From NCBI GenBank assembly GCA_009917695.1, contig JAACJG010000010.1, positions 62,001-126,000 of the forward strand: a stretch of 64,000 bases of DNA, in the 5' to 3' direction. The translations under genes and the position numbers were made by a program. This document shows positions 1 to 64,000 of this stretch, piece by piece. The number at the start of each line of letters is the position of its first letter. The first letter of the stretch is position 1. This DNA is from Candidatus Rifleibacterium amylolyticum (GTDB taxonomy: Bacteria > Muiribacteriota > Ozemobacteria > Ozemobacterales > Ozemobacteraceae). The notes under the pieces are model-generated. The model ran no database searches. It saw nothing but the letters and a program-made list of their open reading frames with translations, and had not been told where the DNA came from.

Positions 1-44
1 AGGTTGCTGTGCAGCCTGTCGGAACTTGTTGCCTTGATAACCAC
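1..44 (-). CDS. 5' end of an unidentified gene, truncated by the window edge
   Basis: Reading the minus strand, a strong Shine-Dalgarno (AAGGAGG) lies 7 bases before a GTG codon at 44-42. The frame stays open to the window edge, giving MVIKATSSDRLHSN. It lies about 70 bases downstream of the STAS gene in the same direction, so the two are probably co-transcribed. Genes beside STAS regulators are often phosphatases or anti-sigma kinases, but 14 residues are too few to assign a family. The ribosome binding site is the main support; it was not in the ORF track because the frame is cut off. Confidence 0.45.
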   Translation of the reverse strand, partial: MVIKATSSDRLHSN

Positions 45-115
45 TTTAAGACCTCCTTGTCTTTTCGTGTACCTGTTCTAAATATATATGATTTACTGCT
101 TTTCGTCCATGTTTG

Positions 116-463
116 TCAGCGCATCGCTGCGACTGCTTCTGATTCGCTTTCGAAGGGGTTTCCCATTTGCAGCAGGCCAACCATCTTGAAGACGCCATAG
201 GTAAGGTCGCTGAGACCGACAAAAGCGAGTTCTCCGCCCTTATCATCGACGATGATTTCGCTGAGCTCGATCAGTTGCGCGATGCCCTGAGAGTTGATCA
301 CCGGCGATTCTTTGAGATTGAGAATAACTTTGTGACAGTCAGCCGGAAGATTTTTTTGAACGGCTTCAAAAACTGCGGCACCGCCGCCTTCGTCGAGATA
401 GCCGTTTGAACGTACGATAAAAATATCGTTGTTGCTCTCTGTATTTACTGAAAAATTGCTCAT
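116..463 (-). CDS. STAS-domain protein (anti-sigma factor antagonist type)
   Basis: A single STAS domain fills the whole 115-residue protein. It is probably a cytosolic SpoIIAA/RsbV-like switch that binds a partner kinase or anti-sigma factor. The segment INSQGIAQLIEL (about residues 56-67) matches the conserved phosphorylation loop, and Ser58 sits where these proteins are phosphorylated. The ORF track starts at a TTG ten codons upstream; I prefer the ATG at 463, which begins the domain directly, although its ribosome binding site is weak. The gene after it, cut by the left edge, has a strong ribosome binding site and may encode the partner. The STAS assignment is firm; which pathway it serves cannot be told from here. 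Confidence 0.85.
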   Translation of the reverse strand: MSNFSVNTESNNDIFIVRSNGYLDEGGGAAVFEAVQKNLPADCHKVILNLKESPVINSQGIAQLIELSEIIVDDKGGELAFVGLSDLTYGVFKMVGLLQMGNPFESESEAVAAMR

Positions 464-516
464 AGGCAAAATATATAGCCTTTTCGTCGGCAAGTCAATT
501 CAAAAGCGCCGGTTCG

Positions 517-2973
517 TCAGAAGGCGGTCAGAAATTCGGCAGCTATTTCGCCACTGCCATCTTTTTCGGCTTTGACCTGGGCCTGAAATTTCGAGCCAGG
601 CTTTGGCATATTGCCATAAGCTTCGGGCAGTTTCATTTTGTACAACTTGCCAGGCTCTGTTTCTATCGCGACGGTGCGTTGTGTCTCGTCAGAAATAACA
701 ACGCGCCCCTTAATGGAAATGGTTTCCATTACCTTGCGTGCTTTCACGGTCTTGGGTCTGGCATCTGAAACTGCTGGCGGAGCCGGTGCGAGAAAGAGAA
801 ACCAGATCAATGCGGTCAACACGGCGCCAACTGCATAGGCTCCAACCGTGAAGCGAACCAGCGAAGCGTCAAAAACCACGTTTTTGTCGGCGCTTTCTCT
901 TATTTTCTGTATTTTCTCGAGTTTGTAAGCGGCGCGTTCGGTCTTTTTACGTTCTTCTTCGGCTACCAGTTCTTCTCCGGCTGAGAACAGCGCTTCTATC
1001 GTGCGGCCAGGCTCGCTTTCAACTATTTTTGCGGCGAGTTCCCGGCACAGTTTTTCGTAATCGTCCTTTTTTGATGATTTACAGGCTTTGTAATCGACAT
1101 AAATTCTGAAAAACGTGTCTTCATCGGCGTTTGAGCGCAGAATCGAGCTGATCTGCTGCAGGTTTTCGCTGTCATTTTCGCTTTTGAAAGCACTTATGAG
1201 AGTCTGACTCACCGAATGAAAATCGAAACTGCTGAGGCAGAATATGGCGGTCTGTCTTTGCGCCGGCTTGATTGACAACAGCATGTTTTCGACGAGCGAG
1301 ATCGCCTGCTTTTTGTCGAACAGCGAAAAAACCTTGATAGCAGCCAGCTTTACTTCATCATAACGGTGTTTGATGAGCTGTGGCAGATATGGATGCAGCG
1401 CTTCGGGGTTGATGACGCTAAGGGCCTCAATTGCTGATTCCAGAATGTTTTCATCATCGCTTTGCAGACATCCGATCAGAAGTTCAGAATCTGACTGGCT
1501 GCCGAATCTTTCGATGCGTTTGATCACGGCTATCTGCTCGTTTACATCCATGTCCCTGAAAAATGGCCGGATAACAGCCATATATTGTTCATAATTATCT
1601 GCGGTAATGGCAGCGATAAAACTCTGTCGTTCCCTGGCTGTGTATTCCTGCAGGGGGCGTTTTTCTTCTGCCTTTGCTGCCGGTTTTTCTGTGGGTTTGT
1701 CGGCTTGAACAACAGTGGGCTTTGTTTGAGCTTCAGCTGCCGGTTCAGTTATGACTGTTACCCTGGTTTTTTCTGGTTTTGCCGGCTGTGTCGGCTTTTC
1801 TGGCTCAGAGGCCTTGTGAACTTCGAGCTGTCCGGTTTCAATAAATAATCGGATTTTTCTGACGTTATTGAGATCGCGTTCTCGCGGCAGGTAAGCCTCG
1901 ACGACCTGTCTGGCTTCATCCATACCTCTTCTTGCCAGATCGCTGAGCTTGAGGGCAGATTGCAGGCGAACATTTGCCTCTGGCGATTTAAGTGCATTAC
2001 TGTGATGCTCGATGAAAAGCCTGATGCGCTTTTCCTTGAAATGAGCTTCGAGCACCTGCAGCATCTGTTCGGGTGCGGCATTTACCATCTTCGCCTGATA
2101 AAGCGATTGCAGAACGCCTTTAAGTATCACATCGACCAGTCGCTGCTTAATGCCGACGCAGGCCTGGCGAACCTCAAGCAGCCTGGCCGGCATGTGGCGT
2201 TCCGGGTTGGTCATAAAGATCAAACCGGCTTTTTTAATCATCTCAGGATCGCTCTCGACGCTTATATAGCGCAGCATGAGAGTTTCGATCTGTTTGAACG
2301 GGAAGAAAAAAGCCTGATAAAGCGCTGCATGCTTTTCGGTTTCGAGATTCGAGAACAGCATCGACTCGAAGTGACGCAGCGCTTCCGAGGGGTCCCAGCG
2401 GTGCAGCAGGCGTACGGCCCGAGATCTTATGCCAAAATTACCGTTGATCAACAGCGGTACAATCAGATCTTTGAGCCGGTCAGGATTGTGCTTTTCGAGC
2501 GCTTCGATGGCGGCGCTGAGAACTCGCGGGTCACTGTGCCGGCACAGCTTTTCTATTGCCGCGGTATCTTCGGCCGAACCGTATTTTTTGAGAAACTTGA
2601 GAACCGATGGCAGCAGTTGCTGCGAGAATTTAGGCCATTCGGCCCGGCGTAAACTTTCGGCAACAGCAGTGGCTTCGTTGCGTTTAACCGATTCCAGCAT
2701 CAGCGCCAGGCTGATTTCGTCACGTTGCGGATTTTTCAGCTGTTCTTCGATAGCTTCGAGACTGCCGCGGTTCTTGTCGCCACGGTCGAGTCTGGCGAGC
2801 ACCTTCTGCATGTGAAAGCGGATGCCGGGATCTCTTTCTCCGGCAAAAATCTCGCGAAAAGCCTCTCGATGTTCATCTGTCCACGACATATCCTCGATTC
2901 GCGAAAGAACCGAGAACCTGATCGCCGGATCAGGTGATTTCAGATCGTTGAACAGTTCATTTACAGCATCCAT
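517..2973 (-). CDS. Membrane-anchored HEAT-repeat protein
   Basis: This 818-residue protein has helical HEAT-type repeats at about residues 5-380 and again at 440-620 (for example SPDPAIRFSVLSRIEDM and HSDPRVLSAAIEALEKH). They are separated by a Lys/Pro/Glu/Ala-rich linker at about 385-435. A charged helix near 690-715 precedes one membrane segment (about 725-748, AVGAVLTALIWFLFL) and a small beta-rich C-terminal domain. HEAT arrays are protein-binding scaffolds, so I infer a cytoplasmic scaffold tethered to the inner membrane with its tail outside. The ATG abuts the TAA of the upstream gene with no gap, so it is the last gene of a four-gene operon. No enzymatic motif was seen. Confidence 0.8.
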   Translation of the reverse strand: MDAVNELFNDLKSPDPAIRFSVLSRIEDMSWTDEHREAFREIFAGERDPGIRFHMQKVLARLDRGDKNRGSLEAIEEQLKNPQRDEISLALMLESVKRNEATAVAESLRRAEWPKFSQQLLPSVLKFLKKYGSAEDTAAIEKLCRHSDPRVLSAAIEALEKHNPDRLKDLIVPLLINGNFGIRSRAVRLLHRWDPSEALRHFESMLFSNLETEKHAALYQAFFFPFKQIETLMLRYISVESDPEMIKKAGLIFMTNPERHMPARLLEVRQACVGIKQRLVDVILKGVLQSLYQAKMVNAAPEQMLQVLEAHFKEKRIRLFIEHHSNALKSPEANVRLQSALKLSDLARRGMDEARQVVEAYLPRERDLNNVRKIRLFIETGQLEVHKASEPEKPTQPAKPEKTRVTVITEPAAEAQTKPTVVQADKPTEKPAAKAEEKRPLQEYTARERQSFIAAITADNYEQYMAVIRPFFRDMDVNEQIAVIKRIERFGSQSDSELLIGCLQSDDENILESAIEALSVINPEALHPYLPQLIKHRYDEVKLAAIKVFSLFDKKQAISLVENMLLSIKPAQRQTAIFCLSSFDFHSVSQTLISAFKSENDSENLQQISSILRSNADEDTFFRIYVDYKACKSSKKDDYEKLCRELAAKIVESEPGRTIEALFSAGEELVAEEERKKTERAAYKLEKIQKIRESADKNVVFDASLVRFTVGAYAVGAVLTALIWFLFLAPAPPAVSDARPKTVKARKVMETISIKGRVVISDETQRTVAIETEPGKLYKMKLPEAYGNMPKPGSKFQAQVKAEKDGSGEIAAEFLTAF

Positions 2974-4086
2974 TTATCTGTTTTTGCCAAGCATTTCGCT
3001 TTCTCTGTCGAGCAGGGTGTAGCCCTGCTTAATGCTCCGCGCCAGTCTGAACATTTCGGCGGCGGTTGCCGTATCCTTGCCGGAAAGCATGAGCAGCCCT
3101 ATGTTGCGTAGTATGTAGCGCTGTAACGGGTGTTTGCGATTGCTGTAAAATGTCTTCTTGAAGGTGTCTTCAGCCAGGCGTCTCTGTCCTTTGCCCCAGT
3201 AGATAAGACCTTTGATATTGCCGGCGGCGATACGCAGACCGGCAAATGCCGTTGCCGGCTCAGTATTTATGGCAGATTCGAACTGCTCAATGAAATTTCC
3301 GGCGATGGCGAGGCTGTTGTCCTGATAAGCTTTAACCGCGAGAACATAGAGACCATTGAGTTTGTCGTAGAGTTTACGGTTGACATCTATGCCCGACTTC
3401 TGCATGGTTTCGAGCAAAGTCGGGTCTGACTTGATGTAGGTTTCGAGCTTTTCGAACATGGCGACATCAGTTTGCGCCTGATGCGCAGTGATCAGAGGGT
3501 CTTCATAATAAGACGGTCCGCGAAAACCTTCTTGAACGGTAATTCTGTCGTCATAGCTCAGCCACATATCGTCTGCAACCGGATAAAAAGTCTCTTCGGG
3601 AGTCAGAGCGAACGAAATGTCAGTATAACGCCTGGTTTCATCAGGCCAGCGTCGCACGGTTTCGCTCAATTCGGCGGCATCTTCCGGCATTTCACGATTA
3701 AAATAGGCTATCAGCTCGGTTTTGGGCACTATAAAAGCAGCTTCGACTACGATCGATCCCGGCGAAAGGTAACTTCCGGGGGTTACCTTGAAAACAGTCT
3801 TATGCTTCGAACCCGCCTTGATCAAGGCGATTTTTGCAGATTCTGGCTCTGCTTTCCAGCTTTCCGGCAGAATAAGCTTTATCTGTACATCGTGCAAATT
3901 GCCGATTACAGACTCTATGTCAGCCTGCAGTTCACAGGTCTGATTGAGTTCGGGTGCGCGGTCAAGCCGGGCTGTTAGTTTGAACCACTCAGGAACCTGC
4001 AGCGTAGCTGCCTGCAAAAAACAGCTGCAGAAAAGAAACATTATTGTGACAAGGTGTTGTGTCGATCTGCTCTGGCGTGCCGTCAT
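2974..4086 (-). CDS. Secreted protein of unknown function with TPR-like C-terminus
   Basis: The protein has 370 residues from the ATG at 4086, which has an AAGGAG ribosome binding site 9 bases upstream. The track start at 4185 would overlap the upstream gene and put the signal peptide 34 residues inside. The N-terminus (MTARQSRSTQHLVTIMFLF, ending CFLQAA) is a Sec signal peptide. Residues about 30-140 look like a beta-sandwich of the kind found in periplasmic proteins. The last 150 residues are helical with TPR-like spacing (YWGKGQRRLAEDTFKKTF). The gene sits between the YbjN-like and HEAT genes and probably supplies the envelope part of that system. I do not recognise the family. Confidence 0.7.
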   Translation of the reverse strand: MTARQSRSTQHLVTIMFLFCSCFLQAATLQVPEWFKLTARLDRAPELNQTCELQADIESVIGNLHDVQIKLILPESWKAEPESAKIALIKAGSKHKTVFKVTPGSYLSPGSIVVEAAFIVPKTELIAYFNREMPEDAAELSETVRRWPDETRRYTDISFALTPEETFYPVADDMWLSYDDRITVQEGFRGPSYYEDPLITAHQAQTDVAMFEKLETYIKSDPTLLETMQKSGIDVNRKLYDKLNGLYVLAVKAYQDNSLAIAGNFIEQFESAINTEPATAFAGLRIAAGNIKGLIYWGKGQRRLAEDTFKKTFYSNRKHPLQRYILRNIGLLMLSGKDTATAAEMFRLARSIKQGYTLLDRESEMLGKNR

Positions 4087-4108
4087 CGTGGCTGCTCCTT
4101 TTTCGTTC

Positions 4109-4696
4109 TCAGTTGATCTTACGAGTCTGTTCGCTGTCTTTGGGGTTGGCAAAATCTTCGCTTTCATCGCTCTCTTCTTCGTCAATACCTGTCTGGTCGG
4201 GTTCTTCTACGAAATCGCCAGTTGTCGGCGCATTATCGGCGGCGACAGTATCAGCCCGGTAGATAAGTTTCATCAGATGCGGATAAGTGTCGTCGACGAT
4301 ATGAATCAGCACCATAAATGCAAGATCGAACTGACGGCGGGTAATCGTGGAATCTTCGAGGATATGCTGACAACAGGCTGAAAGGCTCTTGCCGTCTTTC
4401 CCTATTTCGAATCTGATGTCGAGAATGTCATTCATTACCTGCATGAGAAACTGCATGATGTCTGAGCGGTACAGCTCGATGTTTCTGATAAAACCCGGTA
4501 TGCGCAAGATCAGATGGCTGTTGTGTACGTAGACTACCACGTGCATGGTCAGGTTGTGGCCCTGCATATAGAGCTCGATTGCATCGTCGGCGATGTCGTG
4601 ATACCTGATTTCAGCGGCGTCGAGATAAGTCTTTACCTGAGCGATGATCGCGCGTGTAGCATTTGCTGATTCTGGCTGTTCGTTGGCTTTGTTCAT
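4109..4696 (-). CDS. YbjN-like protein (type III secretion chaperone fold)
   Basis: This 195-residue cytosolic protein has an alpha/beta layout typical of the YbjN family: an N-terminal helix (IIAQVKTYLDAAEIRYHDI), a central beta-sheet (LTMHVVVYVHNSHLILRIPG), then a helical half carrying SDIMQFLMQVMNDILDIRF. The last 45 residues are acidic and probably disordered (EEPDQTGIDEEESDESEDF). Its ATG overlaps the stop of the upstream TPR-TerB gene in an ATGA arrangement, so translation is coupled. YbjN-like proteins are thought to act as small chaperones or adaptors; the partner here is probably encoded by a neighbour. The family call is by pattern and moderately certain. Confidence 0.6.
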   Translation of the reverse strand: MNKANEQPESANATRAIIAQVKTYLDAAEIRYHDIADDAIELYMQGHNLTMHVVVYVHNSHLILRIPGFIRNIELYRSDIMQFLMQVMNDILDIRFEIGKDGKSLSACCQHILEDSTITRRQFDLAFMVLIHIVDDTYPHLMKLIYRADTVAADNAPTTGDFVEEPDQTGIDEEESDESEDFANPKDSEQTRKIN

Positions 4697-6114
4697 CTGG
4701 CAACCTCGGCTATTATTCTTTTAAATTCATCTGATGATATACCAAATGCCCGGCAGGCAAAACCCAGAATCTTTTTTTCTGACTCTTCGACAACTCCATC
4801 GCGAAAGGCAGCCTGGCAGAGATTCTTAAACAGCCGCTGGTGGCTGAAGCGTTCGCGCAATCCGCCAGAAAGCTCTACACCGGCCAGTTGCCGCCTGACA
4901 TTGTTGAACATTTTCATGAACATCTCGTCGGGAACATTGAGCGCAGCTTTCAGCTTCTTTATCAGTTCCTGCTCGGCTGGCTCGATCTGCCCGTCGCGCA
5001 TGATTTCGAGCAGCACCATCGAAAAGAATTCCGGGCCGGTCAAAGGTTTACGTTCTGTCTGGCCTGAAGGCTGCTGCTGCGGGGTCTTTGCCACTGCCAG
5101 TTGGCCGACCGTTTTTACGAATTCATAAGCAGCTTCGCCCGAAAACCGTCTGTTGATCTTTTCGAGTCTCGGCTGTAACCATTCGCTTATCTGTTGTTCA
5201 CCATGCATCTGCGGAATCAAGTCGGTCAGCATCTGCATATAACCGGTTGCCAGAGCGAATGCGCCGTTGTTGATGAAGCCTTCGATCTGTCGGCAGTACT
5301 GTTGAATCTTGCTGTTGGCAAGAATGCCATGTTCGCTGTGCAGTTGTTCGCAGAAATCTTCAAGTGACATGTCGAGACGGCTGGCGCAGGAATTAAGATG
5401 TCGCTGTACTACAGCCAGTTCGCTGTAATGCATGAGCAGCCGGAGATTTAGTGCGGCAAAATCTGGATTGGCTATCTGGCCGCTTTCAAGAAACCAGGCC
5501 GCCCGCCGCAGCAGTGCGTTGAAATAAAATTCATCTCGTTTAAGCGCTTCGTTGAAAAATTCCTGAGCTTTTATTTCCTGCCCGGTTTTCTGGTAGAGTA
5601 TCCCGAGGTTACACCAGGCGTCTGGGGCTTCAGCAAACACTTCTATCGCTTTGCGATATGCCGCCTCAGCCGCGGTAGTATCGTTATTAAGGCGCTGGCA
5701 AAGGCCGAGCAGATTATAAACTCTGCCAACACCGGCATCAGCTTCGATTACCTTCTGATATGAGGCTATTGCCGCGGCTGTGTCGCCAGTAGCCTGTGCT
5801 CCGATTCCCCGGGCAAAATGACCGGTCAGGTCGAAACGTTCGAATTTGAACAGCAGGTTTTCTTCGGCGGCAGACCCCTGAGTCTGTCGATTCAGCGCAA
5901 CAGTATCAGCGCCCGGAAGTTTTGCCATCAGCTGAGAGTCGGCAGAGGCGCTGGCCAGCATCGCCCCGGTGGCAAACGAAAAAATTGCCAGACCTCTTTC
6001 AATCGCCATTAGCGAAACGTTGTCTCCTGCTATCTCGGCCCAGGCAGCCGAAGGCAGCGAGAAATCCAGGCGCAGCAGGTTTGCAGATTCGACAGGCACT
6101 ACAGTGCAGCTCAT
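4693..6114 (-). CDS. TPR protein with C-terminal TerB-like domain
   Basis: First gene of the four-gene minus-strand operon, with ribosome binding site GAGGGGAG 9 bases before the ATG. The 473-residue protein has an N-terminal domain of unknown type (about 1-95), TPR repeats at about 95-205 (YNLLGLCQRLNNDTTAAEAAYRKAI; WCNLGILYQKTGQEIKAQEFFNEAL), and a helical middle. The C-terminal domain (about 365-473) reads like TerB: an acidic helix pair with EIMRDGQIEPAEQELIKKL and then AFRDGVVEESEKKIL. TerB-like domains bind metal or act in membrane-associated sensing complexes. No signal peptide was seen, so it should be cytosolic. TPR is clear; TerB is likely. Confidence 0.75.
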   Translation of the reverse strand: MSCTVVPVESANLLRLDFSLPSAAWAEIAGDNVSLMAIERGLAIFSFATGAMLASASADSQLMAKLPGADTVALNRQTQGSAAEENLLFKFERFDLTGHFARGIGAQATGDTAAAIASYQKVIEADAGVGRVYNLLGLCQRLNNDTTAAEAAYRKAIEVFAEAPDAWCNLGILYQKTGQEIKAQEFFNEALKRDEFYFNALLRRAAWFLESGQIANPDFAALNLRLLMHYSELAVVQRHLNSCASRLDMSLEDFCEQLHSEHGILANSKIQQYCRQIEGFINNGAFALATGYMQMLTDLIPQMHGEQQISEWLQPRLEKINRRFSGEAAYEFVKTVGQLAVAKTPQQQPSGQTERKPLTGPEFFSMVLLEIMRDGQIEPAEQELIKKLKAALNVPDEMFMKMFNNVRRQLAGVELSGGLRERFSHQRLFKNLCQAAFRDGVVEESEKKILGFACRAFGISSDEFKRIIAEVAR

Positions 6115-6140
6115 CAGTGCGGACTCCCCTCGGTAATATA

Positions 6141-6644
6141 TTACAACGCCGGCGGAAACGACGTGATCATCAGCTCATTGCGCCCGGCAAACTCAGTAAA
6201 TCCCCATTTGCCGCTGTCTCTTTCCAGACTGATGTCTATGGTTTCGCTTAAAGTGGCAGATTCTCCATCAACTGTATATTGCAGCGTCAGATAGCCGATG
6301 ATCGAAGCATAGTCTTCTCCACCCATGTTTACGCCTATGTTGGTAATGGTGAAGTCGTTGACCTCAGCTTTACTGAACAGATCTTCGAGTTTCTGCTGAA
6401 AAACCGTGTAGTTTGCCGGAACAATTGCGTTGCGGTATTTCAAGTTTGAAAACACATAAGACATGGCAGTGTTGAGATTCTCAGCCTTGACCGCAGCGGC
6501 AAAAGACTCAACTGCCGTAGCTACTTCGAGTTCTTCCGGTGACAGGGTGTAATCTGCTCCACCGCCACCTCCGCCGCAGCCGGTAAACATGAATCCCAGA
6601 CAAAAGATCGTTATCAGGCTGAATATTGTTTTCAGGTTTTTCAT
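6141..6644 (-). CDS. Small lipoprotein, possibly NTF2-like
   Basis: The protein has 167 residues from the ATG at 6644; the track's upstream TTG would add seven residues ahead of the signal peptide. It begins with MKNLKTIFSLITIFCLGFMF and the lipobox FTGC, followed by a run of glycines, so it is exported and lipidated. The mature part (VATAVESFAAAVKAENLNTAMSYV, then two beta-rich stretches ending FAGRNELMITSFPP) resembles the small cone-shaped NTF2-like or SnoaL-like fold of ligand-binding lipoproteins. It lies between the aldolase gene and the TPR-TerB operon and has no obvious partner. Lipoprotein status is firm; the fold is a guess. Confidence 0.75.
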   Translation of the reverse strand: MKNLKTIFSLITIFCLGFMFTGCGGGGGGADYTLSPEELEVATAVESFAAAVKAENLNTAMSYVFSNLKYRNAIVPANYTVFQQKLEDLFSKAEVNDFTITNIGVNMGGEDYASIIGYLTLQYTVDGESATLSETIDISLERDSGKWGFTEFAGRNELMITSFPPAL

Positions 6645-6688
6645 AGAATCATATTCTAGACGCAATTCAATTCTGTGTCAAAATGAAT

Positions 6689-6716
6689 GTAGGGGTTCAG
6701 CACGCTGAACCCCTAC
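6689..6716. repeat. Palindromic element, copy 1 (13-bp arms)
   Basis: GTAGGGGTTCAGC is followed by AC and then its exact reverse complement. It sits 40 bases past the aldolase stop codon and could end that transcript as a hairpin, although no T-run follows. The core AGGGGTTCA...TGAACCCCT recurs as a longer perfect palindrome at 55841-55872, which suggests a dispersed palindromic family rather than a one-off terminator. Confidence 0.8.
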
Positions 6717-6756
6717 GATATCACAATGTCACCGGGTTTGGTCAGGCAACAATCAA

Positions 6757-7698
6757 TTATGCCTTGCCAGAACAGCCCATGATGCGCATTTTGCGTTTTA
6801 CGACTTCTCTTATTGCATCGCGGGCTGGCCCGAGATATTTGCGCGGGTCGAATTCAGCCGGATTTTCGGCGAAAACCTTGCGGATCTGGCCGGTGAGGGC
6901 GATGCGCAGGTCAGTGTCAACATTGATTTTGCAGACGCCGGTTTTGGCGGCCTGAGCGATCATGTCTTCGGGTACGCCGCGAGAACCGGGTAAATTGCCG
7001 CCGTATTTATTGCAGATAGCGGTCAAATCTTCGGGAACTGAGCTGGCGCCATGCAGAACCAGCGGGAAGTTCGGCAACAGCTTTTCGATCTCGGCGAGAC
7101 GGTCGAAAGCCAGTTTCGGTTCACCCTTGAATTTGTAAGCGCCGTGACTGGTACCGATAGCGACGGCGAGAGAGTCACAACCGGTCTTTTCCACGAATTC
7201 CTTCGCTTCCTGGGGATCAGTGTAGGTAGCGTCCTTGGCGGCGACCTTGACGTCGTCTTCGACGCCGGCCAACTTGCCGAGTTCGGCTTCTACGGTGACG
7301 CCCTTCGAGTGAGCGTATTCGACAACCTCTCTGGTAATTCTGATGTTTTCCTGGAGCGGGTGCTTGGAGGCATCGATCATTACAGAAGTGAAGCCGCCGT
7401 CGATACATTTTTTGCAGATATCAAAATCATCGCCATGGTCGAGATGCAGAACAACCGGTATCGATACGCCGGAAGCTTCTGCCATTTCCATTGAAGCCTG
7501 GATCAGGTGAATCAGATACTCATGGCGGGCATATTTTCTGGCGCCGGCCGATACCTGAATGATCAACGGGGCTTTTTCTTCGATAGCTGCTTCGAAAATG
7601 CCCTGAACGATTTCCATGTTGTTAACGTTGAAAGCGCCTATGGCATAGCCGCCTTTGTAGGCCTTTTCGAAAAGTTCCTTTGAAGTTACCAGTGGCAT
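6757..7698 (-). CDS. fba: Fructose-bisphosphate aldolase, class II
   Basis: This zinc-dependent enzyme of glycolysis and gluconeogenesis splits fructose 1,6-bisphosphate into dihydroxyacetone phosphate and glyceraldehyde 3-phosphate in the cytosol. The true start is the ATG at 7698, preceded by a perfect AGGAGG with 6-base spacing; the track's extra 62 residues are non-coding. The 313-residue length fits the family. Visible active-site motifs are HLDHGDD (His85, Asp87 and His88: catalytic Asp and zinc ligand), VEAELGKLAG (the acidic loop), GTSHGAYKF (His185) and LHGASSVP (His216). The gene is apparently monocistronic, with its own promoter upstream and a palindrome downstream. Very confident. 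Confidence 0.96.
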   Translation of the reverse strand: MPLVTSKELFEKAYKGGYAIGAFNVNNMEIVQGIFEAAIEEKAPLIIQVSAGARKYARHEYLIHLIQASMEMAEASGVSIPVVLHLDHGDDFDICKKCIDGGFTSVMIDASKHPLQENIRITREVVEYAHSKGVTVEAELGKLAGVEDDVKVAAKDATYTDPQEAKEFVEKTGCDSLAVAIGTSHGAYKFKGEPKLAFDRLAEIEKLLPNFPLVLHGASSVPEDLTAICNKYGGNLPGSRGVPEDMIAQAAKTGVCKINVDTDLRIALTGQIRKVFAENPAEFDPRKYLGPARDAIREVVKRKMRIMGCSGKA

Positions 7699-7759
7699 CG
7701 ATGTCCTCCTGTGCAGACTGATATTTGATGCGGAAAATGCATCGTCTGTTTCCTGTCGC

Positions 7760-7788
7760 ATCTTATCAGCTGCTGCCAAAAATGTCAA
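7760..7788 (-). promoter_or_regulatory. Sigma-70-type promoter of the aldolase gene
   Basis: On the minus strand TTGACA (7788-7783) is followed after exactly 17 bases by TAAGAT (7765-7760), a full -35 match and a 4/6 -10 match. It would start transcription near 7753, giving a leader of about 55 bases before the aldolase ATG. It also confirms that the track's extended start (7884) lies upstream of the message. Confidence 0.6.
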
Positions 7789-7906
7789 AAGCTGCCGAAT
7801 AATATGAAGTCCATATGAAACTTTTGTCGGAATTTCTGCGTTGTTTCTATAGCTCGGGAAATCCGAATGTGTACCCGGATTCAAAATTTATAGTAAAATT
7901 GAGAAT

Positions 7907-9406
7907 ATGAAAAAAATCTGTCTGGTAATTATCAGCCTTGTTTCGCTCATGATCATGTTATCTGAGCCAATCATGGCTTATAGCTCGCAGGCGCGCGAAT
8001 ATCTGCGTCGCGCTGAAGTATTTTTCGATAACGGTAATCTTGTACAGGCCCGCAACTTTTTGCAGCGTGCCGAAAAGATCGATGCGAATGACGAAAAGAT
8101 CAAGGAATTTGCATCGCGCTTCAAGAAGGCTATAGATGAAAGGGCCGAACGGCTTAAACAGCAGATCGAGTTTTATCTCTCGGCTAAAAATGTGCCTGAG
8201 GCTGAAAAACTGCTGCAACAAATGCTGGCACTGGAGCCAGAAAATGAGTTTGCTCTCGAAAAGATGCAGCAGGTCACCGAGACTTATCGCAAAATTGAAG
8301 AATACCAGTCGCATGGTATTCAGGTCGACGTTTCGAGTGGCCGCGCGCACGATCTCGATCATTATTCGGCGATCTCTTATATGAACCGTGCCCGTGGCTT
8401 TTTTGCGCAGGGCGATCGGGTAAAAGCCATGGAAATGCTTGAGGTAATACTTAAGCGTGAGCCGGACCACAAGGCAGCTCTCGAATTAAAAGCCGATATC
8501 GAGCATATCAATCAGATAGAAAGTTTCGTGGAAAAGGCTGAAACGGCGTTTCTCGAAGGCCGCATGCTGGAGACCGTAAATGCTCTTACCGTGCTCATTG
8601 CAAATTCACCCGACCGTATCGAATATCTGCTTTTGCGTGGCAAAGCCCATCTCAAGCTTAAAGACTACTCGGATGCTCTTGCTGATTTCTGGAAGTATTA
8701 CCGATTCAATCCAGATGAAGACACGATTTTCCCGCTTTTTTCCGAGTGTTATTACGGGAAAAGAGATTACCTGGCGGCTCTCGGGTTCAGCCGCAATCCA
8801 AAGTCAGGCAAGATTTACCAGCCGCTGGGTTTCAGGTTCGATTGCCATTTCAGGGCTTTTCTATTTTCCTATGTTCTGCTGGCTTTTTTTCTGTTACTGA
8901 TCCCGGTTGCTGTGTACTTCTCCTGGAAAACTGGAGAAGAGCTGCTTATGCGCTTTTCTCTGGGGTCAGCCTGGACATTCGTCAAATGTCTGCCGGTTAT
9001 ATTTTTCAGATCGCCGATTGAATGTCTGGGCGATCTCATCAATATTGCCCGGGATCTCAACGTACCCTGGTTGAATTATCTCGTCGGAATCAGCCTTTTT
9101 AAAACAGGGCAGCTCGAGGGCGCCCAGCGTTTTCTCACTTACAGTCTTGAGAGTGGTTCTTTACGCGCCCGCGCCTGTTATTTTGTCGGGCTTGCCCGCA
9201 AGCAGCTCAGATATCAGGCTTACGACAATGACTTTGAAGAAGCGGTTTTGACTGGTGTTGGCCGGCAAAGTGCCGGCTGGCATCCGAAATTTATGAAACT
9301 GATTGAGCGTGAACTCATGATGAGTTATAGTAAAGTAAAGGATCTGGATAGTTTTGAAGGAATGGCTTATGCCATAGTTGACGCTCAGACAGGGAGTGAA
9401 ACATGA
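7907..9406 (+). CDS. TPR-repeat membrane protein, first gene of pilin-like operon
   Basis: The 499-residue protein starts with a Sec signal peptide (MKKICLVIISLVSLMIML, ending in PIMA). TPR-type repeats cover about residues 25-290 (AREYLRRAEVFFDNGNLVQARNFLQRAE and MNRARGFFAQGDRVKAMEMLEVIL are typical). A hydrophobic stretch follows at about 320-345 (FLFSYVLLAFFLLLIPVAVYF), then a helical C-terminal part. I infer an inner-membrane protein with a periplasmic TPR scaffold. Its stop overlaps the next start (ATGA), and overlaps continue through the following genes, so it opens the operon that encodes three prepilin-like proteins. TPR proteins such as PilF or PilW assist pilus assembly; a similar role is plausible but unproven. 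Confidence 0.75.
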   Translation: MKKICLVIISLVSLMIMLSEPIMAYSSQAREYLRRAEVFFDNGNLVQARNFLQRAEKIDANDEKIKEFASRFKKAIDERAERLKQQIEFYLSAKNVPEAEKLLQQMLALEPENEFALEKMQQVTETYRKIEEYQSHGIQVDVSSGRAHDLDHYSAISYMNRARGFFAQGDRVKAMEMLEVILKREPDHKAALELKADIEHINQIESFVEKAETAFLEGRMLETVNALTVLIANSPDRIEYLLLRGKAHLKLKDYSDALADFWKYYRFNPDEDTIFPLFSECYYGKRDYLAALGFSRNPKSGKIYQPLGFRFDCHFRAFLFSYVLLAFFLLLIPVAVYFSWKTGEELLMRFSLGSAWTFVKCLPVIFFRSPIECLGDLINIARDLNVPWLNYLVGISLFKTGQLEGAQRFLTYSLESGSLRARACYFVGLARKQLRYQAYDNDFEEAVLTGVGRQSAGWHPKFMKLIERELMMSYSKVKDLDSFEGMAYAIVDAQTGSET

Positions 9407-11823
9407 AAAGACTGATGTGTGCTGGTCTGTTCTTGTTGATGATGCTTTTTTCGCTGATGGTAGAAGCTCAGGATGCTTATACCATGTCGATACTACGGTC
9501 CGTCCAGATTGTGAGCGATTATGGCAATCCTGTCGATACCTACGAAGATGTTGAACCGATAACCGGCATTAGAATGAATGTTTCGAGCACGGGTTCGGTT
9601 ATTAGTCAGGGTTATCTCAGCAGCACCTTTGGCGGTTTTGCCAGAAAATCGACTGCTGACGACTTCTTCAATCGACTCAACAGCAGCGGGGGACTGATTT
9701 TTTCTACCTCTCCGATGGATTTTGCCAATTTCCTGTTGCAGAATTTTTATCTTGATTCTGGTTATATGAAACGCGATGAAGAAACTGGTGAGGAATTCTG
9801 GAACGATCAGGTAATTCGCCCTCTGACCGGTCTAAGGTTCCGAGATTACGATCGCACAAAAAATCCGCATTATCGCAGATATTTTATGTGTCTGGGTGCT
9901 GATTACAAATACATTGAGCCTTTTACTGAAGAACCTAATGCCATATCATGCCAGGAACACAGAGAATTCTGTGATTATCCGCCTTGCGTCAGGGGAACTC
10001 CCCCATCTCCCCCACCTCCTTCATATGACGACTCTGATGGTGGTGGCGATAATGGCGATGATGGTGACGATGGCGATGATGGCGATGATGGCGACGATGG
10101 TGATGATGGCGACGATGGCGAGGATGGCGACGATGGCGACGATGGTGATGATGGCGACGATGGCGACGATGGCGACGATGGTGATGATGGCGACGATGGT
10201 GGGACTGCTGAGCAACACAATGTGACAGAGCCCAACATCTATAAGAATCTTGCGTCTATTATTGATGATCATATTAAAGATGGCCGTGCTATAACCGAGA
10301 ATCAGAGCGGAATTGAGTTCACAATGAACTTCAAGGATAGGACTCCACCTATAATTGAAGGATGCGTTGATGGTATGTTTCCAGAGCTTGGTGTTGACAG
10401 GCCGGCCACAAGTGGTGACTGGTATCGGGTTGAAGGCCTCAAAATCAAAGACAACTCTGGCGGAAAGATCGGCACAGCGCTGTTGTTGGGTAAGATCGAT
10501 TCAGCTCCCGTAAACACCTGGGCAGACGAAGAACGTTGGGTAATGGAAAAGCCCAGCATAATCGAGTCTGGCGATGAAACCGACCATATTATCATGCCAA
10601 ATTCTTGCCATGGCGCAATGCGTTATACAGTTTACGCCTGGGATAGATATGGCAACCTTAACCCGGGTGACCCCAAGATTTATGATGATGATCCTGAAAA
10701 TTGTTATGGCCTTGGGCCAACAGTCGTAGGTAGCGTCAATGTTAATTTTTCAGGCGAACTGATAGATTGTAATCTGTCAAAACACCCCCTTCAGGCTCGT
10801 GGTTGGCCGATACAGGTTGAATTTCGCACGGCCGACGCTTTTGATGGTGCTTATCTTGCCGATCTGGAGGCTAAGTTGAATTCTGATTTTCGTCGTGGAC
10901 AGGGGTATGTCAACATCAGAGACAACGATCTGCCTAATATCGTTATCAGGCTTGAATCGGTAAAGGATGGCAGTCGTATTTTTTTCCCGCCGGTCATTCC
11001 ACACGGAGATCCAGACTTCACCATAATTCATTCGACAAAATACAAGGCGTCAGCTGCACCTGCCGACATGAACGTTGCTGATTATGTTGAATTTCTTGGC
11101 CCGACGACCTCAATTCCATATTTGAGCAGTAAAATCGAGGATGGCAGTCAGGATATCTATTTCCGAATTTTAGATGTATTTCCCAGCGATGTAATGCATG
11201 CGACAGAAAAAGGCACTTTGATCAGCCGCTACAAAACAAGTCAGGATCCGGAATTTATAAAAAAGCACTTCAGACTCGAGTCTTACGACCAGTCAGATAT
11301 GCGTCAGGCTGATGCCACACAGGATTTTGACACTGAAACCTTTGGTAAGCGCAACAGTTACGGGCGCCGTGCGGTTGCTCTACTGGAACTGCCTGGCGGA
11401 AAAGCGATGATACAGGAGGATGTCGAATATCTTATCGATGTCTGGACTGATGATAATATCAAATGGGCAACCATCGACAGTGCTGGTGCCAAATTAGACA
11501 GTATAGTCCCTATTCCAACCGGTATAAGCAATGGTGAAATTCAGGTGGAAATACCGAATCAGTTCCCGCGCGCCAGTTATCGGGTGCCGATAGATACTCA
11601 GGCGAGCGTAAACGGTAAAATGCGCGTAGTTTTTCGTGAACCCACGCCGGACGGTGTTGCTGGCGCAAATGAAGGCGAGCTTATCAACAGCCGGTTTCCT
11701 TACATAGATGTCAGAGCGACTGATTACGCTGGTCTTGAACGTAGTATTCGGCTTTATCTGAGAGTTACCAACGAAAACCCGAATATCAGGGTAATAGATC
11801 GCAAGCATGAGCAGAACAAGTAG
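9403..11823 (+). CDS. Large secreted protein with Gly-Asp-Asp repeat linker
   Basis: The 806-residue protein has a signal peptide (MKRLMCAGLFLLMMLF, ending in VEA). About 190 N-terminal residues contain two close cysteines (CDYPPC) and a Pro-rich stretch, and lead into an acidic linker of about 18 GDD units at residues about 215-270. The remaining 535 residues look like beta-rich domains with motifs such as VYAWDRYGNLNPGD and VRATDYAGLERSIRLYLRV. The linker is encoded by a 9-base minisatellite. It lies between the TPR protein and the PilV-like protein, and its stop overlaps the next gene by 17 bases. By position it could be the large exported partner of the minor pilins, as PilY1 is in Pseudomonas, but no PilY1 domain was recognised. 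Confidence 0.7.
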   Translation: MKRLMCAGLFLLMMLFSLMVEAQDAYTMSILRSVQIVSDYGNPVDTYEDVEPITGIRMNVSSTGSVISQGYLSSTFGGFARKSTADDFFNRLNSSGGLIFSTSPMDFANFLLQNFYLDSGYMKRDEETGEEFWNDQVIRPLTGLRFRDYDRTKNPHYRRYFMCLGADYKYIEPFTEEPNAISCQEHREFCDYPPCVRGTPPSPPPPSYDDSDGGGDNGDDGDDGDDGDDGDDGDDGDDGEDGDDGDDGDDGDDGDDGDDGDDGDDGGTAEQHNVTEPNIYKNLASIIDDHIKDGRAITENQSGIEFTMNFKDRTPPIIEGCVDGMFPELGVDRPATSGDWYRVEGLKIKDNSGGKIGTALLLGKIDSAPVNTWADEERWVMEKPSIIESGDETDHIIMPNSCHGAMRYTVYAWDRYGNLNPGDPKIYDDDPENCYGLGPTVVGSVNVNFSGELIDCNLSKHPLQARGWPIQVEFRTADAFDGAYLADLEAKLNSDFRRGQGYVNIRDNDLPNIVIRLESVKDGSRIFFPPVIPHGDPDFTIIHSTKYKASAAPADMNVADYVEFLGPTTSIPYLSSKIEDGSQDIYFRILDVFPSDVMHATEKGTLISRYKTSQDPEFIKKHFRLESYDQSDMRQADATQDFDTETFGKRNSYGRRAVALLELPGGKAMIQEDVEYLIDVWTDDNIKWATIDSAGAKLDSIVPIPTGISNGEIQVEIPNQFPRASYRVPIDTQASVNGKMRVVFREPTPDGVAGANEGELINSRFPYIDVRATDYAGLERSIRLYLRVTNENPNIRVIDRKHEQNK
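10041..10200 (+). repeat. 9-bp minisatellite (GGYGAYGAT)n inside the secreted-protein gene
   Basis: About 17 tandem copies of GGCGACGAT and close variants (GGTGATGAT, GGCGAGGAT) encode the Gly-Asp-Asp linker. Because the unit is a multiple of three, changes in copy number would alter linker length without breaking the reading frame. The Asp-rich product may bind calcium. Confidence 0.9.
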
Positions 11824-12415
11824 ACTGAAAAGTAGCGTGAGCTCCCGCTGCGGGGTTTCGCTGGTCGAAATACTGGTGGCGCTTGTAATAATGGCTCTTG
11901 CAATCTTGCCTGCGATCGGTGCATTTTCGACCTCTTACGGCACCGCTACCCGCCAGATCGAACAGGAAACGGCCCTGAAACTTGGCGAAGCTGTAGTTAA
12001 CGTTCTGCTGACCGTTAACTACGACAAGCTTTTATCTGGCAATCTTGGTGCAGTTCCTCTCAACATTCAGACGCCATCTGGCGACTTCAAGGGTTCACTT
12101 GAATTTTCCGGTATGACCGCGAGCTCAACTTCGGTTGCCATTGGCCGGGCGACTTATTCGGTGAGCGCCTGGGTCAACAGAATATTTCAGGCGCAGAACA
12201 TCGAGGCGCCACACAATGACGCGCTGGTATTCGAATTTCGCAATTTTGACCTGCCGCCAGGCCCACCGCCACCACCACCCCCGCCTCCGGCTCCTCCAGC
12301 ACCGGTAGCTACCTATTCATGCTTTGATGATCTGGTATGTATCAAGGTTCGTGTTGATTATGGGCAACGCGAAGCGGTCGATCTCGAGACATTCAGGGCG
12401 GATATGAGCAGATGA
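11807..12415 (+). CDS. Prepilin-like protein, PilV/GspI-type, with polyproline tract
   Basis: The 202-residue protein carries a type III prepilin signal: basic leader, then CG/VSLVEILVALVIMALAILP with Gly at -1 and the conserved Glu at +5, so it should be cut by a prepilin peptidase (PilD type). The hydrophobic helix is followed by a region typical of minor pilins of the PilV or GspI type (YGTATRQIEQETALKLGEAVV). Near residue 150 a run of nine prolines within GPPPP...APPAP is unusual for a pilin and may form a stiff rod. The start overlaps the previous gene by 17 bases and the stop overlaps the next start (ATGA). The class assignment is good; PilV versus GspI is by order and pattern only. Confidence 0.8.
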   Translation: MSRTSRLKSSVSSRCGVSLVEILVALVIMALAILPAIGAFSTSYGTATRQIEQETALKLGEAVVNVLLTVNYDKLLSGNLGAVPLNIQTPSGDFKGSLEFSGMTASSTSVAIGRATYSVSAWVNRIFQAQNIEAPHNDALVFEFRNFDLPPGPPPPPPPPPAPPAPVATYSCFDDLVCIKVRVDYGQREAVDLETFRADMSR

Positions 12416-12936
12416 TAAAAGTGACAGTAAAAGCCAGGCGTGGGGTGGCAATAGCGGTTGTTCTGGTTTTCTGCACCGCGATACTCACTCTGCTTGGCAT
12501 TTTGCTGATGAATACAAGGCAGCAGCGGGGAACTTTTTCGAAGCAATATGAACAGACCCGGGCTCTTATGGCCGCGCGCTCGGCAGTGCAGCTGGCGATT
12601 TATAAATACCGCGTTCTGCCGTCGGAGTATTATCGTATTCATCAGATGGCGATTGCAGTGAAAGCTGGTGGTGACCCTGCCGAATTCAATATCACCAGAA
12701 TGATCTGGCTGCATGACCTGCAGACCGAACATGCCAATACGCCCGCCGCCAAAATCAAACAGCATCTTGAGGCCGGAGCGGCCGGTATTTTTGATTTCGG
12801 TGTTGAAGAATTCGATCTGGTGTCCCGCACTTTACAGGGGTATAATCAGGATTATCTCAGAGTCAGGGCATGGGGCAGCTTTAACGGTACCCGCAAAACG
12901 CTGGAGGAACTGGTTGAGGTTCAGATTGCGCAATAA
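12412..12936 (+). CDS. PilX/GspK-like minor pilin
   Basis: The 174-residue protein has a short basic leader, ARRG, followed by a hydrophobic helix (VAIAVVLVFCTAILTLLGIL) and then QQRGTFSKQYEQTRALMAARSAVQLAIYKYR, a pattern seen in PilX and GspK N-termini. As in GspK and many PilX-like proteins, Glu at +5 is absent, consistent with a tip subunit. Translation is coupled to the gene before (ATGA) and the next gene starts inside it. The C-terminal part (LRVRAWGSFNGTRKTLEELVEVQ) is a short beta domain. I infer a place at the tip or initiation complex of a pilus-like fibre. Confidence 0.7.
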   Translation: MIKVTVKARRGVAIAVVLVFCTAILTLLGILLMNTRQQRGTFSKQYEQTRALMAARSAVQLAIYKYRVLPSEYYRIHQMAIAVKAGGDPAEFNITRMIWLHDLQTEHANTPAAKIKQHLEAGAAGIFDFGVEEFDLVSRTLQGYNQDYLRVRAWGSFNGTRKTLEELVEVQIAQ

Positions 12937-13591
12937 AAGAGCTTTTACCATAATCGAAATCGTCGTTTCGATACTGGTATTTTCTGGCTTTGTGCTCGCT
13001 GTCATGTTCTTATACCGCCGCAGCAGCGATTCGTTTAAAATCACGGCCTGGAAGCAGGAACGGGCCACTCAGGCTGATATCTTCTGGGCGCAGGCCCGCA
13101 AGGCTCTCGAAGAAGCTACTGACCGACTGGAATTTGTACCTGGAGTGATTAATAATCCACCTTTGCTGAAAGAGCCCCGGCCGGTTAAAATTCATCCATC
13201 GCCTGGAGCAGCTCCTGATGGCAATATTCTTGCCTGGAACGTCAGCCGGACAACTTATGACATGGCGGGTTCAAACCACACCAGCGTTCATAACATCTAT
13301 TCAATAGCCAAACAGAAGCGTCGACTGATAATCAATGGTGGTTCAGGTCGGGCTCCTGTGCTCGACGATGTCGTGGCGATTGAATTTATTGTTTCTTCTG
13401 TCACTAAAACTTCGAATAATGCCGAAGAAATCACAGCTGGTATCAACCCAGCTGCAGTTGGCACATTGCTGGAAATTTCAGTGACGCTGGCACCGCCTGA
13501 CGGCTATATCGCCGGTGATCTGAAGATTCCCATCAGCCATAAGTTTCGCCTCAACGTAGCGCCTTTCTCTGATTCGGCGCCAACATACTGA
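12914..13591 (+). CDS. PilW/GspJ-like prepilin with TTG start
   Basis: The track starts this frame at 12713, inside the upstream gene. The prepilin signal only begins after codon 70, so the real start must lie near it. TTG at 12914 has GGAGG with 6-base spacing and yields LRFRLRNKRA/FTIIEIVVSILVFSGF, a 225-residue prepilin with Phe at +1 and Glu at +5. The residue before the cut is Ala rather than the usual Gly. The C-terminal domain ends ISHKFRLNVAPFSDSAPTY and resembles PilW or GspJ. With the two preceding genes it forms a PilV-PilX-PilW-like trio. A second TTG at 12926 is possible. Confidence 0.75.
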   Translation: MRFRLRNKRAFTIIEIVVSILVFSGFVLAVMFLYRRSSDSFKITAWKQERATQADIFWAQARKALEEATDRLEFVPGVINNPPLLKEPRPVKIHPSPGAAPDGNILAWNVSRTTYDMAGSNHTSVHNIYSIAKQKRRLIINGGSGRAPVLDDVVAIEFIVSSVTKTSNNAEEITAGINPAAVGTLLEISVTLAPPDGYIAGDLKIPISHKFRLNVAPFSDSAPTY

Positions 13592-13594
13592 TTA

Positions 13595-15265
13595 ATGTTT
13601 AAAGGTTGTGATTATCGGGCCAGCCGGCCTTACTGCCTGATGTTGTCCGTCATGGTTTTCGCCGCGACGGCTTCGGTCTATGCCGAAGAACCGCTGGCGC
13701 TTACGGTAGAACCTTCGCCAATAGCCTGGTCGGTGGTTGCCGCACTGGTTGTCGTCATCATAATTCTGCTTGGGGTTCTTCTCGGAGTTTTGAACAAGTC
13801 TCTCGGCCAGGAGGTAAGAATCAAGGCAACTGTCAAAAAGACAGTAGAAGATTCTTATGCCAGAAAGATCAGAAGCGAATATCAGGCCAAACAGGCTATT
13901 CTCGATAAAAAAATCGAGCAGGTGCGGCAGCGCTTTACAATGGTCATGTTGAAGGTTAAGAACCTTCTCGATACGCTCAATCACGACGAGCTGTTCAAAG
14001 CAATCTCAAGTCTGATAGAAGTCGATATTGGCGCCAGCCGTTATATCATGTTTCTCATCGACCCGCAGAAAAATGAGCTCTATCCTTTCCGTTGGCAGGG
14101 CTACGCTGATTCAGCTGTGGAAAAATTTGCCATGGCGGTTGATAACGCGCATGTAATCACTTATGCCCTCAAAAGAAAGCAGACGATCTATCGTGCTGCT
14201 GCAACAAGCGATATTGAGCTGCGCAAGCTGCTCGAAAGAGAACCAGTATCAGACACGCTTGTTGCAATTCCCCTTGTCAGCCAGGATAAAAATTACGGTG
14301 TCGTTCATATTGCCATGTTTGCAGATGGTCACACAGAGATCGATGACAATGAAATCAGATTTCTGTCAACTTTGCCGACTTTTATCGGTGGCGCACTCGC
14401 TAACGCCGATATATTTGTACAAACCCGCGAAGAGCTGACTTCAGCCAAACAGGTGACCGAGCATGAAATTGCCGAAAAGCGTAGATTGCAGGAAATTTTC
14501 TCGCGTTATACCTCGGCCGAACTTATCGACAATCTGCTGAAAGATCCCGATAAAATCGACCTTGGCGGTGTAAACCGGTTTGCTTCAATTTTGTTCAGCG
14601 ACATAGCTGGTTTTACCTCATTCAGCTCGCGCTTGAGCCCGAAAGAGATTGTCGTGCTGATGAACGAATACCTCTCACGCATGACCGAAGTGATTCTCAA
14701 TTACCAGGGCGAAATCGACAAGTTTATCGGTGACGCCATCATGGCACGTTTTGGCGTTCTCAGCGACCTGCCGTATCCTGCTAAAAACGCGGTAGAAGCT
14801 GCCTGCGCCATGATGGAAGAGCTCGAAAATCTGAGTTCTGAATGGGCTACCCGCGGTCTGCAGGGGTTCAATATCAGAGTGGGTATTGCTACCGGTGAGG
14901 TTCTGGCCGGTAATATAGGCTCATCCCGGCGTCAGGAATTTACGGTTATGGGCACCACGGTTAATCTCGCCTCCCGCCTAGAGACTCTTAACAAAGAACT
15001 TGGCACCCGCATACTGGTCGATGAGGTGACTTTTGCTCAGCTGCCGCGTGGCATAAAACACCAGAAGCGCGAAAACGTGAGGATTCGCGGCCTTGACACG
15101 CCGGTTACCATTTACGAAATTCTCGAACAGGTAAAACCCGCCAAAATTGTATCGATACAACCAAAGCTAGATCAGCTTGCCAGCCGTGGCAGCCAGCCAG
15201 CCGACACCCAGCCTGAAGCGCCGGTTTCACCCGTTCCTGGTATCAAGAGGCCTGATGGCAGCTGA
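13595..15265 (+). CDS. Membrane-bound GAF-domain class III adenylate/guanylate cyclase
   Basis: The 556-residue protein has a signal-like helix (about 15-30), a second membrane helix (about 45-67, VVAALVVVIIILLGVLLGVL), a GAF domain (about 115-270) and a class III cyclase domain (about 325-505). The cyclase motifs are intact: LFSDIAGFTSF and FIGDAIMARFG carry the two metal-binding Asp residues. EIDKFIGD supplies the purine-binding Lys, and GTTVNLASRLE has Thr at the second specificity site plus the conserved Asn and Arg of catalysis. Lys plus Thr favours ATP and therefore cyclic AMP. It begins 3 bases after the PilW-like gene stops, so cyclic nucleotide signalling is coupled to the pilin-like operon. 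Start choice is unsupported by a strong ribosome binding site. Confidence 0.88.
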   Translation: MFKGCDYRASRPYCLMLSVMVFAATASVYAEEPLALTVEPSPIAWSVVAALVVVIIILLGVLLGVLNKSLGQEVRIKATVKKTVEDSYARKIRSEYQAKQAILDKKIEQVRQRFTMVMLKVKNLLDTLNHDELFKAISSLIEVDIGASRYIMFLIDPQKNELYPFRWQGYADSAVEKFAMAVDNAHVITYALKRKQTIYRAAATSDIELRKLLEREPVSDTLVAIPLVSQDKNYGVVHIAMFADGHTEIDDNEIRFLSTLPTFIGGALANADIFVQTREELTSAKQVTEHEIAEKRRLQEIFSRYTSAELIDNLLKDPDKIDLGGVNRFASILFSDIAGFTSFSSRLSPKEIVVLMNEYLSRMTEVILNYQGEIDKFIGDAIMARFGVLSDLPYPAKNAVEAACAMMEELENLSSEWATRGLQGFNIRVGIATGEVLAGNIGSSRRQEFTVMGTTVNLASRLETLNKELGTRILVDEVTFAQLPRGIKHQKRENVRIRGLDTPVTIYEILEQVKPAKIVSIQPKLDQLASRGSQPADTQPEAPVSPVPGIKRPDGS

Positions 15266-15293
15266 CCCCGGTAATTTACGTGCAAGAGCATAA

Positions 15294-15330
15294 ACCGCAG
15301 ATTACACTGATTTACGCAGATTTTTACAAA
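15294..15330. repeat. GCAGATTAC-type direct-repeat remnant
   Basis: The stretch CCGCAGATTACACTGATT, then TACGCAGATT, is an imperfect run of GATTAC units just past the cyclase stop. Similar CAGATTACACAGATT strings are common in bacterial intergenic spacers and, in my recollection, at the ends of GxxExxY cassettes. No gene accompanies it here, so it may be a decayed end. Confidence 0.45.
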
Positions 15331-15384
15331 AGCTGATTCAGAATTGCAGAGGCTGAAGACGGGATTGCTTTTTCAAATGTATAA

Positions 15385-15480
15385 GGCCATCCATGGCCAA
15401 AAAGCCAGCTCTGAGCTAATCTTTCTGTCTGTGAGATTGCTTCCTGCTTCGGCTATGCCTCGCAGTCGCAATGACAGATC
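15385..15480 (-). repeat. Dispersed repeat family B, copy 1
   Basis: Read on the minus strand it begins GTCATTGCGA, runs through GAAGCAATCTC and ends AGATTAGCTCAGAGCTGG. The same ordered blocks occur on the plus strand at 53531-53650. The remainder of the 15266-15507 gap holds only this element and the GATTAC-type remnant; no gene or RNA was seen. Confidence 0.7.
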
Positions 15481-15507
15481 ATACACAGATTTAATATTGC
15501 CAGACAA

Positions 15508-16560
15508 TTACAGGCTGTATTGCTGGTTGAAAAACTTCTCGCAGGGGTTTTTGATCAAATAAGCCAGTAGATTACCGGTTTTATGGGCCTTGAGAATTGC
15601 CATCGGCGTTCTCAGATTGTTCTGCTCGGGCTTTAAAAGACTTATCAGCAGCTTATGGCCGGTGATGTCGGGGTTGAATCTTTTCGGGAAGCCCTCGTCG
15701 CGTGAAAGCGCCGGAGCGGCATTTGCCCAGAAGTTGTCGGTTGAAGCATCGAGATTGTTGATGCGGGCAACCGTATACTCATGCGTGGCCAGTCGATCGA
15801 GTATCGGTTCGAGCGCGCGCACCGTCGATGGATAAATGTCGTGCAATAACAGGGCACCACCGCGCAGTCTTCCGCTGGACATGCCCAGCTGTCGCTCGGT
15901 TTGCTGCAAAATGCTGGCTTCACTTTTCTGCAGCCAGTCTTTTGGGTCAATTGTCCAGAGCACGACTTTCATGCCGCGCTGGCGTGAAGCAGCCAGTACT
16001 TTGCTGTTCATGGCGCCATAGGGCGGGCGCAGATATTGCGGCTGGGCGCCGGTTATGCTTTCGATGAGGCGACTGGTGCGGTCGAGTTCTTCGTTGAGAG
16101 CGCTGTCGCTCAGCTGCGCCAGATTTTTGTGGCTGTAGGAGTGATTGCCGATCAGGTGCCCTTCATCATGAATCTGTTTTACCAGTTCAGGGTATTTGGC
16201 TGCCTGTAGCCCAAGTACAAAGAAAATTGCCTGAACCCGTCGCCGCTTGAGAATTTCCAGAACTTTTGGGGTTGTGCGTGGATGTGGGCCGTCATCGAAG
16301 GTAAGAACAACTTTTCTGGTGTCTGCCAGAAGTTTGACCAGCTTCGGACGGTTGAAATCGTCATTGGAACTGACGATAGAATCATCGATCAATTCTTTTT
16401 CACTGTAGAGTTGCTGGCTTATCGAGCTGCGATCAGCCTGATAAAATTCTCCGGTTGCCACTGTGTCGATCGTCAGCAGGTCAGCTTGCAAAGCCGCAGC
16501 AGAAGAGATCAACATCAACAGACCGACAAAAATACGAACAGCAGTGAAATTATTGTTCAT
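15508..16560 (-). CDS. Exported polysaccharide deacetylase (NodB homology domain)
   Basis: The 350-residue protein has a signal peptide (MNNNFTAVRIFVGLLMLISS) and a carbohydrate esterase family 4 domain. The five family motifs are visible: TFDDGPHPR (87-95, catalytic base and metal Asp), HSYSH (140-144, metal ligands), RPPYG, DPKDW and LLLHD. It should remove acetyl groups from peptidoglycan or another N-acetylated polysaccharide in the envelope. About 75 extra residues precede the domain and 85 follow it, neither recognised. The gene is divergent from the signalling operon that starts at 16727. Enzyme class is certain; the substrate is not. Confidence 0.92.
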   Translation of the reverse strand: MNNNFTAVRIFVGLLMLISSAAALQADLLTIDTVATGEFYQADRSSISQQLYSEKELIDDSIVSSNDDFNRPKLVKLLADTRKVVLTFDDGPHPRTTPKVLEILKRRRVQAIFFVLGLQAAKYPELVKQIHDEGHLIGNHSYSHKNLAQLSDSALNEELDRTSRLIESITGAQPQYLRPPYGAMNSKVLAASRQRGMKVVLWTIDPKDWLQKSEASILQQTERQLGMSSGRLRGGALLLHDIYPSTVRALEPILDRLATHEYTVARINNLDASTDNFWANAAPALSRDEGFPKRFNPDITGHKLLISLLKPEQNNLRTPMAILKAHKTGNLLAYLIKNPCEKFFNQQYSL

Positions 16561-16676
16561 GCAAAAATTATCGGCAATAAAAGCTACAGTGCTTACTGAA
16601 GATTTATTGTAGCCAGAAGTTTTCGTTAAGAGTTCTGGGATTTTCAGCTTTGTTGTTTATCTTATTGCATCGGGGC

Positions 16677-16685
16677 TGTTATAAT
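16677..16685 (+). promoter_or_regulatory. Extended -10 promoter of the 16727 signalling operon
   Basis: TGTTATAAT is a perfect extended -10 (TGN followed by TATAAT). No good -35 was found, as is usual for this promoter class. Transcription would begin near 16692, which rules out the track's TTG start at 16685 and supports the ATG at 16727. Confidence 0.55.
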
Positions 16686-16726
16686 TGGCCAGTCTTTTTG
16701 CAAATTCTTTCTCAGTCGGGAACTCG

Positions 16727-17680
16727 ATGCGCAAAAATTTATTATTGCCAATATTTGCTTTGCTGCTGCTTATACAGCTGATTGCCAGCCCGGTGGCCGC
16801 TGCCACCAGGGTGTTTCTCTGCTCGCGCCTTGAATTCACCCCGGCCCTGCTCGATATGTTGCGGCGTTCATTTTCCAGAAAACTCGGCATAAACGACACA
16901 ATAATTCTTCAGCCGCTCGATCGCAGCAGCAATGTTGACCTCGATGCTTCCGGCAGCCTTGTTCTCATCGAACACGGCATGGATACCTCGTTTTTGCCAG
17001 AAGGCTACAGCCGGGCCAACAATCATATTGATCTTGTCTGGGCTCTGGTCGCAAGTATGCGTATTCCAGGACTGCCGATAACTCAGCCGGTAGATGGTGA
17101 ACGATTTGCCGCTCTCCTGCGCGATCTCAAGCAACAATCACCTGAACGTTATCCATGGTTTGAGTCGTTAAACTCCAGGGTTACTCTGAGAAATTTCGAC
17201 GTTCTTTTTAGTGCTTCAGCCAGGCCTGACAACAATGCGGCGCCGGCAGTTGCCAGCGCCGCTGAACAAGCATTCTGGCAGCAGTCGGATGCAATCATAT
17301 ATCTGTATCGTGCTATTGAAGAACACCTGTTGAATCCTTTTTCGATCGAGGCCGATCTTGGCCTGGCAATGAATGTTTTTGAGGCTGACGATGCGATGTT
17401 TGTTTCGCAGTGGATTCCCGCTGAATTTCTCGATGATGAACGTCTGTGTCGTGAGAATCTCGGTAAAGTCAGGTTGTTGCCATTTCCGGTGTTTTCCAAT
17501 CAGAAGTATCTGCGCATAAGACTCTGCCTGTACAGTCAACCGACCCAGAATCTGAATACAGCTGAAGAAGTGCACGAACCTGATGATCGTTTTATCGATC
17601 TCGATTATGTCGCTGACATGGAATGGATTGAAAAGAAGTCGGCAGACAGGTATGATGCCCTCATTATAGGTGGGTTCTGA
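16727..17680 (+). CDS. Exported protein, possibly solute-binding-like, upstream of a histidine kinase
   Basis: The protein has 317 residues from ATG 16727. The start opens a clear signal peptide (MRKNLLLPIFALLLLIQLIA, ending in AAA). The body has features reminiscent of periplasmic ligand-binding proteins: short beta-strand/helix units, a central region NPFSIEADLGLAMNVFEADDAMFVSQ and a Tyr/Trp-rich middle. No family motif is conclusive. Its TGA overlaps the ATG of the histidine kinase (TGATG), so the two are made together. I infer a periplasmic accessory protein that may present a ligand to the kinase. It could also be unrelated to solute-binding proteins. Confidence 0.6.
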   Translation: MRKNLLLPIFALLLLIQLIASPVAAATRVFLCSRLEFTPALLDMLRRSFSRKLGINDTIILQPLDRSSNVDLDASGSLVLIEHGMDTSFLPEGYSRANNHIDLVWALVASMRIPGLPITQPVDGERFAALLRDLKQQSPERYPWFESLNSRVTLRNFDVLFSASARPDNNAAPAVASAAEQAFWQQSDAIIYLYRAIEEHLLNPFSIEADLGLAMNVFEADDAMFVSQWIPAEFLDDERLCRENLGKVRLLPFPVFSNQKYLRIRLCLYSQPTQNLNTAEEVHEPDDRFIDLDYVADMEWIEKKSADRYDALIIGGF

Positions 17681-19800
17681 TGTATATTTCTTTGCGTACA
17701 AAAGTTATTTCGCTGCTGTTCGTTCTTATCAGCAGTCTGGCATTTATATTCAATGAAAGCTCGACTGGTCTGATTCAGGAAAAGACGCGCGAAATTTTTC
17801 AGCAGCGTATCGAGTTGCTGCTTGCATCGATCAGATCATACTGGGATTCAGAAAAGAACATGCTTCTCAACAATGCCATTCTTTACGCTGAATCTGAAAA
17901 GATCATCAATTACTCAACCTACGGCCTCAACAACATGTTGCAGAGAGAAATGGAGCGTCTGATCGCCAAAACCGGTTTTTACGATCTTGAAATGACGCTG
18001 GTAAATGGCCAGATAGTGTCGAGCAACCAGTATGCCAGCCGTCGCGGTCTGCCGATAGATCTGCACGATACCCGCCAGAATCTTTCGTGGATAACCTTAC
18101 AATTTATCGATGATGAACTGTTTATAAGAGCCGAAGTTCCGGTTCACAAGCTTGGCGAGTTCATCGGTCGCCTGGCTCTTCGCCGAAAGCTCGATGATAT
18201 AAGGCTGAAACGTATGGCGCGAAATCTTCAGGCCGAGGTGTCACTGGCGGTCAAGGAAAAGTTGGTTGCCTCTTCACTGGTTGAAGGTGGGCGTCAGGCT
18301 ATGGCTAACGAGCATTTTCAGAACAATGACCGCAAGGAAGACATTTTCAATCTAAAGATCGGAAGCACGGTCTTTTCTATCGGTCGCGTCATTCTCGAAA
18401 AGACGGTGGAAAGCGACCCGGTGCTGCTTTATCTGGCGGTATCGCAGGACAAAATGTTGTCTCTGCTCGAAGAGGCGCGTTCGCAGAATTTCAGTCTGAC
18501 CATCTGGGTTCTTGTCGCAACCCTTATCTTTTCTATTATTTTCTCAGAGAAGGTTCTCATTTCAAGAATCAGGCAAATTCGTGATGGCGCCAACATTATT
18601 GCCGAGGGCGATCTGAGTTTTCAGATATCGTCAGTCAGCGGCGATGAACTGGGTAATCTGGCGCGTTCTTTCAATCGCATGGCCAGCAACCTCAAGCAGA
18701 ATCAGGATCGTCTACAACATTATATAGAACGCATCGAAACTCTGGCCAACTACATTCAGAACATTCTCGGCAGCCTGCGCACGAGCGTCATCACCTGGAG
18801 CATGTCAGGTTATATAGAAACCGCCAATAACGCGGCAATAGAAGAATTCAGCGATATCTTCAGCGCGCTTGAAGGTCTTTCACTGCACAGTTTTGTTAAA
18901 AAATTCAAAAAGCAGTCGCGGCGCGAGTTTTTTAAGGCATTGCGACACCTCGGCGATTCTGGAGACTGGCAGTTCGATATCGAATTTGAACAGGGCGAGC
19001 ATGCCGGAACCAAGGTTCTGCAGGGCAATTTCTCGCGTCTGCTCGATAACGATAAAAAACCCTATGGCTTCATTTTAACGCTTAACAATATTACCCAGCG
19101 CAAGATCATCGAGCAGCAGTTGTATCATGCTGACAAACTCAGCTCTCTAGGTCAGCTCGCCGCCAGCGTGGCGCATGAAATCAAGAATCCGCTCGCTTCG
19201 ATAAAGACGCTCGGCCAGCTTTTGCAGGAAGAGACCGAAGACGACGACAGCAGGCGTGAATATATAGACGTTATCGTCAGTGAAGTTAACCGTCTCAATG
19301 GTGTTGTCGAGCAATTGTTGCGCTATGCCCGCCCAGAGGGGTCGAGTTTCTGCGAAGTTGTCTTTGAAGAAGTCATCAGGCCAGTGCTTGCACTTGTTCA
19401 CCATGAATCAGACCGCCATCAAGTCGAGCTCAAGCCTGAATACCGCGGGGATCTCAAGGTATATGTTGACCCCGAAAAGATCAAACAGGTATTCTTGAAT
19501 CTGATTTTCAATGCTATTCAGTCAATGGAGAAGGGTGGTAAGATTTTTATCAGGGCTTTCAGAGAGCCCGACAGTCCGTGGACAGTGTTCGAGATAGAAG
19601 ACACCGGTTGCGGTATGTCAGCAGAGGTGACGAGACGAATCTTTGAGCCTTTTTATACCACCCGCCAGCGTGGCACCGGCCTTGGACTGGCAATAGTAAA
19701 GAAGATCATTGATCTGCATGGCGGAAAAATAGAAGTCAGCAGCGAAGCTGGCAAAGGTACTAAGTTCAAGTTCTACTTGCCGGGCCGGCAGGAAAGATGA
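17680..19800 (+). CDS. Membrane histidine kinase with HAMP and PAS domains
   Basis: The 706-residue protein has one membrane helix near the N-terminus (about 8-25), a 240-residue periplasmic sensor, and a second helix near 270-290 (IWVLVATLIFSIIFSEKVLI). HAMP (about 290-345), PAS (about 360-470), a HisKA dimerisation domain and an ATPase domain follow. The H-box is SVAHEIKNPLAS, the N-box NLIFNAIQSMEKGG, with EDTGCGMS and GTGLGLAIVKKI completing the ATP site. HEIKNP is typical of NtrB/AtoS-type kinases that pair with sigma-54 activators, exactly what the next gene encodes 7 bases downstream. The periplasmic ligand is unknown; the exported protein upstream may be the co-sensor. Confidence 0.92.
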   Translation: MYISLRTKVISLLFVLISSLAFIFNESSTGLIQEKTREIFQQRIELLLASIRSYWDSEKNMLLNNAILYAESEKIINYSTYGLNNMLQREMERLIAKTGFYDLEMTLVNGQIVSSNQYASRRGLPIDLHDTRQNLSWITLQFIDDELFIRAEVPVHKLGEFIGRLALRRKLDDIRLKRMARNLQAEVSLAVKEKLVASSLVEGGRQAMANEHFQNNDRKEDIFNLKIGSTVFSIGRVILEKTVESDPVLLYLAVSQDKMLSLLEEARSQNFSLTIWVLVATLIFSIIFSEKVLISRIRQIRDGANIIAEGDLSFQISSVSGDELGNLARSFNRMASNLKQNQDRLQHYIERIETLANYIQNILGSLRTSVITWSMSGYIETANNAAIEEFSDIFSALEGLSLHSFVKKFKKQSRREFFKALRHLGDSGDWQFDIEFEQGEHAGTKVLQGNFSRLLDNDKKPYGFILTLNNITQRKIIEQQLYHADKLSSLGQLAASVAHEIKNPLASIKTLGQLLQEETEDDDSRREYIDVIVSEVNRLNGVVEQLLRYARPEGSSFCEVVFEEVIRPVLALVHHESDRHQVELKPEYRGDLKVYVDPEKIKQVFLNLIFNAIQSMEKGGKIFIRAFREPDSPWTVFEIEDTGCGMSAEVTRRIFEPFYTTRQRGTGLGLAIVKKIIDLHGGKIEVSSEAGKGTKFKFYLPGRQER

Positions 19801-19807
19801 GGTATAG

Positions 19808-21202
19808 ATGTTGTTCAAATCACATAATATTCTGATCGTAGATGACGAAAAATCTATTCTGTTCAGCCTTAAGGCGGCTCTCAGCAAGGAAGGTTATCAG
19901 GTTAAGTCGGCTGAAAATCCGGCGGAGGCTCTCAAGCTGCTCGAACCGGGTGCTTTTCAGGTAATCATTTCCGATTACAATATGCCGGGAATGAGTGGTA
20001 TGGACTTTTTGAAGCAGGTCAAACAGATTGATTCAGAAGCTGTATTCATTCTGATGACAGCTTACGGTTCAGAGAAGCTGGCGATTGAAGCGATGAAGGA
20101 AGGTGCCTACGACTATTTTTCGAAGCCTTTCGACATCGAAGAAATGCGCGTAATCGTAGCCAAAGCGTGCGAGCGCTTCAGCCTGGCCTATGAAAAGAAG
20201 AGCCTTGAAGAGCGTTTTCTGGTCGAGCCCCCCGCCGATCGCATCATTGGCGAATCGCAGCCAACCCGGCTGGTTAAGGAAAAAATCGAGCAGGTCGCAA
20301 CCAGCGATATTACTGTGCTTATACAGGGTGAATCAGGCACCGGCAAGGAACTGGTCGCCGAAGCCATTCAACGCAAAAGCCACCGCGCGAGCGGGCCGTT
20401 TGTAACTCTCAACTGTGCGGCATTGCCGGAAAATCTCATCGAAAGCGAGCTTTTCGGTTACGAGAAAGGCGCTTTTACCGGCGCAGTTGCCCGTAAACGT
20501 GGCAAATTCGAAGTCGCGCATGGCGGCACGATATTTCTCGACGAAATAGGTGACATGGCGCTCAACACCCAGGCCAAAGTGCTGCGCGTTCTACAGGAAC
20601 GTGAAGTCGAACGTCTCGGCGGCAACAAGCCGATCAAGGTCGATGTGCGCATAATCGCAGCCACGCACAAGGATCTCAAGGATCTCATCGAGAAAAAGCA
20701 GTTCAGAGAAGATCTTTTTTATCGCATCAATGTAGTAAACATACAGCTGGCGCCGCTGCGCGAGCGCACTGAAGATATTCCGCCGCTGGTCGAGCACTTC
20801 GTTAAAATCGCCGGCGAAAAGTCTGGCCGTGAACTCAAAGGCGTTACCCCCAAAGCGATGACGGCACTCAAGAATTTTAAATGGCCGGGCAACGTCAGGC
20901 AGCTTCAGAACATCATCGAGGGAGCCTCGGTTTTTACCCGTGGCAACATGATCGATATCGACAATCTGCCCGAAGAAATCAAACTCGGCTTTGCGCCCGA
21001 GAGCTCGAGCGGCATGTTCGACTGGATTGCCGAACAGATCGATCAGGGCCGTACGCTCGATGAGATGGTGGCGCAGATCGAAAAAGAGATGATCAGTCGC
21101 ACTCTTCGTCTTGCCGAAGGCAACCAGTCGAAAGCTGCCCAGATGCTTGGCATCAAACGCGGTACTCTGCAATACAAGCTGAAAACCTACGACCTCGCCT
21201 GA
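19808..21202 (+). CDS. NtrC-family sigma-54 response regulator
   Basis: The 464-residue protein has a receiver domain (about 7-125; VDDEK acidic pocket, SDYNMPGMSG with the phosphoacceptor Asp), an AAA+ domain (about 150-385) and a Fis-type helix-turn-helix (about 420-462, NQSKAAQMLGIKRGTLQYKL). Walker A is GESGTGKE, the sigma-54 contact loop is GAFTGA, and the Walker B region is GGTIFLDEIGDM. It should drive transcription from -24/-12 promoters after phosphorylation by the kinase encoded immediately before it. No TGGCAC-N5-TTGC site was noticed in this operon, so the targets probably lie elsewhere. Confidence 0.95.
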   Translation: MLFKSHNILIVDDEKSILFSLKAALSKEGYQVKSAENPAEALKLLEPGAFQVIISDYNMPGMSGMDFLKQVKQIDSEAVFILMTAYGSEKLAIEAMKEGAYDYFSKPFDIEEMRVIVAKACERFSLAYEKKSLEERFLVEPPADRIIGESQPTRLVKEKIEQVATSDITVLIQGESGTGKELVAEAIQRKSHRASGPFVTLNCAALPENLIESELFGYEKGAFTGAVARKRGKFEVAHGGTIFLDEIGDMALNTQAKVLRVLQEREVERLGGNKPIKVDVRIIAATHKDLKDLIEKKQFREDLFYRINVVNIQLAPLRERTEDIPPLVEHFVKIAGEKSGRELKGVTPKAMTALKNFKWPGNVRQLQNIIEGASVFTRGNMIDIDNLPEEIKLGFAPESSSGMFDWIAEQIDQGRTLDEMVAQIEKEMISRTLRLAEGNQSKAAQMLGIKRGTLQYKLKTYDLA

Positions 21203-21206
21203 CCAA

Positions 21207-21241
21207 AGAGATCTCGCACAAAGCCGCAGAGACACAAAGAT
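21207..21241 (+). repeat. Left imperfect terminal inverted repeat of GxxExxY cassette
   Basis: TCTCGCACAAAGCCGCAGAG then ACACAAAGATG lies directly before the GxxExxY gene. Its reverse complement matches the right end (21626-21660) in two blocks: TCTTTGTGTC and a shorter GTGCGAG. The repeat runs into the ATG, so the element's end includes the start codon. Confidence 0.65.
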
Positions 21242-21620
21242 GAACGAGAACGAGATCAGCAGGATAGTAGTAGATTGTGCTCTGAGAATACACAAAGAGC
21301 TTGGTCCGGGATTACTTGAGAGTGTGTATGAATTGCTGCTTGCACATGAGCTTGAGTCTTGTGGTTTAAAAATTGCCCGTCAGGTTCCAGTTAAAATTTC
21401 CTATAAAGGCATTTGTTTTGACGAAGGCTTTAGAATTGACATGCTGGTTGAAGATAAGGTTATTCTTGAACTCAAATCTGTAGAATCTACTTCAAAGGCC
21501 CATAAAAAGCAGGTCTTAACTTATCTCAAACTGACTGGTCTGAAGTTGGGGTTGTTGATAAATTTGGGGGAAGCTCTTATGAAGGATGGCATAACCAGAC
21601 TTATCAACGGCCAGCTTTAG
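21240..21620 (+). CDS. GxxExxY family protein
   Basis: The 126-residue protein has the name-giving motif in HKELGPGLLESVYE (Gly24, Glu27, Tyr30). A core follows that resembles a small PD-(D/E)xK nuclease: FRIDMLVEDKVILELKS and then KKQVLTYLKLTGLKLGLLIN. The family is widespread, sporadic in distribution, and of unproven function. No ribosome binding site precedes the ATG; instead the gene is closely bracketed by imperfect inverted repeats rich in CACAAAG and CTTTGTG. It lies between a complete signalling operon and a convergent lipoprotein gene, which suggests recent insertion of a one-gene cassette. The family call is very confident. Confidence 0.93.
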   Translation: MNENEISRIVVDCALRIHKELGPGLLESVYELLLAHELESCGLKIARQVPVKISYKGICFDEGFRIDMLVEDKVILELKSVESTSKAHKKQVLTYLKLTGLKLGLLINLGEALMKDGITRLINGQL

Positions 21621-21625
21621 TGACT

Positions 21626-21660
21626 TTTCTTTGTGTCCTGGTGTCTTAGTGCGAGGTTTT
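21626..21660 (+). repeat. Right imperfect terminal inverted repeat of GxxExxY cassette
   Basis: TTCTTTGTGTCCTGGTGTCT then TAGTGCGAGG follows the GxxExxY stop codon by a few bases and pairs imperfectly with 21207-21241. The two ends bracket about 450 bases. It also touches the 3' end of the convergent lipoprotein gene at 21662. Confidence 0.65.
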
Positions 21661-21661
21661 C

Positions 21662-24376
21662 TCAGGGGGCGATGGTGGTGCTGGCGATCGACTCGCCTGA
21701 ATAATAGATGATCCAGGTTTTGAAGGTGCCTGCCGAAGGGGTGGAATCGAAGGTAACTTCGAGGTCGCCCCAGTTGCCCTGATTGTATTCGACCAGGCTG
21801 CAGCCAAAACCTTTGATCGACATCGAGCGACTGGTTACCGGGTTTTCACCCATGGGTGTGCCGCGTAATCCTTCTATGCCCGAGACGCCGCCGCGCAGGT
21901 TGATACCAGAGAACTGATGCAGGGTTTTGTTATAATTGGGGAATCCATCTTTCAGCCCCAGATCATCGCAGTAAAGAGCCTTGCCGAAGTTATTGAAAAA
22001 ATCAGAGAAGCTGATGCCTGATGCAAACACGATATTGTTGTAGACATCCTGCAGACCGGTGTAGTGATTGATGGTGTCGATCGTTTCGAGTCTGGCAATA
22101 GCTGACTGGCCGCCATGGTGGTCGAAGAGATACTGAGTAAAAAGATACTGCATGCCGTAGTCGGCATAGCTGGGCTCATCAGGCCAGATGTTGAGCGAGA
22201 CTGTTTCGGGATACTGCAGATACTGCGAAACATAACTGACAACCCGCTGATCTTTCTGAGTAAAGCCGTAACCGGCTTCCTGGCGGGCGAAAATCCCGAT
22301 ACCGGCGTTCTGCCAGCTGGTGCCATCAGGTTCTTTCTGGTTGAAATACATCATGCCTGCCAGTGTTTGCGCAAGAGAACCGTAAAAGTTGTTGCGTTCG
22401 TTTTTATACGAAGTCGGGTTGACATAGATTATCTCGGTGCCGGCCGTGGTAGAAGCGGTCAGATCTTTGTCGCGCGGATCGAAGTAGCAGACCAGCAGTT
22501 CGCCCTGCACTGAGCTTGCCTGGTCGAGAGTATTTGAAACCAGTATGGCAATACGGGGTTGATCGTCAATATTGCCTTCAGCTGGCTTATAGGCTGGTTG
22601 GCCGTTCCAGCAGGCGCTGGCTACTTTGGGATAAATGAGGTCAAATTCAGCCGCAATCGCAGCGGCATCGGTTGGTGTCAGGGCGGTTGTAGTCGATTCA
22701 AAATATACCAGGGCTTTGCTGCTCGAAGCGACGAGGGTTGCCGTAGCGAGAATGTCGTTATCGACATTCCAGGGGTCAGCGCTGGTGAAATCGCGCAGAT
22801 AAATGTTTATGGTATCAGAAGCCGGTTCGGTGAGAGCGGCGCGCAGGCTGGCAGATGGTTTTGTCGGTGTTCCTGTCAGAACAGAACTGCTCAGAAGCAG
22901 CGGGTGGCGGGCTGGTGGTATCATGGCGCGCAGGTTTCCCGGCAGAACGGGCACCAGATCAAAATTACCGCCGAGATAGCCGGTAAAGCTGTAATAGTAG
23001 GTGCCGTCGAGAACCTGGGTTTCGCCGCCATGCAGAACGCTCAGAAAAGCAATGCGATCGGTGGGGGCCAAAGAGGCAATGCGCAGGGTGCCGCCGCCCG
23101 CTACCTGTGCAAAATCATAAATTCCGTAGTCCGACAGATTGACATTGGCGGTGTTGTAGGCGGTAAAGCTCAGCGCGTTGCTGGTAGCGTCGTTAACCTT
23201 AACTCTGACGTCGATGGTGGCGCCGGCGGCCAGCACGGTATTGTCGGGCACCTTGATGATGATTTTGCTCTCGCCGAACGAATCGTTGGCGGTCACTGCT
23301 ATCTCGTAGGTGCCGAACATGACTTTGACATCGTTGCGGTTGTCGCCGAAGTTGTAGCCGTAGAGCGTCAGTGGCACGCCCGGAATAGCACGCTTTGGCG
23401 AAATGTGCACCAGAATCGGCTTGATCGTAATTATCTGGCTCGATATGCCGTCAAGCTGGTATTCGTTGCTTTCGATACGTATCGACAGCAGGCCGGTGCG
23501 GGCGTTGACCGGCAGTTGCACCTGTAGCGTTTTTTCGTCGATCACCGCAGTTACCATACAGTCGGTATCTTTGAGTTTGACGCGGTTGAAGCGGTCGATC
23601 GGGTTGAAGTTGCGCCCGTAAACCGTGATCAGCTGGCCGCCCTGTGCGACAATTGGTTCTGCCCGCAGAATGACGGGTTTGCCGATGAATAGAAGCGGCT
23701 GTGTCTCTTTTGATGTTTCGCCGTTGATGATAACGCGCACCGGGCCGGTTTCAACCTCTGCCGGTGCCTGCACGACGATGCGGTCGTCACGCTGTGAGTT
23801 CCAGTCGATGACCGTTGCTTCTTTGCCGTTGAAGGTGACTTTGCCCATGGTGCTGCCGCAGCCCTGGCAGTAAACGGTTACGATATCGCCGTCGGTTCCG
23901 TAGGTTGGCACCAGTGCCATTACTGAGAAGTCAGGAGAGTGTTGGGCGCTTTGCGCTGGCAGTTTGAAGTTGATGTTTTCGGTAATGCGGCCACTGAGAA
24001 CTCTGACTTCATCTTTGACGCCGAGAGAGTAACCGCTGGCGCGGGCAATTACACGGTAGTCGCCGGCTGGAACCGGGCCGAGCAGATACAGCCCGTTTTC
24101 GTCTGCTACCGCCTGCTTCTCGAAAGTCTCGATTATCGCGCCTTTTATCGGATTGCCGCTGGCTTCAGTTGTGATTGTTCCTTGAATTTTGCCGGCTTCG
24201 AGATCGTCGAACGTCTGGGTCGGCCCGCTGCTGAGGGTTTTGCTCTTGGAAATGCCGGAGCAGCCACAGATAGAGAGCACTGCCAATAAGACAGTCATGG
24301 CAAAGATGAATTTACAGCGGTGACGAAAGGTTCGCAAAAAAAACAGACTGTTCAGGAACACAGACTTGTTATGCAT
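21662..24376 (-). CDS. IPT/TIG lipoprotein with degenerate M30-like peptidase region
   Basis: The protein has 904 residues from ATG 24376; the track's TTG lies 13 codons upstream. A hydrophobic stretch ends in the lipobox-like SICGC, so it is probably an exported lipoprotein. A carboxypeptidase-regulatory-like beta domain (about 40-115, GNPIKGAIIETFEKQAVADENGLY) is followed by three IPT/TIG domains (about 150-420). The last third, from PRIAILVSNTLD on, follows the layout of hyicolysin-type (M30) metallopeptidases. Where those have HExxH and a later Glu, this protein reads SLAQTLAGMMYF and WQNAGIGIFARQEAGYG, so all predicted zinc ligands are gone. It is likely a binding protein rather than an enzyme. 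Confidence 0.75.
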   Translation of the reverse strand: MHNKSVFLNSLFFLRTFRHRCKFIFAMTVLLAVLSICGCSGISKSKTLSSGPTQTFDDLEAGKIQGTITTEASGNPIKGAIIETFEKQAVADENGLYLLGPVPAGDYRVIARASGYSLGVKDEVRVLSGRITENINFKLPAQSAQHSPDFSVMALVPTYGTDGDIVTVYCQGCGSTMGKVTFNGKEATVIDWNSQRDDRIVVQAPAEVETGPVRVIINGETSKETQPLLFIGKPVILRAEPIVAQGGQLITVYGRNFNPIDRFNRVKLKDTDCMVTAVIDEKTLQVQLPVNARTGLLSIRIESNEYQLDGISSQIITIKPILVHISPKRAIPGVPLTLYGYNFGDNRNDVKVMFGTYEIAVTANDSFGESKIIIKVPDNTVLAAGATIDVRVKVNDATSNALSFTAYNTANVNLSDYGIYDFAQVAGGGTLRIASLAPTDRIAFLSVLHGGETQVLDGTYYYSFTGYLGGNFDLVPVLPGNLRAMIPPARHPLLLSSSVLTGTPTKPSASLRAALTEPASDTINIYLRDFTSADPWNVDNDILATATLVASSSKALVYFESTTTALTPTDAAAIAAEFDLIYPKVASACWNGQPAYKPAEGNIDDQPRIAILVSNTLDQASSVQGELLVCYFDPRDKDLTASTTAGTEIIYVNPTSYKNERNNFYGSLAQTLAGMMYFNQKEPDGTSWQNAGIGIFARQEAGYGFTQKDQRVVSYVSQYLQYPETVSLNIWPDEPSYADYGMQYLFTQYLFDHHGGQSAIARLETIDTINHYTGLQDVYNNIVFASGISFSDFFNNFGKALYCDDLGLKDGFPNYNKTLHQFSGINLRGGVSGIEGLRGTPMGENPVTSRSMSIKGFGCSLVEYNQGNWGDLEVTFDSTPSAGTFKTWIIYYSGESIASTTIAP

Positions 24377-24551
24377 GTTTATATTTTTTTCTTCTTTTTT
24401 CAGTATCGATCGCAAAAAGATTGGGCAGAAACATGTGAAATTCTGCCAAATGCTTTTTTTCGTGTCAAGTTTATCAACTTATTTGCCGAAAGGAAAGGTG
24501 AGAAATACTGTAAGACCGTGCCCGGTTTGCAGAAAATAACAGGAGACAAAT

Positions 24552-27500
24552 ATGAGGCAGACAAATGCTGGAGTCCTACAATGTAACGCTTTGATTTTCA
24601 GAATCATGCTGTGCATGGTTCTGATACTGTTCGGTAATGCAGTGCAACTGCATGCCGACATTACGGCGGCTACCTTGCAGGTCAATGCACCGGCAGTGTC
24701 GCCCGCCAAAATCAACGGGTCAGGACTGGTAACACTGCAGGCGCAGTGGACCGGTGACACGCCCCCATATTCGGCTTCCTTCAAATCAGGCGAGAACACC
24801 CTGGGTAACGAAGCTACCTCGGGCACTTCTGCCACATTTCAGGTTTCTGGAGCTGCATTAGGGCACGGCGACGGGAAATCTTTCAAAGTGGTTGTAATTG
24901 AAACTTCTGTTCCAAACGCAGAAGCAAGAGAAGCTAACGGCAACAACACAGTCAACGTTGACCTTGTCTCCCCCAATCTGACTGTCAGTATCGCCAATGG
25001 TCCGAACTTTTCGAATACCGCCCCCAACAATGTCGTTCGCATCAGAGTCGAAGCGAACGAAGATATTCGCACTCCGACAGTATCACCGGTTAATGGCGTT
25101 GCTGCTCAGCAGGAAGGCGGCGATACCTTCGGTAAGGTATTCTACTTCAACCTCACTCTGACCACTGCTTTTACTAATGGTGACTACAGTGTTTCTGTGA
25201 CCGCCAAAGATACTTCTGAGCCGGAGGCAAGTGCCAACACCGGCACTGGCAATACAACCTTCAGAGTTGGTACCGGCGCTACCGGTAATACCACAATTGA
25301 TTCGAGCACTCCAGCTTCTCCGACCAACGCTACCAGCATTACCCTTTCTGGAAGTGCACCGGCAGATGCCAAGAGCATCGAAATTCTTGATGGTGCTACC
25401 AGCGTTGCCAATACCAGCATCTCTACCACGAACTGGTCTGTTGGTCTCAGCCCGGCTGAAGGCACGCACAGTTATGTGGCTGTCAGCCGCGATTCACTGA
25501 ATCAGGAAATCTCACGTTCGAGCGCTTTTCAGGTAATCGTCGATCGCGCTGTTCCGGCTCAGCCGACTCTCAACTATACCGGCCCGACAACTACCAACCA
25601 GAGCAATGTGACCGTCGAAGTCAACATTACCGATATCGATACCGAAATCTCCAAGCCGGTAAAGGTTCAGGCTTATGTAAATGGCGTTGCCGCCGGAGCT
25701 CCGCAAAATGCAAGCACCAGCCCGGTCAGCGTCAGTGTGCCGCTGGGTGATGGTCCTAACCGCATAACCTTTGAAGTTACTGATGCCGCCGGCAACAAAT
25801 CAACCATGTCAGCAGCAGTGAATGTCTACAAAGACAATACTGCCGCTGAAGTTACCGGAATGTTCATCTCGCGGCCAGGTGTTGTGGCTTCAATGCCGCT
25901 GCCGCTTGACCCTGGCTATTTCCTTGGTGCCGGGAACTTCAAATTTCAGGTAACCTTCGGCAAGGATATGAATCGCACCGTTAACCCGGTTGTAACTATT
26001 CAGGCCGGTGGCGGTTCCGCCCTGACTCTTTCAGGTGGAACCTGGATTGCTTCCAACACCTTTGTTGGCGATATGACAATTCCGAAAAACGGTGGTGACG
26101 GTTATAACGGCGCCGCTTCGGTAAATGTTTCCGGCGCCCAGGATGCATCAGGCAACACCATGACTGATTATTCGAGCACTGGCGCATTCAGCATCGATTC
26201 GAGCAATCCTGTCGCCTCTTTTGATTCGACAGATACCATTTATGTGTCAGCTTCAAGTACCAAAGTTTTGCTTAAAGGCGAAGTTGTCGATACCGGCGGT
26301 TCCAATGTCGGTTATGTTGACCTCGTCTGGCAGAGTTTCAGTGGTGGCGCTGTCGCTTCTGAATCGGTGCCGATAATGGCTGCTTCTCCCTCACCCTGGG
26401 AAAAGAACTGGGATGTTACCACCGCTGGTGGAACCGGTCTCGCTGCCGGTCGCTACAAGCTCTGGGTCGTAGCAGCTGACCAGGCCAAGCCGACACCTAA
26501 CTATGAAGACTATGCTGCCAAACCTTATCGCATACTGATCTACGATAATGGCACGCCGATCGTAACCAAAATATCTATGGGCAATATGGCTGAAGATATC
26601 AACGATATGCAGCCGCAGCCGGTTGTTGTCGCCAGCGCGGTAACCCGCCTGACTGCAACCTTCAGTGACAGTGGTGATTCAGGCATCAACTTCAGCAGCA
26701 TCTACCCAAGGTTTACCCTGGTGCATGACGAAACCGGCACCAACATCAGGGGTAACTATTCAAACAACAGCAGTGATACGGTTTATTTCGATTTCCCCGA
26801 ACTGACCATCAATGGCACTTATACGGTAAGCGTTACTCCGGTCGATCTGGGTGGTAACGTTGGTGACACGGCTTCGCGCTCGTTTATTCTCGACAAGTCA
26901 GCGCCAGACAGCGTTACCTTCTATCCAGGCGATCAGCGTATCGCTAATAAATCACATGTTGCCTTGACTCAGGATCAGGTCTGGGCAACCATCAATGACA
27001 CGACTGCCGATTACGCGCGCTCGACCATCGAGGTGCGTTACAATGGCAATGTAGTTGGTAATCAGGTTGCCAATGGCTCCACTACCGCCGTTGTCTGGGA
27101 TCTCTACGGAGCAACCGGTCAGCTGGCGACCAACCAGTCACATGACGGTCGCTACGATGTTACCGTTACTCCAAGAGACACTCTGGGCAATGTTGGTAGC
27201 CCGGTCAGAGCCTTCTTCAACTACGACAGCGTGCCTCCGGTAATAACCAATACGGTTCCTGCCATAGTAGTTAACAGCGGCACAGCAGCCTGGTTCGGTC
27301 TCAATCAGAGCGATATCAGCATAACTGTGTCTGACGCACCCAAAGATGCAATTCAGCATGGTCCGCATATGCCGGTGCAGCCGAATGGTTTCACTTTTGC
27401 CGGCCTCCAGATCCCCAGTGATCCTAACTGGTATAACAGTCAGGGTTCAGGTTTCAACGCGGCAGTCAGCTCATTTGCCTGGACAATGGATACCGCATTA

Positions 27501-29948
27501 TCGGCAGCTCCTTCGATCAACGGCAACGTGCTGACCCTCAGCCGGCCAAATCCTCCGGCCGATGGTGCCGCTGGTATGGCTGACGTGATCGTCAGTGTCG
27601 ATCTCAAAGACCAGGTCAATGAAGGTGAACAGATTCCGAACAGTATGGTAGCAACTTATACCTACAAGTTCGACTATCTGCCGCCTGAAGTGACAAGCAT
27701 CACCAAACCTGCTGCCGGCAGCAAGTTCTGTAAGAATGTAGTTGCAATTGCTGGTACTGTAATGGATCAGGGCACTTCTGATCAGGTACGAGTAGTCAGC
27801 ATCGAGTATTCTGAAACAGCCGGTGCCTGGTCAACGCTGACCGCTTCCGGTCTGCCGGCCAAGAGCGCCAGCTTCAGCGCCAACATCGATATCAGCAGCA
27901 AGACAGATGCAACTTACACAGTCAATATCAGAGCCACTGACCTTGGTGGCAACACTTCGACCGAAACTCCGGTAACTTACGTGGTAGACCGCACTCCGCC
28001 GCCGCCGCCTTCTCTTATCGTGCCTCTTCCGGCGCTGATAACCAAGAATCGTGGCCAGCTGTTCAAGTGGTCGACTCAGACCGACGCTGATCGCTATCTG
28101 CTGCAGGTGGCTGATGATGCTTCGTTCAACAACATTCTCAACAAGCAGACTCAGGATGCCATGTATACCGGCCTGGTAGGTCAGGTGCTGGTAATGACTG
28201 AAGGCGCCTTCTCGGTTCCCAAAGATGGCACTTACTACTGGCGCGTCGCTTCGATCGAAACCTGCGCCGACGGCTATAACATCAGCGCTTTCTCAGAAAC
28301 CCGCACCTTTACTGTAGATACGGTCAGACCTCTGGTCGTAGAAGTTCAGCCGGCTCCCAGCCAGGGCAACAAGATTACTACCGGTATGGTTACCTTCACC
28401 ATCAGGTTCAGCGAACTTGTCGATACGACTATCTCGCCGCTGGTCAAGATCACCACTGCCGGTGGCCAGATGATGGCTGTCGAAAAGGTCACTTATGTTG
28501 AAGATACCTGGACCGGCACTACTGTGATTCCGATCAACAGCAGCGCACTTTATGATGGCACAGCTATCATCTCTATCGAAGGTGCAACAGACCTTGCCGG
28601 CAACATGATGTCGGTTGACGGCACCAACAGCGTGGTTATCAATACCGGTCCGTCGTTCATCACCCGGATGTTCTCGAATCCGGCCAATGAATACGAAATA
28701 ATGATAGTAACCAGATCTTCAGAAGCTCTGCAGGGCCCGCCGACCGTTTCGGTCAAGCAGAACTCGACGAGAACTCCGGTTACCATGAACTTCCTCAAAG
28801 AACGCTACTATGCCGGTTCTTATAAAATCGATCTGGCAAGCCCGGGCAAAGCCTATATCAGCCTGTCTGGCACCGATCTGCATGGCATGGTCGGCAACGA
28901 TACGGTTGAGTTCACGGTTGCTGATCTCTCAGCCTCGCAGCGTCTCGATATCTCATCGATATCCGGCCTCGCCAGTCTGAAAGGCGCTGAAGGCTCGGCC
29001 TTTGCTAATTCAGTAATCTACATGTTCGACCGCGAAAGTCTCGAATCTCCGTTCGAGTCTGGAAGCATGCGCGCGAGTGTCGCGTCGGTAATGCCGACAA
29101 CAGTTATGCAGAAGGGCTCTGAGCTGGTTCCGGTTCTGGCTCTTGAAGAAATCGGCCCGGCCAGTCTGCGCCTTAAAAAGCGACTGCTCTACAAGGCCAG
29201 CCTTGGCAAAGAAAAGATTACGGTTCCGTCAGAAAAGGTTCATCTCTATCGTCTGGATTCCAGAGGTAAATGGGTGTTCCAGGGTGGCGCGCTCAAAGAT
29301 GGCGAAGTATCTGCCGAACTCAGCGGCCTTGGCCGACTCGCTCTCATGGCTGATATGACCTCACCTTCTCTGCGCGAACAAAGCCCGGCAGAAAATGAAA
29401 GACTCGAAGACTCCTTCCCCGAAATCAGGGGTGTGGTTGCTGAAGCAGGTTCTGGCCTGAAACGCGACAGCTTCAAGCTGTATGTCGATGGGCTGGAGAT
29501 GCCTGGCGTGGCACTTAACTCCGATGGCAGCTTTGCTTACAAGGTTAAACAGGCGCTGCCGAAGGGTAAACATGAAATCAGCCTCGAAGTTGATGACAAC
29601 GCCGGCAACAACCTGCGCAAGTCATTCTGGATCACCGCACCTGGCGCCTTCGCAGTCGATCAGTTCATGCCTTATCCGAACCCGGCTACCGGCAATGCCA
29701 TGTATTTCAACTACAACTTCAACCAGACTGCTGACGTTGTCAGCCTGCGCATCTACGACTCGGCCGGCCACAAGGTAGCAGGTTTCGAAACCAGCGACTT
29801 CGTGAGTCTGACTGATGGTCGCTTCAGATGGGATTTGCGCAACAACAGCGGTAAAACGGTTGCCAATGGTGTCTACTTCTACAAGCTGAGCATCAGCAAG
29901 GGTGGACAGACGTTCAAAACACGCGGCAAGTTCGCGGTAATGCGCTAG
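24552..29948 (+). CDS. Giant Ig-like-domain surface protein with FlgD/T9SS-like C-terminus
   Basis: The 1798-residue protein has a signal peptide (ending NAVQLHA) and ribosome binding site AGGAG 6 bases before the ATG. Most of it is a string of bacterial Ig-like domains of about 90-100 residues, recognisable by recurring VTDAAGNKS, VTPVDLGGNVGD and IRATDLGGNTS turns and by IDSSNPVASFD linkers. A stretch PVVTIQAGGGSALTLSGGTW matches Ig-like units of the SwmB type. The C-terminal 90 residues (PYPNPATGNAMYF, then NGVYFYKLSISKGG) form a FlgD-Ig-like domain of the type used as a type IX sorting signal in Bacteroidota. The protein probably acts as an adhesin or stalk. The next gene follows after 20 bases. 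Confidence 0.88.
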   Translation: MRQTNAGVLQCNALIFRIMLCMVLILFGNAVQLHADITAATLQVNAPAVSPAKINGSGLVTLQAQWTGDTPPYSASFKSGENTLGNEATSGTSATFQVSGAALGHGDGKSFKVVVIETSVPNAEAREANGNNTVNVDLVSPNLTVSIANGPNFSNTAPNNVVRIRVEANEDIRTPTVSPVNGVAAQQEGGDTFGKVFYFNLTLTTAFTNGDYSVSVTAKDTSEPEASANTGTGNTTFRVGTGATGNTTIDSSTPASPTNATSITLSGSAPADAKSIEILDGATSVANTSISTTNWSVGLSPAEGTHSYVAVSRDSLNQEISRSSAFQVIVDRAVPAQPTLNYTGPTTTNQSNVTVEVNITDIDTEISKPVKVQAYVNGVAAGAPQNASTSPVSVSVPLGDGPNRITFEVTDAAGNKSTMSAAVNVYKDNTAAEVTGMFISRPGVVASMPLPLDPGYFLGAGNFKFQVTFGKDMNRTVNPVVTIQAGGGSALTLSGGTWIASNTFVGDMTIPKNGGDGYNGAASVNVSGAQDASGNTMTDYSSTGAFSIDSSNPVASFDSTDTIYVSASSTKVLLKGEVVDTGGSNVGYVDLVWQSFSGGAVASESVPIMAASPSPWEKNWDVTTAGGTGLAAGRYKLWVVAADQAKPTPNYEDYAAKPYRILIYDNGTPIVTKISMGNMAEDINDMQPQPVVVASAVTRLTATFSDSGDSGINFSSIYPRFTLVHDETGTNIRGNYSNNSSDTVYFDFPELTINGTYTVSVTPVDLGGNVGDTASRSFILDKSAPDSVTFYPGDQRIANKSHVALTQDQVWATINDTTADYARSTIEVRYNGNVVGNQVANGSTTAVVWDLYGATGQLATNQSHDGRYDVTVTPRDTLGNVGSPVRAFFNYDSVPPVITNTVPAIVVNSGTAAWFGLNQSDISITVSDAPKDAIQHGPHMPVQPNGFTFAGLQIPSDPNWYNSQGSGFNAAVSSFAWTMDTALSAAPSINGNVLTLSRPNPPADGAAGMADVIVSVDLKDQVNEGEQIPNSMVATYTYKFDYLPPEVTSITKPAAGSKFCKNVVAIAGTVMDQGTSDQVRVVSIEYSETAGAWSTLTASGLPAKSASFSANIDISSKTDATYTVNIRATDLGGNTSTETPVTYVVDRTPPPPPSLIVPLPALITKNRGQLFKWSTQTDADRYLLQVADDASFNNILNKQTQDAMYTGLVGQVLVMTEGAFSVPKDGTYYWRVASIETCADGYNISAFSETRTFTVDTVRPLVVEVQPAPSQGNKITTGMVTFTIRFSELVDTTISPLVKITTAGGQMMAVEKVTYVEDTWTGTTVIPINSSALYDGTAIISIEGATDLAGNMMSVDGTNSVVINTGPSFITRMFSNPANEYEIMIVTRSSEALQGPPTVSVKQNSTRTPVTMNFLKERYYAGSYKIDLASPGKAYISLSGTDLHGMVGNDTVEFTVADLSASQRLDISSISGLASLKGAEGSAFANSVIYMFDRESLESPFESGSMRASVASVMPTTVMQKGSELVPVLALEEIGPASLRLKKRLLYKASLGKEKITVPSEKVHLYRLDSRGKWVFQGGALKDGEVSAELSGLGRLALMADMTSPSLREQSPAENERLEDSFPEIRGVVAEAGSGLKRDSFKLYVDGLEMPGVALNSDGSFAYKVKQALPKGKHEISLEVDDNAGNNLRKSFWITAPGAFAVDQFMPYPNPATGNAMYFNYNFNQTADVVSLRIYDSAGHKVAGFETSDFVSLTDGRFRWDLRNNSGKTVANGVYFYKLSISKGGQTFKTRGKFAVMR

Positions 29949-29968
29949 TGATGGAAAGGAGAGCAACT

Positions 29969-30607
29969 ATGAAAAAGCATCTTGGTTTAATTCTGCTGGC
30001 GCTTTCTCTGGCTGTTGGGCTCACCGGCTGCTCCGGCGGCGTAAACGGTGAGGGTGACAGCAGCTACTCATACGACATCGGAACTCCGATCGTTCGCGGC
30101 AACACCTTTAACGATCAGGGCTGGGCTCACATCGACAAGGGCCAGTATGACAGTGCAATAACACAGTTCAACAAAGTTCTTGGCGATAATCCTACTGACG
30201 ACGAAAAGGCTGAAGCAAATAACGGCATTGGCTGGTGCAAGGCCTATCTTGGTCAGCTCAAAGACGGTATGCCCTGGTTCGAAAAAGCCAGTGCCATCTC
30301 TGATGACGCTAAAATCGGCCTGGCCGGAGCTTATATTCAGATGGCTTCGCGCTCAGACATGGAAAAAGTCATCGACCTGATCTTCAAACAGCTTGGCAAA
30401 GAAGATCCTCACTTCAAATATGTGGCCCGGCGCAACACCAAGGTCTCTGATGCCGAAGCACATGCCATGCTGGCCTACGCTTATGCCGCCACGGGTCATG
30501 ATGAACTGGCGCGCGAGCAGCTCGATTATGCCAAAGAACTCAGTCCTAACTGGGAAGGCACGACTCTCGACCAGCTGGGCAAGGTAGTTGAATTCCTGTT
30601 GCAGTAA
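29969..30607 (+). CDS. TPR lipoprotein
   Basis: The protein has 212 residues from the ATG at 29969, which has AAGGAG 7 bases upstream; the track's GTG start overlaps the preceding gene. MKKHLGLILLALSLAVGLTG leads to the lipobox LTGC. TPR-like helices cover the mature part: FNDQGWAHIDKGQYDSAITQ, ANNGIGWCKAYLGQLKDGMP and AMLAYAYAATGHDELAREQL. It is probably attached to the outer membrane and is co-transcribed with the giant Ig protein just upstream. It could help display or assemble that protein, in the manner of other TPR lipoproteins. The exact role is unknown. Confidence 0.85.
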   Translation: MKKHLGLILLALSLAVGLTGCSGGVNGEGDSSYSYDIGTPIVRGNTFNDQGWAHIDKGQYDSAITQFNKVLGDNPTDDEKAEANNGIGWCKAYLGQLKDGMPWFEKASAISDDAKIGLAGAYIQMASRSDMEKVIDLIFKQLGKEDPHFKYVARRNTKVSDAEAHAMLAYAYAATGHDELAREQLDYAKELSPNWEGTTLDQLGKVVEFLLQ

Positions 30608-30698
30608 CAAACTTTCCGGCAGTCGGCGCACCATGCTGCCTGCCGGGTCTCTTCAATTAACCGGTATTGTTTACAGATAAAGACCTTCCGGAGGCAAT

Positions 30699-32531
30699 AT
30701 GAAAAACAGAACAAGACTGATCGCCACCTTGCTGGCGATTGTGGTGCTTATTGGCGCTACCGGATGTCTGCAGAGTTCAGGGCCGGTAAAGGGCAATGTT
30801 TCCGGCAAGGTTTTTGACAGCAACGGCAAAGCATTGTTCGAAGCCAGAGTCGAACTTTATGGCGGTAATCAGGCGGTTTTGACCGATGCTCTTGGACGCT
30901 ATGCCATCACCGGCATAGAACCCGGCGAAAAGAAGCTGGTAGCAACTTACGAAGATCAGTCGGTGGTAAAGATAGTTACCATTCCGCGTGGCGACACTCT
31001 TGAAAACGCCGATATCACTTTTTCGGTCGTCGATGGTCTGCCTCCCGTCATCACCGATGTGTCGACCCAGAACCTGACCGAGAACACCGTCGATATCGTC
31101 TGGAAAACCAACGAACCGGGCGATTCCTATGTTGATTACGCACTCGGCCCGGTCGGCCTCGCTTACACCAACGTTGCATCTGATCCGGCTATGGTGTCTG
31201 ACCACAAGATCACTCTCAGCGGTCTGCTGCCGGGAAGAACCTATCATTATCGTGTCAGGTCTTTCGACTTTGAGCGCAATGAAGGCGTGTCGTCGGATTA
31301 TCAGTTCGCCACTCCCAGTGGCGCGGCTCCGGTTGTTCCATTGAATTTTGCGATCAGGCCGCCTGACGTCATGGAAAAAATCACACTCACCTGGACTGCT
31401 AACAGCGAAACTGATCTTGCCGGTTACAACCTTTATCGTTCTGAATCTGCCGCCGGCCCTTTCACTCGTGTAAATGCCGATCCGATATCTACCGGTGGCG
31501 ATGCTTCCGGTACATTTTCCTATGTCGATGAGGGCTTGAAGATCGCGGTTAAATATTACTACCAGCTCAAAGCCGTCGATGTCGCTGGCAATGAAAGCGC
31601 TTCGACTCAGACGCTGTCGGTAGTAACTCCCGGTACTCTGGCAGAGAACCGGACCTGGGGAATTGCCGAAAGTCCGTTTGTGTTACAGGGTGATGTCAGA
31701 GTGCGCGGTGGCGCAGTGCTGACAATTGAACCCGGTGTCGAAATCAGATTTACTCGAACCGATTCGCTGCCAGATCCGCAGGGCGCCAGTATGACCGATC
31801 TCATCGTTCAGGGTGGTCTGATGGCAGCGGGCACCGAGAATAAGCGAATTGTATTTACTTCCGCCGAATCTTTTCCGCGCAAATCGACATGGGGCGGTAT
31901 CGCCTTTATCGGCACCAATCAGGCCGAAAACATGGTGCGTTACTGCACTGTCATGTTTGCCGACCAGGGCGTTAAGAGCGAAGGCTCGACTCCGTCGGTC
32001 GAAAACAGCGAATTCGGCCTCTGCGGCGTTGGCCTCAATATCGGTCTTTCAACAGCTCTCAACGTGCGTTATAACACGATAAGAGACTGCGATATCGGTA
32101 TCATTTCTTCGAATTCGAACATTCGCAACAATCTGCTGATCGACAACCAGACCGGTATTTCGATTCTTGGCAACGACTTTTTCGAGCACAATACGGTTGA
32201 CTGTCTGATCGGCGTGCAGGTCGACTTCGGCAATCCGGTGATCAGAAACAACATCATCGCCTATACCGGTTCGACCCAGGCTATTTACGGTATCAGCCAG
32301 ACCCAGCCGCTGGCCACTCCGACCATGAGCTTCAACGACATTTACAATTACACATTTGCCTTCAACGGCACCAGTGCGACCGGCACCTCGAATATCGAGG
32401 TTGATCCGCTCTTTATCGGTGGTTCACCCTACGATTATCATCTGCAGACAGTGGCGGCCGGCTATGCCAGCGACTCACCCTGTCTGACCGCCGGCGAAAA
32501 CGGCGTGCAAATCGGCCGCTACGGCCCCTGA
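30699..32531 (+). CDS. Lipoprotein with regulatory-like, FN3 and beta-helix domains
   Basis: The 610-residue protein has ribosome binding site CCGGAGG before the ATG, then a signal peptide ending in the lipobox ATGC. Domains in order: a carboxypeptidase-regulatory-like beta sandwich (about 35-105, SGKVFDSNGKALFEARVELYG), two fibronectin type III domains (about 110-205 and 210-305, VDIVWKTNEPGDSYVDY and LAGYNLYRSESAAGPF), and a right-handed parallel beta-helix (about 310-600) with rungs such as IRDCDIGIISSNSNIRNN. The N-terminal domain type matches that of the IPT lipoprotein at 21662. The beta-helix could bind polysaccharide, but no lyase residues were identified. It ends at a strong terminator. 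Confidence 0.88.
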   Translation: MKNRTRLIATLLAIVVLIGATGCLQSSGPVKGNVSGKVFDSNGKALFEARVELYGGNQAVLTDALGRYAITGIEPGEKKLVATYEDQSVVKIVTIPRGDTLENADITFSVVDGLPPVITDVSTQNLTENTVDIVWKTNEPGDSYVDYALGPVGLAYTNVASDPAMVSDHKITLSGLLPGRTYHYRVRSFDFERNEGVSSDYQFATPSGAAPVVPLNFAIRPPDVMEKITLTWTANSETDLAGYNLYRSESAAGPFTRVNADPISTGGDASGTFSYVDEGLKIAVKYYYQLKAVDVAGNESASTQTLSVVTPGTLAENRTWGIAESPFVLQGDVRVRGGAVLTIEPGVEIRFTRTDSLPDPQGASMTDLIVQGGLMAAGTENKRIVFTSAESFPRKSTWGGIAFIGTNQAENMVRYCTVMFADQGVKSEGSTPSVENSEFGLCGVGLNIGLSTALNVRYNTIRDCDIGIISSNSNIRNNLLIDNQTGISILGNDFFEHNTVDCLIGVQVDFGNPVIRNNIIAYTGSTQAIYGISQTQPLATPTMSFNDIYNYTFAFNGTSATGTSNIEVDPLFIGGSPYDYHLQTVAAGYASDSPCLTAGENGVQIGRYGP

Positions 32532-32550
32532 TCTTTAACTACGGATTAAA

Positions 32551-32596
32551 AAACCGCTCTGGCATATTGTTTTGCCGGAGCGGTTCGTTTTTTTTG
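32551..32596 (+). terminator. Intrinsic terminator after the beta-helix lipoprotein gene
   Basis: AACCGCTCTGGCA and TGCCGGAGCGGTT form a 13-base stem with one mismatch and a short AT-rich loop, followed closely by CG and eight T residues. It ends the surface-protein transcript 20 bases after the stop codon. The A-run on the other side may also serve the minus-strand gene ending at 32606. Confidence 0.9.
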
Positions 32597-32605
32597 CCTG
32601 GATAA

Positions 32606-33343
32606 TCAGCAGGTTACCAGCGGTTTGTTGTCGGGGCTGTCGCCGTCGGGCTGGCTGGGGGTTGGGCTGTCTTCGGGGCCTTCCGGGCCGTCTTCGAAGA
32701 GTTCACCTTTTTCGTAGGCGCGAATCCACCAGTTGATCAGCTCGCCGTTGTTTTTGAGGAATTCTTTGAAGCTCATGTGGTGGCCGTCTTCGCAATCCTG
32801 CTTGAACTGATCGGTGACGAACTGGGTCAGCGGTTCTTTTACCGACGGATCGAGGAAAATGCCGGCGCCGACGAGAAATCTGACATCGCCGAGCCGCAGA
32901 ACTCTGGTAAAAAGAATGCTGTCGTCAGCGACGCCGTCTGAGGCGACTGACTCGGCCACTTCGAATTCTTCACCGAGGAAAACGTCTTTGAGCTGCATGG
33001 AAACACCAGGGACAACGCCTTTGATCTGCAGCAGAGTCAGATGAGTATCTTTGAGTGCCTGGCAGACCTGCATTTCCTGCAGGCTGAGTTCGTCGGCGTA
33101 GATGCGCACGAATTCATCGACCAGGCAGTTGCCTTCGGGGTCGCCGTCGTCGAGCAGAAACCAGCTCAGAAAGAGAAACTCTTCGGTCGGGTCGAATTCG
33201 TATTCTTCGCCTTCCTGCAGGTTGTAGAAGATTTCGAGCGACTCGCCGAGGTCCTGTAAAAAGTCTTCTTCAAGGCAGAAGGCCATGAGCTTGGCAAAAA
33301 GCTCGCTGAACAGATTTTTGATATTTTCGATCTGAACTGACAT
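32606..33343 (-). CDS. Cytosolic protein resembling the N-terminal region of SEC-C-motif proteins
   Basis: The protein has 245 residues from the ATG at 33343, with GAGG 6 bases upstream; the track adds 16 residues. The middle part (EFLFLSWFLLDDGDPEGNCL, then LKDTHLTLLQIKGVVPGVSM) matches a pattern I associate with proteins that carry a SEC-C zinc motif at their end: helical part, FLDWFLFD signature, then a small beta barrel with DVFLGEEFEV. No Cys-x-Cys...His-Cys motif is present here; instead the tail is Pro/Asp/Gly-rich and ends PLVTC. No signal peptide. The function is unknown and the resemblance is by eye. Confidence 0.55.
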   Translation of the reverse strand: MSVQIENIKNLFSELFAKLMAFCLEEDFLQDLGESLEIFYNLQEGEEYEFDPTEEFLFLSWFLLDDGDPEGNCLVDEFVRIYADELSLQEMQVCQALKDTHLTLLQIKGVVPGVSMQLKDVFLGEEFEVAESVASDGVADDSILFTRVLRLGDVRFLVGAGIFLDPSVKEPLTQFVTDQFKQDCEDGHHMSFKEFLKNNGELINWWIRAYEKGELFEDGPEGPEDSPTPSQPDGDSPDNKPLVTC

Positions 33344-33486
33344 AAATGGCCTCGCTGCGTAGGGTATCGGTACAGTGTAACCCTTTTGCATCAGGAAAGC
33401 AATAGCCGCAATAATGAGAATTTCTATGATAGAATCCTGAAATCTGGTCGATATGACAGGTACCGAAATATTGAAAGGGGACTTTT

Positions 33487-33828
33487 ATGGAAGTTTATAT
33501 GTTGCCCTGGCAGAAGTTTGCTGTTTTTGACGGACGTGCCGGTCGCCGTGAATACTGGACATTCGTTCTGGTCAATTTTGTAATCAGCATGGTAATTAAC
33601 ATTCTCGCCAAACAGGTAGGCGTTATTGGAATTGTCGGTCTGCTGTTTTCTCTGGCTACGCTGGTTCCGAGCATCGCCGTCGGTATCCGCCGTCTGCATG
33701 ACACCGGTAAAAGCGGCTGGTATATGCTTCTTATGTTCATCCCGCTTCTTGGCTGGCTTGCTATGCTGCTTTTCATGGTGCAGCCCAGTTCCGAAGCCAA
33801 CGACTACGGCGCCGTGCCAACCCTCTGA
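33487..33828 (+). CDS. DUF805 family inner-membrane protein
   Basis: This 113-residue protein has three or four membrane helices. The family signatures are both present: FAVFDGRAGRREYWTFVLVN at the N-terminus and GIRRLHDTGKSGWYMLL before the last helices. Length and layout match YhaH-like DUF805 proteins. AAGGGG lies 8-9 bases before the ATG. It stands alone, with a divergent gene upstream and an inverted repeat downstream. The biochemical role of DUF805 proteins is not established. Confidence 0.93.
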   Translation: MEVYMLPWQKFAVFDGRAGRREYWTFVLVNFVISMVINILAKQVGVIGIVGLLFSLATLVPSIAVGIRRLHDTGKSGWYMLLMFIPLLGWLAMLLFMVQPSSEANDYGAVPTL

Positions 33829-33850
33829 TTTTTTAACATAAGCTGTTCAG

Positions 33851-33886
33851 AACGCTGTCTGCGCTTAAACTGTCGCAGGCAGCGTT
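33851..33886 (+). terminator. Hairpin after the DUF805 gene, probable terminator
   Basis: AACGCTGTCTGCG and CGCAGGCAGCGTT form a 13-base stem with a single mismatch around a 10-base loop. A moderately T-rich stretch (TTGCTGTTTTG) follows. It lies between DUF805 and the PAS gene on the same strand, so it separates the two transcripts. Confidence 0.65.
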
Positions 33887-33969
33887 TGCTGTTTTGTGAA
33901 GTTTCTTGCCTTTGCTGTTTGTGACAGCTAGAATGGCAGTGAACCAAATCAGACGGAGCGGGTGCTAAG

Positions 33970-34404
33970 ATGAATGACAGTCAGATCGCTGCTTTTGCCG
34001 GCAGCATGGACCTTTTGAAGAAGATTCACGAGGCAACTCAGGATGTTTACTGGATTATAGATAAAACCGGGCGATTCGTATATGTCAGCCCGTCGGTTTA
34101 CCAGCAGCGTGGTTTTACGCCCGAAGAAGTCATGGCGCGTCCGGCGCTGGAGTCGATCTGCGCAGAAGATCGTGCGCGTGCTGGCGAGACTTTTTCGCTT
34201 GGCCTCGAAATGATCAATCAGGGCCTGACCCGTCTGCCGGCCGGGCGGGCGCGCATACGCCAGCCACACAAGAATGGTGGATGCATCTGGACCGAAGTCG
34301 TCAGTGAATTCTTTTTCGACGATGATCGTGAATTCAAATTCGTCATCGGCATGAGCCGCAACATCGACGCTTTCGTCGCCCTCGAACAGCAAATCGCCAG
34401 ATAA
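33970..34404 (+). CDS. Stand-alone PAS-domain protein
   Basis: The 144-residue protein is almost entirely one PAS domain: LLKKIHEATQDVYWIIDKTG, then FVYVSPSVYQQRGFTPEEVM, and the C-terminal beta-sheet with GCIWTEVVSEFFFDDD and FKFVIGMSRNID. PAS domains of this class sit in front of kinases or cyclases, but nothing follows here. The protein stops at the end of the domain and the downstream DNA is repeat-rich. It may be a sensor that acts in trans, or the remains of a longer signalling gene. A kinase fragment was looked for downstream and not found. Confidence 0.85.
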   Translation: MNDSQIAAFAGSMDLLKKIHEATQDVYWIIDKTGRFVYVSPSVYQQRGFTPEEVMARPALESICAEDRARAGETFSLGLEMINQGLTRLPAGRARIRQPHKNGGCIWTEVVSEFFFDDDREFKFVIGMSRNIDAFVALEQQIAR

Positions 34405-34434
34405 ACAGCAATTTTCGATGAGGCGTAAGACCAA

Positions 34435-34560
34435 CATCAACAGTGATCACGATGTTGGGTTATTGCTTTTTTGTTCGTCATCCTGCGCGCAGTCGCAGGA
34501 TTTAGAAGAGTCGATCAGACATGGATTCTGCGACTTCGCTTCGCTCCGCGCAGAATGACA
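34435..34560 (+). repeat. Dispersed repeat family A, copy 1
   Basis: It begins CATCAACAGTGATCACGATG, passes through CTTTTTTGTTCGTCATCCTG and ends CTTCGCTTCGCTCCGCGCAG followed by AATGACA. The same blocks in the same order occur on the minus strand at 53198-53371. Its two halves (GTCATCCTGCGC and GCGCAGAATGACA) are near inverted repeats, so the element can fold on itself. Confidence 0.8.
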
Positions 34561-34581
34561 GGAAGATGGATTCTTTGGCTT

Positions 34582-34613
34582 CGCCCGGCAGTCCTTGTGG
34601 AAACTGCCGGGCG
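34582..34613. repeat. Perfect 11-bp inverted repeat, possible terminator
   Basis: CGCCCGGCAGT and ACTGCCGGGCG flank a 10-base loop. It lies 7 bases past the stop of the minus-strand secretion ATPase gene, so it may end that transcript, although no T-run follows on that strand. Confidence 0.6.
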
Positions 34614-34619
34614 GTATAT

Positions 34620-36152
34620 TTATATTGGGGCCTGGAGGCTGAGGATGGCTCTGATGCGGGCGGCTTCGCGCGGGCTGGTGTTACCGGCCTCGGCGTAGCT
34701 TCTCACCCGGTTTTCGAGACGGGTGCCCTGAATGGCTTCGAGAGCCAGGCTGATTTCGTTATTGTCGCCTTTTATAATGGCCTCTTTGAGATTTTTATCG
34801 GGCACGATCATTTCGTAAAAGGCTTCTCGGCCGATGTAGCCTGAGTTGTTGCACTTTTCGCAGCCGCAACTGTCGCTGTAACGACCGGGTTTCATGTCAG
34901 ACAGTCCGAGGCTGAAAAGATCATCTGCTGAGAAGTCGATTTCTTTGCGGCAGTGCGGGCAGAGTTTGCGCACCAGCACCTGAAAGCACACGGCCGCGAT
35001 GCCACCGTAGACGAGAAACGGCGGTACCTTGAGGTTGAATATCTGTTTGAATACTTCAGAAGTGTTGCGCGCGCCCATCTGGGTCAGCACGAGAATGCCT
35101 GTGTTAGCGGCTTTGAAGCATTCAACCGCGACTTCTTCTTCGCCGAAGTCTTCGATGACCATCACTTCAGGGTCGCTGCGCACTGCCGTTCTGATTGAAT
35201 TGACCATGGTCATGCCGATGTGTGGGCGCACCTGCATGCAGCTTATTCCGGCCGGGCTTTTGTAGATACGGCCTATCTCGAATATGACGCGGCTGCCGTC
35301 GTTAAGCTGCTCAGTGGCGATATTCATGGTTGTCGTTTTGCCGCTGCCATGCGGGCCGGCAAACACGATCAGACCGTGTTTCTGCTCTTTCATGAGCTTG
35401 ATGAACTGTTCGCGCTGGACTGTATCAGTGATGACACGTTCAAGTGCCGGCCCTTTTTCGTCTGGTCGCGAGAAGAACAGCATGACCTGTTCGCCGAACA
35501 CCGTTGGCACAAGCTGAACCCTGATATCTGCCATTTCGTTATCGACCTTGACCAGTATGCGGCCATCCTGTGGTAGCTGGCGCTCAGCGATATCGAGTGC
35601 CGACATCATTTTTACCCGTGCGATCATCCTGTCGTAAGTGCTTTTGTCAAAGGTTTCGCGATGTTCTAGAAGAGTGTTGCGATCGATCAGCAGTTTGACA
35701 TGATCGCGTTCGGGCTTGCACACGACTCGTCCGGTTTTTTCCTTTACCGCATCAGAAATGATCTGGTTTAGTAACTTGATGACTTTGAGATTCTCTTCGT
35801 CGGGCGTTGCGGCAGACTCGTCAATTTCGGGACTGCCTTTGCCGGGTTCGATGGTGCCGTCAGCGCAGCTTTCGGCAATTTCGACGAGACCCGAGTCAAG
35901 TTTCCCCTGTAGTTCAGCGGCTTTGACCATGGCAACGTAGACTTCGGTAAAGATACCGGGAAACATGCCGAGGCACGATGAGAAGGTGTAGCCTTCCTTG
36001 AGTTTACTGACGACCTGGCTGAGGGCCTGGTTGAGCACTGATTCTGAGTCTTCGCGGGCGAGCATTTCGAGCGAGACGACGAGCGGAATACCCGAGCCGA
36101 GCATTTTGCCGAGTTTACGGCTGAATTTTTCGAGGTCTTTTGGTGACAGCAT
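34620..36152 (-). CDS. GspF-GspE fusion: secretion/pilus ATPase with an N-terminal T2SF domain
   Basis: In this 510-residue protein, residues about 5-95 match one GspF/PilC membrane-platform domain on its cytoplasmic side (FSRKLGKMLGSGIPLVVSLE, then VKAAELQGKLDSGLVEIAE). Residues about 120-480 are a GspE/PilB-type ATPase. Walker A (GPHGSGKTTTM), the Asp box (AERQLPQDGRI) and a tetracysteine zinc motif (CPHC...CEKC) are present. The Walker B region reads SDPEVMVIEDFGEEE instead of a DPDxxxxGEIRD pattern, and the His box lacks its His (LVLTQMGARN). No membrane helices are present. It is the third gene of the ECF sigma operon. Activity is doubtful; a regulatory or adaptor role is possible. Confidence 0.85.
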   Translation of the reverse strand: MLSPKDLEKFSRKLGKMLGSGIPLVVSLEMLAREDSESVLNQALSQVVSKLKEGYTFSSCLGMFPGIFTEVYVAMVKAAELQGKLDSGLVEIAESCADGTIEPGKGSPEIDESAATPDEENLKVIKLLNQIISDAVKEKTGRVVCKPERDHVKLLIDRNTLLEHRETFDKSTYDRMIARVKMMSALDIAERQLPQDGRILVKVDNEMADIRVQLVPTVFGEQVMLFFSRPDEKGPALERVITDTVQREQFIKLMKEQKHGLIVFAGPHGSGKTTTMNIATEQLNDGSRVIFEIGRIYKSPAGISCMQVRPHIGMTMVNSIRTAVRSDPEVMVIEDFGEEEVAVECFKAANTGILVLTQMGARNTSEVFKQIFNLKVPPFLVYGGIAAVCFQVLVRKLCPHCRKEIDFSADDLFSLGLSDMKPGRYSDSCGCEKCNNSGYIGREAFYEMIVPDKNLKEAIIKGDNNEISLALEAIQGTRLENRVRSYAEAGNTSPREAARIRAILSLQAPI

Positions 36153-36165
36153 GATAGATCTCCTT

Positions 36166-36615
36166 TTAGACAGCTCTTTTGATGGGAACGGGTTTCCGGA
36201 GGGGCTGTTGTGGCGCCTTACTATCAGCTCCCGCCCGGTTATTGAACAGATGGTTTTCGAGCAGACGGCGGTTGAATCTGACCTGACCGTCGATGATGAA
36301 GTGCGGCAGAAGGTGCAGCATATTGCTGACGTTGTGATAGCTGACCTTCAGCCACTGCGCGACTTCTTCGATGGTCATAATCGTATCCTGCCCGGCAGTC
36401 TGGCTTTGCCGCGAAACAGCTTTCAATGCCTCACTTACCGCGCGGTGACCACCGTCAGGAACCGCCATATCGAGTTCGACGAGTTCGTTGCACAGTCTGG
36501 CGAAAGCGGTCTGGCAGTCGGGACAGGTGGCAAGATGCGCTTTTGCTTCGGCGCAGTCGCTTTCGGCGTAATACAGCTCGATGAGCTGTTCTTCGTTAAG
36601 GCATCTGCCGTTCAT
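36166..36615 (-). CDS. Soluble zinc-finger anti-sigma factor with excisionase-type HTH
   Basis: The 149-residue protein has an N-terminal zinc-binding anti-sigma motif, AHLATCPDC (His-x3-Cys-x2-Cys), preceded by an acidic helix, as in ECF anti-sigma factors of the ZAS type. No membrane segment follows. Instead residues about 78-123 (MTIEEVAQWLKVSYHNVSNM, then HFIIDGQVRFNRRLLENHL) look like a MerR/excisionase-type winged helix of the HTH_17 kind. The start overlaps the sigma gene's stop (ATGA). A cytosolic anti-sigma that can itself bind DNA is unusual; the DNA-binding part is inferred from pattern only. Confidence 0.75.
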   Translation of the reverse strand: MNGRCLNEEQLIELYYAESDCAEAKAHLATCPDCQTAFARLCNELVELDMAVPDGGHRAVSEALKAVSRQSQTAGQDTIMTIEEVAQWLKVSYHNVSNMLHLLPHFIIDGQVRFNRRLLENHLFNNRAGADSKAPQQPLRKPVPIKRAV

Positions 36616-37145
36616 AGTTCACCTCGGTTGAAATACTCACGTATTTTTTTAATCGCAAACAGCACCCGCGACTTGGCGGTTGCCAGCGGAATCTGTTGTA
36701 AATCAGCAATCTCATTGAAGGTCATACCCTGAAAGTGTTTGAGCACGAAAGCTTCTTTTGTAGATTCAGACAGGGTGTCGAGACAGTTGTGCAGGTCGGT
36801 TCCGGTGTCGCTGGCATCGCAGAACGATGCTGCCGGCTGGTTGCCGCGAACCAGCTGCGGAATCAGTCGGACGACCCGGGTCTGGCTGCGCTTGAATTCG
36901 AGAAACTTGTTGCGGGCAATGGCCCAGACCCATGGCATGAAGGCAAAGTCCTGGTTATAGGTTTCGATACGGCTGTGGATGGTGAGCAGGGTTTCCTGCA
37001 GCAGGTCTTCGGCAACACAGCGGTCGAAGCTCAAGCGATAGAAGTAGGCGAAAAGCGGGCGGCGCAGTTGCTCGAACAGTGCGGCTGCGGCTTTCGCGTC
37101 GCCTTTCCCGAAATCTGTCACCAGTTGTTTTTCGATTTTGAGCAT
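36612..37145 (-). CDS. ECF-family RNA polymerase sigma factor
   Basis: The 177-residue protein has sigma region 2 (about 20-90, FYRLSFDRCVAEDLLQETLL, then FMPWVWAIARNKFLEFKRSQ) and region 4 (about 118-170, LSESTKEAFVLKHFQGMTFN, then IPLATAKSRVLFAIKKIREY). Length and layout are those of a group 4 (RpoE-like) sigma factor. It is the first gene of a three-gene operon with its anti-sigma factor and the GspF-GspE fusion, so it probably also controls its own operon. The promoter it recognises was not identified; the 60-base gap upstream holds no clear sigma-70 site. Confidence 0.93.
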   Translation of the reverse strand: MLKIEKQLVTDFGKGDAKAAAALFEQLRRPLFAYFYRLSFDRCVAEDLLQETLLTIHSRIETYNQDFAFMPWVWAIARNKFLEFKRSQTRVVRLIPQLVRGNQPAASFCDASDTGTDLHNCLDTLSESTKEAFVLKHFQGMTFNEIADLQQIPLATAKSRVLFAIKKIREYFNRGEL

Positions 37146-37205
37146 AAGTTAAAAAGTAATATGCCAGAAAACCGAAAAAGGATTGATGGAAATTTTATTT
37201 TTTTG

Positions 37206-37559
37206 TCAATTTTTGCGGGTCATGCCGATGAACATCAGCACCAGCCCGCTGAGGAAGCCGCCGACGATCAGGCCACCGACGACGCCGAGCCCGAATCCTT
37301 CCGGCCAGCCGCCGCCGAACAGGCCAATAAGGCCTCCTATGCCTGCGCACACCGCAACCGCGATACCCTGGATCAAATTGTCCTGCATCTTGACGTTCGG
37401 CACCAGTCCGACCTTGTCGACTACCTCGTCATAAGACATCTTTCCGTTCTTGTTCTTCGCTCCATTCTTCCATGGGAGTGGTGCCTTCAGGTCGGACTTG
37501 CAGTGCTTGCAGACCGTGGCGCCGGCCATGATATCTTCACAACAGTATGGGCATTTCAT
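37206..37559 (-). CDS. Zinc-ribbon membrane protein
   Basis: The 117-residue protein has an N-terminal double CxxC zinc ribbon (MKCPYCCEDI, then TVCKHCKSDL), a 35-residue charged linker, and two Gly-rich membrane helices (GIAVAVCAGIGGLIGLFGG and GLGVVGGLIVGGFLSGLVLM). AAGGAG lies 8 bases before the ATG. This is the common bacterial small membrane protein with a cytosolic zinc ribbon, for which no function is known. It lies immediately upstream of the ECF sigma operon on the same strand, separated by about 60 bases. Confidence 0.8.
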   Translation of the reverse strand: MKCPYCCEDIMAGATVCKHCKSDLKAPLPWKNGAKNKNGKMSYDEVVDKVGLVPNVKMQDNLIQGIAVAVCAGIGGLIGLFGGGWPEGFGLGVVGGLIVGGFLSGLVLMFIGMTRKN

Positions 37560-37670
37560 CTTGTGTCTCCTTGCTGACTAATCCGGGCGAGGGCGGCAAT
37601 ATATCTGGTGAAACCGAAAAAGACCTCTATAAAAAGTTGCTTTCTAAGGCTATAAGTTGTGGATTATCAT

Positions 37671-37754
37671 GAAAATCCGCAGTTATAGTATGGATTTTCC
37701 TGTGTCATGTCAATGTGTCTGCTGTACCCAAAAATTGCGGTGCTACTTTTGGGG
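37671..37754. promoter_or_regulatory. Spacer with two inverted repeats upstream of the Rpn gene
   Basis: Within the 248-base gap 37560-37807, GAAAATCC (near 37671) and GGATTTTC form one inverted repeat, and ACCCAAAA with TTTTGGGGT (about 37726-37756) a second. They may be operator or terminator structures for the divergent genes. No gene was seen in this gap. Confidence 0.4.
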
Positions 37755-37807
37755 TGGCATTTGCATTCGTCGATTGGCAAGAGTTAAAATAATATTGGGA
37801 GAGTTTT

Positions 37808-38821
37808 ATGCTGATTGCTAATCCGATTTATGATTCGGTCTTCAAGTATCTGATGGAAGACAACCGCGTGGCCCGGCTGCTGCTTGGCGCGGTAATCGGC
37901 AAAAAGATCGTCAGTCTCGAACCCCGCCCGCAGGAAGTCGTGATTACCCGCGATAACCCGGCGAAGCACTCAGTTTTTCGCATGGACTTCGCGGCCCGCA
38001 TTAAAACGGCCCAGGGTGAGCGACTGGTAATTGTAGAGGTACAAAAGGCGAAACACGCCACTGATATCATCAGATTCAGGCGCTATCTCGGCAGGCAGTA
38101 TGCCAACCCCGAAAATACTGAGAATATTGGGTTACATCGTCGAGGCACGCCGATAATCAGCATTTATTTTCTTGGCTATCCGCTCGACAACATCGATGCC
38201 TCGGTACTTAAAATTGCCAGAACCTACACCGATCTGACTACCAAAAGAGTATTTACCGTAAAAAACGACTTCATCGAGGGTCTGACCCACGACAGCTACA
38301 TCATTCAGACCGCGCGGCTGAAAAACCGGCGCCGCACAGAATTAGAAAGCATTCTGGCGGTGTTCGACCCCGACAATATTCATGGCAGCGAACATATTCT
38401 GAATGTTGATGAAACTGAATTTCCCGAAAAGTATCGGGACATCATCAGAAGACTGCGTAAGGCTGCCGAAAGCGAAGAAATGCGCGAAATCATGCACGTC
38501 GAAGACGAAGTTTTCGAAGAACTTGCCGCCGGCGAGCGGGCTGCCGAAGAACGCGATCGGGCTCTGGCAATCATCGCCGAGAAAGACAGCGCCATCGCTG
38601 AGAAAGACAGCGCCATCGCCGAGAAAGACAAGGCTCTGGCTGACAAGGATCAGCAGTTGATACGCACCGTGCAAAACCTTGCCCGTGCCGGTCACACCAG
38701 CGCAGAAATCGGCGAGATAACTGGCCTGAACGCCTCGGCCATAACCGAAATTCTTACCCCATCAAACCGCGTCTGCTCGCCAAGGGCTACTTACAGCAGC
38801 AAAAAAAAGCCAAAAAAGTAA
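37808..38821 (+). CDS. Rpn-family recombination-promoting nuclease (putative transposase)
   Basis: The 337-residue protein's N-terminal 250 residues match the Rpn/PD-(D/E)xK nuclease family: NPIYDSVFKYLMEDNRVARL at the start, then FRMDFAARIKTAQGERLVIVEVQKA, which holds the D...ExQ/K catalytic pattern. A coiled segment of three near-identical EKDSAIA units (about residues 256-280) follows, then a short helix-turn-helix-like end (ARAGHTSAEIGEITGLNAS). The final 20 residues are basic (SSKKKPKK). Rpn proteins cut DNA and have been linked to RecA-independent exchange and phage defence. This one stands alone, without transposon ends. Family certain, role not. Confidence 0.9.
   Translation: MLIANPIYDSVFKYLMEDNRVARLLLGAVIGKKIVSLEPRPQEVVITRDNPAKHSVFRMDFAARIKTAQGERLVIVEVQKAKHATDIIRFRRYLGRQYANPENTENIGLHRRGTPIISIYFLGYPLDNIDASVLKIARTYTDLTTKRVFTVKNDFIEGLTHDSYIIQTARLKNRRRTELESILAVFDPDNIHGSEHILNVDETEFPEKYRDIIRRLRKAAESEEMREIMHVEDEVFEELAAGERAAEERDRALAIIAEKDSAIAEKDSAIAEKDKALADKDQQLIRTVQNLARAGHTSAEIGEITGLNASAITEILTPSNRVCSPRATYSSKKKPKK
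38576..38640 (+). repeat. 21-bp tandem repeat in the Rpn gene
   Basis: Two almost identical 21-base units (GAGAAAGACAGCGCCATCGC plus T or C) and a diverged third (GAGAAAGACAAGGCTCTGGC plus T) encode EKDSAIA, EKDSAIA and EKDKALA. The unit is one heptad, so copy-number change would lengthen or shorten a coiled coil in frame. Confidence 0.85.
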
Positions 38822-38933
38822 CCATCATGCTAAAAGGCAAAGATTTATCTGCCATAAGGTCAACACTGCTTCAGACTGTTTAAAGTCGATGACAAGACGT
38901 TTGCCAAATCTGTAGCCGCACGCTCAAGCTGCT

Positions 38934-40412
38934 TTAGCGCCGGTTTTTCATTGCTCGAATGTCTTTGGTCAGGCGGATTATGCTGATGAAGACAATTATG
39001 AACTCAAGCCTGCCAAGGAACATTGCCAGAGCCTGTGCATATAAAACCGCTGCGGGCATGTCAGGAGAAGTTATGCCAATGGAAAGGCCAACAGTTCCGA
39101 GCGACGAGGCGAATTCGAACATCGAATTCTGCAGGCCGTAGCCGTGTGAACACAGCAGTAATACACCTGCAGTAAAGGCGAGCATGTACATAAACACAAA
39201 AGCGGCTATTTGCCGAACTTTTGTGTCGGTTAAAGAAGAGCATTGCTCTCCTTCCCAGATTGCACAGTTTGTGACGGCATTTTTGGGCATTATCATGCGT
39301 TGAACTTCCCAGATTATCGTTTTCCAGAGAAGATAAATTCTGAACTGCTTGATGCCGCCTGCTGTAGAGCAGGTGCCACCGCCAATCAACATGAGGACAA
39401 TAAGCATGAACATGCCTGATGAGTTCCAGTTGTTATAGCTGACAGTCGAGAAGCCGGTTGTTGTCAATGCTGAAACTGTTTCAAAAATCGCAACCCGCAC
39501 AGATTTTTCCAGCTCGGGATAAATTGTCCGGCTGGTAAAGATAAAAACGCCAAGAATGGCGAGAGGCATCAAAACCGCCATCAGACGGACTTCACCATTC
39601 TTTGCCGCAACGCTGAATTTACCCCGCCAGAAATACCAGGCGGTGACGAAACTCAGATTGCCAAGCACCATCAAGGGCAAAGTGATCGCTTCGATGATGG
39701 TGGAATTCCAATACCCGATACTTTCAGCGCGGGTGGAAAATCCACCGGTTGAAACTGCGGCAAACGAGTGATTTATGGCATCAAAAGTCGACATGCCAGC
39801 CAGCCAGTATGCCAGAACGCCCACTGTTGCATAGCAGATATAAATAAGCAGAACCAGACGGGCAGACTGTCTGACGTGAGGCGCGATCTGCTCGCTGCGT
39901 CCTTCGGCGTCAGAGACGGCCATGCCTGTAGGGCCGGCAAGAGTCGACATCATTATTATCGCCCAGCCGGCACCGCCGGCAAGCTGGATTATACTGCGCC
40001 AGAGGAGAATGATTGGCGCGGCATCGACTACATTGACCACCGACAAGCCTGTCGTAGTCCAGCCACTGATTGCTTCAAAGAGCGCTTGAGCGAATGAAAG
40101 TCTGGTAATCGACATGAATGGCCACGTCGTGAAGAGAATTACAATGAGCCAGCTGATTAAAACAACTACGCCACCTTCCTGAATCGTGAGAGTTTCGGTC
40201 TCTGAAGAATTGAAACGTTTTTTGAGAAATATCCCGGCAAAAATCTGTATAAGAGCGGGCAAAATGAAGGCCCAGAGGTGAATTGCTTCATCTGGGCGCG
40301 TTAAGACGATTGCCAGCGGCGTCAGCATCAGTATGCCGGAAGTGACCAGTACACCGCCGATCAGCGAAGTGATCGCGGTGTAGCGTTGTTTCAGATATTC
40401 TCTTTCACGCAC
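38934..40412 (-). CDS. trkH: TrkH-family potassium channel subunit
   Basis: The 492-residue integral membrane protein has about ten hydrophobic helices. Four filter-type segments, one per pseudo-repeat, each keep the conserved Gly: FEAISGWTTTGLS, FAAVSTGGFST, ETVSALTTTGFST and FASSLGTVGLSIG. These line the ion pore of TrkH/TrkG/KtrB proteins and indicate K+ (or Na+) uptake across the inner membrane. It is the last gene of a minus-strand run, 5 bases after the RCK protein at 40418, which should be its cytosolic gating subunit. Confident of the family. Confidence 0.93.
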   Translation of the reverse strand: MREREYLKQRYTAITSLIGGVLVTSGILMLTPLAIVLTRPDEAIHLWAFILPALIQIFAGIFLKKRFNSSETETLTIQEGGVVVLISWLIVILFTTWPFMSITRLSFAQALFEAISGWTTTGLSVVNVVDAAPIILLWRSIIQLAGGAGWAIIMMSTLAGPTGMAVSDAEGRSEQIAPHVRQSARLVLLIYICYATVGVLAYWLAGMSTFDAINHSFAAVSTGGFSTRAESIGYWNSTIIEAITLPLMVLGNLSFVTAWYFWRGKFSVAAKNGEVRLMAVLMPLAILGVFIFTSRTIYPELEKSVRVAIFETVSALTTTGFSTVSYNNWNSSGMFMLIVLMLIGGGTCSTAGGIKQFRIYLLWKTIIWEVQRMIMPKNAVTNCAIWEGEQCSSLTDTKVRQIAAFVFMYMLAFTAGVLLLCSHGYGLQNSMFEFASSLGTVGLSIGITSPDMPAAVLYAQALAMFLGRLEFIIVFISIIRLTKDIRAMKNRR

Positions 40413-40417
40413 GATGG

Positions 40418-41095
40418 TTAACCTGGATTCTTTTTATCTATTTCACCGGTGACAGCCTTCAGTACCTTGCCATGATTTTCTGGCAGAGTAATGAGTACTA
40501 TCTTGTCAGCAATTTGCAGATCGTTGGCGCCACGTGGCACGATAGGCTGGTTGTTGCGTATTACCACGGCGATAAGAGAGTTTTCCGGCAGGCTTACGTC
40601 TTTGAGCTGTTTGCCGACTAACGGAGAATAAGCATCGAGAACAACTTCTGTTACATTGACTTTGCCTTCTCCGACCGGGAAAAGATTTACGATCTGTTCG
40701 AGAGAGGCTCTCTGCTCTATAAGACTGCTCACGATTTGTGTCATCGAGAATGCGCTGACGCCAAGTTTTTCGAAGACATCAGCGTTATCAGGGTCGTTGG
40801 CCAGAGCTATCACTCTAGATATGCCAAATTTAAGAGCTGCCAGCTGGCATATTATCAGATTATCCTGATCGAATGGTGTAATGGCAAGCAGGGCATCGGC
40901 ACTTCGCGCACCGGCTTCTTCGAGAATCTCGACATCGCTGCCATCGCCGCAAATCACCATTGCTGAAGTCTTTTTGGCGAGCTGTTCGCATTCATTGTGT
41001 TCCCGGTTGATAATGACGACCTTGTAGCCTTTTGAAGAAAAATTGCGGCAAAGAAAGTAAAGAGTTTTGCCGCCGCCGACTAATATTATTTTCAT
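40418..41095 (-). CDS. trkA: TrkA/KtrA-type RCK regulator with C-terminal domain
   Basis: The 225-residue protein has an RCK N domain (about 1-120) and an RCK C domain (about 140-215, AYSPLVGKQLKDVSLPENSL). The nucleotide-binding glycine motif is degenerate (LVGGGKTLYFLC), although the acidic residue ending the second strand region and the GDGSD loop are preserved. It should form a ring under the TrkH channel encoded 5 bases downstream and gate it in response to NAD(H) or ATP/ADP. The weakened glycine motif raises the possibility that nucleotide binding is supplied by the separate RCK protein encoded just upstream. Confidence 0.88.
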   Translation of the reverse strand: MKIILVGGGKTLYFLCRNFSSKGYKVVIINREHNECEQLAKKTSAMVICGDGSDVEILEEAGARSADALLAITPFDQDNLIICQLAALKFGISRVIALANDPDNADVFEKLGVSAFSMTQIVSSLIEQRASLEQIVNLFPVGEGKVNVTEVVLDAYSPLVGKQLKDVSLPENSLIAVVIRNNQPIVPRGANDLQIADKIVLITLPENHGKVLKAVTGEIDKKNPG

Positions 41096-41115
41096 GATTC
41101 AGCCTCTTTCTCTTA

Positions 41116-41529
41116 TCAACTCTGGCGATTCGCTGCCGTCAGAAACATTTCTGCAGCAGCCGCAGTCGGACATATTACCTCTATGTCCAGCTTCAGCAGG
41201 ACTTCTTCATGTTTTGGGTCAAACACTCTTGCGATTACTTTGGTTACGCCAAATACTTTTTTGGCTACCTGAGCTATCATCATGTTGGTGTTGTCTTCGT
41301 GCGCAGTGGCGATCAGAATGTCAGCCTGGCCAAGTTTGGCGGACTGTAGCACATCGATCTGCGTTGCATCGCCTTCTATTCTAAAACCGCTGAATTCAGG
41401 CGAAAGTTTGCCAAAGTTGCTTTCGTCACGGTCGATGATCACAACCGAATTGCCGCATTTACTCAGCTTATTGGCAAGATGAGAGCCCAGCCTGCCGCAA
41501 CCCACAATGACTATATAACGGTTATTCAT
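41116..41529 (-). CDS. Single-domain TrkA-N (RCK N) protein
   Basis: The 137-residue protein holds one complete RCK N domain and nothing else. The dinucleotide motif is canonical (VIVGCGRLGSHLANKL, then VVIIDRDE), and the GDATQ and FDPKHEEVL segments match the fold. No C-terminal ligand domain exists. ATG 41529 is chosen over 41547 because GGACGAG lies just ahead; it overlaps the end of the receiver-TPR gene by 8 bases. With the next gene it looks like a split or duplicated RCK pair: one good nucleotide binder without a C domain, and one full-length protein with a weak glycine motif. Confidence 0.88.
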   Translation of the reverse strand: MNNRYIVIVGCGRLGSHLANKLSKCGNSVVIIDRDESNFGKLSPEFSGFRIEGDATQIDVLQSAKLGQADILIATAHEDNTNMMIAQVAKKVFGVTKVIARVFDPKHEEVLLKLDIEVICPTAAAAEMFLTAANRQS

Positions 41530-42211
41530 CTTTCTCGTCCTTTTCATGGCTAAGACTGATTTTGCCGTCGCGATTCAGAGATGTGGTTCTCGCGAGATTC
41601 GCTGCCGCCGGCTTATAGGTTGGGTCAAGATCGAGCGCGGTGCGATAGAACTTTTGTGCGGCCAGCCAGTCGCCTTTGATTTCAAGTAAAGCCCCCAGCA
41701 GGTTATATGCTTCTGGAGCGTTTGGATTGACTGCAATAGCTTTGCTTACCGCTTCATTCGCATCGACAAAATTGCGTTCGTTTATTTTGTGCTTTGCAAG
41801 CGTGATCAATGAAGGGTAATCACTTGCATTGGATTCGTTGATTTCCCGTCGGTTTATAACAGAGGTTGCCAGTTCGCGAATTTCTTTGATGCTGAATGGC
41901 TTCTGAATGAAATCGATGGCGCCATACTTCATGGCTTCAACAGCATACTCAACCGTGGCATGGGCGGTAATAATTATAGTTCTGGTGTTTGGCCAGTTAC
42001 TCTTAATCTGCTGCAAAACTTCCATTCCATGTATGCCTGGCAGTTTCAGATCGAGAAATACCAGGTCGAAGGCTTTCTCTTTCATTATCTGTAAAGCTTC
42101 TTCACCGTTTACAGCGGTAACGATATTGAAATTCAAAGATTCAAGAGCCTGCATCATGGTCAGACGAATGTTCTTTTCGTCATCGATCACTAATACCGAA
42201 TGCTTGTTCAT
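41522..42211 (-). CDS. Response regulator receiver fused to TPR
   Basis: The protein has 229 residues from ATG 42211 (AAGGAG, 7-base spacing; the track adds seven residues). Residues about 3-120 form a receiver domain: IDDEK acidic pocket, LVFLDLKLPGIHGM with the phosphoacceptor Asp, Thr in IIITAHAT, and QKPF with the conserved Lys. No DNA-binding domain follows. Residues about 135-210 form two TPRs (AYNLLGALLEIKGDWLAAQK). The output is therefore probably protein binding. It follows the histidine kinase gene by 13 bases and overlaps the RCK gene, so phosphorylation may be passed to the ion-channel complex. Confidence 0.9.
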   Translation of the reverse strand: MNKHSVLVIDDEKNIRLTMMQALESLNFNIVTAVNGEEALQIMKEKAFDLVFLDLKLPGIHGMEVLQQIKSNWPNTRTIIITAHATVEYAVEAMKYGAIDFIQKPFSIKEIRELATSVINRREINESNASDYPSLITLAKHKINERNFVDANEAVSKAIAVNPNAPEAYNLLGALLEIKGDWLAAQKFYRTALDLDPTYKPAAANLARTTSLNRDGKISLSHEKDEKDE

Positions 42212-42224
42212 AACCTGTCTCCTT

Positions 42225-44060
42225 TTACTCAACTGCTGGCAACGTAAAGGTAAATGTGCTGCCTTTGCCAGGCTCAGACTCTACCCAGATTGCTCCACCG
42301 TGGGCTCTGACAATTTCTTTGCAGATTGCCAGGCCGAGGCCTGATCCGCCTGATTCCCGGTCTTTAATCTGAACGAATTTTTGAAATATTTTGCTGTGGT
42401 ATTCAAGCGGAATGCCCGGGCCTTCGTCTCTTACCGACAAGTGAACCTGTGTTCCGATTTTCTGGGCGGCCAGTGAGATATTGCCGCCTCTGTCTGTATA
42501 TCTGAGAGCATTTGAGATCAAGTTACTGATTACCCAGGCGATTTTATTGGCGTCTGCTCGAACCAGCGGCAGTTGTTCGCTTTCTTTGAAAATCAGGCTG
42601 ATTTCTTTGATATTTGCCTGGTTTTTAAAAACAGATCTGACTTGCTCAAATATTGTCGATATGGGAAAAAGCTCAAGTTCGAGCTCGATTTTGCCGGCCT
42701 CGAACTTATAAAGGTCGAGCAGATTATTTACCAGAGTCTTTAAACGATGGACTTCTTCATGTGCTGCCTGAAGGAGTTCGCGGTCTTTAGCGGGTAAAGT
42801 GGTGGAAATATGCTCCTGCAGAAGATCTATACTCATGCCGAGACTGGTAATCGGCGTGCGCAATTCGTGAGAAGCAGCCATGACAAATTCGCTTTTGAGG
42901 CGCTCGACTTCTTTCAGACGGGTAATATCTTTCAGCAGTAAAACTATTCCTGAAAGAGAGCGTTCTTTGCCAAGCACCGGGGTTGCCGAGAACAGGTAGT
43001 GCCTTGTCTGATCATTGCTGGTAAAGCTGACTATTCGCTGTTCTTCTGGAGTCTTAGTCTGTTGGCCGCTATCGATTGTTTTTTGGAGCAGTTCCTTGAG
43101 GTCATGATTCTCAATCACATTTATGAAGTTCATGCTGGCGGTATCAGGGGCATCGAGTTTAAAGAGCATTTTGGCGGCCGGGTTGATGCCATTAACGTTC
43201 AGATTGTTGTCGACAACAACTATTGCGTCTTCTATGCTGTAAAGAATCGCTTCGGCTTTGTTTTTCTCTGCCACGATCTGCTCGATATTGAGTTCATGAT
43301 AATGATTGAGCTGTTGTGCCATCTGATTGAACTCTCTGGCCAGGAGACCCAGTTCATCATCAGTCTCAACCGGAACGATGACGGCATAATCGCCTGCTGA
43401 TATCTTGCGTGAAGCTTCCGCGAAATTTTTAATCGGTTGTGCTATTCGTTCGGCCAGGAACAGGCTGAACACAAGAGCGATGGTAAGGGCTGAAACTCCA
43501 ATAAACGCTGTAGACCATATGGCCCGCCGAGCGACGTTGTTTGCCCTGAGACTGGCTGCGTACATTGTTTCTTCGTTAAGATTTCGCAAACCGATGCAGT
43601 CTTCTCTAACTTTCATGAAGGTGGGGTAAAAAATTTGCTGATAGGTCGCCAGGCCGGTATCACTTTCTGATGATTGCCTGCGCTGGTCGGTTAATACGGC
43701 GAATTTGTTCCGGTAGTCGGCATAACCTGCTTTTATTGCCTGAATCAGTTCAGCTTCGCCTTTTATGGTTATGTTGTCACTTGCACGGGCCAGCCATGAA
43801 ATGAAATCGCTCTCTCTATTACGGAACTCTTCATTGCCATCGTTTCCATTTCCGAGCAGAGTAAGCAAGAGAGCGCTGTCCTGCCGCTCAAGTGCATTCA
43901 GCATGTTTTCAGCGGCAAGAATGCTTTTGTAGTTTTCGCTCAAAATGGCATTGGTTGCCTGACCAAGCGAAACAAGATTGGCTATCGCCCAGGCGATGAC
44001 CAGACCCATCAGGATAAAGGCAACACTATAGCCGGTCAGGATTTTTCTTTTAAGTGTCAT
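42225..44060 (-). CDS. Membrane histidine kinase with HAMP and PAS domains
   Basis: The 611-residue protein has an N-terminal membrane helix (about 8-30), a four-helix-type periplasmic sensor of 150 residues, and a second helix (about 185-205, IGVSALTIALVFSLFLAERI). HAMP (205-260), PAS (265-375), HisKA and ATPase domains follow. The H-box is AASHELRTPITSL, the N-box NLISNALRYTDRGG, then DEGPGIP and GSGLGLAICKEIV. HELRTP differs from the HEIKNP type at 17680. Helical sensors of this shape resemble those of KinB- and NarX-like kinases. It opens the five-gene run that contains the receiver-TPR, two RCK and TrkH genes, so it probably senses an envelope or ionic cue. ATTGTGTAG lies about 15 bases before the ATG. 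Confidence 0.93.
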   Translation of the reverse strand: MTLKRKILTGYSVAFILMGLVIAWAIANLVSLGQATNAILSENYKSILAAENMLNALERQDSALLLTLLGNGNDGNEEFRNRESDFISWLARASDNITIKGEAELIQAIKAGYADYRNKFAVLTDQRRQSSESDTGLATYQQIFYPTFMKVREDCIGLRNLNEETMYAASLRANNVARRAIWSTAFIGVSALTIALVFSLFLAERIAQPIKNFAEASRKISAGDYAVIVPVETDDELGLLAREFNQMAQQLNHYHELNIEQIVAEKNKAEAILYSIEDAIVVVDNNLNVNGINPAAKMLFKLDAPDTASMNFINVIENHDLKELLQKTIDSGQQTKTPEEQRIVSFTSNDQTRHYLFSATPVLGKERSLSGIVLLLKDITRLKEVERLKSEFVMAASHELRTPITSLGMSIDLLQEHISTTLPAKDRELLQAAHEEVHRLKTLVNNLLDLYKFEAGKIELELELFPISTIFEQVRSVFKNQANIKEISLIFKESEQLPLVRADANKIAWVISNLISNALRYTDRGGNISLAAQKIGTQVHLSVRDEGPGIPLEYHSKIFQKFVQIKDRESGGSGLGLAICKEIVRAHGGAIWVESEPGKGSTFTFTLPAVE

Positions 44061-44225
44061 AGATTAAATTTCTCCACTACACAATGTGCAGATACTGATA
44101 GTCAGCAAAATGTATGCCGATGTTCAGAGCTGCGACTGGAAAGGGTTTTGGGACGTTGTGACCGATCGACGTTGAATTTTGAAAGGTAGCAGAACAACTG
44201 ACCTTGCAAAATGCAATGCGTCTTG

Positions 44226-45557
44226 TTATAGACCGAACGTTTTTCTTTTTCGCCAGAGCGTTGCCTGGTCAATACCCAGTATTTCAGCGGCTTGCTGAAG
44301 GGAAGGAGTTTGTGCCAGCACTTTTCTGATGTGTAACTCTTCTATTCTGGCAAGCGAAAGCAAGTCGCCGGAGCGGGTGTTTTCGGCTACCGGCAGTATG
44401 TTGCCGGGCAGATCCGCAATTTCTATCAAGGGATTGCACCCCAGAATCACCGCTCTCTCGATGCAGTTACGAAGTTCTCTCACATTTCCCGGCCAGCCAT
44501 AGTCAGCCAACAGACTTTCTGTAGCGCTTGAGAAGCCAGAGATGGTCTTGTGGTTAACCTGGCAGAAGTAAGCCAGAAAACTGGTTGCAAGCGCCATAAT
44601 GTCTTCTTTACGTTCGCGAAGGGGAGGTATTTTCAGCGTTATAACATTTAGTCGATAAAACAGGTCTTCTCTAAAATTGCCGCTGGAAACTCTTTCGCTC
44701 AGATCGATGTTGGAAGCGGCCAGTATGCGAACATCAGCCTTGCGCAGTTTTGCTTCACCAAGTCTCTCGTATTCTTTTTCCTGAATGAATCGTAGAAGCT
44801 TTGCCTGCAATGCCAGAGCCATGTCGCCTATTTCATCAAGAAACAGCGTGCCGCCTTCGCAAGCGGCAATTCGCCCGGGGTTGTCTTTAACTGCGCCGGT
44901 AAAGGCTCCTTTTGCGTGGCCGAAAAGTTCGCTTTCAAGAAGTTCAGAGGGCACAGCCGGGCAGTTGACCGTTGCCATAGGTTTGCCGGCCCTTTTGCTC
45001 CACTGGTGAATTGCTTTTGCCAGAATAGACTTGCCGGTTCCGCTTTCGCCCTGTAGAAGGATAATTGCTTCGGAATCAGCCGCTTTTCTGGCTGTTTCGA
45101 TAAGTCGCTGCATACTGACGCTTTTGCTTTGAAACAGATTTTCTGGCTCAAGCTGCTGCATGCTTTCTTTCAGCGTGTCTATCTCTGTTTCCAGTTCGCG
45201 GATTTTTGCGATCTGCCTGGTTATGAGGCGCACCTGCTCGGGGGTGAAGGGCTTGGTGATATAATCGCAGGCACCCTTTCGCATTGCTTCTACTGCGCTT
45301 TCAATGGTTGCATGGGCTGTAATGACAACTATTTTTACCCTTGAAGAGTGCGACAGCAGAATGGGAATCAAGTCCATACCATTTTCATTGCCGAGTTTCA
45401 GATCGACAAATGCCATGTCGAAAGATTGTCTTGAGGATTCCAGTATTGCTTCTGACAGACTGTTTACAGCAGTAACACCATGACCTTCAGCAGACAGGCA
45501 GTATGAAAGGGTTTTGCGAATATTTGGTTCGTCATCGACAATGAGTATCTGCAGCAT
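44226..45557 (-). CDS. NtrC-family sigma-54 response regulator
   Basis: The protein has 443 residues from ATG 45557, one base after the stop of the sensor gene; the track start would run 20 residues into that gene. It has a receiver (about 1-115; VDDEP, FVDLKLGNENG with the Asp, KPFT), an AAA+ domain (about 138-370; Walker A GESGTGKS, GAFTGA loop, GTLFLDEIGDM) and a Fis-type helix-turn-helix (LQQAAEILGIDQATLWRKRK). It should activate sigma-54 promoters. No histidine kinase is adjacent on its own transcript; the nearest is 42225, downstream. Start lacks a clear ribosome binding site, so translation is probably coupled to the sensor gene. Confidence 0.94.
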   Translation of the reverse strand: MLQILIVDDEPNIRKTLSYCLSAEGHGVTAVNSLSEAILESSRQSFDMAFVDLKLGNENGMDLIPILLSHSSRVKIVVITAHATIESAVEAMRKGACDYITKPFTPEQVRLITRQIAKIRELETEIDTLKESMQQLEPENLFQSKSVSMQRLIETARKAADSEAIILLQGESGTGKSILAKAIHQWSKRAGKPMATVNCPAVPSELLESELFGHAKGAFTGAVKDNPGRIAACEGGTLFLDEIGDMALALQAKLLRFIQEKEYERLGEAKLRKADVRILAASNIDLSERVSSGNFREDLFYRLNVITLKIPPLRERKEDIMALATSFLAYFCQVNHKTISGFSSATESLLADYGWPGNVRELRNCIERAVILGCNPLIEIADLPGNILPVAENTRSGDLLSLARIEELHIRKVLAQTPSLQQAAEILGIDQATLWRKRKTFGL

Positions 45558-45558
45558 T

Positions 45559-46233
45559 TTACATGTTATTGCTGAAGTCATGGCTGGTGCGGTCGAGCAG
45601 GCGATTGATGATGCCAAAGATACCTCTGATATCGGTAGGAAGATTGGCTCCAGCGCATCGGCGACGGGTTTCGCCGCTTTGATGTTCGATTAAAACAGTT
45701 TTGATTTCTTCGAGTGGCTGAAGAAGCTTCTTTGTCATCTGCTGAATAAAAACTATACCTGTAACGAAAGAAAAAATCGCCATGAACACAATTCCCCAGG
45801 CGCCGCCGCGCCCGAGTTGCTGGGCTCGTTTGTCGGCATTCATCATGGCGTTTCGATTAATCCTTGAGAGTTCAAGGATTGCATTGGTTGTCAAAGTCAC
45901 AGCATTGCTTTTGCCGGCGAATACATCTTCAAAATTCTGACTGATTATCTCTATCATGGCAGGTTCTTCTTCTTCGCTGACGTTGTTTCTGGCTCTGTCA
46001 AGAGCTCTTTTGAAGCTGTTTCGATGTTCGGAAATGTTTCCGATCTTGTTTGCTGACAGAGCTATTGCCGTGAGCATTTCTTCGCAAGCCTGTAGTGAGC
46101 GTTCGTTGTTGCTGATAATCTCAGCAATTGCCGGGGTCATGCGCATGAAAATTCCAATAGCGCCAAAAGCCATAAGGAGATTGATGCCGACGATCAACCA
46201 GGCTCCCAGACTTAAACCTCTTGCCAGTCTCAT
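45559..46233 (-). CDS. Kinase-less membrane sensor protein
   Basis: The 224-residue protein has two membrane helices (about 9-30 and 145-165), between which lies a helical periplasmic region of 110 residues of the four-helix-bundle type found in chemoreceptors and kinases. After the second helix a HAMP-like stretch (QQMTKKLLQPLEEIKTVLIE) and about 45 residues follow, ending TSHDFSNNM, and then the protein stops. No H-box or ATPase domain exists. Its stop is one base before the ATG of the sigma-54 regulator, and its start is one base after the RCK gene. It is either an input-only subunit or the remnant of a histidine kinase. Confidence 0.75.
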   Translation of the reverse strand: MRLARGLSLGAWLIVGINLLMAFGAIGIFMRMTPAIAEIISNNERSLQACEEMLTAIALSANKIGNISEHRNSFKRALDRARNNVSEEEEPAMIEIISQNFEDVFAGKSNAVTLTTNAILELSRINRNAMMNADKRAQQLGRGGAWGIVFMAIFSFVTGIVFIQQMTKKLLQPLEEIKTVLIEHQSGETRRRCAGANLPTDIRGIFGIINRLLDRTSHDFSNNM

Positions 46234-46234
46234 A

Positions 46235-46894
46235 TCATTTTCCTTCCATCAGCCTCTTGATGGCTTCTTCTTTGGAAACCAGCACGAGATTGTCGTTTTC
46301 CTTGAGGGGTTCATCTGGCGTAGGCTGAAAAACGCTGCTGGGTGTGCCTCTTCTGACGGCGACAACCATTATGCCGTATTTCTTTGGCAACGCCAGTTCT
46401 ATAAGGGTTTTGCCGATCATTTTGTCTTTGACCGTAATCTCAGAAAGGTGCAGACCGTCGCCAAGCGGCATATCGGCAACCAGTTGCCGGTAAATCAGGC
46501 GGTTGGCGAAACGTTTTCCAAACTCCTGCTCGGGATTTACGATCTGATGAGCGCCGACCAGTTGCAGAATACGCTGGTGCATCGGATTGTTGGCGCGGGC
46601 GACGACGCATGGTGAACCCATCTGGCGCAGCAGTGCGGTGCAGATAATCGAAGCTTCTTTGGAATCGTCACCAATGGCGCAGACGGTCGCATCTCTTTTG
46701 CCGGGCTCAAGCCGGGCGAGTTCGGTTTCATCGGTTGCATCCATTACCAGTGATTCGGTAACAAATGATGCGGCTTCTTCAACCAGGCTTTTTTTGATAT
46801 CGGCAGCGATGACTTCGGCGCCTTTGCTGGTAAGAGTTGCTGCCAGCGACATACCGAACTGACCGAGACCGATTATGAGAATTTGTTGAGCCAT
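46235..46894 (-). CDS. ktrA: KtrA/TrkA-type RCK regulator
   Basis: The 219-residue protein has RCK N (about 1-125) with an intact glycine motif (IIGLGQFGMSLAATLTSKG, then VIAADI) and RCK C (about 135-215, LHLSEITVKDKMIGKTLIEL). KtrA-like length. It should form the octameric ring that gates the KtrB-like channel encoded 10 bases upstream. Nucleotide and perhaps cyclic di-AMP binding by the C domain are known in the family, but the relevant residues were not checked. The kinase-less sensor gene starts one base after it stops. Confidence 0.92.
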   Translation of the reverse strand: MAQQILIIGLGQFGMSLAATLTSKGAEVIAADIKKSLVEEAASFVTESLVMDATDETELARLEPGKRDATVCAIGDDSKEASIICTALLRQMGSPCVVARANNPMHQRILQLVGAHQIVNPEQEFGKRFANRLIYRQLVADMPLGDGLHLSEITVKDKMIGKTLIELALPKKYGIMVVAVRRGTPSSVFQPTPDEPLKENDNLVLVSKEEAIKRLMEGK

Positions 46895-46904
46895 GTTCTG
46901 TTCC

Positions 46905-48911
46905 TCAGGTTAAGTTTATACGGGCGTCAAGGCAATGCTGGGCATTTGCAGAGCGTTCGCGGCTGAGCAGGGTAAAAAGAGTTACCGGGCCAATTCTACC
47001 GGCAAACATCGCGAGCATGATGATAATTTTTCCTATGCCATCGAGTCTGTTGGTGGCACCCAGTGAAAGACCGACCGTTCCAAGAGCCGATGTTGCTTCG
47101 AATATCAGCTCACGCAAACCGGTTAACTGGGTTGCTTCAAGCATTAGAATGACCGAAAGCAGCACAAACATGCCGGCAACAACGGTTGTAACCGCCTTAT
47201 AAACGGTTTCTGGCACTACGCGTTTGTTCTTTATCGTTATTTCATCGTAGCCAAGGGCGCAAGCCCAGAAAGTCGCGATCAGCACGCCAAAAGTCGTGGT
47301 TTTAACACCACCGGCGGTACCGCCGGGGCTGCCGCCGATGAACATCAGGCAGATCATGATCAAAAAGGTTGGCCCGAGCACATTTGTGATATCGACAGAA
47401 TTGAAACCGGCGGTACGCAGAGTAACCGACTGGAACCAGGCATTGTGAAGCTTGTTTGTCACAGAAAGCCCGCTTAACACCCCATTCCATTCAAATACGA
47501 GAAAGAAAAGCGTGCCCAGAAAGAGCAGGGCCGCTGTGGTAAACAGAGCCATTTTGGCGGCAACAGAAATTGACTGCCCGCGCAGCCAGCTGGGAATGAG
47601 CAGAACGACGGCAGGAGCCAGGCCGCCCACCATTATCAGCATGGCTACGCAATGAAGAATATATGGATTGTCCTGAAAAGGGATAAGGCTGTCGGTTTGC
47701 AGGGCAAACCCGGCGTTACAGAATGCAGATATGGAGGTGAAAATTCCTCGCCAGACAGCGTCGCCGGCTGTCAGCCCGGTACGATAGAACAGTATTGCAA
47801 GAATCGCGGCACCAAGAGTTTCGCTGAAAGCAGTGAACTTGATGATTTGAATCAATGAACTGACCAGATTGTCGTGCTCTGAATTGAAGGTAGATTTGAG
47901 AACTTTGGCCTGTTTAAGGCTGAGACGCCTTCCGAAAGCGTGCATTGCAACGGTGGTAACGGTCATGATGCCAAGCCCGCCCAGCTGTATAAGCAGAAGA
48001 ATAAAGGCCTGGCCAAGAAAAGAAAAATCATTGGGCGTGTCGAGGACAATCAGTCCTGTTATGCAGACAGCACTTACCGCTGTAAAAGCAGCATCTATAA
48101 GTGCGATTGGCTTGTGAGCCGCTGCTCCTGGTAAAAAGAGCAGAAAGGTGCCAGACAGGCAAAGCAGCAGAAAGGTTACCATTGTGGCGCGTGCCGGATG
48201 ATTGACAAAAATATCCCACCAGTTGCCCTGGCTTTCATCTATATATGCAGACTTTGGTAAAAACAGCAGCAGTGACGCTCCGATCATAAGGCTGCCAAGC
48301 CAGACCAGACCGTGATTCATCATATAGAAAGTTGCCAGAAAGGTAAGAGAGTTGAGTAATATGCAAAAAAGTTTGTGAAAATTTGATTGCTGGTAGATAG
48401 ACCAGAGAATCGAGAGAATTTGAGCTGTTGCTGTAATAAATAACAATGCTGTAGAAGAAACCGGAGAAAGCTGTCTGACAATAAGAAAGCTTGCAATTGA
48501 AATCCCCATCAGTGCTATTGCAGCCCATCTGGTACGTTGCAGCCCAAGTTCAACTTCATCGCTGCTTCGGTTGAGGCGAAGCGCTGAAGTGAAGTCGCTG
48601 AGGCTGTAAAGAGCGAAAATGTAAACTACTGCAGCAGAGAGTGCGGTAGCAGGATGGCCGGTAATATCTGGCCATAGTGCAATGATACAGATAGTTGCAG
48701 AAATACCCGCGAGCAGTTTGCCGAAGTCAGGCTGGCGCAGTATATACCATGTCGCGCCAAGACACAGGATTGACGCTAAAGTGGCCGTTACAATCTGCCA
48801 CATTCCGGCTGAGGTCTGAGAAAAGATAAATGGTACAGCCGCCAGCATCAGCAGAAGTCCTTCAGCTCCTGACTGTTGAAAACTATTTTTCCTGGTGCTG
48901 TAAAATTTCAT
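46905..48911 (-). CDS. ktrB: KtrB/TrkH-type potassium channel with long N-terminal membrane extension
   Basis: The 668-residue protein is about 200 longer than a normal KtrB. The first 220 residues are six or more extra hydrophobic helices (for example ATALSAAVVYIFALYSLSDF and HGLVWLGSLMIGASLLLFLP). The channel part (about 235-650) has four filter segments with the conserved Gly: SAVCITGLIVLD, TSISAFCNAGFAL, SVTLRTAGFNSVD and ATSALGTVGLSLG. It should import K+ together with the KtrA-like protein downstream. It is first in the four-gene run KtrB-KtrA-sensor-activator. The N-terminal extension is not recognised; it could be a regulatory or sensor module. Confidence 0.9.
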   Translation of the reverse strand: MKFYSTRKNSFQQSGAEGLLLMLAAVPFIFSQTSAGMWQIVTATLASILCLGATWYILRQPDFGKLLAGISATICIIALWPDITGHPATALSAAVVYIFALYSLSDFTSALRLNRSSDEVELGLQRTRWAAIALMGISIASFLIVRQLSPVSSTALLFITATAQILSILWSIYQQSNFHKLFCILLNSLTFLATFYMMNHGLVWLGSLMIGASLLLFLPKSAYIDESQGNWWDIFVNHPARATMVTFLLLCLSGTFLLFLPGAAAHKPIALIDAAFTAVSAVCITGLIVLDTPNDFSFLGQAFILLLIQLGGLGIMTVTTVAMHAFGRRLSLKQAKVLKSTFNSEHDNLVSSLIQIIKFTAFSETLGAAILAILFYRTGLTAGDAVWRGIFTSISAFCNAGFALQTDSLIPFQDNPYILHCVAMLIMVGGLAPAVVLLIPSWLRGQSISVAAKMALFTTAALLFLGTLFFLVFEWNGVLSGLSVTNKLHNAWFQSVTLRTAGFNSVDITNVLGPTFLIMICLMFIGGSPGGTAGGVKTTTFGVLIATFWACALGYDEITIKNKRVVPETVYKAVTTVVAGMFVLLSVILMLEATQLTGLRELIFEATSALGTVGLSLGATNRLDGIGKIIIMLAMFAGRIGPVTLFTLLSRERSANAQHCLDARINLT

Positions 48912-48932
48912 GATCTTTTATGAATGGTAGAT

Positions 48933-48947
48933 TTGTGTTCTACACAA
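48933..48947 (-). promoter_or_regulatory. Small inverted repeat and ATTGTGTAG motif upstream of ktrB-like gene
   Basis: TTGTG-TTCTA-CACAA lies about 22 bases before the KtrB-like ATG. On the coding strand it includes ATTGTGTAG, which also occurs just before the histidine kinase ATG at 44060 (positions about 44080-44088). The rest of the gap to 49140 holds no gene; a second short repeat TTCGC-AAGC-GCGAA lies near 49002-49015. Confidence 0.35.
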
Positions 48948-49140
48948 TACTACTAATCAGGTTCAATGTGAAGCAGCCCGCGAAGACTTTGTGAATAGGT
49001 TCGCAAGCGCGAAAGTCGAGGTTGATTTTGCGGCGGCTTTGCACTAAGCTTGTCTAACTGAACTTTTCCAGATAGGCAGCCTGTTGCACAGTGCAGGCGG
49101 CTTTGGGTTCGATAAATCATCAGGACTGCGGTTAACAGGC

Positions 49141-49953
49141 ATGAACAAAATTATTGAAAAATACAACCTCTCTGAACACGTCGCGAAATTCGTCATCGAA
49201 GCTCCGATGATCGCAAAATCCCGCAAGCCCGGCAATTTTGTCATTCTGCGCATCGGCGAAAAGGGCGAGCGTATTCCTTTGACCATCGTCGATTCAGACA
49301 TCGAAAAGGGAACCATTACCCTGATCGTGCAGAATGTCGGCGTCAGCTCAGGCAAGCTTTGCCAGCTCGCCGCCGGCGATTTCATCACCGACCTGGTCGG
49401 GCCGCTCGGCAAAGCTACGCACATTCACAAGGCCGGCACCATTCTCGCTCTGGGCGGCGGTGTTGGCATCGCGCCGCTGTTTCCCATCGTCAAAGCCTTT
49501 AAGCAGGCGGGCAACCGTGTGTTGACCGTGCTGGCTGCACGCAGCAAAGATCTCATAATTCTCGAAAAAGAAATGCGTGAGTGGTCTGACGAAGTGCTGG
49601 TAATGACCGATGATGGTTCGAGCGGCCGCAAGGGCCTGGTTACCGAAGGCGCCGAAGAATTCATCAAGCGCGAGAAGGTCGATGAGTGTGTGGCAATCGG
49701 CCCCGCTATCATGATGAAATTCTGCGCCCTGACAACAAAAAAATACGATATTCCGACACAGGTCAGCCTCAATACCATAATGGTCGATGGCACCGGCATG
49801 TGCGGCGCCTGCCGGGTTACCGTCAACGGCGAAACTAAATTTACCTGTATCGATGGCCCTGAATTTAACGCGCATCAGATCGATTTTGACGAGTTGTTGC
49901 AGCGTCTGCGCGCTTACAAGAACGAAGAAGACCAGGCAAAAAACAAAAAGTAA
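49141..49953 (+). CDS. NfnA-like ferredoxin-NADP reductase subunit (GltA-associated)
   Basis: The protein has 270 residues from ATG 49141; the track adds 19 residues with no ribosome binding site. An N-terminal FAD-binding beta barrel (about 1-95, RKPGNFVILRIGEKGERIPL) is followed by an NAD(P)-binding half (ILALGGGVGIAPLFPIVKAF) and a C-terminal [2Fe-2S] motif, TGMCGACRVTVNGETKFTC. This is the layout of NfnA/SudB and PyrK. Paired with the GltA-like gene 15 bases downstream it should form an NADH-dependent ferredoxin:NADP oxidoreductase (electron-bifurcating transhydrogenase) or a sulfide dehydrogenase. Cytosolic. Confident of the family; direction and acceptor are inferred. Confidence 0.9.
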   Translation: MNKIIEKYNLSEHVAKFVIEAPMIAKSRKPGNFVILRIGEKGERIPLTIVDSDIEKGTITLIVQNVGVSSGKLCQLAAGDFITDLVGPLGKATHIHKAGTILALGGGVGIAPLFPIVKAFKQAGNRVLTVLAARSKDLIILEKEMREWSDEVLVMTDDGSSGRKGLVTEGAEEFIKREKVDECVAIGPAIMMKFCALTTKKYDIPTQVSLNTIMVDGTGMCGACRVTVNGETKFTCIDGPEFNAHQIDFDELLQRLRAYKNEEDQAKNKK

Positions 49954-49967
49954 CGGAAAGCCTCACC

Positions 49968-51458
49968 ATGACAGAAAACAACGAAACACTCAACAAGGGA
50001 AGAAATGCTCAGTGGCGCGTCGAATTGCGCAACAGCGTGCCCAACAAAGACCGCGTTGCTCTCGAACGCGTTAAAATGACTGAAGTCGAGCCGCATGAGC
50101 GCATCAAATCGCAGGTCTGCGAAGTAAACTGCGGTCTTACTGCTGAACAGGCCGTAACCGAGGCGCGGCGCTGCATGGATTGCGTGACTCCGACCTGTGT
50201 CGAGGGCTGCCCCGTTAATATCGACATTCCAAGGTTCGTTAAGCAGATTGAAGCTGGAAAATTTTTGGATGCAGCCGCCACCCTTAAGGAATACAGCGCT
50301 CTGCCGGCCGTGTGCGGCCGCGTCTGCCCGCAGGAAAAACAGTGCGAAATCAAGTGTTTTTACACGCAGAAAATGAAGAAAGATCCGGTTGCCATCGGCT
50401 ATCTCGAACGCTTTGCCGCTGATTATGAGCGGCAGTCCGGCAAGATTCAGATTCCGCAGGTCGAAGCGCGCAACGGCATCAAAGTGGCGGCCATCGGCTC
50501 AGGCCCGTCATCACTGTCTTTTGCCGGCGACATGATCAAGCTCGGTTATGATGTTACCGTTTTCGAGGCTCTGCACGAGATTGGCGGTGTTCTCAAATAC
50601 GGCATTCCCGAGTTTCGTCTGCCGAATTCGGTCGTCGATGTCGAGCTCGAAAACCTCAAGGAAATGGGCGTCAACTTCGAGAAGAACTTCGTCGTCGGCC
50701 GCACCGCTTCGTTTGATGATCTCAAAGAGCTCGGCTACAAGGCCTTTTTCGTCGGCAGCGGCGCCGGTCTGCCGAATTTCATGAATATTCCGGGCGAGAA
50801 TCTCAACGGCGTCATGTCGTCGAATGAGTATCTGACCCGCGTCAACCTGATGTATGCCAATCAGAGCGACTCCGATACCCCGGTAATGCTGGGCAAACGC
50901 GTGGCCGTCATCGGCGGCGGCAACACCGCCATGGATGCGGTACGCACTTCAAAGCGGCTTGGCGCTGAGCGCTCGATCATCATCTATCGTCGCTCGCTCG
51001 AAGAAATGCCGGCCCGCGTCGAAGAGATCAAGCATGCCATGGAAGAAGGCGTCGAATTCATGAATCTCGCCAATCCCGTCGAATATCTGCCCGATACCAC
51101 GGGAAGAGTCGCCAAAGCGAGATTGCAGCGCATGAAACTGGGTGAGCCAGACGCGTCCGGGCGTCGCAGGCCGGTTCCGATCGATGGCGATATCGTCGAG
51201 CTCGATGTCGATCTCGTTATCGTTGCGATCGGCGTTTCGCCGAATCCTCTGATTCCGGCATGTCTGCCCGGTCTCAAGATGACACGTTACGGCACTATCG
51301 AAGTTAACGAAGAAACCATGCAGTCGTCTGTTCCCGAAATATTTGCCGGTGGCGATATCGTCAGGGGCGGTGCGACAGTTATTCTTGCCATGGGTGATGG
51401 TCGGCGTGCCGCCGCTTCCATGCATCGTTATCTCCAGGAAAAATACGCGAAGAAGTGA
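49968..51458 (+). CDS. gltA: NfnB/GltA-like NADPH-dependent oxidoreductase
   Basis: The 496-residue protein has an N-terminal dihydropyrimidine dehydrogenase domain II with [4Fe-4S] ligands: CMDCVTPTCVEGCPVNID and CGRVCPQEKQCEIKC. An FAD-binding Rossmann region follows (AAIGSGPSSLSFAGDMIKLG) and an NADPH-binding one (VAVIGGGNTAMDAVRTSKRL), then the family end FAGGDIVRGGATVILAMGDG. It matches the homotetrameric GltA / NfnB / SudA family rather than a true glutamate synthase, since no large GOGAT subunit gene is nearby. It is placed directly between NfnA-like and DHOD-like genes. The gene symbol follows database usage for this family. Confidence 0.92.
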   Translation: MTENNETLNKGRNAQWRVELRNSVPNKDRVALERVKMTEVEPHERIKSQVCEVNCGLTAEQAVTEARRCMDCVTPTCVEGCPVNIDIPRFVKQIEAGKFLDAAATLKEYSALPAVCGRVCPQEKQCEIKCFYTQKMKKDPVAIGYLERFAADYERQSGKIQIPQVEARNGIKVAAIGSGPSSLSFAGDMIKLGYDVTVFEALHEIGGVLKYGIPEFRLPNSVVDVELENLKEMGVNFEKNFVVGRTASFDDLKELGYKAFFVGSGAGLPNFMNIPGENLNGVMSSNEYLTRVNLMYANQSDSDTPVMLGKRVAVIGGGNTAMDAVRTSKRLGAERSIIIYRRSLEEMPARVEEIKHAMEEGVEFMNLANPVEYLPDTTGRVAKARLQRMKLGEPDASGRRRPVPIDGDIVELDVDLVIVAIGVSPNPLIPACLPGLKMTRYGTIEVNEETMQSSVPEIFAGGDIVRGGATVILAMGDGRRAAASMHRYLQEKYAKK

Positions 51459-51472
51459 CAGGAAAGAAGCCA

Positions 51473-52471
51473 ATGACCAGCCTGAAGACCAGATTTTTCG
51501 GACTCGAACTCGCTAATCCGCTGATAGTAGCCAGCAGCAGCCTGACTGCCAGCCCTGATAAAATCAGAGAATTCTCTGATAACGGTGCTGGCGCTGTTGT
51601 GCTCAAGTCAGTATTTGAAGAAGAAATCATCAATGAGTACAACCAGGTCGCGCAGACCAAAACTTCGGCGCATTTCGAAGAATTTCTCGATTACTTCGAT
51701 TATAAGATTCGCGATCAGGTTCTGTCTAATTATGGCCGACTGATAGGCGAAGCCCGCAAAGCAAGTAAAGTGCCGATTGTGGCCAGTATCAACTGCGTTT
51801 CGGCCGGCGACTGGCTGCAGTTCGCCTCGCAGGTAGAAGATGCCGGCGCTGACGCAATAGAGCTCAATCTTTTTGTCATGCCCTGCGACCCGATGAATAC
51901 TGCCGAAAGCAACCGCAATTTTTATCTCAACGCCGTGCGTGAAGTTATTGGTCGGGTAAAAGTGCCGGTAACTGTGAAGATCAGCAGCTATTTTTCTGAT
52001 CTGGCCGCGGTCTGCAATGCTCTTGCCGGCGAGAAAATATCCGGTATAACACTGTTTAACCGCTTTGCCAACCCTGATATCGATATCGAAAAGGAAACGC
52101 TGGTCGAAGCTTCGCCACTGAGCGGGGAAGGTGAATATCTGCTGCCTCTGCGCTGGGTCGGCATTCTGAGCCCGCGACTTGGCTGCCCGATTGCAGCTTC
52201 TACCGGCATTCACAATGCCGGCCAGGTGTTAAAGATGCTGTTGGCCGGTGCGCATGCGGTTCAGATGGCTTCGGTGTTTTACCAGCAAGGTGCCTCATGT
52301 CTGCCGAAAATGCTGCGCGAGATTGAAGAGTGGATGGAAAAACACGATTACGAAAGCATCGGCGACTTCAGAGGCAGGCTGAGCCTGACTCAGTCCGGCA
52401 ACCCGGCAGTATATGCGCGCGCCCAGTATCTGAGCCGCTTCGGCGGCTATTCAGGCAGCGACCGCAAATAA
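51473..52471 (+). CDS. Dihydroorotate dehydrogenase-like flavoprotein
   Basis: The protein has 332 residues from ATG 51473 (AGGAAAG upstream); the track's GTG overlaps the previous stop. It is a TIM-barrel flavoprotein with FGLELANPLIVASSSLTASP at the start and GAGAVVLKSVFEEEI, ELNLFVMPCD, PVTVKISSYFSDLA and GAHAVQMASVFYQQG further on. This is the DHOD-like family that lacks the full set of orotate-binding residues and often sits near ferredoxin-dependent enzymes. It shares an operon with the NfnAB pair, so it is more likely an electron-transfer or unknown reductase than the pyrimidine enzyme. No other pyrimidine gene is nearby. Confidence 0.88.
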   Translation: MTSLKTRFFGLELANPLIVASSSLTASPDKIREFSDNGAGAVVLKSVFEEEIINEYNQVAQTKTSAHFEEFLDYFDYKIRDQVLSNYGRLIGEARKASKVPIVASINCVSAGDWLQFASQVEDAGADAIELNLFVMPCDPMNTAESNRNFYLNAVREVIGRVKVPVTVKISSYFSDLAAVCNALAGEKISGITLFNRFANPDIDIEKETLVEASPLSGEGEYLLPLRWVGILSPRLGCPIAASTGIHNAGQVLKMLLAGAHAVQMASVFYQQGASCLPKMLREIEEWMEKHDYESIGDFRGRLSLTQSGNPAVYARAQYLSRFGGYSGSDRK

Positions 52472-52490
52472 GCTTTCGCGCAAAACCGGT

Positions 52491-53096
52491 TCAGGCGGGG
52501 CGGTAGTAGCGCATCTCGCCGGTACAGACGCCGCATTCTTCTTCGTCGTTCTGGCGCAGAAATGATTCGCGGCAGGTTTTGCAGCGGGCAGCCGGCAACA
52601 TTACGCCTTTTCCAAATTTTTCAAGATAGACGTCTTCGAGTTTTATTATCTGTTCGCGCACTGTCATGAACTCTTTGATCACCTGCTCGCCAGATTTTAT
52701 GCGGGCCTCGCCGCCAGCTTTGACTTCGTCCGAGCGTTTGCGCAAAAAGAACTTGTACAGTTCGGGGGTTTCCTGGGCGGAAATCTTATCTATATCAATA
52801 CTGCCCCTTACTCCCCGGCCATCAGCTCGGTCATACAGGGTCAGCGCAAAGCGGCCAAGCTTATCATATGATTTGAGATAACGATTGCCGAGGGTGCAGC
52901 CGGTCATCAGCTGAATGACGTCACTCAGGCACAATATCGATTCGCAGATCGCGTTGACCTTGTCTTTTACTTCGCCCAGTTTTTCGATGCAGCCAGAGAC
53001 CATGGCGATACCGATCACCAGACCGGGGGCTCTTTTTCGGTGAAAAGCAGCGGCTTTTTCGAACCAATCCATTATTTCCTGGTCAGTCATTGTCAT
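52491..53096 (-). CDS. FmdE-like protein with C-terminal zinc ribbon
   Basis: The 201-residue protein's residues about 12-150 follow FmdE (formylmethanofuran dehydrogenase subunit E): AFHRKRAPGLVIGIAMVSG, then CLSDVIQLMTGCTLGNRYLK and LGRFALTLYDRADGRGVRGS. FmdE usually has Cys where this protein has Ala (FHxxxCPGL becomes FHRKRAPGL), while the TGCTLGN Cys is kept. The C-terminus is a four-cysteine zinc ribbon (CKTCRESFL...CGVC). FmdE-like proteins occur in non-methanogens with unknown, probably molybdenum- or metal-linked roles. Two ATGs (53096, 53090) compete for the start. It converges with the DHOD-like gene. Confidence 0.82.
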   Translation of the reverse strand: MTMTDQEIMDWFEKAAAFHRKRAPGLVIGIAMVSGCIEKLGEVKDKVNAICESILCLSDVIQLMTGCTLGNRYLKSYDKLGRFALTLYDRADGRGVRGSIDIDKISAQETPELYKFFLRKRSDEVKAGGEARIKSGEQVIKEFMTVREQIIKLEDVYLEKFGKGVMLPAARCKTCRESFLRQNDEEECGVCTGEMRYYRPA

Positions 53097-53197
53097 TTCT
53101 CTCGCATTTTTATTTGTGATACCTGAAGGCTATCATATTGTCAGGAGAATTTGCACTACATAATGAGGCAAAACCAGCAATTCTCGGTCAGAATTAG

Positions 53198-53371
53198 TGT
53201 CATTCTGCGCGAAGCCCGCTTGTCGCCCTGCGTAGCTTCAGCGCAGCAGGGGGCAGGCGAAGTCGCAGAAACCACATTTTCGCTGCCTCTCTGGATCCTG
53301 CGACTGCGCTTCGCTCCGCGCAGGATGACAAACAAAAAAGTCAAACCCCAAAATCGTTATCACTGTTGATG
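53198..53371 (-). repeat. Dispersed repeat family A, copy 2
   Basis: Read on the minus strand: CATCAACAGTGATAACGATT, TTGGGGTTTGACTTTTTTG, TTTGTCATCCTGCGCGG ... GGTTTCTGCGACTTCGCCTG ... GCGCAGAATGACA. It matches the copy at 34435-34560 block by block, with about 45 extra bases near its 3' end. The opposite orientation and a non-coding context in both places indicate a mobile or dispersed element. Confidence 0.8.
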
Positions 53372-53374
53372 ATG

Positions 53375-53409
53375 GTTTTACTCCTCACCGAGAATTACTG
53401 AGGTAAAAC
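53375..53409. repeat. Hairpin GTTTTAC...GTAAAAC
   Basis: GTTTTACTCCTCA and TGAGGTAAAAC pair with a two-base bulge around an 11-base loop. It abuts the outer end of repeat family A copy 2. It may be part of the element or an independent structure; it is not followed by a T-run on either strand. Confidence 0.5.
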
Positions 53410-53530
53410 TCAAGTTGCTGGCCTGTTGAGGAGTTATGAAAGTTTGAGTAGTATATAGTAGTGTCTGGAGGTCTGACTTCTTCATAAATCTATTTACTGC
53501 TTCGTAACATAAGAACATAGGTTTAAAAAC

Positions 53531-53650
53531 AGTCATTGCGAGGAGCGTAGCGACGAAGCAATCTCTTTGGCCATGAGATTAGCCTCAGAGCTGGGCTTAT
53601 GCCTTCGGCATACCGCTTCGTCGGGGCTGACGCCCTCCTCGCAAAGACGA
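53531..53650 (+). repeat. Dispersed repeat family B, copy 2
   Basis: AGTCATTGCGAGGAGCGTAG, GAAGCAATCTCTTTGGCCAT, GAGATTAGCCTCAGAGCTGG. The blocks GTCATTGCGA, GAAGCAATCTC and AGATTAGC(C)TCAGAGCTGG match the copy at 15385-15480 in reverse orientation. It ends CTCCTCGCAAAGACGATAAA; CTCCTCGCA is the reverse complement of the TGCGAGGAG near its start, so the element has terminal inverted repeats of about 9 bases. Confidence 0.75.
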
Positions 53651-53668
53651 TAAAACCCAGATTCAATG

Positions 53669-53701
53669 TTGACAAAGGACTACTTGTATACATGTTATAA
53701 C
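53669..53701 (+). promoter_or_regulatory. Candidate promoter region of the TonB receptor gene
   Basis: A perfect TTGACA (53669-53674) is followed by TATACA after 12 bases and TATAAC after 21 bases. Neither spacing is ideal, so this is only a candidate. No convincing Fur box was seen. Confidence 0.3.
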
Positions 53702-53814
53702 CAAATCAGATAAATATGGTTTGCTAAGTAGTATTAAGTATGATATAAACTTTCTGAAACGACTGTTGTGTTTCATTTAAAACAAGATCGAGAAGTAGAT
53801 GTATGGGGGTAGAG

Positions 53815-55803
53815 ATGAAAAAGTTCGGTTCTGGAGTCAGAGTTTTTTTACTGGTTGTGTTTGGATTGACGGCAATGATGGTTGTCGCACAGAGTGAGCC
53901 GGCTGATAATCAGGCGTTTCGGCTTCCCGACCTCGCGGTTGATGTCGAAAGGGCTACTTATAAGGGGATTTTCGAAAGAACTCAGGATGCCATTGACCTG
54001 GAAAAAATCGAATTGAAGACATATAGAGATCCGGTTGAACTGCTGCGAACCATGAATCCTTCGATTACCGGCGGGCACAGCCTGCTGGGCGCGATCATGA
54101 CTCCAGAACTGCGCGGTTTTGACGGCAAGCATACCAGGGTTCTGGTCGATGGCTGCCCGATCAATACTCCGTGGAACAGCACCTCTTCGTTGTCGGGCTT
54201 TCCACTGCGTCGCCTGCAGAAAGCGACCGTTGTGCCTGGCGGCAGTGCGCTGGTTTATGGCCCGAACGGTCTGGCCGGTGCGGTTAATCTGACATTGCCG
54301 ACAGCAAAGGATCTCGAAGGACTGACCATGGTTCAGGAAGTCGGCGGCAAGGGCACCCGGCACGAAGAATACATTTATGGCAAAGTTGCGCATCAGAACG
54401 AGCATCTGTTTGGTGTGTTCCGCGACAGCTATGACGGAAAGCGCTATTACAAAACTTATGGTGTTGGTGGCAATGATTCTGACAATCTGTTGCTGATGTA
54501 TCGCGGCCGGGTCGAAACTGATTCAGGCTGGGTATTCAAGGCGACGGTGCTCGAGAGTGCCGGAAGTATAAGCATTCCCAATTACAAAGAGCGTTTCGAG
54601 CCTTGGGAAATGTCGCATCATGATTATGTCGTCGAAAAGGATTTCGGCAAAGATCGCAATCTGGTGCTGCGTTACGCGCGCTACCGTGATTACAGTGCGA
54701 ATCAGCTCTATACCGATTATACGCTGACGGTTGCTTCTGGAACCGTAAACCATGCAGATGACGTGACGATTCAGATGAATACGATCGAAGCCCTTTACAA
54801 CTTCAAGCTTGCCAGAAAACACAATCTTACGGTTGGCGCTCAGCAGCAGGAAGTCAAGGATATCGGACATGACATGAAAGCCGGTGTCGAAGGCAAATGG
54901 CTCGATACAAAAGGCTACTTCATCAGCGACTCGATCGCAGCGAGCGACAAACTTGATCTGCAGCTGGTTGCAAGATCAGATGAGTCTTTTGAATCTGATT
55001 CAGAAACTTCCTGGTCGATGGCGGCAAAATACCAGGTTACCGACAGGCTCGACATCGGCGCCGGCGTCAGTCGCACCGTGCGCTTTCCGAATGTGCAGGA
55101 GCTTTATCGTGGCAGTCGTGTTTTTGGTAATGAGAATCTCAAGCCGGAAAAGGCTGACAATAAAGAATTCAGGCTTGGATATCAGGTCAATGATGACTGG
55201 CAGCTGGCGGTAACCCGCTTTGATTCTGATATCGAGAACAAGATCTCGCAGATAACTTCAGTGGCCGGCGGCGTAATTGCCGGTGTCGGCACACTCAAGG
55301 CTAACGATGCTTATTACATCAACATTGACGAAGCCAGTCATGCCGGCTGGGAAGTCAGTGCCAATGGCAAAATCAATCGTAATTTCGACGCCTGGTTAGC
55401 TTATACCCGCCTGGATCAGGCTGAAGACGAAACCCGCAATCTGCGGCTGGTTGCAAAACCCGAATACAAGTTCACCGGCGGCACGATGTATCATCATGGC
55501 AAACTCTCGGCCATGCTCAGCTGTGAGCACCAGGGTGCCACCAAAGCGACTCAGGCGATTGATTCTGCCGGCAAAGCGACCAATTATGATCGTGTCGATT
55601 CTTCGACGACTTTCAACCTTGGTCTCAGACATCGTTTTACCGACAGATTTTCGATGTATCTCGACATCGACAATATCGCCGACAAAGACGACATTGTGCT
55701 GGTTCAGTCATCTGATATCAAAAACAAGGCCGGCCTGCTGATGGATCCGATCTATTACCGCAGTGGCCGCCGTTTCACCTTCGGTGCCGAAATGAAGTTC
55801 TGA
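53815..55803 (+). CDS. TonB-dependent outer-membrane receptor
   Basis: The protein has 662 residues from ATG 53815; an in-frame ATG at 53803 is also possible. Signal peptide (VFLLVVFGLTAMMVVAQ), plug domain (about 45-165, with LLRTMNPSITGGHSLLGAIM, TRVLVDGCPINTPWN and VVPGGSALVYGPNGLAGAVN), then a beta barrel ending in Phe (RRFTFGAEMKF), the usual signal for insertion by the Bam complex. It takes up a scarce ligand such as a metal chelate or cobalamin with energy from TonB-ExbBD, whose genes are not in this window. FPNVQELYRGSRVFGNENLK is the typical C-terminal receptor block. Substrate unknown. Confidence 0.93.
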   Translation: MKKFGSGVRVFLLVVFGLTAMMVVAQSEPADNQAFRLPDLAVDVERATYKGIFERTQDAIDLEKIELKTYRDPVELLRTMNPSITGGHSLLGAIMTPELRGFDGKHTRVLVDGCPINTPWNSTSSLSGFPLRRLQKATVVPGGSALVYGPNGLAGAVNLTLPTAKDLEGLTMVQEVGGKGTRHEEYIYGKVAHQNEHLFGVFRDSYDGKRYYKTYGVGGNDSDNLLLMYRGRVETDSGWVFKATVLESAGSISIPNYKERFEPWEMSHHDYVVEKDFGKDRNLVLRYARYRDYSANQLYTDYTLTVASGTVNHADDVTIQMNTIEALYNFKLARKHNLTVGAQQQEVKDIGHDMKAGVEGKWLDTKGYFISDSIAASDKLDLQLVARSDESFESDSETSWSMAAKYQVTDRLDIGAGVSRTVRFPNVQELYRGSRVFGNENLKPEKADNKEFRLGYQVNDDWQLAVTRFDSDIENKISQITSVAGGVIAGVGTLKANDAYYINIDEASHAGWEVSANGKINRNFDAWLAYTRLDQAEDETRNLRLVAKPEYKFTGGTMYHHGKLSAMLSCEHQGATKATQAIDSAGKATNYDRVDSSTTFNLGLRHRFTDRFSMYLDIDNIADKDDIVLVQSSDIKNKAGLLMDPIYYRSGRRFTFGAEMKF

Positions 55804-55840
55804 GCCAAAATTCAGTGCTCGTCTATATAAGAAATAATTT

Positions 55841-55872
55841 GCGCAGGGGTTCAACATGTTGAACCCCTGCGC
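55841..55872. terminator. Perfect 32-base palindrome after the TonB receptor gene
   Basis: GCGCAGGGGTTCAACA and its exact complement TGTTGAACCCCTGCGC, followed by TTCTTTTC. It lies 37 bases after the receptor stop and probably terminates it. Its core matches the palindrome at 6689-6716, so it belongs to a dispersed family. The rest of the 55804-55988 gap is AT-rich. Confidence 0.75.
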
Positions 55873-55988
55873 TTCTTTTCATCGATAATTGCTGTCGAAT
55901 TGAGAAAATTGCAGGCATATGCCAGAAAAATGATGTAATATATTGTAATTCGCGTTGATCGCAAAATACACAATAGTGAGAACATGCA

Positions 55989-57428
55989 ATGAATGCTGAA
56001 AATAAGGATAAGAAAGACAACAGCGTCTGTCTCGATGCCGGCTGTGATGCTGAAAAGCCTGAAAAATCAGAGAAGTCTGGCAAATCAGAAGCTTCTGCAA
56101 AATCTGAGTCAGCAGATGGCTCAGATAAGCACCTGAAATCGAAAGATGATTTCAATCTGCGTCCGGAGCCGAGTGGCTTTGAGCTTGGCGCCAAAAAGGT
56201 CCTGTGGATCGTTTTTGCCATATGTTTTGGCATTTTTCTTTTTTTTACCAGTGAGAACGGCGAACCGGTCGTGCGCAAGGACAGCATCGCCTTTTTAAAG
56301 GGGCTGGCCAACTGGCTGATTTTGTCTTCTCACTCTGGTTCTACTGCGCTGATCGACTTTCTTTCGACGCATCTGATTTCGGCGATGGTGCCGGCATTCT
56401 TTCTGGCAGCTGCGATTTCGACATTCTTTTCAAAAGAAACCATCATCATGGCGATCGGCAAAAAGTCGAACCCGCTGACCAGCTATCCGCTGGCTGCCTT
56501 CGCCGGCGCGATTCTGACCGTCTGTTCCTGCGGCGTTCTGCCGATCTTCATGAGCCTCCTGCAGAGCGGCGCCGGCATTGGCCCGGCTATCACTTTTCTC
56601 TACGCGTCGCCGGCCATCAACCTTATATCGATCATCTACACCTGGAAGATAATACCTTCAATGCTGTGGGCGCGCATAATCGCGGTCGCTGTCTGCGCAA
56701 TCGCAATTGGCTGGCTGATGTCGAAGATATTTGCCAACATGCCCGAAGAGTTTGAGAGCGAAGAGCTCAAGATCAAGCCGTCGAAGCGCAAAGCCTGGCA
56801 GGAAGCGGTGTTTTTTCTGCTGCTGGTTGCGATCATGCTGACATCGACCAATCTTTTTTCTGGTATAACCGATCGTCTGGTGCCGGCTTCCTGGTTTGCC
56901 TCACGCGGCGAAGAGCTTGCAGTTAAAACTGCGTATCTGGCGGGAAAGCTGCTGGCGATACTGGCCGAAATCATTCTGGTCGTGGTGGCCCTGCGGATGT
57001 GGTTCACCTGGGATGACACGCGAAAATGGCTCAAACGCACCTACCGGCAGGCCCGCAGCATCATGCCGATGGTCGTGCTGGGCATTTTTTTCTCGGGCTT
57101 TCTCGGTGGGACTTCAGCTCTGGTATCTTCGTTTTCAGTATTCGCAGACAACAGCTTATTCAGTAATCTGGCAGCTTCGGTAATTGGCGCCATGCTCTAT
57201 TTTGGCTCTATCGTCGGCGTTAACGTCGTAGATCTGTTCATGCGCTGGGGCATGCACCATGGCCCGGCGATGGCTCTACTGCTGGCCGGGCCGTCGATCA
57301 GCCTGCCGAGCGTGCTGGCTTTGATGCCGATCATGGGAAAATATCGCACCGCGGTTTTCCTCGGCCTGGTAGTAATTTTTACAACACTGGTCGGTCTGCT
57401 CTTCGGCACTTTCGGCGCGGCTTCATAG
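55989..57428 (+). CDS. ArsP/DUF318-type inner-membrane permease
   Basis: The 479-residue protein has a hydrophilic N-terminal tail of about 65 residues rich in Lys/Ser/Glu with two cysteines (VCLDAGCD). About ten membrane helices follow. Both halves carry the family blocks: LTVCSCGVLPIFMSLLQSGA with a Cys pair, then PAITFLYASPAINLISIIY, and in the second half GGTSALVSSF and GPAMALLLAGPSISLPSVLA. This is the permease family PF03773, which includes ArsP exporters of organoarsenicals; the Cys pair is at the metal(loid)-binding position. The methyltransferase gene follows after 18 bases, so an efflux system for a methylated compound is plausible. Confidence 0.88.
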   Translation: MNAENKDKKDNSVCLDAGCDAEKPEKSEKSGKSEASAKSESADGSDKHLKSKDDFNLRPEPSGFELGAKKVLWIVFAICFGIFLFFTSENGEPVVRKDSIAFLKGLANWLILSSHSGSTALIDFLSTHLISAMVPAFFLAAAISTFFSKETIIMAIGKKSNPLTSYPLAAFAGAILTVCSCGVLPIFMSLLQSGAGIGPAITFLYASPAINLISIIYTWKIIPSMLWARIIAVAVCAIAIGWLMSKIFANMPEEFESEELKIKPSKRKAWQEAVFFLLLVAIMLTSTNLFSGITDRLVPASWFASRGEELAVKTAYLAGKLLAILAEIILVVVALRMWFTWDDTRKWLKRTYRQARSIMPMVVLGIFFSGFLGGTSALVSSFSVFADNSLFSNLAASVIGAMLYFGSIVGVNVVDLFMRWGMHHGPAMALLLAGPSISLPSVLALMPIMGKYRTAVFLGLVVIFTTLVGLLFGTFGAAS

Positions 57429-57446
57429 CAAAGAGGCAAGCTGGCT

Positions 57447-58052
57447 ATGCTTGAGCATTATCAAATGCCTGTTTATGAGTATCTGACTCAGACCCTGCTG
57501 CGTCATACCGGACTGAATCCGGCAGAAGCCGATGCCATCGATCTTGGCGGTGGCGACGGTCTCTGGCTGTATTGCCTGCTGAATAAGGGCTTCAGAAGCG
57601 GCGCGCTTGTCGATATCGACAAAGAACAGATAGCTGCCGCGGCCAGCATAATGTCGAAAGAGTTCGCAGCCGAGCGTTGGCAGGCGATAGCCACTGATGT
57701 TGTAAGTATGCCGTTTGCTGATTCTTCATTCGATGTCGCGGTAAGTCGCAGTTCGATGCATTTCTGGCCGGATCTGCCAGCGACCTGGCGCGAGCTGGCG
57801 CGGGTGATGCGCCGCGGCGGTTATGTGTTTGCCGGGCGTGGCTTCGGCCCGGATCTGCCTGAAGACATTAGAGCGAGCGTAAAGGCCGCAAAATACCAGA
57901 CTATTTACGGCGACAGCAATGCCAGACATCAGGAGCCCGGATCGCTGTCAGCTGAAGAGCTGAGCTCAATTGCGGCCGGTGCCGGGTTTTCAACGGTGGC
58001 GGTTATTCCCGATCACAAGGCTTACTGGTTTCTGGCGCAGAAGAATCGCTGA
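57447..58052 (+). CDS. Class I SAM-dependent methyltransferase
   Basis: The 201-residue protein has motif I AIDLGGGDGLWLYCLL (SAM-binding Gly loop), an acidic residue ending strand two (LVDIDKEQ), and a motif FADSSFDVAVSRSSMHFWPD typical of the Methyltransf_11 fold. The C-terminal half ends PDHKAYWFLAQKNR. No conserved three-cysteine pattern of ArsM arsenite methyltransferases is present, so arsenic is not shown. It is co-directional with the permease gene 18 bases upstream and its 3' end overlaps the 3' end of the MurJ gene on the other strand by 50 bases. Substrate unknown. Confidence 0.88.
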   Translation: MLEHYQMPVYEYLTQTLLRHTGLNPAEADAIDLGGGDGLWLYCLLNKGFRSGALVDIDKEQIAAAASIMSKEFAAERWQAIATDVVSMPFADSSFDVAVSRSSMHFWPDLPATWRELARVMRRGGYVFAGRGFGPDLPEDIRASVKAAKYQTIYGDSNARHQEPGSLSAEELSSIAAGAGFSTVAVIPDHKAYWFLAQKNR

Positions 58053-59673
58053 CTTTGCGGCGGCGCAGGCGGCGCATCAGCATGTCGCCGGCTTTTCCGG
58101 CTTCTTCAATTTTAAGAAGCGTTGAAACTGCTGTGATAGCGAGAGATCCTGCGATAAGCGCCAGGGTCATGGTGATGATCGCATTCAACAGGCTGTCGAT
58201 GGAGACTGAATCGGAGATGCTGGCCACTATTGGCGCCAGCCTGATAAAACTCTGCCACATAACGAGCCCGGAAAGTGAAGTGGCGGCCAGAATTTTAAGC
58301 ATGGCAGCAGTAAGCCCGAAGCGATTGAAGCTGCCGAGACGGTGTTGCAGTTTATAAAAGAGAATAACGGCATTGACCATGGCGCCGATACTGGTGCCCA
58401 GTGCGAGTCCCCAGTAACCAAGCGGTTTTATCAGAGCCAGGTTGAGGATTATGTTGACAGCTACGGCGCTGATACTGGCGATTACAGGAGTCTTTGTTTC
58501 GTCGAGAGTGTAAAATGCCGGGCCCATTACTTTGATAAGCGAAAAGAACAGCAGTCCGGACGCATAAGCCCTTAGTGCCAGGGCTGTTGCCAGCGTGTCT
58601 TCCGGGGTGAAACGACCGTGCTGAAATAGAATGCGCACGGCCGGTTCGGCCAGCGCCAGTATAGCGAAGCAGGCGAAAAGATTGATGAACGAAGAGAGCC
58701 TGAGTGAAGACGCCAGTGTCTGTGACATGGCCTCGCGGTCGTTGCCGGCCGCCTGGCGTGAGATTACCGGCAGAGTGGCCTGGGCGACTGCTACACCGAA
58801 AAGGCCGAGCGGCAACTGCATGACGCGAAAAGCGTAGCTGAGCCAGCTCACAGCGCCATCTCCCTGTGATGTCGCGAGTATGGTGCTGATGGCAATGTTC
58901 ACCTGGGTGGCGGCGAGACCGACGGTGCCGGGAATGATCAGTTTGATAATGCGCTGAATGCCGGGATCCTGAAAATTCAACACCCAGCGGAACTTGTAAC
59001 CATGCCGGAACAGTGCCGGCAATTGCACGGCGAACTGAATCAGGCCGCCGAGCATGGCGCCGATCGCCATGCCGGTGATCGCCGGGTAATCGTAGCTTTT
59101 CGCAATCGGGCAGATCAGCCAGCCGGCGGCTATCATGCTGAGATTCAGGAATACCGGCGCTACGGCCGGTATGAAAAACTCGCCAAGCGAGTTGAGCATG
59201 CCCATGGCGATGGCAGCCCATGAAACCGCAAGCAGAAAGGGAAACATGATGCGGGTCATGGTCACGGTAGCTTCGAATTTTTCGGGGTTGCTGGTGAATT
59301 CAGGGGCCAGCGTGCTGACGATGAACGGGCTGAAGATGATGCCGAGAACTGTCAAAATGCCGACTACGATAAAGATGGCGCAGAAAGTCAGATTGGTCAG
59401 TTTAAAGGCTTTCTGGCGGCCTTCCTTTTCGAGAACGCTGTTGAAGGTCGGCACGAAAGCGGCGCTCATGGCTCCTTCGGCAAACAGGTCGCGCAGCAGG
59501 TTGGGTATGCGGAAAGCGACATTGAAGGTGTCTGTCCAGATGCCGGCTCCAAAAAGATAGGCGAAGGTCTGTTCACGCACCAGGCCGGCAATGCGGCTGA
59601 AAAAGGTGGCAATACCCATTACCGCCGCAGATCTGGCGATAGAACGAGGTTGGTTGTTGGTGTGGTCGGCCAA
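58003..59673 (-). CDS. murJ: MurJ/MviN lipid II flippase
   Basis: The 556-residue MATE-superfamily transporter has about 14 membrane helices and flips lipid II during peptidoglycan synthesis. Signatures: ARSAAVMGIATFFSRIAGLV at the start, FNVAFRIPNLLRDLFAEGAM and SAAFVPTF just after, then ALALRAYASGLLFFSLIKVM later. The track start is a TTG, 4 bases after the preceding stop, with GGTGA about 9 bases before; MurJ N-termini agree with a start near there. A C-terminal basic cytoplasmic tail (LMRRLRRRKVSD) overlaps the methyltransferase gene. Part of a transcript with the ion-channel gene. Very confident. Confidence 0.94.
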   Translation of the reverse strand: MADHTNNQPRSIARSAAVMGIATFFSRIAGLVREQTFAYLFGAGIWTDTFNVAFRIPNLLRDLFAEGAMSAAFVPTFNSVLEKEGRQKAFKLTNLTFCAIFIVVGILTVLGIIFSPFIVSTLAPEFTSNPEKFEATVTMTRIMFPFLLAVSWAAIAMGMLNSLGEFFIPAVAPVFLNLSMIAAGWLICPIAKSYDYPAITGMAIGAMLGGLIQFAVQLPALFRHGYKFRWVLNFQDPGIQRIIKLIIPGTVGLAATQVNIAISTILATSQGDGAVSWLSYAFRVMQLPLGLFGVAVAQATLPVISRQAAGNDREAMSQTLASSLRLSSFINLFACFAILALAEPAVRILFQHGRFTPEDTLATALALRAYASGLLFFSLIKVMGPAFYTLDETKTPVIASISAVAVNIILNLALIKPLGYWGLALGTSIGAMVNAVILFYKLQHRLGSFNRFGLTAAMLKILAATSLSGLVMWQSFIRLAPIVASISDSVSIDSLLNAIITMTLALIAGSLAITAVSTLLKIEEAGKAGDMLMRRLRRRKVSDSSAPETSKPCDRE

Positions 59674-59677
59674 GATG

Positions 59678-61111
59678 TCAGTTCACCGGGTTGATAACGA
59701 GAATTTCGTCGCTGCTGTCGATAACATGTCCGTTCGGGTTTATTTTCAGCGGCTCTTTTTTGGGTTTGATGCCAACCATGGTAAAACCGAGTTCACGGTA
59801 GATAATGGCAATGGCGTCGCTGCAGGTAAGTCCGATTACTTCCTGAGGTGGCTCAATAAAGGTCAGAGTGTGGCCGGACTCGCGCGAAAGCAGATCTTTG
59901 AAGAAAGCGAGCAGGCCTTCGTGCATCGAAATGCGTGCCAGCAGTTTTCCGGAAACTTCCCCCTGAATGACGACATCTTCGACGCCACCCATTTTGAGAT
60001 GTGAAGCATACTCTTCGTTGTAGATTTCGGCCGAGGTATGGATTTTTGGATTGAGCTTCTCTATTGTCAGAGCGGCAAGAATGGTGCGCGCGTCGATATC
60101 GCGGGTAGTGCGGTTCTCGCCATGTTCAGACAGAATAACCGCGGCGACAGCCCTTTCGACTCCGGCTTTTTTAAGAGTTTCCATGCGGGTGAAGTCTTCG
60201 TTGAGCACGCTTATGCGGTCGGTCTGAATACCGCGCGCCTTCAAAGAGTCGAGACTGGCTTTTTCAGAAACCAGCAGTATTTCTGCATCTTTAAACGCCG
60301 GATCGAGCAGGAATTCATTGGCGAGAATGGCCGCTTTAGCGCTGAATCCGCAGATAAGAATATGCTTGTTGAGTTCGTCGGGATTAGCCGGTTTATGCAT
60401 GGTGCTCTCCTTGAGTTTTTCGATCATGATTGCCGAAATAGTACCGGTAACCATGGCGAAAACTCCCATTTCAAAAATCAGAATGACCAGAAAAACGATC
60501 TTGCCGCCGATGCTGATTGGATAATCGGCATATTCGCCGGCCATCATCGAAAACAGGGCTTTCCAGAAAGCGTCGACGGGCGAGGTAATCTCGGTAGACA
60601 CTCCGGTTTCGAACTGGGCCAGGCCGACGGCGCCAAAAATGACTGCAAAGACGGCGAAGCTCGAAATTATGCCGAATTCGACCAGTCTGCTCTCGAATAT
60701 TTTCCCGATAAAAGTGAAGCGGCGCTGAAATGATGAGCCGATCGAGAACACCCGAAACAGTCTGAGAATGCGTAAAATGCGGCCAATACGGAATATGCGG
60801 AATACCGGCATTACGGCCAGCAGGTCGATCCAGAAATTTTTGAGAAATGTGGCACTCGAAGAGCTTATCAGCCAGCGCAGGCTGAGCTCGACAATGAAGA
60901 TGAGCGTCAGAGCATCGTTGATCGATTGCAGAGTGGTCATTTGACCGGGCGGCAGGGTGACAAAAACTTCGATAATGATGAGGACGACCGAAAGAACGAT
61001 GAGAAGCATCAGTCCGATGCCGAAGAAGGCCGAATCGATAAAACTGCGCAGCCATGGGAAAGACTTTGCCGTTGTTTGGATTTCGTATTTGAATTTTACT
61101 CTTCGGTGCAT
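59678..61111 (-). CDS. Voltage-sensor-like ion channel with RCK domain and unusual pore
   Basis: The 477-residue protein's N-terminal half is a six-helix channel: S4 with repeated Arg (FRIFRIGRILRILRLFRVFS), then pore segment and S6. The cytosolic half (about 255-470) is TrkA-N-like (ILICGFSAKAAILANEFLLD, then LLVSEKASLD), followed by an RCK C-type end. K+ channels of this kind have TVGYGD in the pore; here the matching stretch reads FSMMAGEYADYPIS, so the selectivity filter is altered. The overall plan resembles Kch, MthK or GsuK. It may conduct other cations or be regulated differently. The next gene, murJ, follows by 4 bases. Confidence 0.85.
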   Translation of the reverse strand: MHRRVKFKYEIQTTAKSFPWLRSFIDSAFFGIGLMLLIVLSVVLIIIEVFVTLPPGQMTTLQSINDALTLIFIVELSLRWLISSSSATFLKNFWIDLLAVMPVFRIFRIGRILRILRLFRVFSIGSSFQRRFTFIGKIFESRLVEFGIISSFAVFAVIFGAVGLAQFETGVSTEITSPVDAFWKALFSMMAGEYADYPISIGGKIVFLVILIFEMGVFAMVTGTISAIMIEKLKESTMHKPANPDELNKHILICGFSAKAAILANEFLLDPAFKDAEILLVSEKASLDSLKARGIQTDRISVLNEDFTRMETLKKAGVERAVAAVILSEHGENRTTRDIDARTILAALTIEKLNPKIHTSAEIYNEEYASHLKMGGVEDVVIQGEVSGKLLARISMHEGLLAFFKDLLSRESGHTLTFIEPPQEVIGLTCSDAIAIIYRELGFTMVGIKPKKEPLKINPNGHVIDSSDEILVINPVN

Positions 61112-61186
61112 GGTGAGGCAATTCTAGTTGATCGGGCGGTTAAATGCAAGCAGTGAGAGGGCAATGAGGCAGGAGTGATTAAGATG

Positions 61187-61230
61187 CCGATACCGATAGC
61201 GATACCGATAGCGATATCGATATCGATACC
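61187..61230. repeat. CGATAN hexamer microsatellite
   Basis: About seven tandem hexamers CGATAC, CGATAG and CGATAT lie between the divergent ion-channel and pilin-like genes. The array sits about 25 bases before the -35 box of the plus-strand promoter, where a length change could affect transcription. It is within the 180-base gap that holds no gene. Confidence 0.85.
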
Positions 61231-61254
61231 AATAGATTGGTACCCTTAAATGCG

Positions 61255-61284
61255 TGGACAAATAAAAAGGGTGAGGGGTATAAT
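61255..61284 (+). promoter_or_regulatory. Sigma-70-type promoter of the right-end prepilin locus
   Basis: TGGACA (61255-61260, 5/6 match) is separated by 18 bases from a perfect TATAAT (61279-61284). The predicted transcript begins near 61291, almost at the ATG at 61292. That implies a very short or absent leader and excludes the track's ATG at 61250. Confidence 0.6.
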
Positions 61285-61291
61285 TCTGGTT

Positions 61292-63637
61292 ATGATGCGA
61301 AAATTGTCGGCAAACAGGGGCAATGTAACGGTAATTCTTCTCGGGCTGATCAGCGTTATGCTGATCATGGTCATGGGCCTGTCGAGAAGAATGAGCAGTC
61401 ATACTCAGCTGCTCACGCTCAGCGATTATACTCAGATCAGCCGCTATTTTCTCGAATCTTATGCCGGAGACATACTGCAGCAGATCGATCTGGATGTTAA
61501 CAAGCCCGGATCATATTTATACAAGGCTTTCAGGTCGCCGCCCGCCAATTACCGGCTCAGTACAAGCTTTTACAAGCAGTCGGGAATGCTCAGTGAGATG
61601 GCAGAAGAGCTGGGTATAGAGATTCAGAAACCGCCGGTTATTACCTTTACCGGGTCTGAAGAAATCGCGTATCCACCGGGTTTTGAATGCCCTGCCCATC
61701 TCAAGGGAACCGAAAAGAAAGGTCTGCTTGAGATTGTCTGCCAGGCTAAATTTTATGGGCGCATGTACACTTTGCGGGTGCAGTATCCTTTTACTGTGGT
61801 AATGAGGATGACGCCGGTTCTTAAAGATTTCGTGCTTTTTGCTGACAGCATCGCGCGCGAACATGGAGAAGACAAAATCGGGCCCAACGACAATCTCAAT
61901 ATTATGCTGACGCGTGATGGCAAGCATCCGGTCGATTTTGAAAGCGGAATCGTCAACCATAACCGCATGCGACCAGGCAATAAATATCGCCCTATGGTCA
62001 TGCTGCCGCCGCTTGACCCGGTAGAATATGCTTCTGCCGCGGTTTCTGGCAAAGTCTTTCTTGGTCCCGCCGACGACTCGATATTTCTGAACCTGGCCGG
62101 CGACACGCGTGAAGAAGAGCTTGATACTGTTGGTCAGGCAGGCAGCGGGTTGGTCAGTGCCAGCGTTGGTGAGATGTTTATGGTTTCGCCCGATACGTTC
62201 AAGGTTTTCGATTCTGCCTCAAAATATCAATATATGACGGTGTTTCAGAAACCGAACGGAACGGCGGTCAGAATGATGGGCATGGAAGTGCCGATCAAAT
62301 ACAATCAGCTTGCCAAGATGGGGATTCTTGGTTTTTCACAGGAGATTGTGCCACAGTATTCTGAGAGTATTTTTTCCGGTGCGGCTTATACCGTTGAAAA
62401 CTTTCTGAACACCGGCAGTGCTGCCAGTGAATTCTGGCGCAAACTCAAAGACGGCGGTTCTGGTTACGGCGAAGGCTTTATGGCTCTGGCCAGCGGTCTC
62501 AAGCTGATGGGTCTCAAGCCCGATGATATCAATTTCGGGCATGTCAACCGCCAGATTTTCGGAAATGTGCTCAGTCGCTTTTTTGTGATTACCTTCTGGT
62601 GGCCGCCTTCTGGTGGCGGGGTGCCGCTTAAATATGATGAAAATCGCAGCCCGACGGATTTTCCGACGACGACGGTCAGTCTGTATACTTATAAATTTGA
62701 GCCGTTATACGCTTCTCTGAAGTTTCAGGATTTCATGTCGCGCATGGTTTCCGGCAAGAACTGGAACCCGCGCATGAGCAGCATCGACAATCTGCCAGAT
62801 GGTTTTATGCCATACAATTACGACCCTGAAGACAAAAAGAAGCGCATTCTGACCAATACTGATTTTGAAGCAGCCGATGGTTTCAAAGCTGGTGACAGGC
62901 TTGATCGCATGTTGCGCAACTGGTTTCGTGTAACCAGCGATAATTCACCGCCGATGAACGGTATTGAGGTGCGCCTGGGTAAAACTTTTGCGAGCGGCGA
63001 AGAATTTCTCGAGGCTGCCGGGGTTGCCAATGGCAAGTTTATGGTCAACGGCGTAGTTTATGTTTCAGGGCCATTGAGGGTGCCCAAGCTGGACATGAAG
63101 AACGAGAATATTGGTGGTGGCGTAATTCTGGTGGATGGCCCGATCGAGCTGGAGAATATAACCCGTGGCTATAAGATCGATACCAGCGACTTCAAACTGG
63201 GCGATTATGGTGCCATGCTGTTTCAGGGGCCAGCTTTCGATCATTACCAGAAATGGAAAACCGAGATAACCCAGGAAAATTTTCTTACCTTTGTCAGTCT
63301 GCGCGGTGACCCAATAACCATCAGGGGCGAGACACTGCTTGGCGTTCATCTGATAAACCTTAATCCGCGCCAGTCATCGCCTTACAGCCAGATAACCTGG
63401 CGTTCGATCAATAAAGAGATAGTTTTTTGCGGTGGGATAGCCTGCAATTATCTTGACCTGCCTGAGCGTCTGCTCGAATTTGGCCAGATTGAAAGCTCCT
63501 GCCGCCACCTGCGCGCGCCGTTTTTTATATATCATTCAGCGATGGCCGCATCAGAGCCGGCTTATGCCGTGCAGTTGATGGAAAACATGCGGGGTTACAT
63601 GCTTACGGCTGAGAGGGCTGGCGATGAAGATGACTAG
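61292..63637 (+). CDS. Large PilX-like exported protein of the second prepilin locus
   Basis: The protein has 781 residues from ATG 61292 (61295 also possible); the track start at 61250 lies upstream of the predicted transcription start. The N-terminus (MMRKLSANRGNVTVILLGLI, then SVMLIMVMGLSRRM) looks like a PilX/GspK-type prepilin helix without Glu at +5, as at 12412. The long remainder is not recognised; near its end a right-handed beta-helix or bactofilin-like run occurs (FMVNGVVYVSGPLRVPKLDM, then GGGVILVDGPIELENITRG). That run resembles polymer- or cell-surface-attachment regions of PilX-like proteins. It overlaps the next prepilin gene by 14 bases. Confidence 0.65.
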   Translation: MMRKLSANRGNVTVILLGLISVMLIMVMGLSRRMSSHTQLLTLSDYTQISRYFLESYAGDILQQIDLDVNKPGSYLYKAFRSPPANYRLSTSFYKQSGMLSEMAEELGIEIQKPPVITFTGSEEIAYPPGFECPAHLKGTEKKGLLEIVCQAKFYGRMYTLRVQYPFTVVMRMTPVLKDFVLFADSIAREHGEDKIGPNDNLNIMLTRDGKHPVDFESGIVNHNRMRPGNKYRPMVMLPPLDPVEYASAAVSGKVFLGPADDSIFLNLAGDTREEELDTVGQAGSGLVSASVGEMFMVSPDTFKVFDSASKYQYMTVFQKPNGTAVRMMGMEVPIKYNQLAKMGILGFSQEIVPQYSESIFSGAAYTVENFLNTGSAASEFWRKLKDGGSGYGEGFMALASGLKLMGLKPDDINFGHVNRQIFGNVLSRFFVITFWWPPSGGGVPLKYDENRSPTDFPTTTVSLYTYKFEPLYASLKFQDFMSRMVSGKNWNPRMSSIDNLPDGFMPYNYDPEDKKKRILTNTDFEAADGFKAGDRLDRMLRNWFRVTSDNSPPMNGIEVRLGKTFASGEEFLEAAGVANGKFMVNGVVYVSGPLRVPKLDMKNENIGGGVILVDGPIELENITRGYKIDTSDFKLGDYGAMLFQGPAFDHYQKWKTEITQENFLTFVSLRGDPITIRGETLLGVHLINLNPRQSSPYSQITWRSINKEIVFCGGIACNYLDLPERLLEFGQIESSCRHLRAPFFIYHSAMAASEPAYAVQLMENMRGYMLTAERAGDEDD

Positions 63638-64000
63638 AAAACCCGCGCAGGCGTTTGGCAATGTTCGGACACGGCAGGGGTTGTCGATGATCGAACTGCT
63701 GGTTGGTGTGACTATTTTCGCTCTGGCGATGATGCCGCTGATGTGGCTGGGAACTTCGCAGACACGCGGAGCCTATTCGATCGGCAAGCATATGATGGCT
63801 TCCCAGATCGCCGCCAGCTTTATCGACAATCTGCTCAAACTGCCATACAAGGAGTGCCTCGAAAAGGTGCAGGCTCTCAAGGCGCAGGGTCGCACGCCTG
63901 TTCTTGACAATGAAGATCTTCAGGCGACTTTGCAGGTAGTGAACGATCAGGGTATACAGAGCGACATGGAAACTTCGTTTCGTTTTTTTCAGTATCAGTT
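63624..64000 (+). CDS. Prepilin-like protein, truncated by the right window edge
   Basis: Not in the ORF track because no stop occurs before the window ends. The ATG at 63624 has GAGAGG 7 bases before it and starts inside the upstream gene. The product begins MKMTRKPAQAFGNVRTRQG/L, then SMIELLVGVTIFALAMMPLM, with Gly at -1 and Glu at +5, and continues IGKHMMASQIAASFIDNLLK. That pattern is close to the PilV-like protein at 11807. At least 125 residues are encoded here. The class is firm; whether it is a major or minor subunit is not clear. Confidence 0.88.
   Translation, partial: MKMTRKPAQAFGNVRTRQGLSMIELLVGVTIFALAMMPLMWLGTSQTRGAYSIGKHMMASQIAASFIDNLLKLPYKECLEKVQALKAQGRTPVLDNEDLQATLQVVNDQGIQSDMETSFRFFQYQ

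Follow-up and report, generated by a model that had tools for sequence, protein, structure and literature searches.

PD-(D/E)XK homing endonucleases, such as I-Ssp6803I, are products of small nuclease genes that could spread by cutting sites that lack the gene or differ from it. REPINs, in turn, are doublets of REP sequences found with REP-associated tyrosine transposases (RAYTs; PMC3116915), and the intervening sequence (IVS) of Coxiella is a 444-nt element in which a 28-bp stem surrounds an S23 open reading frame (ORF) (PMC4990558). Here, we describe a unit with features of each of these systems in a 64,000-nucleotide stretch of DNA from Candidatus Rifleibacterium amylolyticum, which was analysed as a whole (the window). 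Its single gene encodes a GxxExxY protein, a member of a common bacterial family that has no known function and is hardly named in the open-access literature. We consider the unit, with a probability of roughly 55%, to be a copy of a widespread minimal mobile cassette that consists of one GxxExxY gene between inverted arrays of 8–10-nt repeats and is probably driven, in a homing-like manner, by its PD-(D/E)XK protein. No prior description of such a cassette was found in the open-access literature by repeat sequences or family names, and our analysis points to a kind of minimal mobile cassette that had apparently gone undescribed. If the cassette reading is true, GxxExxY would be the cargo or the engine of a chromosomal cassette, giving the family a role, and this would account for one class of inverted repeats with short periods in the genomes of many phyla.

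Like REPINs and RAYTs, the unit combines inverted short repeats in a chromosomal, largely intergenic setting with dispersed, apparently non-autonomous doublets and a gene bracketed by the same ends. In contrast to RAYTs, however, which are HUH/Y1 transposases, the sole protein here belongs to the PD-(D/E)XK superfamily, and the ends are arrays of 8–10-nt repeats rather than REP hairpins. With the 23S rRNA IVS the unit shares its size (about 440 nt), complementary termini of 28 nt, a single small ORF, an unexplained spread and the proposal of a mobile element, whereas it differs in lying outside rRNA, in the fold of its protein and in arm mismatches that lack the signature of RNA pairing. One defining feature of each system was tested: where a REPIN/RAYT locus has a Y1/HUH gene beside REP pairs, the only gene between these ends is PDDEXK_3, and where an IVS lies in 23S rRNA, this unit lies between two protein genes, as 10 other loci also lie away from rRNA. 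The stem of an IVS has a counterpart in the complementary termini, but these bear no sign of selection on RNA pairing. The unit is therefore a member of neither group, though it may work like them. Unlike homing endonuclease genes, it is associated with no intron or intein and brings its own inverted terminal arrays. It does have the terminal inverted repeats of insertion sequences and MITEs; we place it among the miniature mobile elements, with a reasonable chance that it forms a class of its own.

One gene between inverted repeat arrays

A repeat search of the window returned the two ends as an inverted pair of 28-nt arms, 79% complementary and separated by 387 nt, that contain TCTTTGTGTC/GACACAAAGA and GTGCGAG/CTCGCAC (Table 1). 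In each arm, about three degenerate 8-nt units follow one another (CGCACAAAG CCGCAGAG ACACAAAG). The left arm ends on the first base of the GxxExxY start codon, the A of ATG at 21240, and the whole unit spans 443 nt from arm to arm, with a single 126-codon ORF inside. The first-pass annotation had described just such a layout, namely one GxxExxY gene bracketed by imperfect inverted ends that share these two sequences in opposite orientation, a left end that reaches the start codon and no transposase, and all of it holds: the gene is recovered by profile searches, and none of the sequence between the arms holds an ORF that can be recognised as a transposase. Randomisation of the end similarity, named there beforehand as a test that could refute the idea, showed the similarity to be rare, with the arm score of 16 reached in 1 of 2,000 dinucleotide shuffles and at 1 of 2,000 random places in the window.

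Table 1 Features of the GxxExxY unit and its flanks, in window coordinates
Feature	Position	Strand	Basis and remarks
Left flank: sigma-54-type response regulator gene, 464 aa	19808..21202	+	Family from sequence only; conserved neighbour that marks the orthologous junction
Left terminal array, ~3 degenerate 8-nt units, CTCGCACAAAGCCGCAGAGACACAAAGA	21213..21240	+	Repeat search, randomisation, genome-wide family; reaches into the start codon
GxxExxY gene, 126 aa, PD-(D/E)XK superfamily	21240..21620	+	Pfam/NCBIfam, invariant columns, AlphaFold2 model
Right terminal array, inverted copy of the left array, TCTTTGTGTCCTGGTGTCTTAGTGCGAG	21628..21655	-	Repeat search, genome-wide family, randomisation
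Right flank: 917-aa protein gene, convergent	21662..24415	-	Keeps the response regulator as neighbour in other genera without the unit

The profile searches assign the protein to PF13366 (PDDEXK_3; E = 3.6e-40, 137.4 bits against a cut-off of 22) and TIGR04256 (E = 2.6e-41, 140.6 bits against 35). The family motif is present as G24-L25-L26-E27-S28-V29-Y30, and the D ... E-x-K pattern of the PD-(D/E)XK superfamily as D67, E77 and K79, which are invariant among 40 aligned sequences. Conserved residues comprise E27 (21318–21320), D67 (21438–21440), E77-x-K79 (21468–21476) and Q91, and the PD-(D/E)XK active site of the window protein appears intact. An AlphaFold2 model (pLDDT 95) predicts an alpha-beta fold, to which Foldseek finds Cas4, lambda exonuclease and related nucleases as the closest solved folds, at modest scores (Cas4 SSO0001, 4ic1, E = 2e-3). 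PADLOC profiles show weak similarity to Cas4 and to a reverse transcriptase (RT)-associated PD-(D/E)XK protein. In contrast to Cas4, however, the window protein is much shorter, and the genes beside it are those listed in Table 1 rather than CRISPR genes.

The ends are dispersed in the source genome, where an IUPAC pattern of them has 40–45 matches, against 0 for a reversed-pattern control, and where GxxExxY genes number only two. The second copy, 53% identical to the first, is also bracketed by such ends. Beside it lie two units without a gene, about 177 and 107 bp long, and elsewhere a compact palindromic pair of ends, again without a gene and about 70 bp long, is located near an S23 gene (L054). 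The shuffles, the genome-wide end matches, the second copy and the gene-less units together show that the feature is real and part of a dispersed family. Around the second GxxExxY copy, three end-bounded units stand in a row, 16 nt apart, with the gene in the middle unit and the outer two gene-less (L002, ~1240–2000; G000:C10, ~22.4–23.3 kb).

Within the phylum, the presence of at least three ends goes with the presence of GxxExxY (Fisher p = 2e-4, shared ancestry being ignored). Two draft assemblies, G012 and G013, have a few ends although GxxExxY was not found in them. G010 has 65 end matches, yet its only GxxExxY genes are of another clade. Three G010 loci were inspected (L160, L175 and L185), and at all three the period-8 end is embedded in another palindromic repeat (GAGACTGTAGCAATGTTGCTGAG ... 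CAGCAACGTTGCTACAGTGTC); this embedding may explain a large part of the 65 matches. Because the inspected G010 ends sit in a different palindromic repeat, copies of the end can also spread otherwise.

Recurrence of gene and ends across phyla

Species genomes were scanned for GxxExxY genes, and the 80 loci obtained represent at least 15 phyla, as judged by record title; at most of these loci inverted short-period ends lie close against the gene. Inverted arms with a score of at least 16 flank 58 of 72 GxxExxY loci, compared with 0 of 59 displaced controls. The observation is confirmed as real and is more general than the window alone shows. In clade 1, arm autocorrelation is highest at lag 8 (0.37, versus 0.25 in controls), and in the other GxxExxY clades, whose arm units include ACCACGAAAGACACGAAAG, CCGCAGATTACGCAGATTA and ACAGGATTAACAGGATT, it is highest at lag 9; the controls have no peak. 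A period-8 unit is found at 60 of 80 clade-1 loci and at 1 of 52 displaced positions. The same division holds inside single genomes: among the 30 that carry both clade types, the period-8 unit is present at 22 of 30 clade-1 copies but at only 4 of the 30 copies from other clades (McNemar p = 4e-5). The sequence and the period of the arm unit thus track the protein subfamily, not the host genome. As this tracking holds within genomes, gene and ends would move or evolve as one block, and it would fit recognition of the ends by the GxxExxY protein. Compared across phyla, the gene and its matched ends recur as a unit, and putative end-only derivatives are dispersed.

The left and right arms of a given site are much more alike than arms taken from different loci (26.9 versus 18.6, p < 5e-5). 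This match at first suggested compensatory coevolution of the arms in place, an idea that we set aside because exchange of whole units explains it better. Carriage by phages or plasmids was likewise rejected, viral contigs holding 1 GxxExxY locus and plasmids 8 in 72,556 records. Tree tests, mostly underpowered with a 120-aa protein, rejected only L218+L219 (p = 0.016).

Occupied and empty junctions

The unit occupies the same junction, between the response regulator and 917-aa protein genes, in three species of the genus, two of them (G001 and G005) besides the source. In other genera both flanking genes are adjacent, with 0–189 nt between them and no unit; exceptions are L046, where 467 nt of other sequence fill the junction, and L050, where one arm-like remnant is left. 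The junction is rearranged in G002, and G004 has no GxxExxY. The empty orthologous sites that the first-pass annotation had proposed looking for therefore exist, the unit being common to three species and missing from this junction in other genera. Fixation of gene and flanks in all relatives and end similarity at chance level had been named as grounds for abandoning the idea; neither applies, given this absence and the shuffles. Between G000 and G005 the GxxExxY gene has a dN/dS of about 0.05, indicating strong purifying selection, and its synonymous divergence (0.49) is not larger than that of a neighbour gene (0.65). On the basis of the shared junction, dN/dS and synonymous divergence, the window copy was most likely present in the common ancestor of these species. 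It would thus be an old copy, inserted between two convergent genes ahead of the radiation of the genus and now passed on vertically under purifying selection. Signs of recent movement are absent from this copy. In G001, a draft assembly, the orthologous GxxExxY (L035/L058) has a frameshift near its start.

Movement is more readily seen elsewhere. At the fabD–fabG junction, scored in 109 Sphingomonas genomes (those matching fabD best, rather than a random sample), 59 genomes carry a GxxExxY unit, 46 have a short junction and 4 have other sequence. Many of the short junctions measure 9–16 nt, others hold unrelated palindromes and four are deleted or solo-arm remnants (L233, L337, L244 and L246); clean empty sites thus occur as well as remnants. 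Parsimony on a flank tree, a quick tree from about 1.1 kb, gives 22 changes between presence and absence. The identity of the units is independent of that of the flanks (Mantel rho 0.03, p = 0.28), in contrast to fabD and fabG, whose identities agree with each other (rho 0.35, p = 0.001). Similarity of the arms goes with that of the gene (0.26, p = 0.001) but shows no correlation with that of the flanks (-0.03). In 35 host pairs whose flanks are at least 91.5% alike, GxxExxY identity is at least 90% in 7, 80–90% in 1 and below 80% in 27. Near-identical hosts can have unchanged junctions around units only about 70% alike. The pair L361/L379 illustrates the pattern, with fabD 93% identical, the right spacer identical at 22 of 22 positions and fabG 93% identical around units that are only 73% alike. 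In these comparisons, units come, go and replace one another as whole blocks whose limits are the arms. Such exchange at a fixed site is the outcome that homing would leave, and it could come about by ordinary homologous recombination or by a cassette-specific reaction. The fabD–fabG junction in Sphingomonas (L217–L246, L304–L383) is an insertion hot spot, and some species have unrelated palindromic repeats there (for example, L220, L307 and L315).

The 30 nearest Hymenobacter genomes also include filled junctions with differing arms, plus empty ones. One Hymenobacter unit (L146, 5938–6426) has near-perfect inverted arms of about 52 bp and is probably a recent insertion. Target-site duplications, which had been suggested as something to look for at collected copies, were not found: none was resolved in the window's genus, Hymenobacter or Sphingomonas, the comparison at the window and at the nearest filled/empty Sphingomonas pairs being limited by highly diverged intergenic DNA. 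No donor/recipient pair from one population was found. The proposal of a mobile unit is thus supported by comparison, mostly at other sites, while the window copy appears old and inherited.

Candidate mechanisms

In the homing-like reading that we prefer, the GxxExxY protein would bind the repeat units of its own ends, with several protomers on the iterated site, and would nick or cut there or at a target with similar arms. Host repair would then copy or exchange the cassette, a process of homing or cassette exchange rather than classical transposition. Copies made up of ends alone would, as non-autonomous derivatives, depend on the GxxExxY protein for their mobilisation. The first-pass annotation had left two routes open. 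Movement by the nuclease-like protein itself is plausible from the conserved active site and the tracking of arm type by subfamily; the one suggestion of movement in trans comes from the gene-less end copies.

A different and unlikely account takes GxxExxY to be a host-beneficial or defence-like gene under diversifying selection that is swapped by homologous recombination, with the arms acting as terminators or recombination handles. Strong purifying selection, the weak PADLOC similarities and the allele-like exchange at a single site are in keeping with it, as is orientation: 42 of 53 units are co-directional with the upstream gene (p = 2e-5), a bias expected if the gene is promoterless and dependent on read-through. 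However, such a locus would not lead one to expect one arm type at unrelated places in many phyla, clean empty sites with solo or deleted units, or the dispersal of gene-less ends.

Another reading, which we regard as rather improbable, is that of a passive unit, MITE-like or cassette-like, that carries GxxExxY as cargo and relies on an unrelated transposase or recombinase acting in trans. In its favour, end-only copies outnumber genes in the source genome, unrelated S23 genes have similar short-period inverted arms, and the G010 end lies within another palindromic repeat. Yet a shared foreign transposase would not yield the tracking of arm type by subfamily inside one genome, and an unsystematic look revealed no candidate transposase linked to the units.

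The Coxiella S23 IVS, with almost the same dimensions as our unit (a 28-bp stem there, 28-nt arms here, with total lengths 1 nt apart), makes it attractive to suppose that, in the transcript, the two arms form a stem enclosing the ORF. The arms of the window unit do pair with each other in a predicted fold (z = -2.06), and both the superior match of same-site arms and the sense orientation bias would suit such an IVS-like RNA element. Pairing selection should favour G.U among arm mismatches, but G.U (86) and A.C (91) are about equally frequent (p = 0.76), and on this test we rejected the RNA stem as the main explanation. Moreover, an Rfam screen of ten flanking regions detected no rRNA, Rfam gave zero matches around the window unit, and whole-unit exchange explains the matching of arms; the probability left to an RNA stem is small. 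That of an ordinary fixed gene with ends alike by chance is negligible, as the locus is indeed stable and vertically inherited in this genus but the shuffles, the genomic end matches (40 versus 0) and the arms across phyla speak against chance.

A wider form of the homing-like reading is more tentative, at somewhat less than even odds: minimal mobile elements of this class may exist throughout bacteria, each with a PD-(D/E)XK nuclease that recognises the short-period terminal arrays with which it coevolves and that spreads through insertion and exchange of the cassette. A sister class would then combine the four-helix S23 protein with period-6/7 arrays. S23 loci outside rRNA have strong inverted arms in 10 of 22 cases, compared with 0 of 18 displaced controls. 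Since S23 genes with period-6/7 inverted arms occur outside rRNA in this phylum, the S23 and GxxExxY units may share an architecture, a link that puts the movement of rRNA intervening sequences, a long-standing question, back on the agenda. S23 (PF05635) genes of the source genome (L054–L056) and elsewhere (L247–L272) also lie between inverted degenerate arrays, with a period of about 6–7 and units such as GTCGTT, GGGATC, TTGTAAC and GGTTATG. Intergenic regions of the source genome (L007–L030) are mosaics in which further short-period repeat families (CGATTACGAGCACG, GGGATCGGG and AAATCTGCGCAATCTGCG) stand beside period-8 ends.
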